Shown piece by piece: positions 1 to 27,917 of a stretch of DNA of 27,917 nt; position 1 is the first letter of the stretch, and every line of letters starts with the position of its first letter. This DNA is from a virus. The notes beneath the pieces were generated by a model. That model was given only the letters and a program-made list of their open reading frames with translations, had not been told where the DNA came from and made no database searches. The translations under genes were made by a program, and so were the position numbers. The stretch is taken from positions 1 to 27,917 of the IMG/VR virus record IMGVR_UViG_3300008055_000273; one strand, 5' to 3'.

Positions 1-2
1 CC

Positions 3-380
3 GCGGCTGTGCGCGCGGGCGTGCAGGACGTCGACTACGCGCTCGAACTGCTGCGCCGCAAGATCCGCAACAAGACGCCGGAAGAGCTCAAGACCTTCAA
101 CGAGACGGAGTTCTTCGCGAAGGAACTGCGCACCAGCCACCCGTACCTCTACGGCGTGGTCGATCGCCCGGTGTCGACGACGCCCGCCACGCCGCCCGCA
201 GCGCCCCCGCCGCCCAAGGGCGTGCCGACGTCGATGCCGGCGTCGGGCCTGGCGCAGCCCCCCGACAACGGTGGTGGGCTGGCCGATGGCGGTCCCGTCG
301 ACGCGCGCCGGCTCTCGTCCGAGGAGTACAACAAGCTCCTCGCGCGCGTCGGCATCCGCAGGCCCGTTCCGGGGATGTGA
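3..380 (+). CDS. C-terminal part of a probable capsid-assembly protein (partial)
   Basis: The frame is open from the first bases of the window, so the true start is probably upstream; a GTG at position 9 could start a 123-residue protein but nothing marks it as the real start. The visible part has a charged helical segment of about 50 residues (LELLRRKIRNKTPEEL, then FFAKELRTSHPYLYG), a Pro/Ala/Gly-rich linker and a short charged end. I recognise no family. Its position just before the major capsid gene is where scaffold, protease or portal genes usually lie, and a helix plus disordered linker would fit a scaffold-type protein, but that is inferred from context only. Confidence 0.6.
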   Translation, partial: AAVRAGVQDVDYALELLRRKIRNKTPEELKTFNETEFFAKELRTSHPYLYGVVDRPVSTTPATPPAAPPPPKGVPTSMPASGLAQPPDNGGGLADGGPVDARRLSSEEYNKLLARVGIRRPVPGM

Positions 381-401
381 GTCGTGGTCGGATGCGTGGG
401 T

Positions 402-432
402 CTGGCATCCTGATTTCGCGTCATGTAGAGTA
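402..432 (+). promoter_or_regulatory. Promoter-like motif upstream of the major capsid gene
   Basis: The pattern CTGGC, 14 bases, then TCATGTAGAGTA ends 44 bases before the capsid start. A similar element with the same spacing (CTGGC-N14-TCGTGTAGCGTA) lies at 7948-7978 before the tail sheath gene. It sits in a 95-base gap that also holds a small hairpin (444-449 pairing with 454-459, loop ACGA) and a GAGGA ribosome site at 464-468. Two copies before the two most strongly expressed structural genes suggest a late promoter. It matches neither a sigma-70 nor a sigma-54 consensus well, so the call rests on the paired occurrence. Confidence 0.4.
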
Positions 433-475
433 GGCCCATCACCGCGCTGACGACAGCGCACCCGAGGACAATCCC

Positions 476-1876
476 ATGCCCGACTTCTCGACGATCCTCC
501 AGACCCCGCAGGTGCGCGCGGTCGTTCAGAGCAACATCCTGGAGCGCGAGTTCCACGACGCGCTGTTCCCGCGGATGCTGTTCCGCGGAGAGGCGACGCC
601 GATCGAGTGGCCGCTCAACGTCGGCGACTCCATGATCTTCTCCGCTCCGGGCCTCATCGCCCCCGACATGCGGCCGGCGCGTCCGGGCACCGACCCGACG
701 CCCGTCACGTACTCGGTCGAGCAGTGGACGGCGCAGATCAACCAGTACCACGGTACGATCGACACCCACATGCCGTCGAGCATCGTGGCGATCATCGATC
801 TCTTCCTCCGCAACGCGCAGCAGCTCGGCCTGATGGCGGCGCAGTCGCTCAACCGCAAGGTGCGCGACGTGATGTACAACGCGGCGCTCTCCGGCTGGAC
901 GGTCGCCGACGGTGCGCAGAGCGCGACGGCGAGCCTCCGCGTGAAGCGCCTCAACGGCTTCACCCGCGCGCGCAACCCGAACGTGAGCGGCGCGTCGGTC
1001 GTGCGGTTCGATCCCGTCTCGTCGAGCAACCCGCTCGCGATCACGGTCTTCGACAACGGCGCGGCGACCTCGTTCAACGTGATCGGCTACACGCCGGACA
1101 CCCCCGGCGACGAGGTCGGTCCCGGCGTGCTCACGCTCTCGGCGTCGGTGACGAACGTGCTCGATCGCGCGTACGTCATCTCCGTCGACCGCACCTACCT
1201 CATCCGGCCGGGCGGCGGGAACAAGGTGGACGACCTGATCTCCACCGACATCCCGACGCTGGCGGACGTCCGCGAGGCGATCGCCCACTTCTGGGAGCAG
1301 AACGTCCCCGAGCACCCCGACATGCGCTTCCACGCGCACCTCGATCCGGTGTCGCAGACCAAGCTCTTCGCCGACGACGAGTTCCAGCGCCTCATGACCG
1401 CGCTGCCGGACTACTACGCCTACAAGCAGTTCGCGCTCGGCGAGATGCTGAACACGGTCTTCCTCCGCAACTCGGAGTGCCCGATCCCCTCGACCGTCAA
1501 CGGCGGCTCGACGGCGACCTTCGATCAGAGCGACCCGTTCGCGGGCGAGCTCTACACCAACGGCACCACCAGCGGCCTCAAGGTGCACCGGATCCTCTTC
1601 ACGGCGCAGGGCGGCGTGATGGAGTACTGGCAGAACCAGGACGCGCTGATCACCGAGGCCGGGCTGACCGGCGCGGTCGCCGAGCCGCGCATCTCGAACA
1701 ACGGCATCGAGATCATGTCGGACCGGATCCAGCTCATCATCCGGTCGCCGCTCAACCGCATGCAGGACATGGTCGCCGTCTCGTGGCGCTTCGTCGGCGA
1801 CTGGCCGGTCCGCACGGACGCCGCGACCGGCGACGCGAGCCGCTACAAGCGGTTCCTCACGATCGAGCACGCGTGA
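476..1876 (+). CDS. Major capsid protein
   Basis: A 466-residue protein that probably forms the head shell. Length, position after a scaffold-like gene and overall character fit an HK97-fold major capsid protein: an N-terminal region resembling an E-loop (FRGEATPIEWPLNVGDSM), a long central helix rich in Gln, Ala and Leu (LFLRNAQQLGLMAAQSLNRKV), and a C-terminal part with alternating beta segments (IEIMSDRIQLIIRSP). The general look recalls capsid proteins of the N4 gp56 type, but I cannot confirm that. The ATG follows GAGGA by 7 bases. A promoter-like motif lies upstream and a long structured non-coding stretch follows. There is no sign of truncation. Alternative: another abundant head protein. 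Confidence 0.8.
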   Translation: MPDFSTILQTPQVRAVVQSNILEREFHDALFPRMLFRGEATPIEWPLNVGDSMIFSAPGLIAPDMRPARPGTDPTPVTYSVEQWTAQINQYHGTIDTHMPSSIVAIIDLFLRNAQQLGLMAAQSLNRKVRDVMYNAALSGWTVADGAQSATASLRVKRLNGFTRARNPNVSGASVVRFDPVSSSNPLAITVFDNGAATSFNVIGYTPDTPGDEVGPGVLTLSASVTNVLDRAYVISVDRTYLIRPGGGNKVDDLISTDIPTLADVREAIAHFWEQNVPEHPDMRFHAHLDPVSQTKLFADDEFQRLMTALPDYYAYKQFALGEMLNTVFLRNSECPIPSTVNGGSTATFDQSDPFAGELYTNGTTSGLKVHRILFTAQGGVMEYWQNQDALITEAGLTGAVAEPRISNNGIEIMSDRIQLIIRSPLNRMQDMVAVSWRFVGDWPVRTDAATGDASRYKRFLTIEHA

Positions 1877-1883
1877 TGGCTCT

Positions 1884-1943
1884 GGGCCGCGCCGAGCGGC
1901 CCTCGCCACACCCGCCGTGGCGAACAGAGCACCCCCGGTGCTC
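1884..1943 (+). other. Three tandem perfect hairpins directly after the capsid gene
   Basis: Three 7-bp stems stand almost end to end, starting 8 bases after the capsid stop. The first pairs 1884-1890 with 1896-1902 (loop GCCGA), the second 1903-1909 with 1917-1923, and the third 1927-1933 with 1937-1943 (loop CCC). None is followed by a T run, so a classical intrinsic terminator is not supported. A role in protecting the 3' end of the capsid message, in processing, or as the 5' part of the structured RNA that follows is more likely. The third stem competes with a 6-bp pairing of 1925-1930 with 1955-1960. Confidence 0.6.
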
Positions 1944-2288
1944 ACTCGGCGCAAGCTCTGCTGCTCGTCCCTGGCATGGGGCCTTGCAGCGAGACGGAGG
2001 TCGCTTCGGGCTTCGGCCCGGACGAGCCAAGCCTCCGGGATACCCGTAGGGTTGATCGAACAAGGTCTTCGGACCGCGTTCAAGTTCACTAGCTCTTCGG
2101 AGCTCAGAGAACCCATGATCTTCCCGTGGTAGGTGATTCGGCATCTAGAAACTGGCATCGCTGCCTTATTTCCGATCCCGATAGCCTACTTGGCGGCACT
2201 GAGATCATCTTAGCCGATGACACTCATTGGGCTTCGGCCTGCGAGACGATCGAGAACCGGCTGCACCCAGAACGAGCCGTCGCCTCGT
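1884..2288 (+). ncRNA. Candidate large structured RNA between the capsid gene and the next gene
   Basis: No plausible gene covers this stretch, yet it is dense in complementary segments. An 8-bp helix (1963-1970 with 2020-2027) encloses a 5-bp hairpin (1988-1992 with 2001-2005) and GGGC-UUCG-GCCC (2008-2019). A helix 2049-2053/2110-2114 encloses GGTC-UUCG-GACC (2064-2075, itself framed by 2058-2061/2078-2081) and AGCTC-UUCG-GAGCT (2091-2104). Further hairpins are 2036-2046, 2154-2165, 2205-2220, GGGC-UUCG-GCCT (2229-2240) and 2272-2288; 2129-2133 can pair with 2185-2189. Four UUCG tetraloops closed by C-G pairs are a hallmark of stable RNA. It is not a tRNA, tmRNA or RNase P RNA that I recognise. 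Large ornate RNAs (GOLLD, ROOL) are known from phages, but I see no specific match. Ends and strand are inferred. Confidence 0.55.
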
Positions 2289-2364
2289 AAAACCGACGTG
2301 AAACCCGATCGCAGCACGACTCAATCAGAACGCGCCGCTTCCTTTCCTGCGAAGTGAGGACACC

Positions 2365-2751
2365 ATGGCCAACACCCACGATCCGCTCGCCAGCGCGAAG
2401 ATGACCGCCTCCGATGTCGAGGCGCCCGCGCCCGTCGCCCCCGCGCCCGCTGCGGGAGCGCCCGACGGCAAGCCGACGCGTCGATCGAAGGGTGGAGCCG
2501 AGTCCTCGGCTTTCGCGTCGAGCCCGGAGGCGACGGGGGCTGCCGCCTCTCCCGAGCCGCCTCTGCCGTCTCCGGGCGCTGCATCCGCGCCCACCGTGGT
2601 CTACGAGGTGCTGGAACCCTGCAAGTTCTTCTACGGGGCGAGCCTGGTCCGGCTGGCGAAGGGCAAGCGCATCTCGCTCGCGACGCACAGCGAAGACTTC
2701 ATGCGTGCGGTGGGCGAGGCGGGCGCCAAGCTGCGGCCCGTGGTACCCTGA
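2365..2751 (+). CDS. Small protein with disordered N-terminus, possible head decoration or completion protein
   Basis: A 128-residue protein. Roughly residues 1-75 are Ala/Pro/Ser-rich and probably unstructured. The last 50 residues look folded (VVYEVLEPCKFFYGASLVRLAKGKRISL, followed by a short helix and strand). ATG was chosen because GTGAGGA lies just upstream and the folded region needs this frame. It is the first gene after the long non-coding gap and precedes the neck genes, a place where decoration, adaptor or completion proteins occur. I do not recognise the family. Confidence 0.7.
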   Translation: MANTHDPLASAKMTASDVEAPAPVAPAPAAGAPDGKPTRRSKGGAESSAFASSPEATGAAASPEPPLPSPGAASAPTVVYEVLEPCKFFYGASLVRLAKGKRISLATHSEDFMRAVGEAGAKLRPVVP

Positions 2752-2764
2752 GCACGCGCGCTGA

Positions 2765-2786
2765 CCTCGGCGCGCGCCGAGGAGGA
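2765..2786 (+). promoter_or_regulatory. Ribosome-binding site partly buried in a perfect palindrome
   Basis: An 18-base perfect palindrome (2765-2782, CCTCGGCGC with its complement) lies just before the GTG start at 2792. Its 3' arm supplies the first bases of the strong ribosome site GAGGAGGA (2779-2786). Folding would hide half of that site, so translation of the downstream gene may depend on melting by ribosomes arriving from the gene before. Confidence 0.5.
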
Positions 2787-2791
2787 CTGCC

Positions 2792-3208
2792 GTGCTGACC
2801 GAAGAGGAAAAGGAACGGATCCGCTACCACCTCGGCTACGTCGAGACGTCGTTCGCGGCTTCGCTGCAGTTGGGCATCCCTCGCCCCGTGCAGACGATCT
2901 TCCTCGTCGAGCAGGCGATGACGCTCCTGACGAACGAGTACGCGCTCGATCGTGTGCGGCGCGTCCTCTTCACGCTCGACGAGATCGAGCGCAAGCTGCA
3001 GGACTCGCTCTGCCTGCTCGTCGCCGAGCAGCTCGGTGATCTCAAGCTGCGCAGCGCGACGCCGGGGCAGACGTATCCCGATCTGTTGGAGCGCGAGTAC
3101 CTGCGCTGGGCGAAGCGCCTCGCCGACATGCTCGGCGTCCCGCTCTACCCCTACTCCGATCGGTTCAAGCAGCGCGTCAACTCCGGCAACATCTCGGTGC
3201 GAGGGTGA
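2792..3208 (+). CDS. Probable head-tail connector (adaptor) protein
   Basis: A 138-residue, mostly helical protein. The GTG start follows GAGGAGGA. Helical stretches include VQTIFLVEQAMTLLTNEYAL and VRRVLFTLDEIERKLQDSLC, followed by a tyrosine-rich C-terminal end (DLLEREYLRWAKRL, LYPYSDRFKQRV). Small helical proteins at this place, between capsid and neck genes, are often head-completion adaptors that bind the portal ring. No recognisable motif proves it; the assignment comes from size, helical character and order. It ends 6 bases before the next start. Confidence 0.65.
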   Translation: MLTEEEKERIRYHLGYVETSFAASLQLGIPRPVQTIFLVEQAMTLLTNEYALDRVRRVLFTLDEIERKLQDSLCLLVAEQLGDLKLRSATPGQTYPDLLEREYLRWAKRLADMLGVPLYPYSDRFKQRVNSGNISVRG

Positions 3209-3214
3209 TCGGAC

Positions 3215-3790
3215 ATGGCCGGCTGCAACTGCTCGACGTGCGGGTTCAACCCCTGCCGCTGCGGCGGGAGCTTCACCGTGCTCTCGGGCGCGCAGTACCA
3301 GCGCTCCCTTGTCTTTTCGCTCACGCCCTGCGTCGACTCGCTGCGTGATCTCTACACCTGCCTGGGCGCCCGTGCCTATCAGGTGTCGCTGATCTGGACT
3401 CGCTGGTCTGGCGGCGAGCGCGGCGTCGGCGTCGAAGAGCTTGTGCGCCGCGAGCTCGTCCTCCCCACCCCCAAGGTCGCCGAGCTCAGTTCGCTGCGCC
3501 GCGACCTCCAGTCGATCGGCGTCGACGAAGTCGGCTCGCTGCGCGTCTCGGAGATCAGCCCTCGCTACAACGAGGACAAGCTGATCGGCCTCAGCGACGA
3601 CGGCGACCCCATCCCCGAGGACCAGAACTTCTACTGGGAGATCGAGTTCGTGCGCCCGCCTCCGGGGCTCGGTGTCCGCCGCCGCTTCACGCCGAAGTCG
3701 ACGCCGTCCTACGACCCGCTGCGCTTCCAGTGGTCGATCGACCTCCTGCGCGCGAGCGAGGAGCGCCTCCGCTCGGGAGCGATCCCGTGA
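3215..3790 (+). CDS. Probable neck or head-closure protein with Cys-rich N-terminus
   Basis: A 191-residue protein beginning MAGCNCSTCGFNPCRCGG: six cysteines in the first 16 residues, spaced like a small metal-binding knuckle. The rest is a beta-rich fold with sections such as FTVLSGAQYQRSLVFSLTPC and QNFYWEIEFVRPPPGLGVRRRF. The Cys cluster may bind zinc or form disulphides; either is inference. Position between the adaptor and the tail-completion gene suggests a head-closure or neck role. The ATG lies 6 bases after the previous stop. The stop overlaps the GTG start of the next gene, a sign of translational coupling. Confidence 0.65.
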   Translation: MAGCNCSTCGFNPCRCGGSFTVLSGAQYQRSLVFSLTPCVDSLRDLYTCLGARAYQVSLIWTRWSGGERGVGVEELVRRELVLPTPKVAELSSLRRDLQSIGVDEVGSLRVSEISPRYNEDKLIGLSDDGDPIPEDQNFYWEIEFVRPPPGLGVRRRFTPKSTPSYDPLRFQWSIDLLRASEERLRSGAIP

Positions 3791-4299
3791 GCGTCGTCTA
3801 CCACGTCAAGGCCGGGAAGATGGGGCAGTGGGCGAAGGCCCTCGGCGCTCGCCTGCGGCCGACGGTCACCCGCGCGCTGCGCCGGGGCGGGGCCCAGGCA
3901 CTCCCCATCCTGCGCGACGCGACGCGCGCCTATCCGATCAAGGCATTCGGTCACTTCATGCGTGGCTGGCGCGCCGAGCTCGTGTCCTGGGACCAACTCG
4001 ATCTCAAGAACATCGTCCACTACGCACGCTTCGTGGAGAGCGGGCGGCGTGCGGGTGCGCGGCAGCCTCCGGTGATGGCGCTCGTCCCGTGGGTCCAGCA
4101 GGTGCTCGGCGTGCCCGCGAAGCGCGCGCGCAACGTGGCCTTCCTCGTCGCGCGCAAGATCGCTCTCCGCGGCATCGCCGCTCGCCCCGTCCTGACCGAC
4201 CCGCGCGTGCAGCTTCGCGCGAGCGGCGTGATCACTCAGCGGCTTCTGGCCGACCTCGCCGCCGTGCGCGACGCCGAGCTCCGCAAGGAGCGGCGATGA
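3787..4299 (+). CDS. Probable tail-completion / HK97 gp10-like neck protein
   Basis: A 170-residue basic protein. I chose the GTG at 3787, which overlaps the previous stop as GTGA, over a longer frame starting at 3730 that would overlap the upstream gene by 61 bases. Features typical of gp10-like and virion-morphogenesis proteins are visible: a basic N-terminus, a loop with YARFVESGRRAGARQPPV, and a helical C-terminal half (VAFLVARKIALRGIAARPVL, then a final amphipathic helix). Such proteins join the tail to the completed head. The TGA overlaps the next ATG as ATGA. Confidence 0.65.
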   Translation: MSVVYHVKAGKMGQWAKALGARLRPTVTRALRRGGAQALPILRDATRAYPIKAFGHFMRGWRAELVSWDQLDLKNIVHYARFVESGRRAGARQPPVMALVPWVQQVLGVPAKRARNVAFLVARKIALRGIAARPVLTDPRVQLRASGVITQRLLADLAAVRDAELRKERR

Positions 4300-5252
4300 G
4301 CGAAGAGGTGCAGACGCGGGCGGTGACGCGGCCGGGCGATTTGGAGTCGCTGACGGATCGGCGCGACACGGACTGCCGAACGGCGATCACACGTGGGCTC
4401 GCCGAGTACCTGCGCCAGATGGAGGGCGTCGCGACGGGCGGACGCCTGATCCGCTTCGCCAAGGTGCTCGAAGCCTTCGCCGAGCCGGAGGTGCCCGCGG
4501 CCTACCCGGCTGCCGTCGTCTACGCGAGCCAGCCCGGTGCCTACGCGCCCGAGGCGGGTTTCACGCCCGCGACGATCGAGCTCCCGTCCGGGCTCACGAT
4601 GCGCAAGATCAGCGAGTTCGTGCAGCCGCTCGACCTCGAGGTCTGGTGCACAGATCCGCGCGAGCGGATGGCGTTCGTCGCAGTGCTGGAGGACTGGCTC
4701 AACCCGTCCGAGCACCAGACCGGCCTGCTCCTGGAGCTCCCGCACTACCACAACGCCCGCACCCTGATCGAAGTGCAGAACATGACGTACTTCGACTCGG
4801 GCGAGGACAACCAGCGTCGGTGGCGCAAGGCGGCGTTCTCGCTCACCGCCACGATCCCTCAGTACGTCAGCCTCGGGAAGCGACTCCCCCGGCTCACTCC
4901 CCGCATCGGTACTTCGATCGACACCGACGTCGTCACGCTCACCCCGCCGCCCTTCGCCCCGGAGGCTGCGATGCCCGTGGTCGTCTACGAGGATGGTCCG
5001 CAGGGCCCGCCTGGTCGTGAGGGCCCCGAGGGTCCGCAGGGCCCGCCTGGTCCTGGCGGCGCGGGCTTCAACTTCACGCAGGCTGCGCCCGCAACGGTCT
5101 GGACCATCAACCACAACCTCGGCTACTACCCCTCCGTCGAGTTGTTCAGTGTCGGTGGTCTGGAGATCGATGCGGACGTGCAGCATATGTCGCTCAACCA
5201 GACCATCGTCACGTTCCTGATCCCCACCGCGGGCTCTGCCCGCCTCAACTGA
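4296..5252 (+). CDS. Neck/tail-terminator-like protein fused to collagen-like and receptor-type domains
   Basis: A 318-residue protein in three parts. Residues 1 to about 225 form an alpha/beta domain (ITRGLAEYLRQMEG; LDLEVWCTDPRERMAFVAVL; a beta end ALTATIPQ-like) that resembles tail-terminator or neck proteins in position and layout. Residues about 234-255 are Gly-X-Y repeats (GPQGPPGREGPEGPQGPPGP), able to form a collagen-like triple helix. Residues about 258-318 are a small beta domain with WTINHNLG and DVQH, also found at the end of the next gene. ATG at 4296 overlaps the previous stop; an in-frame start at 3672 would overlap two genes. The product could be a trimeric whisker or collar appendage anchored at the neck. 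Confidence 0.75.
   Translation: MSEEVQTRAVTRPGDLESLTDRRDTDCRTAITRGLAEYLRQMEGVATGGRLIRFAKVLEAFAEPEVPAAYPAAVVYASQPGAYAPEAGFTPATIELPSGLTMRKISEFVQPLDLEVWCTDPRERMAFVAVLEDWLNPSEHQTGLLLELPHYHNARTLIEVQNMTYFDSGEDNQRRWRKAAFSLTATIPQYVSLGKRLPRLTPRIGTSIDTDVVTLTPPPFAPEAAMPVVVYEDGPQGPPGREGPEGPQGPPGPGGAGFNFTQAAPATVWTINHNLGYYPSVELFSVGGLEIDADVQHMSLNQTIVTFLIPTAGSARLN
4995..5052 (+). repeat. Direct repeat encoding the collagen-like segment
   Basis: A 22-base segment at 4995-5016 recurs exactly at 5031-5052, a 36-base period that codes for the repeated GPQGPPG units. Exact identity at the DNA level indicates recent expansion or strong slippage potential. Confidence 0.85.
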
Positions 5253-5259
5253 GGTCGCC

Positions 5260-6054
5260 ATGGCAAGACAGTTCCTCGTCGACATCGACATGAACAACGT
5301 CGGCAAGGTCACGAACCTGGCCGCGCCCACCAACCCGAACGACGCTGCGCGGCTCACCGACCTCAACGCGGCGATCGAGGGGCTCGCGTGGAAGGACAAC
5401 GTCCGTGCGGCGAGCACGGCGAACATCAACCTCGCCTCGCCGGGCGCGACGATCGACGGCGTGACGATGGTGTCGGGCGACCGCTTCCTGGCGAAAGACC
5501 AGAGCTCGATCCCGACGAACGGCATCTACATCTGGAACGGCGCGGCGACGCCCGCGACACGCTCCAGCGATGCGAGCACGTTCGACGAGCTCGAAAACGC
5601 GGTCGTCTCGGTCGACGAAGGCACCACGAACGCCGGAACGACGTGGCGCCAGACGCAGGTGAACGGCACGATCGGCGTGAACAACATCGTGTTCACCACG
5701 TTCGGCGTCTCGCCGCCCGCAGCGTCGGAGACGACCCCCGGCGTGATCGAGATCGCCACCCAGGCCGAGACGAACACCGGCACGGACGACGCGCGCGCCG
5801 TGACGCCGCTCAAGCTCGCGAGCTACACGGGCTTCATCCGCAAGTACAGCGCCGACGTCGGCGACGGCTCGAACACGAGCTACACGATCACGCACAACCT
5901 CGGCTCGCGCGACGTGCTCGTGCAGGTCTATCGCAACAGCGGCAGCTACGACGAGATCGTCTGCGATGTGCAGCACACGACCACCAACACGGTCACGCTC
6001 GTCTTCCTCTCCGCGCCGACCTCCAACCAGTTCCGCGTCGTCGTCACCGGCTGA
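5260..6054 (+). CDS. Tail fibre protein
   Basis: A 264-residue protein. The N-terminus (MNNVGKVTNLAAPTNPNDAARLTDLNAAI) and the following WKDNVRAAST and NGIYIWNG segments are typical of phage fibre attachment and shaft modules. Residues about 165-195 carry the common fibre motif ASETTPGVIEIATQAE followed by AVTPLKLASY. Residues about 205-264 form a small terminal beta domain with YTITHNLG and CDVQH, related to the end of the preceding protein. Function: host recognition or adaptor for recognition proteins. The ATG follows GAGG of the previous stop region by a few bases. Confidence 0.85.
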   Translation: MARQFLVDIDMNNVGKVTNLAAPTNPNDAARLTDLNAAIEGLAWKDNVRAASTANINLASPGATIDGVTMVSGDRFLAKDQSSIPTNGIYIWNGAATPATRSSDASTFDELENAVVSVDEGTTNAGTTWRQTQVNGTIGVNNIVFTTFGVSPPAASETTPGVIEIATQAETNTGTDDARAVTPLKLASYTGFIRKYSADVGDGSNTSYTITHNLGSRDVLVQVYRNSGSYDEIVCDVQHTTTNTVTLVFLSAPTSNQFRVVVTG

Positions 6055-6056
6055 TC

Positions 6057-6959
6057 ATGGCGCGCGACTTCCTCAGTACGATCCGACTCCCGCGCGTGGC
6101 GTCTCTCCCTGGTTCCGCGAACCAGGGAGACGCCGTCGTGCTCACGTCCGACGGCTTGCTCTACGTCTACGATGGGAGCAACTGGATCAAGCGTACTGGG
6201 CCGCTCACCAAGACCGTCAACTCGATCGTCACCAGCAACCTCGGCTTCTGGTATCGCTCTTCGATCGGCGTCACGCAGTCGAGCGCGCCACCGGACATCT
6301 CACAGATCCTCGACTACTCGGGAAACTCGAACACGCTCTCGCAAGGCACCGCTGCCGATCGTCCGCACCTCACGTCCGGCTACATCGACTTCGATGGCGT
6401 GAGCCAGTACATCGAGGCTGCCGACGCCGCCAGCCTCGACCCGACCACCGCGTTCACGCTCGCGCTGCGCATCAAGCCCGACGTGCTGACAGGCGGGCGT
6501 TGCTGGATCTCGAAGTCGCAGACGAGCGGCTCGGGCTCGTGGTCCGTGCAGTACAGCGGCGAGCTCCGCTTTTGGACCGGCGTGCCCGGCGTCAACGGCG
6601 CAGCATGGAGCGGCGCTGCGCTCACGGCGGGTGCCTGGCACACGATCCTCTTCCGCTACGCGTCGTCGGCGCTGCGCTGCCGGATCAATGGCGCGGAGCA
6701 GACGATCGCGACGTCGTACGGCACGATCCCCGCGTCGCTTCCCGTGGGCACGGACGTGCTCCGCATCGCGTCGTTCGCGGGCACGCCGTCGCAGTTCTTC
6801 GACGGCGCGGTCGCCGAGGTCGTTGGCGTCAACGCTGCGCTCACTGATCAGCAGATGCTCGACCTCGAAGACGTGCTCACGAACGGGCCGACGTCCGGTG
6901 GCACGGCGGGCATCGACGCGAGCGCGGCGCTCTACCAGACTTGGATCGCGGGAGGCTGA
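6057..6959 (+). CDS. LamG-like lectin domain virion protein
   Basis: A 300-residue protein. It starts MARDFLSTI, like the previous fibre (MARQFLVDI), suggesting a shared way of joining the virion, followed by a short adaptor (GLLYVYDGSNWIK). Residues about 110-285 show the pattern of a concanavalin A-like / laminin-G fold: YIDFDGVSQYIEAAD, FTLALRIKPD, AWHTILFRY, CRINGAEQ and FFDGAVAEVVGVNAAL. Such domains bind sugars, so a role in adsorption to surface glycans is likely. ATG at 6057 lies 2 bases after the previous stop (TGATCATG). An in-frame start at 5388 is rejected because it would overlap the whole fibre gene. Confidence 0.8.
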   Translation: MARDFLSTIRLPRVASLPGSANQGDAVVLTSDGLLYVYDGSNWIKRTGPLTKTVNSIVTSNLGFWYRSSIGVTQSSAPPDISQILDYSGNSNTLSQGTAADRPHLTSGYIDFDGVSQYIEAADAASLDPTTAFTLALRIKPDVLTGGRCWISKSQTSGSGSWSVQYSGELRFWTGVPGVNGAAWSGAALTAGAWHTILFRYASSALRCRINGAEQTIATSYGTIPASLPVGTDVLRIASFAGTPSQFFDGAVAEVVGVNAALTDQQMLDLEDVLTNGPTSGGTAGIDASAALYQTWIAGG

Positions 6960-6960
6960 G

Positions 6961-7935
6961 ATGCTGCTGCAAGGAAACTGGCGACTCCAGATCACTGTCG
7001 ACTCCGGCACGGCTGTCCAGTTCGTCGCCGATGCGTGGGACTCGACGGCGAGCGGCGTGATCGTGCATCCGGGCTACCGGAACACGGGCACGAGCAACGG
7101 AGCGACGCCGGTCGACGTCATCGCGGCGCCCGTGACGGCGAGCCTCGATCGACGCGCGAAGTACATCGAGATCACGAACACCGACACGGTGACCCGCGTC
7201 GTGACGGTGCGCCTCTTCGATGGCACGACGTCGCGTGCGTCGCGCTCGTGGGGCCTGCCGGCGAGTGCGGCGATCTACTGGACGCCGCAGGCTGGATGGG
7301 TCGCGCCGAACACCGCGACGGTCACGGGCGCCGAAGCGTGGGAGACGCGAGTGATCGCATCGATCGGCGCGGTGAAATGCTCGCCCGGGAACGCGATCTA
7401 CCAGATGCAGCGCGCCGGCAACGTCGCGGCGACGCCCACGAACATCAGCACGTCGGTCGCGCGGTGCAGTCTCTTCCGGCCGCCACAGAACATCACGGTC
7501 AACACGATCCGCTTCTATGGCGTCGGCGCGACGACGAGCGTCTTCCGCTGCGCGATCTACCGCCTTTCCGACCTCGCGCGCCTCACGAGCGAGCTCGTGT
7601 TCACCACGGCCGCGAACACCTGGGACACGGCGGGCACGTCGCTGAACCTCTCGCTCACCGCCGGCACGGCGTACTTCATGGCGTGTTCGGTCAACGCGAC
7701 GGGCACGACTGCGGGCATCGGCTGCGTCGGTGGCACCGTCGCCGCGACGACGGGTCAGATCGCGACCGCTCCGGGTGCGCTGCCCGGCTCGCTGCAGCCG
7801 AGCCTCGGCTACCTCGACTCGTACTTCTTCCAGTTCGCGGTGACGAGCGGCGCGCTCCCCGAGACCGCAGCGACGCTCGCCGCTCAGGCCGCATGGACGG
7901 GCGGCATGCCGCTGTTCTTCCTGGACAACGCTTGA
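6961..7935 (+). CDS. Beta-rich virion protein, possible fibre or receptor-binding protein
   Basis: A 324-residue protein with no clear family. Composition is Thr/Ala/Ser/Gly-rich with alternating beta segments, for example YIEITNTDTVTRVVTVRLF (a jelly-roll style strand pair near residue 65), FRCAIYRLSDLARLTSELVF and YFMACSVNATGT. These resemble carbohydrate-binding beta-sandwich modules of fibre-associated proteins. ATG at 6961 starts directly after the previous stop. The gene ends a group of four surface-type genes; the next gap holds a hairpin and a promoter-like motif before the sheath. Confidence 0.65.
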   Translation: MLLQGNWRLQITVDSGTAVQFVADAWDSTASGVIVHPGYRNTGTSNGATPVDVIAAPVTASLDRRAKYIEITNTDTVTRVVTVRLFDGTTSRASRSWGLPASAAIYWTPQAGWVAPNTATVTGAEAWETRVIASIGAVKCSPGNAIYQMQRAGNVAATPTNISTSVARCSLFRPPQNITVNTIRFYGVGATTSVFRCAIYRLSDLARLTSELVFTTAANTWDTAGTSLNLSLTAGTAYFMACSVNATGTTAGIGCVGGTVAATTGQIATAPGALPGSLQPSLGYLDSYFFQFAVTSGALPETAATLAAQAAWTGGMPLFFLDNA

Positions 7936-7947
7936 TCGGCGAGCCTA

Positions 7948-7978
7948 CTGGCTTGCTGCGCAGGTATCGTGTAGCGTA
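7948..7978 (+). promoter_or_regulatory. Promoter-like motif upstream of the tail sheath gene
   Basis: CTGGC-N14-TCGTGTAGCGTA matches the element before the capsid gene (402-432) with identical spacing and ends 64 bases before the sheath start. A hairpin at 7939-7956 (7 bp including one G-U pair, loop TACT) overlaps its left end and may end transcription from upstream. Downstream lie a second hairpin (8006-8011 with 8016-8021) and the ribosome site AGGAGGA (8027-8033). Confidence 0.4.
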
Positions 7979-8041
7979 CAGGGCACCGGGAGAGGTTCGG
8001 CATTCGCGGTCTGGTGACCGCCTCGCAGGAGGACAGAGATC

Positions 8042-10129
8042 ATGGGCTTCATCAGGCGATTCGGCTACTTCCCCGGCACCGAGGTCATCACGCAGATCGA
8101 GGGCGTCGTCGTCGTGGACCTCCCGCCCCCCGGAGGGGTGCAGGGTGTCGGCGTCGGCGTCGCCTGCGTCGTCGGCGAGTTCGCGGACTGCTCCTACGCC
8201 GTCTCCGTGAACAGCAGCGGTGTCGTGTCCACCAAGATCCGCCCCGTCGAGGTCTTCTCGGCAACCGATCTGATCAACAAGGTCGGCGGCTTCGACGAGA
8301 CGCTGGGCGAGTTCGGCATCTCCGAAGGCAACGGCTTCGCGGCGCTGCGAAGCAAGAAGTTCGCGCGCCTGGTCGTCGTCCCGATCAACCTCGCGAGCGC
8401 GAACGGCTGCCGCTACTTCCGCGAGCTCCCGCTCGGGACGACGCAGACCAACCCCAACCCGGTCGTCCCCGTCACCGGGGCCACGATCGCCGCTGGGCGT
8501 GAGTTCCGCGCGGCGGGCCTCCCGCAGAGCCGGCTCCGTGTCGCCGCGCGCGTGCAGTTCACCGCGCTCGCGCCGATCGCGACCGGCGTCGGCGGCTCGA
8601 CCACGAACGCTGCGGCAGCCGCGACGCAGACCTTCACCGCGACGGGCGGCTTCGACTGGACCACGATCGTCCGGCCCGATGGGACGCTCGGCGCGCGGAA
8701 GGGCGACATCCTCGTCATCGGCAACAACAACGCTGGCGCGCGCCAGCCGCTTCCCTCGGGCGGCAACCTCGGCGCGGGCACGTACCGCGTCGCGAGCGAT
8801 CCGAGCTCGGGCGCCACGATCTCCCTGGAGCGGCTCGACGGAGCCAACTTCGCGTTCGTGACGGCGACCGCGATCCCCTGGCGCCTGCACTATGCCTCCG
8901 ATGCGGACTCCGCTCCGGTGCTCGTCCCCGGCAGCGCGACGCCGGGCGGCTACGGTGCGGGCGACGTCGGCGGCTACACCGTGCCGACGCGCCCCCTGAC
9001 CGACTCGTCCGGCGCGCAGACCGATGGCACCTACGCCACCGGGCTCGTGCTCTCGCCCGTCGTCACCCCGACCGCGCTCACGGGCTCGTCCTGGGACGGG
9101 CTCTCGGGCCTCGGCGGACGCCTCATGCCCGGCGTCGGCGGCGGCATCGCCTTCACCGTCGCCCTCCAGGGCATCAACCGCCCCGCGAACGCCACGCTCG
9201 ATGCGGCCTACTCGACGGCGATCGATTCGCTGCTGGCCGAGGAGCAGCCGGCGCGCGACGTCAACATCCTGTGGACGGCGCGCAAGAGCAGCACGATCCG
9301 CAACAAGGTCAAGACGCACGTCCTGGACGCGAGCTCGCGCGCCGTCGGGCGCATGGGCGTGCTCTCGCCCGATCTCGCGCAGCAGACCACGACCGCGGTC
9401 ATCGCGGACGCCGACCCCGGCGTGGGCGCGAATCGCGACGAGCGGATCGTGTACTCCTGGCCTGGCGCGCAGGTCTTCGTGCAGGAAGCGGTCGGCTTCC
9501 GCCTGCGGACGGCCGACTCGAACACCACGATCGACGGCATCCTCGATCAGACGTTCGACGGCTGGGTGTCGGCGGTGCTCTCGAACCTCCCGCCCGAGCG
9601 CAACCCCGGCCAGGCGGCCCCGCCCGTGCCCCAGGTGCTCGCCCCGGTGCTGGGGATCCAGCGCGGCGTCACCGATCTCAGCATGTCCGAGTACATCCAG
9701 CTTCGCGCCGCGGGCATCGCCGCGCTCAAGATGGATCGTACCGTCGGCCCGGTCATCCAGAGCGGCGTGACCACGTCGCTCGTGAGCGGGCAGAAGAACA
9801 TCAACCGTCGGCGCATGGCGGACTTCATCGAAGACTCGCTCGCGCAGCGTCTCGTGCAGTTCGTGAAGCTACCGCAGACGCAGCAGTTGAAGGACGCGGC
9901 GGTCGGCGAGGTCGACGCGTTCCTCGACTCGCTGCTGTCGCCGAACAACCCCGCCGCGCAGCGGATCGCCGGTTACCAGATCGACGACCGCAGCGGCAAC
10001 ACGCCCGAGCTCGAAGCCCAGGGCATCTACGTGATCATCGTGCGCGTGCGCACGCTGGCGACTGCGGACTTCATCGTCCTGCAGGCGCAGATCGGCGAAC
10101 GCGTGCAGCTTCTCCCGCTGGTCGCGTGA
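8042..10129 (+). CDS. Contractile tail sheath protein
   Basis: A 695-residue protein. The start FGYFPGTEVITQIEGVVVVDL, the run of beta strands near residue 30 (VQGVGVGVACVVGEF), the LINKVGGFDETLG segment and the C-terminal end (QGIYVIIVRVRTLATADFIVLQ) are characteristic of phage sheath subunits, whose conserved C-terminal domain wraps the tube while variable insertions face outward. The length exceeds compact sheaths of about 400-500 residues, and the Thr/Ala/Gly-rich middle (about residues 190-330) is probably such an insertion. A strong AGGAGGA precedes the ATG. A strong terminator follows, and the tail tube gene lies further downstream after an HNH insertion. Confidence 0.9.
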   Translation: MGFIRRFGYFPGTEVITQIEGVVVVDLPPPGGVQGVGVGVACVVGEFADCSYAVSVNSSGVVSTKIRPVEVFSATDLINKVGGFDETLGEFGISEGNGFAALRSKKFARLVVVPINLASANGCRYFRELPLGTTQTNPNPVVPVTGATIAAGREFRAAGLPQSRLRVAARVQFTALAPIATGVGGSTTNAAAAATQTFTATGGFDWTTIVRPDGTLGARKGDILVIGNNNAGARQPLPSGGNLGAGTYRVASDPSSGATISLERLDGANFAFVTATAIPWRLHYASDADSAPVLVPGSATPGGYGAGDVGGYTVPTRPLTDSSGAQTDGTYATGLVLSPVVTPTALTGSSWDGLSGLGGRLMPGVGGGIAFTVALQGINRPANATLDAAYSTAIDSLLAEEQPARDVNILWTARKSSTIRNKVKTHVLDASSRAVGRMGVLSPDLAQQTTTAVIADADPGVGANRDERIVYSWPGAQVFVQEAVGFRLRTADSNTTIDGILDQTFDGWVSAVLSNLPPERNPGQAAPPVPQVLAPVLGIQRGVTDLSMSEYIQLRAAGIAALKMDRTVGPVIQSGVTTSLVSGQKNINRRRMADFIEDSLAQRLVQFVKLPQTQQLKDAAVGEVDAFLDSLLSPNNPAAQRIAGYQIDDRSGNTPELEAQGIYVIIVRVRTLATADFIVLQAQIGERVQLLPLVA

Positions 10130-10136
10130 CGCTTGC

Positions 10137-10213
10137 ACCGCGTCATGCGGCGCGGTACCTTCTGTGCTGCGACGGCGGCTCGCGGTAGGCGCGAGTGCGG
10201 ACCACACTCCCGC
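10137..10213 (+). other. Alternative hairpins in the leader between sheath and HNH genes
   Basis: Three stems are visible: 10137-10142 with 10151-10156 (ACCGCG/CGCGGT); CTCGCG-GTAGG-CGCGAG at 10179-10195; and 10190-10197 with 10205-10214 (5 bp, a CC bulge, 3 bp). The last two share bases 10190-10195 and cannot form together. They precede a strong terminator, so a switch is conceivable, but nothing shows one. Confidence 0.35.
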
Positions 10214-10224
10214 GAGGGAGGATA

Positions 10225-10258
10225 GGGCCCGAGAGCAACAAGCTCTCGGGCTCTTTCG
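10225..10258 (+). terminator. Intrinsic terminator after the tail sheath gene
   Basis: A perfect 10-bp GC-rich stem (10227-10236 with 10242-10251, loop AACAA) extends by two further pairs and is followed by TCTTTCGCTT. This is the clearest intrinsic terminator in the window. It separates the sheath from the HNH and tube genes and would lower transcription of later genes relative to the sheath. Confidence 0.85.
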
Positions 10259-10273
10259 CTTCTGGAGGACTCG

Positions 10274-10801
10274 ATGGCGCGTGGTCGGAAGGTAGGATCG
10301 AGCAAGCGGAAGCCGGGCATGGAAGCGCTCTGCAACCGCTGTAAGCTCGTGCTGCCTTCTGCGTGTTTCCGCACGCGCACGGTCGGTGGGCACACATATC
10401 TGCGTTCGACATGCCGCAACTGCGAGCAATCGAGCACTGGGCAGAAGAAGGCGATCAGGAAGTGGCAGCAACAGCATCCTGACAAGATGAAGGCGGCGCG
10501 TACGAAGTTCCGAGTTGAGCAGCCTGCGCGTGCGCAGTCGCACAGCAAAAAGTGGCGTGCGCGTAAGAAGGGCGTCGAGGCGACGCTGACACACGACGAC
10601 TGGATGGAGCTCTGCTCGGCAGGTGTATGCCACTACTGTAAGCGCACGGATCTGCCCTTGACACAGGACCATGTTCTCCCGCTCTCCAGAGGCGGGCCGC
10701 ACACGAAGGACAACGTCGTCCCCGCGTGCCGACCGTGCAACTCGTCCAAGAAGGACAAGACGCCGGCCGAGTGGGAATCCTGGAAGAAGGAGATGAACTG
10801 A
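10274..10801 (+). CDS. HNH homing endonuclease (inserted)
   Basis: A 175-residue basic protein with a Lys-rich middle and two zinc-type sites. An N-terminal pair C20-x2-C23 and C47-x2-C50 resembles a treble-clef ribbon. The C-terminal HNH nuclease shows C119-HY-C122, the D132-H133 catalytic pair in DHVLPLSRGG, and ACRPCNSSK. These residues match the HNH family, which cleaves DNA in a metal-dependent way; free-standing phage members usually act as homing enzymes. Codon use is visibly less GC-rich than in its neighbours, with many A- or T-ending codons. It splits the sheath and tube genes, which are usually adjacent. The ATG follows GGAGGA. Confidence 0.9.
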   Translation: MARGRKVGSSKRKPGMEALCNRCKLVLPSACFRTRTVGGHTYLRSTCRNCEQSSTGQKKAIRKWQQQHPDKMKAARTKFRVEQPARAQSHSKKWRARKKGVEATLTHDDWMELCSAGVCHYCKRTDLPLTQDHVLPLSRGGPHTKDNVVPACRPCNSSKKDKTPAEWESWKKEMN

Positions 10802-10803
10802 TC

Positions 10804-11238
10804 ATGTCGCAACGCATCAAGGGTCAGGAAGTGGAGCTCATCCTCGTCGCCGGGGGTCGGCCGCTCACCAACATCACGACCATCCGATCGTTCGAGTTCG
10901 CGTTCCAGACCGAGGTGCTCCGTGAGGGCTACCTCGGCGAGACGACCGATCGGCGGGACTCGGTCTTCCGCGGTATCTCCGCGCGCATGTCGATGCACAT
11001 CGAGAACCAGGACATCCTGAGCCTCTTCCTGCAGATCGTGGAGAAGGCGCGGCGCCGCACGCCCGGTGTCCAGATCAACGTCAAGGTGACGCTCAACTTC
11101 CCCAACGGCCAGCGCCCGCGCGTGCTGATCCCCGACGTCGAGTTCGGCGAGCTCCCGTTCAGCTTCGGCAGCCGCTCGGACTACGGCGAGGTGTCGCTCT
11201 CGATGGAGGCGGCACAGGCCAGCGTGATCATCGCCTGA
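10804..11238 (+). CDS. Tail tube protein
   Basis: A 144-residue protein directly after sheath and HNH genes, with size and pattern typical of myovirus tail tubes: MSQRIKGQEVELILVAGG at the N-terminus, a loop of LREGYLGETTDRRDSVF, a helix HIENQDILSLFLQIVEKARRR, and a C-terminal pair of strands (VLIPDVEFGELPFSF, then YGEVSLSMEAAQASVI). Tube hexamers form the channel inside the sheath. ATG at 10804 is 2 bases after the HNH stop (TGATCATG). Its ribosome site GAAGGAG (10786-10792) lies inside the end of the HNH coding sequence, so HNH and tube translation are coupled. The TGA stop sits inside a strong stem-loop. Confidence 0.85.
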   Translation: MSQRIKGQEVELILVAGGRPLTNITTIRSFEFAFQTEVLREGYLGETTDRRDSVFRGISARMSMHIENQDILSLFLQIVEKARRRTPGVQINVKVTLNFPNGQRPRVLIPDVEFGELPFSFGSRSDYGEVSLSMEAAQASVIIA

Positions 11239-11254
11239 GCACGTTGCTCAGGCG
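11232..11254 (+). terminator. Stem-loop at the end of the tail tube gene
   Basis: A perfect 10-bp stem (11232-11241 with 11245-11254) with a three-base loop CGT contains the tube stop codon. It is followed by TCGTAACC, not a T run, so it may be a weak terminator, an mRNA stabiliser or a processing site rather than a full intrinsic terminator. Confidence 0.5.
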
Positions 11255-11281
11255 TCGTAACCAGATCGGGAGAGAACACAC

Positions 11282-11683
11282 ATGGCGAACAGCAACAAGG
11301 TCGGCAGCATCGAGGAGATGGCGGAGAAGCTCGCGGCGCGTGAGCGCGAGCGTCCCGTCCACGTCTACAGCGTCCCGCCGTCGCTCGCCGGCCTCGGCAT
11401 CCGCACGATCGGGCTCGTCGAGCTCACAGTCGAAGAGGAGATGATCGCGCAGAAGCGCGGGCGGAACGACGCGATGCGCATCGCCTCGGAGCTCGCGAAG
11501 GAGTCGCTCCGCATGATCGACGGGCGCGTGCTGTCCAGCGCGGACGGCTCGCTCGACGCCGCGTGGGCCGCGCTGCACCCCAAGCTCCGCACGCTCGTGA
11601 CGACGGCGTTCAACGATCTGCACTCGCCGACCGACCACGAGGCGATCGGTTTTCTCAAGAGCCGTCAGGTCGTTGTCCGATAG
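11282..11683 (+). CDS. Tail assembly chaperone, zero-frame product (gpG-like)
   Basis: A 133-residue protein at the place and size of the first tail-assembly chaperone, between tube and tape measure. It is charged and helical (IEEMAEKLAARERERP, LTVEEEMIAQKRGRNDAMRIASELAKE), with a C-terminal helix TTAFNDLH. It probably helps the tape measure and tube to assemble. A second frame continues from its end with no start codon of its own, which fits the frameshift pair known from lambda gpG/gpGT. CGGGAGAG precedes the ATG. The zero-frame stop TAG is at 11681-11683, inside the loop of the frameshift hairpin. Confidence 0.8.
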   Translation: MANSNKVGSIEEMAEKLAARERERPVHVYSVPPSLAGLGIRTIGLVELTVEEEMIAQKRGRNDAMRIASELAKESLRMIDGRVLSSADGSLDAAWAALHPKLRTLVTTAFNDLHSPTDHEAIGFLKSRQVVVR

Positions 11684-11895
11684 TCGACCTCGCGGCTCTC
11701 GCCCACACCATCGGTGAGGAAGGCGATCGTAACCGCAAGCTCTGGAAGACGCTCGCCTTCCTCGCCCGCTACGGACACCAGAACATGCGCAGTTGGCTCA
11801 GTGCTCCGGTGACTGAGCTCTACGCAGCCGCGGAGGCTCTCGGAGAGATCCTACAAGAAGAGAACGAAGCGACGCGGAGTGCCATGGAGAAGTGA
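11282..11895 (+). CDS. Tail assembly chaperone, -1 frameshift product (gpGT-like)
   Basis: If ribosomes slip one base back at TTT (11651-11653), reading continues with TCT at 11653 and ends at the TGA at 11893-11895, giving about 204 residues (124 from the first frame and 80 from the second). The second-frame part looks like genuine protein: IVDLAALAHTIGEEGDRNRK, then LWKTLAFLARYG and a helical end ELYAAAEALGEILQEEN. It has no ATG or GTG with a ribosome site near its beginning. The tape measure start follows as TGATG overlap. The exact slip position is inferred. Confidence 0.7.
11648..11698 (+). promoter_or_regulatory. Programmed -1 frameshift signal
   Basis: Zero-frame codons GGT TTT CTC at 11648-11656 allow a tRNA-Phe on TTT to slip one base back onto another TTT. 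After 5 bases comes a long stem: 11659-11664 (GAGCCG) with 11693-11698, a 2-by-2 internal loop, then 11667-11672 (AGGTCG) with 11685-11690, enclosing a 12-base loop. No standard X-XXY-YYZ heptamer in the zero frame exists nearby, so the slip site is unusual. Confidence 0.6.
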
Positions 11896-13628
11896 TGCCG
11901 AACATCGTCGAAATCGTCGAGACGCAACTCAAGGTCGCTGGTACGTCCGCGTACAACAACGCCCTGAGCAGCGTCTCGCGTACTGCGGGGATGGCCGGTA
12001 GAGCGATCGACACGCTGACTTCTCTCGTCAACCCGCTGAGCGTCGCGCTGGCGGGGGTTGGCCTCGGCATGACCGCGCACGCGGTCGCCGAGGTCAACTC
12101 GCAGTTCGAGGAGTCGCAACGGCTGATCGCCGGCATCTTCACGACGATGGGCATGGCCGGTGACTTCAACCAGGGCCTCGCCCAAGCCGCGCAGACGATG
12201 GACATGATCACTGTTGCGGCTGCTCGTCTGCCCGGTGAGGCCGAGGACTACATCAACGTCTTCCAGACGGGCCTCACGGTCGTGCAGCAGACGTTCCGCG
12301 GCTCGACGGAGGAGATGACCGACTTCACGAACCAGTACACGGCGATCATGTCGACCCTCGGCGTGCACTCGGCCGAGGCCGGCTTCTCCCTCGTCCGCGC
12401 GCTCGCGTCGGGGCGCGGTCAGATCGATCAGCAGTCGATGGCGTTCCAACGTCTGCTGCCGTTCATCCAGCAGGCGACGCGGGGGACCCAGCGCCAAGTC
12501 ACTTCGATCCAGCAGTTCAACGCGCTCACGCAGCAGCAGCGCGGCGAGGTGCTGCGGGCGACCCTCGCCCAAGAGGGCCTCGTCGCGATGCTCGACGACG
12601 CGGGCACGTCCTGGAACGCGCAGACCGGCGCGCTCGCATCGATCGTGCGCATGATGGGGCGCATGGCGACGTCGCCGCTCTTCGACGCGATGAAGGACTG
12701 GCTCGGGCAGTTCAACGCGCTCTTCATGGACGGCGAAGGACAGTTGACGAGCTTCGGTGCGACGCTCACCACGATCGGCAGCTACATCTCCGAGGTGCTG
12801 GTCGCTGGCGTCAACAACCTGATCGAGTTCATCGGGCCCGGCGTGGACGCGCTGTCCGAGCTCGGCAAGGGGCTGAGCGACATCCTGTCCCCGATCTTCG
12901 CGCAACTCGCGAGCGTGGGATCGGAAACGACAGGGTTCCTCGACGCGTTCTGGCCGACCGTGCAGGTCGTGACCGAGAACGTGCTCGCGTTCATCGACGC
13001 GATGCGCCCGATCGCTACCATCCTGATCGACTTCGGGCAGTACGTCTTCCGCGCGCACGTCGTGATCGCGCAACGTCTCTATCCGACGTTCATGGAGCTC
13101 TGGTATGCGCTCACCGAGCTCTGGCATTCGATCAGCGACTTGCTCGCACCCATCGCCTTCCTCGTCACCGGCACGACAGAGGCGACTATGGGGCTCGACT
13201 TCTTCATCCTGACGATCGAGATCGTCGTGCGCGGGCTCACGGCGATGATCGAAGCGATCACATGGTTCAACCGGCAGTTCAACATCATGTCTGGCGGGCA
13301 GGCGACGGCCGACTTCCTGCGTGGGCAGCAGGGTCGCGAGGAGGGCATCTACGCCGCGATGCAGCGGCGAGCGGCCGAGGACGCGGCGAAGGCCGAATCG
13401 CGGCGCAGGGAGGCGGGACGGGGCGGCGGTGCCGTCCCGCCGCCCCCAGGCGCGCGGCCGGGGACGTCGGTGCACCAGGACTTCCGCCACAGCCGTTTCG
13501 ACATCACCCAGCGCTTCCAGGAAGGCTTCGATCCTGACCGTATCGCTGTGGCGTTCGCCGACGACGTCGGGCGCATCGGCGAGCAGCGTCTCCAGTCCGG
13601 CCTGGAGCCCATCTTCGGGGTGCGGTGA
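11895..13628 (+). CDS. Tape measure protein
   Basis: A 577-residue protein following the chaperone pair, the standard place for the tape measure that sets tail length and guides tube growth. It is mostly helical with hydrophobic stretches typical of the family: VNPLSVALAGVGLGMTAHAV near residues 45-65 and a C-terminal membrane-like series around IATILIDFG, LLAPIAFLVTG and MGLDFFILTIEIVVRGL. A charged coiled segment RRAAEDAAKAESRRREAG and a Pro-rich linker precede the end. I took ATG at 11895 (TGATG overlap with the preceding stop); GTG at 11892 would add one residue. If the usual 1.5 angstrom per residue holds, the tail would be around 85 nm, a short myovirus. Confidence 0.85.
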   Translation: MPNIVEIVETQLKVAGTSAYNNALSSVSRTAGMAGRAIDTLTSLVNPLSVALAGVGLGMTAHAVAEVNSQFEESQRLIAGIFTTMGMAGDFNQGLAQAAQTMDMITVAAARLPGEAEDYINVFQTGLTVVQQTFRGSTEEMTDFTNQYTAIMSTLGVHSAEAGFSLVRALASGRGQIDQQSMAFQRLLPFIQQATRGTQRQVTSIQQFNALTQQQRGEVLRATLAQEGLVAMLDDAGTSWNAQTGALASIVRMMGRMATSPLFDAMKDWLGQFNALFMDGEGQLTSFGATLTTIGSYISEVLVAGVNNLIEFIGPGVDALSELGKGLSDILSPIFAQLASVGSETTGFLDAFWPTVQVVTENVLAFIDAMRPIATILIDFGQYVFRAHVVIAQRLYPTFMELWYALTELWHSISDLLAPIAFLVTGTTEATMGLDFFILTIEIVVRGLTAMIEAITWFNRQFNIMSGGQATADFLRGQQGREEGIYAAMQRRAAEDAAKAESRRREAGRGGGAVPPPPGARPGTSVHQDFRHSRFDITQRFQEGFDPDRIAVAFADDVGRIGEQRLQSGLEPIFGVR

Positions 13629-14722
13629 TGGTCGCCTCGGCGTTCACCATTCGCGAGCTCACGGGTCAGCAGCGCACGGTCGTCCTCACCGACCGCGGGC
13701 TGCCCTATCGCCCGTTCGAGCTCACGACCAAGCAGCGCGTCGAGCTCACGTGGTACCCCGGCAACCCCCAGGCGACCGCGACCGTGCTCGGCGCAGCAGA
13801 GGACCCGACTTCGATCACGGGCGCGTGGAAGGACAAGTACCTCGCGCCGCTCGGCGAGAACGTGCTGCAACCGATCACGCTCGACGGCGAGCAGGTAGCG
13901 AACGCGCGCGACGCCTGCCGTGTCTTCGACTCGATCGTGCGAGAGGGCCAGGAGGTCGAGGTCACGTGGGACGATCAGACGCGGCGTGGCTTCATCACCG
14001 AGTTCCGCAAGCGCTGGCTGAACGTCCACGACGTCGAATGGGAGATGCGCTTCGAGTGGATCTCTCGCGGCGAGCCGACCGCGCCGGCCGTCGTCGCGCA
14101 GTCGACGAGCCCCGACGATGCCGCGTCGCAGTTCGAGCAGAAGAACGCGAGCTTGCAGAACAACGCGATCGTCAAGTTCGCGATGTCGTTGTCGACGATG
14201 ACGACGCTGCTGACATCGCTCTCCGCGATCAACGTCGCGACCGCGGGGGCTCGCACGACCGTGAACGAGCTCACGCGGCAGTCGATCAGTCCGTCGAGCG
14301 CGGCTCGCCGGATGGTCGCGGTGTGCAACGCGTTGCTCACGAGCACCGACGAGCTCACGCAGTTCTTGGCGAGCAGGCCCGCCTTCGCGCTGATCGATGC
14401 TGGCGTTCCGATCGAAGACATCCCGTTCGCGCGCCGCATCGTGGCCTACCGCTACGCGCGACGGCTGATCGGAGATGCGCGCGAGATGGCGCGGCTCGCG
14501 ATCGAGTATCGCGCTGCGATGCTCCAGCAGATCGAGGAGCAGCTACTCGGCATCTACACGTCGCGCAGCGGCGACGACCTCCGCTCGATCTCTCGCGCCT
14601 ACTACGGCACGCCGTTCGAGTGGCGCCGGCTCCTGCTCTTCAACAACCTGCGGTCGAACGAGCTCGCACCCGGAACGCTCGTGCTGATCCCGCAGTTCAC
14701 TGTCGACACGCGGGAGGCGTGA
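13628..14722 (+). CDS. Tail/baseplate protein with C-terminal LysM domain
   Basis: A 364-residue protein. Residues 1 to about 160 are a beta-rich domain (RVELTWYPGNPQATATVLG; EVEVTWDDQTRRGFITEFRKRW; WEMRFEWISRGE). The middle is helical. The end, from about residue 315, is LysM-like: YTSRSGDDLRSISRAYYGTPFEW, then LFNNLRSNELAPGTLVLIPQ. LysM binds peptidoglycan-type sugars. LysM proteins between tape measure and hub are known in myophages as hub spacers, like XkdP or T4 gp53. ATG 13628 overlaps the previous stop as TGATG. Confidence 0.8.
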   Translation: MVASAFTIRELTGQQRTVVLTDRGLPYRPFELTTKQRVELTWYPGNPQATATVLGAAEDPTSITGAWKDKYLAPLGENVLQPITLDGEQVANARDACRVFDSIVREGQEVEVTWDDQTRRGFITEFRKRWLNVHDVEWEMRFEWISRGEPTAPAVVAQSTSPDDAASQFEQKNASLQNNAIVKFAMSLSTMTTLLTSLSAINVATAGARTTVNELTRQSISPSSAARRMVAVCNALLTSTDELTQFLASRPAFALIDAGVPIEDIPFARRIVAYRYARRLIGDAREMARLAIEYRAAMLQQIEEQLLGIYTSRSGDDLRSISRAYYGTPFEWRRLLLFNNLRSNELAPGTLVLIPQFTVDTREA

Positions 14723-16546
14723 ATGCCGTCCTTCCGCCCATCGCTGGTCGTCAACGTCGAGCTCAAGTTCGACGAGCAGCTACATCTGCAACCAGCCGTC
14801 CGCCCCCAAACGACGCAGGAAGCGATCGAAAAACCCGCCGTCCGCGTCAATCCCGATCCGGTCCCGCTCATCCTGCGGCGCGGCGCGGAAAACGTCTCGT
14901 TCATCGCAGGGCGCATCCCGGTGAGCGCGTCGATGGAGTTCCCCGGCTACCGACAGGCCGGCCAGTTCTCGTGCGAGTTCGACTTCCGCGATCTGCCCAT
15001 CGACCCGCGCACGGTGCGAGCCGCAGCCGTCGACATCCACCTCGGAACCGTCAGCGACGCCGACTTCGCCGACGGCATGTCGACCACGCCGAGCGGGACG
15101 CGGCGCTCGGTCTTGCGCACCTCCGAGGAGACGCTCCGCTTCGTCGGGCTCGTCGACGAATGGGGCGTCAGCCACGGCGCTTCCGGCTCGCGCGTCTCCA
15201 TGCGCGGTCGCGACCTCCGTGGTGCGCTGCTCGACACGCCGATCGGCGTGCTCCCCGGCGCGCAGGCCCAGCTTCTCGAAGAGCTCGACTGGGGCCGCCC
15301 CATCAACGAGGTCGTGCAGGCGATCCTCAACTTCAACCCGTTCTTCCAGGACATCGCGACGCACACGAACGCGATCGAGTGGCCGAACGGCGTCATCCCC
15401 GCGCCGGGGAACCCCGGCATCGTCCCTCGGCATCGTCGCGGAGCTCGCGGCGAGCGCACAGGCGGGCGCGGAACGCCCAACGCCGACAGCGGCAGTCTCA
15501 ACTTCTGGGATCTGATCGTCCGCGCGTGCTATCTCGTCGGAGCGATCCCCTACTTCCAGGGGCGCAACCTCCTCATCCGCCCCAGTCGGTCCATCTTCGA
15601 TCAGCAGAACGCCGGCACGGCGTTGAACCCGACGCCGTTCGCTGGTGGGCAGCCGCGCAGTCGCGACGAGCAGGCAGGGGTCGAGCTCACGCCGCCGCTC
15701 CGCGTGCGCCGCTTCGTGTACGGGCGCGACGTCGAGGAGTTCTCTTTCGATCGCAAGTACGGCGGTTACGCACGTCCGCGCGTCGTGCGCTGCGTGTCGG
15801 TCGATTCTTCGAGCACCGATCGAGGCGCGAACCGCATCGTGCAAGGTCGCTGGCCGCCCGAGTCGGCGCCCGAGGGTACCCGACGCACGCGCGTGGCGGC
15901 GGGTCGGCAGACGGCGCAGGAGGAGATCCTCAACATCCCCGTGGCCGGCGTTCGCGATACGGAGCGACTCGCCGAGATCGCGCGCAGCATCTACGAAGAG
16001 ATCGGCCGCGGTGAGATGGGCGGCATGGTGAGCACGAAGAACCTGACGAGCTTCGGCGGCACGAACCAGGACCCCGATCTGCTGCGCCTGAATCCCGGCG
16101 ATGGCATCGAGTTCTTCGTGGACGCTCGCGCGCTCTCGTCGGGCGCGCCGCTCGTCTCGACGCTCACCGACTTCACGCGTGCGAGCTTCGAGGAGGCTGT
16201 GCGCATGGTCACGGAGCGGCTGGGCGCGACGCGCGGCAACGAGAACCTCGCGCGGGTGATCGTTGCGACTGCGCGCGGGCAGGTCGCCGAGCTCCAGCGC
16301 TTCTTCCGCGTGTCGACGGTCAAGTACATGTGGAACGCGGGCACTGGCATCAAGATCGATTTCGACTTCCAGAACTACGTCGTCGCGCGCAACCAAGTGC
16401 GGGCGAGCACGGACGTCGCTGGTGAGGCGCCGTGGTGGGAGCGCGGGGAAGCCGCGCCGGACGACACGGTGACGTCGGTCGCTTCGGCGCAGCGTCCCGC
16501 GCTCGACCCCGATGCGCCGGTTCGGATCGTGGAGGGTGAGTCGTGA
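14723..16546 (+). CDS. Baseplate hub protein (gpD / gp27-like)
   Basis: A 607-residue protein in the hub position between the LysM spacer and the spike. Beta segments resembling hub domains are visible: ISASMEFPGYRQAGQ-like region near residues 70-90, LRFVGLVDEWGVSHGASGSRVSMRGRDL (a late-control type strand pair, residues about 135-165), FWDLIVRACYLVGAIPYFQGRNLLIRPS (about 258-288), and a C-terminal VKYMWNAGTGIKIDFDFQNYVV. A Gly/Arg-rich insert (residues about 233-250, RHRRGARGERTGGRG) looks disordered. The ATG follows directly after the previous stop. The TGA overlaps the next GTG start. Confidence 0.75.
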   Translation: MPSFRPSLVVNVELKFDEQLHLQPAVRPQTTQEAIEKPAVRVNPDPVPLILRRGAENVSFIAGRIPVSASMEFPGYRQAGQFSCEFDFRDLPIDPRTVRAAAVDIHLGTVSDADFADGMSTTPSGTRRSVLRTSEETLRFVGLVDEWGVSHGASGSRVSMRGRDLRGALLDTPIGVLPGAQAQLLEELDWGRPINEVVQAILNFNPFFQDIATHTNAIEWPNGVIPAPGNPGIVPRHRRGARGERTGGRGTPNADSGSLNFWDLIVRACYLVGAIPYFQGRNLLIRPSRSIFDQQNAGTALNPTPFAGGQPRSRDEQAGVELTPPLRVRRFVYGRDVEEFSFDRKYGGYARPRVVRCVSVDSSSTDRGANRIVQGRWPPESAPEGTRRTRVAAGRQTAQEEILNIPVAGVRDTERLAEIARSIYEEIGRGEMGGMVSTKNLTSFGGTNQDPDLLRLNPGDGIEFFVDARALSSGAPLVSTLTDFTRASFEEAVRMVTERLGATRGNENLARVIVATARGQVAELQRFFRVSTVKYMWNAGTGIKIDFDFQNYVVARNQVRASTDVAGEAPWWERGEAAPDDTVTSVASAQRPALDPDAPVRIVEGES

Positions 16547-17184
16547 GGCGCGTACGCAGCAGGATCGATGTCGGCAGGTTGAGCTCCGCGGTCGCGCGTC
16601 CCGGCGCGGACCCGCGCGTCTGGCTCACGCTCGCGACGGTCGTCGATCTGGGCTTCGACCCCGACGAAGGGCTGTTCGCCGACGTGAAGTACCAGCCGAG
16701 CGGCGACATGGAGACGGCGCTGGTCGCGGCTCCCTACGCCGGCTCGCGCTTCGGCTCCTGGCGACCGCTGCGGGTCGACGACACGGTGCTGGTCGCCGTT
16801 CCGATGGGCGACCCCGGTCACGGGCCCGTGATCGTGGCTCGGATGTGGAACGCGGGTGACCCGCCGAACGCAGCCTTCGGCAACGGGCAGGACCCCGTCG
16901 AAGACTGGGTCGATGTGATCGAGCCCGGCAAGAACTACATCCTCAAGACCAGCGACAACGGGACGATCCAGTTGCAGGATGCGTCGCAGAGCTTCGTGCG
17001 CGGCGACGACTATGCCGACGCGCTTGGGGACTACCTCGATTCGGTCTTGGCGTGGATCGAGCTCGTGAAGACCGGCATCGAGGCGGCCGGTGGTACGCTC
17101 GTGAACGCGGAGTACACGACTGCGATCGAGCGGCTCAAGGCCGCACGCAACACCTACCTCTCTACCAAGATCAAGGGGGAGTGA
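16543..17184 (+). CDS. Baseplate spike / gp45-like protein
   Basis: A 213-residue protein with GTG start overlapping the hub stop as GTGA. Residues about 22-115 look like an OB-fold (WLTLATVVDLGFDPDEGLFADVKY; RPLRVDDTVLVAVPMGDPGHGPVIVARMWNAGD), the fold found in spike and hub-adapter proteins of contractile tails (gpV, gp5). A short beta section follows (YILKTSDNGTIQLQD) and a C-terminal helix. I do not see a PAAR tip or lysozyme motif, so the cell-piercing tip may be encoded elsewhere or absent. Confidence 0.7.
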   Translation: MRRVRSRIDVGRLSSAVARPGADPRVWLTLATVVDLGFDPDEGLFADVKYQPSGDMETALVAAPYAGSRFGSWRPLRVDDTVLVAVPMGDPGHGPVIVARMWNAGDPPNAAFGNGQDPVEDWVDVIEPGKNYILKTSDNGTIQLQDASQSFVRGDDYADALGDYLDSVLAWIELVKTGIEAAGGTLVNAEYTTAIERLKAARNTYLSTKIKGE

Positions 17185-17187
17185 CCG

Positions 17188-18042
17188 ATGCCGCTTCTGC
17201 CGCCCGTTCCGCTGCCCGTCCCGAGCCCCACCGGCTTCGGCATCTCGCCCGTCGGGCTTTCGCCGTTCGGGCTCGGCGTGCCCGGCACGCTCTTCGTCGT
17301 GGGCGCGACGGCGCTCAGCGAGCGCACCGTGCGCGTCGAGCTCTCGCTCAAGGCGCTCGCCGTCTCGACGGCTGGCGACGGCGACGCGCTGAACGCGCGG
17401 ACGTGGGAGGTGGTGCGCCTCGACACGAATCGCTCGCTGCTCGTCCTCGCGGTCAGCAAGGTCGACGACACGATCTTCGACCTCTACACCCTGCACAAGT
17501 TCGCGAGCTCGCTGATCACGCACCGTGTCAGCAGCGCCACGCTGCGCGCCGACGCGGGCGGGCTCATCTCGTCTCCGGGCTACGCCGACTTCGCTGGCTG
17601 CGAAGCGAAGCAGATCACGCGCTCGCCCGCGGCGCTGGTCGATCTCAAGAACATCGTGCAGTCGGAGACGGAGCTCAGCGGAACGCTCGAAGTCGGATCG
17701 GATGGTGACTACGCAGTCCACGGCGGCGTCGACTTCCTGCGCAAGCTGATCATCCGGCGTCTGACGACGCTCCCTGGCGAGTTCTTCCACCTCACGCGGG
17801 ACTACGGCATCGGCTTCCGCGCCAAGGAGCCGCTGCCTGGCGTCGACCTCGTGCGGCTGCGGTCGGCGATCGTCGCGCAGCTAGAGCGCGAGCCCGAGTT
17901 CGCGCGCGTGCGCGTGGGGCTCATCCTCTCGCCCGACAACGTCCTGACGATCGAAGTCGCAGCGCAGCTTCGGCGCTCGAATGAAGAGGTCGTCATCCCC
18001 ATCAGCGCGCAGCCGGTGACTTCTGCGCTAGTCTCTCTCTGA
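17188..18042 (+). CDS. Baseplate wedge protein, gp25/gpW-like
   Basis: A 284-residue protein. The C-terminal half has the family signature: GGVDFLRKLIIRRLTTLPGE, then YGIGF, then a long helix LRSAIVAQLEREPEF and strands VRVGLILSPDNVLTIEVAA. gp25-like proteins join wedge units and nucleate sheath assembly. The N-terminal part is longer than in the compact family (about 130 residues): a Pro-rich start (PLLPPVPLPVPSPTGFG) followed by a beta domain. This N-terminal extension is unusual and may replace a separate wedge component. Confidence 0.85.
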   Translation: MPLLPPVPLPVPSPTGFGISPVGLSPFGLGVPGTLFVVGATALSERTVRVELSLKALAVSTAGDGDALNARTWEVVRLDTNRSLLVLAVSKVDDTIFDLYTLHKFASSLITHRVSSATLRADAGGLISSPGYADFAGCEAKQITRSPAALVDLKNIVQSETELSGTLEVGSDGDYAVHGGVDFLRKLIIRRLTTLPGEFFHLTRDYGIGFRAKEPLPGVDLVRLRSAIVAQLEREPEFARVRVGLILSPDNVLTIEVAAQLRRSNEEVVIPISAQPVTSALVSL

Positions 18043-18051
18043 GAGGACCGC

Positions 18052-19251
18052 ATGGCCGACTTCCCCACATTCGAGGATCTGTTTCGAGTCGCGCGCGACG
18101 AAGCGCTCGGCCGCAGCAAGAAGCTCACGGTCGACGTCATCAACCGCGAAGGGACCGATGCCAACGCGTTCGTCGCCGCGATGGCGTCGGTGGGTGACGA
18201 GTGCATCGGTCAGCTCGCGCGCGTCGAGAGCTCCCTCTACCTCGACTCTGCCGAGAAGGAGGAGCTCGATCGACTCGTCTTCGATCGCTACAACATCACG
18301 CGCAAGCCGGCGACCCCGTCGGTCGGCACGGTCGAGTTCACGACGACGGCGAGCAACCCCTCCGCGTTCACGATCCCCGTCGGCACGCGCCTCAAGACGG
18401 TCGACGGCAAGACGTTCCTGACGACGGCGAGCGCCGTGTTCCCGCTCGGCTCGACTGGGCCCGTGCTCGTCGCGGTGCGCTCGGCCGACGCAGGCATCAG
18501 CCAGCAGGCGGCGATCGGGACGATCACCAACATCCTCGACATGCCGCCGAGCTCGCCCGCGGACCTCGTCGTCACGAACACGCTCGCGACGGCGGGAGCC
18601 GACGACGCGGAGAAGGACGACGCGCTGCGCGAGCGCGCGCGGTCGTTCTTCGTGACGGCTCGCCGCGGAACGCTGAATGCGATCCGCGCAGCAGCGGAGA
18701 ACGTGAACGGCGTGCGCGCCGCGACGGCGTTCGAGGTACTCGACGAGTACGGCCGGCCCGCGCGTGAGGTGCAACTTGTCGTCGCCGACGCGTTCACCGA
18801 GGCGCTGATCGACACGGTGCCGACGCCGGCAGCGTACGAGACGCAGAGCCAGGTGCTCGCCGAGCAGGTGTTCCTCGCGCTCGACGATTGGCGCGCGGCC
18901 GGCATCTTCGTCAACGTCACCGTGGCGCGCGTCACGCTCATGGGCGTGCGCCTCGGTCTGACCTTCGTGGCCGGCGTCAACACGGACGTCGTCGCGCTGC
19001 GTGCCCGCGCGCAGATCGTCGCCTACATCAACGAGCTCCGGCCCGGCGAGCGCTTCGTCCTCACGACTGCGATCGAACGGCTGCGGCGCGTCCCCGGCCT
19101 CATCGTCACGGGCGGCGAGATCCTCTCTCCCGTCGGCGACGTCGCGCCGCTCCAGTTGGAGGTGCTGCGCGCGACGCTCGGGCTCGTCGTCGCCGCGTCC
19201 CTCCAGCCTGACCGCGCGCTGATGGGCAGCGCCAACCCCGACGGAGTCTGA
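18052..19251 (+). CDS. Baseplate J-like protein (gpJ / gp6 family)
   Basis: A 399-residue protein with the expected order for the family: a helical N-terminus (FEDLFRVARDEALGRSKK), the segment AEKEELDRLVFDRYNITRKPATPSVGTVEF, a beta module IPVGTRLKTVDGKTFLTT, the VNTLAT-type linker, the characteristic DDAEKDDALRERARSFFVTARRGTLNAIRAA helix pair, and a C-terminal domain with VTVARVTLMGVRLGLTF. gpJ proteins build the wedge ring. The ATG follows GAGAGGA. Confidence 0.9.
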   Translation: MADFPTFEDLFRVARDEALGRSKKLTVDVINREGTDANAFVAAMASVGDECIGQLARVESSLYLDSAEKEELDRLVFDRYNITRKPATPSVGTVEFTTTASNPSAFTIPVGTRLKTVDGKTFLTTASAVFPLGSTGPVLVAVRSADAGISQQAAIGTITNILDMPPSSPADLVVTNTLATAGADDAEKDDALRERARSFFVTARRGTLNAIRAAAENVNGVRAATAFEVLDEYGRPAREVQLVVADAFTEALIDTVPTPAAYETQSQVLAEQVFLALDDWRAAGIFVNVTVARVTLMGVRLGLTFVAGVNTDVVALRARAQIVAYINELRPGERFVLTTAIERLRRVPGLIVTGGEILSPVGDVAPLQLEVLRATLGLVVAASLQPDRALMGSANPDGV

Positions 19252-19253
19252 TC

Positions 19254-20474
19254 GTGGCCGACTACTCGTTCACCGATGAAGTGACGGCGGGCGTCCGGTT
19301 CTGCGACACGGAGACGCTCGATCAGTCGTACTTCCTCGCGCTGTTCGATCGAACGCTTCCGCCCGAGTACCTCGCGCCGTTCAAGGCGTACCCCGACGCC
19401 GGCTACGAGCTCTTCCAAGCGTTCGCTGCCGTCGGCGAGCGCGTTGCGGCTTCGATCAGGCACCTGGAGTGCGGCTCGTTCGTCATCTTCTCCGAGGACG
19501 CCGCGATCGCGTTCACCGACGTGACCTTCACGCGCCCCACGCTCACGGCTGGCGCCTTGACGATCAAGGCAGGCACGGTCGTTCGCGCGCCGCAGGGCGG
19601 TCGCGAGTTCGTGCTCGCCGCGGACCTCGCGTTCACCGGGTCCGATCTCTCGAAGACGGGACGCGTGTTCGCGGTCGCTGCCGGGTTCGAGTGGAACGTG
19701 CGTGGTGAGCGCACGACGGCGCGCGGCGAGACGGTGCCCGGAGAGATCACCGAAATCAAGCTGCTGCTGACCGATCCCCCCTACGCCGAGCCCGCGTTCA
19801 CCGTCTCGCAGTCGGCCGATGCGTCGGGAGGCGTCGCGCCGACGCTGAACGGGCTCGGCGCAGATCGTGGCATCGCGCGCCATCCGGGCGAGCCGGCCGA
19901 CGTCTACCGCGTGCGCGTGCGCTCGCTGCCCGACACGGTCAGCCCTGGCGCCATCCGACGCACCGTCACTGCGATCCTCAACCCGTACGGCATCGCGTTC
20001 GACTTCATCGAAACGTGGATGATCACGTATCAGACGTGCTGGGACGCGCCGAGCCCGAACCCCGGCACGCCGACCTACCAGGCAACGCCGCCGACGAACC
20101 CGCTCTTCGACAGCACGCTCTTCGTCTACGACGATCCCCGTCCCGAGTGGCCGCTGCGTAACGTCTGGCTCGACTACATCGAGCACCGCGGCGCCTTCAC
20201 CATCGTGCTCGAACCGACGTCACTCCTCGAAACCGGCCTCGCGTACGACGACCCCGGCATGATGCCCATCGACTTCCGCGACCCGCTCACCGGCTGGGGC
20301 CGCAGCACGCCAGCGTTCGACCTCGATGGCTCGATGGACGCGACGCTCGTCTACGGCTCTGCGTACGACGGCTTCGACTTGCTCTACGGCTCGCTCGCAG
20401 CCGGGCTTTGGACTACTCTCCAGAACATCCGCGCGGCCGGTGTCGCCGCGATCGTGGAAAGGCGCAGGAGCTAA
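19254..20474 (+). CDS. Second baseplate wedge protein, J-like core with gpI-like features
   Basis: A 406-residue protein with GTG start 2 bases after the J stop. Its middle has a J-like module: TIKAGTVVRAPQGGREFVLA (a beta domain), then RVRVRSLPDTVSPGAIRRTVTAIL, similar in layout to the J helix pair. The C-terminal third is aromatic and acidic (FVYDDPRPEWPLRNVWLDYIEHRG; MDATLVYGSAYDGFDLLYG), possibly a fibre-joining part. It may be a diverged copy of the upstream gene that took on a gpI-like role. The family cannot be named with certainty. Confidence 0.65.
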   Translation: MADYSFTDEVTAGVRFCDTETLDQSYFLALFDRTLPPEYLAPFKAYPDAGYELFQAFAAVGERVAASIRHLECGSFVIFSEDAAIAFTDVTFTRPTLTAGALTIKAGTVVRAPQGGREFVLAADLAFTGSDLSKTGRVFAVAAGFEWNVRGERTTARGETVPGEITEIKLLLTDPPYAEPAFTVSQSADASGGVAPTLNGLGADRGIARHPGEPADVYRVRVRSLPDTVSPGAIRRTVTAILNPYGIAFDFIETWMITYQTCWDAPSPNPGTPTYQATPPTNPLFDSTLFVYDDPRPEWPLRNVWLDYIEHRGAFTIVLEPTSLLETGLAYDDPGMMPIDFRDPLTGWGRSTPAFDLDGSMDATLVYGSAYDGFDLLYGSLAAGLWTTLQNIRAAGVAAIVERRRS

Positions 20475-20477
20475 CAC

Positions 20478-21872
20478 ATGGATCGCCTGATCATCAACAC
20501 GCGCGAGCGCCCGCTCTCCTCCGACATCAACAACATCGCTGCGATCATCAACCGCACGCTGGCGAACCTGCTTCGCTACGGGCTCGGTGGTCACTTCGTG
20601 GGTGGTGTGACCGAGACGGTGCGCAACCTCGTGGCTGGGGGGTTACTGGTGACGCCGAGCGGCACGGACGTCGCTGTCTCGCCGGGCATGCTCCTACAGG
20701 ACTCGGCGGTGCTCTCGCCTGCGCCGGGCACGTTCGACTCGACGTACCGGGTGGCCACGCTGACGGCGTCTTCGACCGTGGTGATGCCGTCGCCCGGATC
20801 GACGACGTACTACCTGCTGGAAGCGCAGATGCTCGATGCGGTGACGGTGAGCTCCAGCCGCGACGTGCTGAACCCCGGCACGGGCGCGTTCGTCCCGACG
20901 CTCGTTCCCAAGGTCTACAGTTCGGGGATCACGTTCCAACTGCTCACGGGTGGTGCGAACGCGCCCGCGCCGAGCGGTGGCGACTGGGTCCCGATCGCGA
21001 TCATCCGGCGCCCTGGCGGTGGTGGTCCGGTCGTGGCCTCCGACATCATCGACGTGCGCCCGATCGCCGACTGGCGACAGCGGCCCTCCTCGCTCATCCG
21101 CTACGTCGATCGGGTGCTGACGAACAACAACCCGACCGGCAACGCTGCGCTGATCCAAGCGGACACCGACGGGCCGCATGGCCGTCTCTCCTTCATGAGC
21201 ATCTACACGCGCCTGCTCGACACGCCCGACTATCTCTCGCCGTCGGTCACGCTCGCTGCGGCGACCCTCTACTACCTCTACATCGCGCCCTGGTCCGCGC
21301 TCAACCTCACGCCGCGCCGGCACACGACGGGCGAGACGTCGGAGGGCGTGCTCGTCCTTTCGGACGTCGCCCCCGACACGTGGACGCAACTGAACACCGC
21401 GCCGATCACGCTGCCTGCGCCGTTCAGCGCGGTCAGCGCGGCTGCGGGCTCGGCCGTCTACGTCGGCGCGCTCTTGCGCAACAGCCTGAACACGGCCTGG
21501 GCGCCGATGTCGCGAGTCAACGGGCGCACGCGCATGTACGTCGGCAACTTCGGCGGCACCAACCTCGCGCCGCCCGTGACGGGCGACAACGCCATCACGA
21601 TCACGAACGTGCCCCCGACGGCGCGGCTTCTGCTCCTCTCGGTGGGCTGGACCGGAAACGGCGTGGCTGGCACGCCGATCTGGCTCTATGTCCAGCCGAC
21701 CGGCAGCACGACGACCTTGAGCGCCAACATCTTCGACGACGGGCGCTCGGAGCGGCAGGAGATCGAAATCATGCCGCCGACGCTCGGGCTCGGCACGTTC
21801 GACGTGCACGTCACGGGTACTCCGAACGCTGCGACGTCCGCGTACGTCTCGTGCGTGGGCTGGGAGGACTGA
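20478..21872 (+). CDS. Fibre-proximal or tail-spike-like virion protein
   Basis: A 464-residue protein. The start DRLIINTRERPLSSDINNI is typical of phage fibre or baseplate-attached proteins. Beta segments follow: VTPSGTDVAVSPGMLLQ, YRVATLTASSTVVMPSPGS and TYYLLEAQM. Later parts include PPTARLLLLSVGWTGNG and a terminal TFDVHVTGTPNAATSAYVSCVGWED. It follows the last baseplate wedge gene and begins the second receptor block. Role: probably a connector between baseplate and distal fibres. No enzymatic motif is visible. Confidence 0.65.
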   Translation: MDRLIINTRERPLSSDINNIAAIINRTLANLLRYGLGGHFVGGVTETVRNLVAGGLLVTPSGTDVAVSPGMLLQDSAVLSPAPGTFDSTYRVATLTASSTVVMPSPGSTTYYLLEAQMLDAVTVSSSRDVLNPGTGAFVPTLVPKVYSSGITFQLLTGGANAPAPSGGDWVPIAIIRRPGGGGPVVASDIIDVRPIADWRQRPSSLIRYVDRVLTNNNPTGNAALIQADTDGPHGRLSFMSIYTRLLDTPDYLSPSVTLAAATLYYLYIAPWSALNLTPRRHTTGETSEGVLVLSDVAPDTWTQLNTAPITLPAPFSAVSAAAGSAVYVGALLRNSLNTAWAPMSRVNGRTRMYVGNFGGTNLAPPVTGDNAITITNVPPTARLLLLSVGWTGNGVAGTPIWLYVQPTGSTTTLSANIFDDGRSERQEIEIMPPTLGLGTFDVHVTGTPNAATSAYVSCVGWED

Positions 21873-21875
21873 ACG

Positions 21876-23345
21876 ATGGCCGCGGTCATTCAGATCAGCA
21901 CGGGTGGGCCTCCGGTCACGGGCTCGGTCGAGACGACCGCGAGCACGCTCTGCACATTCTCCAACCTCGACAACACGAGCGTCGCGGGCTGGTTCTGGGA
22001 GCTCCTCGATCGACCCGCGGGCAGCGCGGCGACGCTGAGCTCGACGACGAACCCCACGACCACGATCACTCCCGACGTTCCGGGGACGTACCTCGTGCGG
22101 CTGACGACCTACTTCGATTCGTCGCGCACGCTGTTCGACGACTCGGATGAGCAGGGCGTCGGCGTGCGGTTCACGACCTCGTTCACGTGGCGCTTGCCGG
22201 CTGCGCGCGAAACGCAGCAGTTCGATGCGAACGATGGCTGGAAGGTCGAGCTCAACGCGATCCTCACGGAGATCCGCACCGCGCTGTTGAGCGGAGGCGG
22301 CGGGGACTGCTGCGATTACGTCTTCCAGCCCGGTGGGACCCCCGATCCCACGAAGAACATCTACGACGACTGGGGCGATCTCTACACCGATGCGAGCGCG
22401 GAGCCGCTGCCGCCGCGCGTGCTGATGGACGACCAGTTCGCCCCCGTCACCATCCCCGCAGGGACCTACACGCTCGACGGCTGGACGCTCCAGAGCGCCA
22501 ACCAGCTCTCGACGACCGTCTATCTCGCCGACGGCGCAAACGTGAACGTCGCCGCGGGCGGGACCGCGATCCGACTGTCGCGCATCGCGCTCCAGCCCGA
22601 CCCCGGTGGGATGACCGGGCCGGTCTTCAACCTCGCGAACAACTACCCGCAGAGCCTTCGCCTCGTGCTGGAGGACTCGTCGATCATCGGCGACTCGACG
22701 AACCTCGTTGCCATGATCGATGCCAAGCCGCTCGGCGGCGGGCAGGCGAGCGTCACCTTCGAGATGACCCGCGCGTCGTCCGTGCTGTCGTGGGCGGTCG
22801 ATGCAGACAACGCCGCCGGCATCACGGATCTGAACGTCGTCGGCTGGGACGCCGCGGTGCTCGCCGAGTCGGCCTTCCAGGGCTCGTGCAGCAGCCTCTC
22901 GCTCTCTGCGCAGAGCCCGCTCGCGAACCTCTCGTCGTCCCCCGCGCTCACGGCTACGATCGGCAAGAGCTACGCGGCGCAGGGCGGCGATCGTGTGCGC
23001 CTGCCGATCATGGGTACCGTCGTCGGCACGGCAGAGACGACGGTTGGAGCGATCCGGCTCGCTGCGGGCGCGGTCATCGCGGGCGACAGCTACGCGCTCC
23101 TCGGGACGCTCGGCGTCGCCGACACCGCGACCCTCCGGCTTCGTCGCTTCACGGGTGGTACGCTGATCGCGACGTGGACTGCGACGGGTCTGCTCCAGGA
23201 TTCGCAGCTTGCTGCTGCGACCGTCGTCGCTGCGACGGAGGACTGGTACTACTTCACGCTCGCCGCTGGCGGCGCTGCGCAGACGGCGATCGTGCAGGGC
23301 GCGCACCTCAACATCTACTCGGGCGACGTGCCCCCGACTGGGTGA
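21876..23345 (+). CDS. Tail spike-like protein with PKD-type domain and beta-helix region
   Basis: A 489-residue protein. Residues about 25-80 have a PKD or Ig-like pattern (CTFSNLDNTSVAGWFWELLDRPAGS, then PTTTITPDVPGTYLVRLTTY). After a Cys-containing turn (GGGGDCCDYVFQPGG) comes a repetitive beta stretch (about 190-330) compatible with a pectin-lyase-like beta-helix: APVTIPAGTYTLDGWTLQ, VYLADGANVNVAAGG and LRLVLEDSSIIG. The C-terminal part is a beta domain ending TAIVQGAHLNIYSGD. Beta-helix spikes often bind or cleave host glycans. No catalytic triad is evident. Confidence 0.65.
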   Translation: MAAVIQISTGGPPVTGSVETTASTLCTFSNLDNTSVAGWFWELLDRPAGSAATLSSTTNPTTTITPDVPGTYLVRLTTYFDSSRTLFDDSDEQGVGVRFTTSFTWRLPAARETQQFDANDGWKVELNAILTEIRTALLSGGGGDCCDYVFQPGGTPDPTKNIYDDWGDLYTDASAEPLPPRVLMDDQFAPVTIPAGTYTLDGWTLQSANQLSTTVYLADGANVNVAAGGTAIRLSRIALQPDPGGMTGPVFNLANNYPQSLRLVLEDSSIIGDSTNLVAMIDAKPLGGGQASVTFEMTRASSVLSWAVDADNAAGITDLNVVGWDAAVLAESAFQGSCSSLSLSAQSPLANLSSSPALTATIGKSYAAQGGDRVRLPIMGTVVGTAETTVGAIRLAAGAVIAGDSYALLGTLGVADTATLRLRRFTGGTLIATWTATGLLQDSQLAAATVVAATEDWYYFTLAAGGAAQTAIVQGAHLNIYSGDVPPTG

Positions 23346-23350
23346 TCGAC

Positions 23351-24799
23351 ATGGCCCTCTCCTTCCCCTACGTGAACGAGTCCCGAGCCGCGACCGACTA
23401 CATCGGCCGCCAGTGGTTCCGCCTCAAGGAAGCCATGGTGGCTGCCGGCTGGACCGTGCGCGGATCTGGTGACGGCTCGACGGAGTTCGCCTTCGACACG
23501 ACCGAGGAGGGCACGGCGACCGCGGGCGGCGCTTCGACGCTCACCGACAGCGGGCAGTCGTGGACCACGAACATCTGGGCGACCGGGACCATCACGATCA
23601 CGAAGGGCACGGGGATCGGGCAGACCCGGACCATCAGCAGCAACACGGGCACGGTGATCACCGTCTCGTCCCCGTGGACGACGCCCCCCGACGGCACCAG
23701 CGGCTACCGGCTCTCGAAGACCGCAGCGACGCCCGGATCTGGCGGCAGCTACGACGTGTGGGTCACCGGCAACGCGAGGGACAACTCCACGCCAGCCGTC
23801 ACGGGCGACGCCGGCAACCAGAGCGCTTGGTGCCTGCTGGAGAATCGCGGCGCGTCGTGCTTGCGGCAGGTGCTCCTCCAGACGACTTCGGGCACTGGCG
23901 TCGGTGTCGCCGGATGGAGCGGCTACGGCAACCTGATCTACAACCCCGGCGTGAGCGGCGGGATGCTCGGCCTCGTCGCCGACGCGAACTCCGCGCCCGG
24001 AGCGGGCTTCAACGAGTACATCATCTACGGATCTCGCGACGGCAGCGGTGCGTCCATCGTCGGCTTCAACATGGCCGGCTACTACACGATCTGGTACGAC
24101 GACACGCCGGGTGCCGACGGCGGGCTGACGGTCGGCATGATCTCCATCGACACGTCCACCGAGACGGTGAAGTATCTGATCTTCGCCGCGCTCGACTCTG
24201 GCGCCGTGCACCCGTCGGACAAAGACCCGTTCGTCGTCCTCACGAGCACGGCCGCACCGACGGGCGGCACGCCGCCGAACGCGCTCGGCTGGAGCGAGCC
24301 CGCAGGCACCGTCGTGGGAGTGCCCGCGGCGCTGGGCGCGCCCTGGTACGGTGTCGGCGATCTCATCGCCTCGACCGACTCGATCGCGCAGATGTTCGCC
24401 GCGTCCACCACGGGCGGTTCGGCCTACGGCAAGGGCCGCATCAGCAAGAGCGCGGCGATGGCGTCGAACTACGCGCGATCGTGGGGCGACCGTGGAACCG
24501 ACCAGGCGGGGATGGTCTTCGTCGCGCTCGGGAGCTCGGGCGGCATGCTCGTGCCTTGGAGCGACGAAGCGGTCGCGCCGCTCCCCGGCACCAACACGAC
24601 GCTCGACTTCCTCGACGTGACCTACAAGGCCGGGGGCGCGATCACCTACTACGGACAGCGCGTCTGGTCGTCGGGGCTCAACGATTGGTGCTACTACGAG
24701 CAGACGGCAGTCAACCCCACGCCGCTCTCGGGTGAGACGACGCCCAACTGGACGGGCTCGATCTCGAATCACGAAGTGCTCTACGCGCGCAACGCATAA
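23351..24799 (+). CDS. Virion protein with phage beta-module, probable receptor-binding component
   Basis: A 482-residue protein. The ATG at 23351 is 5 bases after the previous stop; a longer in-frame start at 22187 is rejected because it overlaps the spike gene. Residues about 55-118 contain a module common in phage surface proteins: TLTDSGQSWTTNIWATGTIT, GIGQTRTISSNTGTVITVS and PWTTPPDGTSGYRLSK. The remainder is Gly/Ser/aromatic-rich with a well-ordered look (GSYDVWVTGNARDNS, NEYIIYGSRDGSGASIVGF, CYYEQTAV). It probably forms a compact distal head. No enzyme motif is recognised. Confidence 0.65.
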   Translation: MALSFPYVNESRAATDYIGRQWFRLKEAMVAAGWTVRGSGDGSTEFAFDTTEEGTATAGGASTLTDSGQSWTTNIWATGTITITKGTGIGQTRTISSNTGTVITVSSPWTTPPDGTSGYRLSKTAATPGSGGSYDVWVTGNARDNSTPAVTGDAGNQSAWCLLENRGASCLRQVLLQTTSGTGVGVAGWSGYGNLIYNPGVSGGMLGLVADANSAPGAGFNEYIIYGSRDGSGASIVGFNMAGYYTIWYDDTPGADGGLTVGMISIDTSTETVKYLIFAALDSGAVHPSDKDPFVVLTSTAAPTGGTPPNALGWSEPAGTVVGVPAALGAPWYGVGDLIASTDSIAQMFAASTTGGSAYGKGRISKSAAMASNYARSWGDRGTDQAGMVFVALGSSGGMLVPWSDEAVAPLPGTNTTLDFLDVTYKAGGAITYYGQRVWSSGLNDWCYYEQTAVNPTPLSGETTPNWTGSISNHEVLYARNA

Positions 24800-24812
24800 G
24801 GAGATCAAAGAG

Positions 24813-25079
24813 ATGGCCATCTTCACCAGCACCGCTGCCGCGCCCGCCGCGTACGCCACCGATCCGACCTTCGTCATCCCCTTCACCCCGAAGCGCATGC
24901 ACCTCTACTCGGAAAGCGTCGGCGCTTCGCACGTCCTCTACATCAGCTTCGATGGCGTGACCGATCACATCCGCCTCTCGCACGTCTCGCCGACGTACGA
25001 CTGCGAGCAGGGCGTGACGCGGATCTGGACACGCCTCGGGACCGACACGCCTTCGTGCACCGTGATCGCGGAGAGCTAA
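24813..25079 (+). CDS. Small virion-type protein of unknown function
   Basis: An 88-residue protein. The ATG at 24813 is chosen over an in-frame GTG start at 24732, which overlaps the previous gene; an AAGGAG site lies upstream. It is beta-rich (FVIPFTPKRMHLYSESV, HVLYISFDGVTDHIRL) with two cysteines. It looks like a small capping or decoration domain for the neighbouring fibre. No family is recognised. Confidence 0.7.
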   Translation: MAIFTSTAAAPAAYATDPTFVIPFTPKRMHLYSESVGASHVLYISFDGVTDHIRLSHVSPTYDCEQGVTRIWTRLGTDTPSCTVIAES

Positions 25080-25082
25080 GCC

Positions 25083-25499
25083 GTGGCCGTCGCACGCAGC
25101 TACATCGTCGGCGTCGTGGAGAACGGAGCTCCACGCGACGAACGACTCGTCCCGAGCAACCCGCGGAAGCCGATCCGCTACACGCGGGGAGCCACGCACG
25201 AGCTCTACCTCACGGTGCTGACCCCCGACGGCGTGCCCGTCAACCTCGGCACGGGCGAGGCGTCGCTCCTGCTGACGATCAAGGTGTCGTCTGAGGACGA
25301 GGAGTACGTGCTCCGGCAGACCGGCACGATCGAAGACGCCGACGAAGGCGCCGCGCTCTTCACCATCCCCCCGACGGCGTTCCGCGATTACGCGCCGGGG
25401 CGCTACATCTTCGACATCTGGCTCACGCAGTCTGGAGCGCAGACGGTCGTGCTTCCCGCGAGCCCCTTCATCGTCGAACCCTCCGTCCGAACGGTGTGA
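25083..25499 (+). CDS. Ig-like accessory baseplate/fibre protein (BppU-type layout)
   Basis: A 138-residue protein with GTG start. The middle resembles the Ig-like domain seen in upper baseplate and adaptor proteins: TRGATHELYLTVLTPDGVPVNLG, SLLLTIKVSSEDEEYVLRQTG, and APGRYIFDIWLTQSG. This pattern of a polarised strand set with PDGxPVNL loop occurs in the N-terminal domains of BppU-like proteins. It probably joins fibres to the baseplate. It ends the structural block; the next gene begins the lysis block 3 bases later. Confidence 0.65.
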   Translation: MAVARSYIVGVVENGAPRDERLVPSNPRKPIRYTRGATHELYLTVLTPDGVPVNLGTGEASLLLTIKVSSEDEEYVLRQTGTIEDADEGAALFTIPPTAFRDYAPGRYIFDIWLTQSGAQTVVLPASPFIVEPSVRTV

Positions 25500-25502
25500 T
25501 CC

Positions 25503-25859
25503 ATGCCCGACCAAGTCGCTTCCAGCATCACCGAGCAACTGATCGATCGAGGCTCCCTCGGCATCATCGTGCTCGTCTTCGCCATGGTGATCGTCTACCT
25601 CTGGCGAGACGGCAAAGCCGATCGCGTCGAGTTCTTCAAGAAGCTCGAAGACCTCCACGACAAGCGACTGAACGACATGAAGGAGGGCGGCACGCAGATG
25701 CAGGCCGTCGTCCGGGAGAGCACGAGCACGCTCGCAGCGGTGACCACGGCGCTCGACAAGAGCCGCGAGGCCACGCTCGAACTGCGCACCGCGCTCCGCG
25801 ACTTGGGTGAGGACATGCGTGCCCTCGCCGAAGAGGTCCGGCGTAAGCCGATCAAGTAG
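25503..25859 (+). CDS. Membrane-anchored coiled-coil lysis protein (i-spanin or holin-accessory type)
   Basis: A 118-residue protein. Residues about 18-34 form one membrane segment (SLGIIVLVFAMVIVYLW), followed by a basic stretch and a long charged, heptad-rich helix (FFKKLEDLHDKRLNDMKEG, then LAAVTTALDKSREATLELRTALRDL). An N-terminal anchor with a long coiled coil is the layout of inner-membrane spanins, and small holin-associated proteins can look alike. The neighbours downstream encode a lipoprotein-like segment and a hydrolase, consistent with lysis. Membrane topology is inferred. Confidence 0.6.
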   Translation: MPDQVASSITEQLIDRGSLGIIVLVFAMVIVYLWRDGKADRVEFFKKLEDLHDKRLNDMKEGGTQMQAVVRESTSTLAAVTTALDKSREATLELRTALRDLGEDMRALAEEVRRKPIK

Positions 25860-25863
25860 GCAA

Positions 25864-25880
25864 CACCGGGAGAGGCGGTG
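25864..25880 (+). promoter_or_regulatory. Ribosome-binding site in a hairpin loop
   Basis: CACCG (25864-25868) pairs with CGGTG (25876-25880), leaving GGAGAGG in the loop, 10 bases before the ATG at 25886. The same 12 bases CACCGGGAGAGG occur at 7984-7995 upstream of the sheath gene. Displaying the site in a loop keeps it accessible. Confidence 0.45.
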
Positions 25881-25885
25881 CAACC

Positions 25886-26128
25886 ATGAGCAGAACCACC
25901 AAGCAGCGCGCGGTGCGCGACGTCGAGAACGAGGAGAAGAGCGCGGAGAACGAGGTCAGCGCGCAGATGCGCACCGCCTCGGACACCTACCGCAGCAGCG
26001 CCGAGCGCGTGCGCTCGGCTGCGCAGACCGCGGCCGACGAGTCGGGCAACCTGACCGAAGCGATCCGGCGCACGCGCGCGAAGCTGCGGGTTCTGATCGG
26101 GGACCCGACGCCGGAAGGGAGCGGATGA
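25886..26128 (+). CDS. Small soluble helical protein in the lysis block
   Basis: An 80-residue, strongly charged and almost wholly helical protein (DVENEEKSAENEVSAQMR, YRSSAERVRSAAQTAADES, AIRRTRAKLRVLI). It has no membrane segment or signal peptide. Its ATG follows the loop-displayed ribosome site. Its stop overlaps the next start (ATGATG). The coiled-coil character and place between two membrane lysis proteins suggest a partner or regulator of one of them. Family unknown. Confidence 0.6.
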   Translation: MSRTTKQRAVRDVENEEKSAENEVSAQMRTASDTYRSSAERVRSAAQTAADESGNLTEAIRRTRAKLRVLIGDPTPEGSG

Positions 26129-26754
26129 TGAAGAAGCAGATCAAGGACGTCCTCAGTTGGCAGATGGCTGCGGTGCTCATCGCAGGCGGCTTCTGCTTCA
26201 CGGCCATCGCGCTGTGGGCCCCGAGCGAGTCGCGCGAGCTCCTGCTCGGCGCCAACGGCCTCATCTGGACGATCACGACGGCGTTCCTGAACTCGCGCAG
26301 CGCAGCGACGCTGCTGCTCGCCGGCTTCGTCGCCGCCTCGACGTCCGCGTGCGGCCCGAACGCGGTGCAGCAGCACACGACCGCCATCCGCGTCGCGGCG
26401 ATCACCGCGTCGGCTGCGGGGGAAACGATCTCCGCGGTCGCCACGGCCGACGCCGAGCGCACGTGCCCCGACACGCCCGACGATGCAGTCGACGCGGCGT
26501 GCATCGGCCAACTGCGGCTGCGCTGGGCTCCCGCCGACGCCGCGATGCTCTCCGTGCGGCTCGCCCTGCTCACGTGGCTCGAAGCCGTCGCCATCGCCGA
26601 CAGCGACGACAACCTCTGGCCGACGGTCCTCAACGCCCTGCGCCGCGTCGTCCGCGAGTGGAACAACCTCGTGCGCGTCACCAACGACTTCGGCGTCAGC
26701 CTCACGCCCCTCCCCTCGTTCATCGATCACCTGCTCGCAGAGGAAGCACCATGA
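26125..26754 (+). CDS. Holin-like protein fused to a lipoprotein-like domain
   Basis: A 209-residue protein. Residues 1 to about 55 look like a small two-helix holin (MMKKQIK start, WQMAAVLIAGGFCFTAIALW, then LLLGANGLIWTITTAFL). Residues 55-76 read as a lipoprotein signal (NSRSAATLLLAGFVAASTSAC) with Cys76 in a lipobox-like TSAC. The remaining 130 residues form a helical soluble domain. Two products are normally separate, so this is either a real fusion or a nested lipoprotein gene started at a rare codon: CTG at 26287 is a possibility, but no good ribosome site precedes it. The ATG overlaps the previous stop and the TGA overlaps the next ATG, so the reading frame itself is solid. Confidence 0.65.
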   Translation: MMKKQIKDVLSWQMAAVLIAGGFCFTAIALWAPSESRELLLGANGLIWTITTAFLNSRSAATLLLAGFVAASTSACGPNAVQQHTTAIRVAAITASAAGETISAVATADAERTCPDTPDDAVDAACIGQLRLRWAPADAAMLSVRLALLTWLEAVAIADSDDNLWPTVLNALRRVVREWNNLVRVTNDFGVSLTPLPSFIDHLLAEEAP

Positions 26755-26939
26755 CCGAGACGATCGTCGTCAACGCGCTGCGCATCATCGCCGCCGCCGC
26801 CCCCGGCGTGCTCGCGGCGATCACCGGCAAGGAGTCGGACGAGCTCGCCATCGAAGCGGCTCGCGCCGAGGTCGCGAAGATCAACCCCAGGCCCGCGGGC
26901 TCGGCGCTCGACGCGTACGCCGACAGGGTGCTCAAGTGA
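26751..26939 (+). CDS. Small 62-residue protein with hydrophobic N-terminal half
   Basis: The start overlaps the previous stop (ATGA) and the end overlaps the next start (GTGA). The N-terminal half is hydrophobic (VNALRIIAAAAPGVLAAITG) and the rest is a charged helix (ELAIEAARAEVAKINP). The small size and position in front of the hydrolase suggest a holin, antiholin or lysis regulator. The hydrophobic segment is Ala-rich and rather weak for a membrane span, so a soluble role is also possible. Confidence 0.55.
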   Translation: MTETIVVNALRIIAAAAPGVLAAITGKESDELAIEAARAEVAKINPRPAGSALDAYADRVLK

Positions 26940-27778
26940 ACCTCCCGGCGCGTGGGCTCTGGGTCGACGACGATGACCAGATGGTGCTCTCGCGCCGCTT
27001 CTGGGATCGGTTCGCGGAGCACCACCTCTCGGTCGCCGCCTTCATGCTGGAGTCGATGCGACCAGGGTTCGATCCCCGCTACAGCGTCGACACGCTGCGC
27101 AAGGTGTGCGGCTTCACGCTCCCGCGCGACATCGAGAACGTCGTCACCGTCTGGCCCGAGCCCTCGGTGCGCTGGCTTCGCGAGTTCGAGGCGACGATCG
27201 ATCGCTACATCGACGCCTCGGCAGCCGCAGCCATCGAGTTCGATCTCGAAGGCAACTGGCTCCAACACAAGGTGGTCGACTTCCCGTCGCTCGACGTCGC
27301 TGGCGACGAGCTCGTCCAGGTGGTGCACAAGGTGATGCAGCGGCACCACATCCGCCTCGAAGTCACCACCTACCCCTACCACGCCGAGAACGCGAAGACG
27401 GCCGACGTCGCTCCGCATGCAGATCGGCTACTGCCGCAGGCGGACTCGGTGCGCAACCGCAAGGACAGTAAGGGCAAGTCGATCAAGGTGGAGTGGGACG
27501 ACCCGCTCGGTCCGGGCAGCATGCAGGAGCTCACCCTTCGGCGCGCACGCTCGGTGCCTGGCGTCGGCTCTGCGCTCGGCCCGCTGCTGTGCATGGGGCT
27601 GGCGGCCTACGACCAGACGTGGCCCGGACGCACCCCAGGCGAGGCGATGCGCGTCGCCTGGGACGCCGCGGTGCGCGCGAACGTGCTCGAAGCGCGCTGG
27701 TGGAGCTCGAAGTGGGTCCTCGGAGGCGTGGCGAACGGGTACGCCTCGACCTTCCTCCGGGGGCTCCCGCCCCGCTAG
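26936..27778 (+). CDS. Putative glycoside hydrolase-type endolysin
   Basis: A 280-residue protein, GTG start overlapping the previous stop. The layout looks like a TIM-barrel glycoside hydrolase acting on peptidoglycan: GLWVDDDDQM near the start, a strand VAAFMLESM, VVTVWPEPSVRWL, and at residues 101-105 E-F-D-L-E followed by GNW, resembling the D-x-E acid pair at the end of a barrel strand in GH25-like enzymes. Later come LEVTTYPYHAEN (another strand end) and the helix AMRVAWDAAVRANV. The place in the lysis block fits an endolysin; the precise family is inferred. Its last 27 bases form the start of a perfect inverted repeat with the window end. Confidence 0.6.
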   Translation: MNLPARGLWVDDDDQMVLSRRFWDRFAEHHLSVAAFMLESMRPGFDPRYSVDTLRKVCGFTLPRDIENVVTVWPEPSVRWLREFEATIDRYIDASAAAAIEFDLEGNWLQHKVVDFPSLDVAGDELVQVVHKVMQRHHIRLEVTTYPYHAENAKTADVAPHADRLLPQADSVRNRKDSKGKSIKVEWDDPLGPGSMQELTLRRARSVPGVGSALGPLLCMGLAAYDQTWPGRTPGEAMRVAWDAAVRANVLEARWWSSKWVLGGVANGYASTFLRGLPPR

Positions 27779-27917
27779 GCGCGCGCCGCCCCGAGGCGCC
27801 CCTAGGCGCCGCCGTCGCGCCGGCCCGCTACCCCTACCGCGGGGCCCTCGTTCCGTCGCCCCCTAGGGCCCTATACGGGCGGCGCGCGCCTAGCGGGGCG
27901 GGAGCCCCCGGAGGAAG
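27751..27917. repeat. Perfect 41-base inverted repeat reaching the window end
   Basis: Bases 27751-27791 are the exact reverse complement of 27877-27917, separated by 85 bases. The left arm contains the last codons and stop of the hydrolase gene plus 13 bases; the right arm therefore repeats those codons (ending LPPR and stop) on the minus strand at 27890-27916. Pairing stops exactly at the inner edge, while the outer edge coincides with the window end, so the repeat may go on. The 85-base loop is almost all G and C, with a hairpin GGCGCC-CCTA-GGCGCC at 27795-27810. No gene is seen from 27779 to the end. It may be a genuine inverted duplication, a large convergent terminator or a fold-back assembly artefact. 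Confidence 0.9.

Follow-up and report, generated by a model that had tools for sequence, protein, structure and literature searches.

A predicted large structured RNA encoded directly behind the major capsid gene in a family of phages

The window, a virus record of 27,917 bases analysed here at full length, derives from a contractile-tailed phage (as indicated by tail sheath and baseplate matches) and raises the question of what lies between its major capsid protein gene and the next gene. An earlier note, made from the letters of this DNA alone, had described almost 490 non-coding bases at this place, some 400 of which would fold into a branched set of short helices. Both descriptions are borne out: the gap measures 488 nt (capsid stop at 1876, next ATG at 2365), and the 405 nt from 1884 to 2288 have a folding energy of -184 kcal/mol (z = -4.29), a value reached by none of 100 shuffled sequences. 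The entire gap has a z-score of -3.4, compared with -0.8 for a piece of the capsid gene of equal length, and GC content drops from about 0.70 to 0.53 at the gap. The capsid protein itself shares 25-29% amino acid identity with annotated capsid proteins of Streptomyces phage Kromp and Komagataeibacter phages phiKX1/2. From the comparison of relatives, the gap is predicted to encode a large structured RNA in the sense of the capsid gene, belonging to a family outside Rfam.

Relatives of the capsid locus and distribution of the gap

Relatives were gathered by capsid-protein searches, which yielded 5 and then 38 viral loci (given L numbers below), together with three distant loci from bacterial genomes. 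The capsid family is seen in about 50 phage contigs, and about thirty distinct relatives carry the structured RNA; the three distant capsid relatives from the genome scan all lack it. The length of the gap between the capsid gene and the next gene is bimodal, with 75-178 nt in about a dozen relatives and 404-735 nt in most, and structured gaps span about 380-680 nt in most contigs of the family. Fold z-scores of the non-redundant long gaps against shuffles lie mostly between -3 and -9.7, compared with 0 to -3.5 for capsid-gene controls, the exceptions being L002 (-1.2 to -2.1) and the 266-nt gap of L034 (-1.1). In the dozen or so relatives with short gaps, the slot holds a single terminator-like hairpin, often with a U-tract. 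On a quickly built capsid tree, many branches of which are weak, the distribution of the RNA takes four changes to explain; the RNA is found in two of the deepest in-group branches (L047 and the L046 group), and the outgroup is without it. As far as such a tree can be read, this pattern fits one gain and about three losses.

Free-standing HNH endonuclease genes are found in or beside the capsid gap in L016, L024, L037 and L051. The HNH gene coexists with the RNA in the gap of L051 and substitutes for it in L037, whose 735-nt gap is taken up by the HNH gene rather than by an RNA. The window also has a free-standing HNH endonuclease gene, located at 10274-10801 and flanked by the tail sheath gene and the tail gene that comes next.

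Conserved hairpin, 3′ domain and variable 5′ half

Side-by-side reading of the long gaps identifies an invariant hairpin in the canonical RNA, of the form GCAAACCC-stem-loop-Y-GGAACCGC, with the unpaired bases AAACC/GGAACC invariant in 27/27 aligned sequences. In these 27 sequences 89.2% of cells are paired, compared with about 36% when slid, and the covariation score is 0.508 versus 0.121 for shuffles, with 0/500 shuffles reaching it. Motif scans covered 2.9 million viral contigs. The first, which used a subset of the hairpin pattern, returned 48 stretches, all but one of them (47/48) in the capsid-connector interval; a capsid or connector gene adjoins the motif in 45 of the 46 new loci and in the known L015 and L036, and only L065 lies elsewhere. 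The second scan, which allowed another base after GCAAACCC, returned 32 stretches. Four of these (L096, L099, L104 and L114) have a complete inner stem and sit behind a capsid gene; in the remaining 28 the inner stem has 0-3 pairs and a capsid gene is lacking. As the scan pattern left the outer stem unconstrained, that stem provides an unbiased test: across 34 distinct hairpins it forms 4.5 of 6 pairs, versus 2.4 for swapped partners. A weak match elsewhere in the L037 phage to the covariance model of the canonical GCAAACCC...GGAACCGC hairpin (R1) was dismissed as chance, there being no conserved hairpin at that position.

The 3′ domain is enclosed by a closing helix (P_z), the 5′ strand of which begins about 11 nt past the motif hairpin, while its 3′ strand usually ends 1-4 nt before a short pyrimidine/U-rich tract (2-7 U) ahead of the ribosome-binding site of the next gene. 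Stacked directly on P_z is a helix of about 10-16 bp in most members (P_y), which encloses a further helix and an H-type pseudoknot of the typical form CCC-nACGGYC-GGG-n3-8-GRCCG. In 18 diverged members the domain, with P_y and the U-rich tract as its limits, measures 94-104 nt. Plain MAFFT misaligned the helices, and an anchored, N-padded alignment, biased towards the chosen helices, was used in its place. In 16 sequences, double changes occur in 17/17 tested pairs, 92.5% of cells are paired, and covariation is 0.699 versus 0.209 for shuffles (0/500 as high); the pseudoknot pairs are formed in 98% of cases family-wide, with double changes. Because this alignment leans towards helices picked by eye and score, reliance was placed on partner-swap and slid controls. 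Own partners outscore swapped ones for P_y (25.7 versus 14.3, sd 0.8), the pseudoknot (14.8 versus 11.1, sd 0.43) and P_z (15.4 versus 13.0, sd 0.41). A covariance model of the pseudoknot domain (R2) identifies the domain as the best match in each of seven members outside its training set (L062, L049, L081, L005, L045, L053 and L070), and the top match in RNA-less loci, at 17.6 bits, overlaps only the weakest of these seven. The word CCTGGGG is also enriched in the 3′ parts (8/28 versus 1.0 expected), often just 5′ of P_y or within it.

The 5′ half of the RNA is more variable. A 5′ module in which an outer stem and an inner hairpin are combined with a (U/C)AC(G/A)CCAA-like strand is present in at least 18 members; its outer stem forms 5.9 of 6 pairs versus 2.95 when swapped, a provisional figure, the stem having been chosen by eye. 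A hairpin with the loop UCGGUCR is enriched in the gaps. The repeated use of UUCG tetraloops, which the earlier note had regarded as characteristic of selected RNA structure, proves to be family-wide, with CTTCGG found in the 5′ part of 25/32 gaps versus 5.6 expected. Loops also favour the word CTTGTG (15 sense-strand occurrences versus 2 on the opposite strand), as in the CCC-UUGU-GGG hairpins in the 5′ halves of many members.

The loops also bear on strand. Both strands of the gaps fold well, and strand-specific fold z-scores do not separate them, but the UUCG asymmetry does: the capsid-sense strand has 78 occurrences of CTTCGG, versus 3 of its reverse complement CCGAAG. Folding of both strands, and the possibility of cruciforms formed by the hairpins, could be accommodated by an element acting as DNA, such as a packaging, replication or recombination site. 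Such an element is nevertheless very hard to reconcile with this asymmetry of an RNA-specific C-UUCG-G loop and with helix interiors that contain more G-U than A-C (19 versus 10), and is given almost no weight. No reading frame in the gaps of the family is conserved beyond what DNA similarity explains. A decayed gene or mobile-element remnant with accidental hairpins, which the HNH genes in or beside four of the gaps might suggest, would have to produce compensatory changes across deeply diverged phages, a largely vertical distribution, this lack of a conserved frame and the absence of copies elsewhere other than chance matches; the covariation already refutes this reading, and scarcely any probability remains for it. 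What the comparison establishes is synteny, covariation, the sense strand, locus specificity and the absence of coding.

The copy in the window

The window gap is homologous to that of L002, a carrier of the canonical motif with an insertion, over three collinear blastn blocks (best E=1e-12). Covariation, by which the earlier note had proposed to judge the structure, is present: of the 98 consensus pairs, 20 show double compensation when the window is compared with L002, and family counts exceed those of all 500 shuffles on the main measures. The position of the gap, between the capsid family and the small gene/connector (1877-2364), fits the capsid-linked family. R1 has no match in the window; it scores L002 at 34 bits, but L002 is among the model's own 27 sequences. 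The elements of the 3′ domain occur in the window in the correct order and spacing, and R2 finds neither the window nor L002. A hand-written pseudoknot descriptor was abandoned because it matched too freely in GC-rich DNA, where it ranked the true window site 210/500, and membership of the window for this reason rests on homology to L002 rather than on the descriptor. Judged by alignment, the window copy is a diverged member by descent rather than a typical one, tied to the family through its sister L002. The canonical motif is also absent from L004, L013/L014 and L021. The gap at L004:3766-4323 surpasses all others in fold excess (z -8 to -9.7), has none of the canonical motifs and is possibly a different structural variant.

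The features of the window copy are listed in Table 1. All four UUCG hairpins reported previously are present where they had been placed (2008-2019, 2064-2075, 2091-2104 and 2229-2240), and two of the helices proposed around them have to be redrawn. An 8-bp helix 1963-1970/2020-2027 is possible on paper; the pairings that the closest homologue, L002, backs at this place through compensatory changes are 1956-1964/1986-1993 and 1995-2001/2031-2037. The consensus fold of the window and L002 favours 2049-2058/2116-2125, the equivalent of which in L002 is GGAGAGATC/GGTCTCTCC, over the helix 2049-2053/2110-2114. In the counterpart of the motif hairpin, the invariant inner loop (GCAAACCC...GGAACCGC) is degenerate. 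The part most conserved among relatives, the 3′ end to about 2347 with its pseudoknot, had been missed.

Table 1. Features of the structured RNA and its flanking genes in the window
Feature	Positions	Strand	Remarks
Major capsid protein gene	476..1876	+	Directly 5′ of the RNA; weak PHROG head-protein match (E=8.5e-6)
Non-coding gap holding the structured RNA	1877..2364	+	RNA body about 1884-2347; fold z -3.4 to -4.3
First hairpin after the capsid stop (GGGCCGC/GCGGCCC)	1884..1902	+	Slot of the simple terminator-like hairpin in RNA-less relatives
Two-part hairpin, 1956-1964/1986-1993 and 1967-1970/1979-1982	1956..1993	+	Window/L002 consensus fold; three doubly compensated pairs
Helix 1995-2001/2031-2037 bearing UUCG hairpin 2005-2011/2016-2022	1995..2037	+	Consensus fold; doubly compensated pairs in both helices
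Helix 2049-2058/2116-2125 around UUCG hairpins 2064-2075 and 2091-2104	2049..2125	+	Window/L002 consensus fold
Counterpart of the canonical motif hairpin	2128..2190	+	Outer stem 2128-2134/2184-2190 preserved through compensatory changes
Closing helix P_z, 5′ strand GGCGGC	2192..2197	+	Pairs with 2334-2339
Variable UUCG hairpin between P_z and P_y	2228..2241	+	Window/L002 consensus fold
Helix P_y, 5′ strand GATCGAG	2248..2254	+	Pairs with 2320-2326, one mismatch; weak in the window, assignment inferred against L002
Helix P_x, 5′ strand GCTGC	2260..2264	+	Pairs with 2311-2315; common to L002
H-type pseudoknot	2272..2298	+	ACGAG 2272-2276/CTCGT 2284-2288 and CGTCG 2278-2282/CGACG 2294-2298
Helix P_x, 3′ strand	2311..2315	+	Consensus fold with L002
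Helix P_y, 3′ strand CTCAATC	2320..2326	+	Assignment inferred
Closing helix P_z, 3′ strand GCCGCT	2334..2339	+	
Pyrimidine/U-rich tract, likely 3′ end of the RNA	2342..2347	+	Tail sequences, T-run lengths
Next gene, small protein	2365..2751	+	Disordered N-terminus, conserved C-terminal part; in nearly all relatives

Known RNA families and possible functions

No Rfam 15 model (GOLLD, ROOL, introns, tmRNA, HEARO and others) has a gathering-level match in the window or 15 relatives, and the RNA is for this reason not regarded as a member of GOLLD, ROOL, the introns or tmRNA. A permissive Rfam scan of the window gap returned nothing up to E=5, and only weak sub-threshold matches were seen, in L026 and L017. 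No tRNA was found in 26 RNA-bearing stretches, of which only the flanks were searched, and GenBank phages searched for DNA similarity yielded a single match, attributed to chance. The open-access papers searched contained no description of this RNA, although an earlier description is not excluded. ROOL, a large, highly structured RNA of phages and prophages whose function is unknown, combines pseudoknots with a framework that is conserved around variable parts (PMC12286853). The capsid-linked RNA resembles it in these structural respects; ROOL, however, is often near tRNA islands, with a solved example of 659 nt, whereas the present RNA is locked to the capsid gene. A further mark of ROOL is assembly into an RNA-only homo-oligomeric cage. 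GOLLD, the expression of which climbs during lysis (PMC12286853), is likewise large, ornate and phage-encoded, but often exceeds 800 nt and lies near tRNAs, in contrast to 400-700 nt in the head operon. The most abundant transcript of phage ICP1, an ORF-less RNA of ~800 nt between gp139 and gp140 that its authors liken to GOLLD and ROOL (PMC7567579), is a further long phage RNA without a reading frame, located at the lysis cluster rather than behind the capsid gene; its sequence was not compared. The earlier note had offered two alternatives for the gap, an unknown phage RNA in the spirit of GOLLD or ROOL or a stabiliser of the capsid message. That the RNA is under selection is supported, and the choice between the two cannot be made from sequence.

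The reading preferred here, held at a probability of about 0.5, is that the RNA arises from the 3′ end of the capsid transcript, stops transcription, shields that end, persists and binds partners; it is inferred, with no transcript data. The RNA would be transcribed as the 3′ end of a very abundant capsid message, an inference drawn because the slot otherwise holds a terminator-like hairpin and because the RNA ends in a stacked helix and a U-rich tract. The 3′ domain, with its helix stacked on the closing helix, pseudoknot cap and U-rich tract, may then stop most transcription and shield the 3′ end, and the folded body with its invariant unpaired bases could persist late in infection as a stable RNA. 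This RNA may finally bind a protein or other copies of itself. Such action in trans is the least certain step, suggested only by the size of the RNA and its invariant unpaired bases. A terminator scan found none on the RNA's strand in the window or L025, and a promoter scan found no sigma-70-like promoter. As these scans support nothing specific and the tract is short in many members, the 3′-end assignment remains a proposal, and the U-rich tract may just as well be a stretch of pyrimidines ahead of the next gene's ribosome-binding site.

Several of the same observations could also be met by a purely cis-acting 3′ untranslated region, with no separate RNA, that shields the capsid mRNA from 3′ exonucleases and dampens downstream transcription, giving an excess of capsid protein. 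The RNA is fixed behind the capsid gene and in the same sense in all members, a simple terminator-like hairpin takes its slot in relatives that lack it, and no sigma-70-like promoter is detected. Intrinsic terminator hairpins after capsid genes, however, are single structures of ~40 nt without conserved bases, compared with a multi-domain RNA of 400-700 nt; a 40-nt hairpin is enough in the RNA-less relatives, and 400-600 nt with invariant unpaired bases exceeds what protection needs. This explanation is possible but on the unlikely side.

The location between the capsid and connector genes, and a conserved pseudoknot that immediately precedes the U-rich tract and the ribosome-binding site of the following gene, would also suit a conditional attenuator or antiterminator, put-like or riboswitch-like, that governs transcriptional read-through past the capsid gene to the head genes behind it. 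The put antiterminator RNAs of phage HK022 are structured RNAs of about 65 nt with conserved unpaired bases, found in early phage operons. They share with the capsid-linked RNA a place within a phage operon and conserved unpaired bases, and differ in size and in operon, the Rfam scan being the only comparison made. Regulation of this kind appears rather improbable: no conserved alternative pairing is in evidence (none was sought), the ribosome-binding site lies outside the structure, and RNA-less relatives have an unchanged gene order with a plain hairpin.

A more far-reaching and rather improbable possibility is an obligate role in head morphogenesis, in which the RNA, made together with the capsid protein, would serve as a scaffold or structural component linked to the capsid, as a distant functional analogue of the phi29 packaging RNA, or as an RNA cage; if true, tailed-phage assembly would gain an RNA of a new kind. 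Few large ornate RNAs are known from phages, and what they do is not understood; the capsid-linked family adds one that is outside Rfam and has strong covariation. Its invariant bases point to a specific fold, and its fixed place adjoins a gene that in phages usually ranks among the most highly expressed. The relatives that have lost the RNA are natural comparisons, so that a role in capsid expression or assembly becomes testable once a host-phage pair is cultured.

In L053, a textbook intrinsic terminator (a GC hairpin followed by seven T) is found about 30-65 nt past the capsid stop, before the RNA. The RNA of that phage would therefore need read-through or a promoter of its own.
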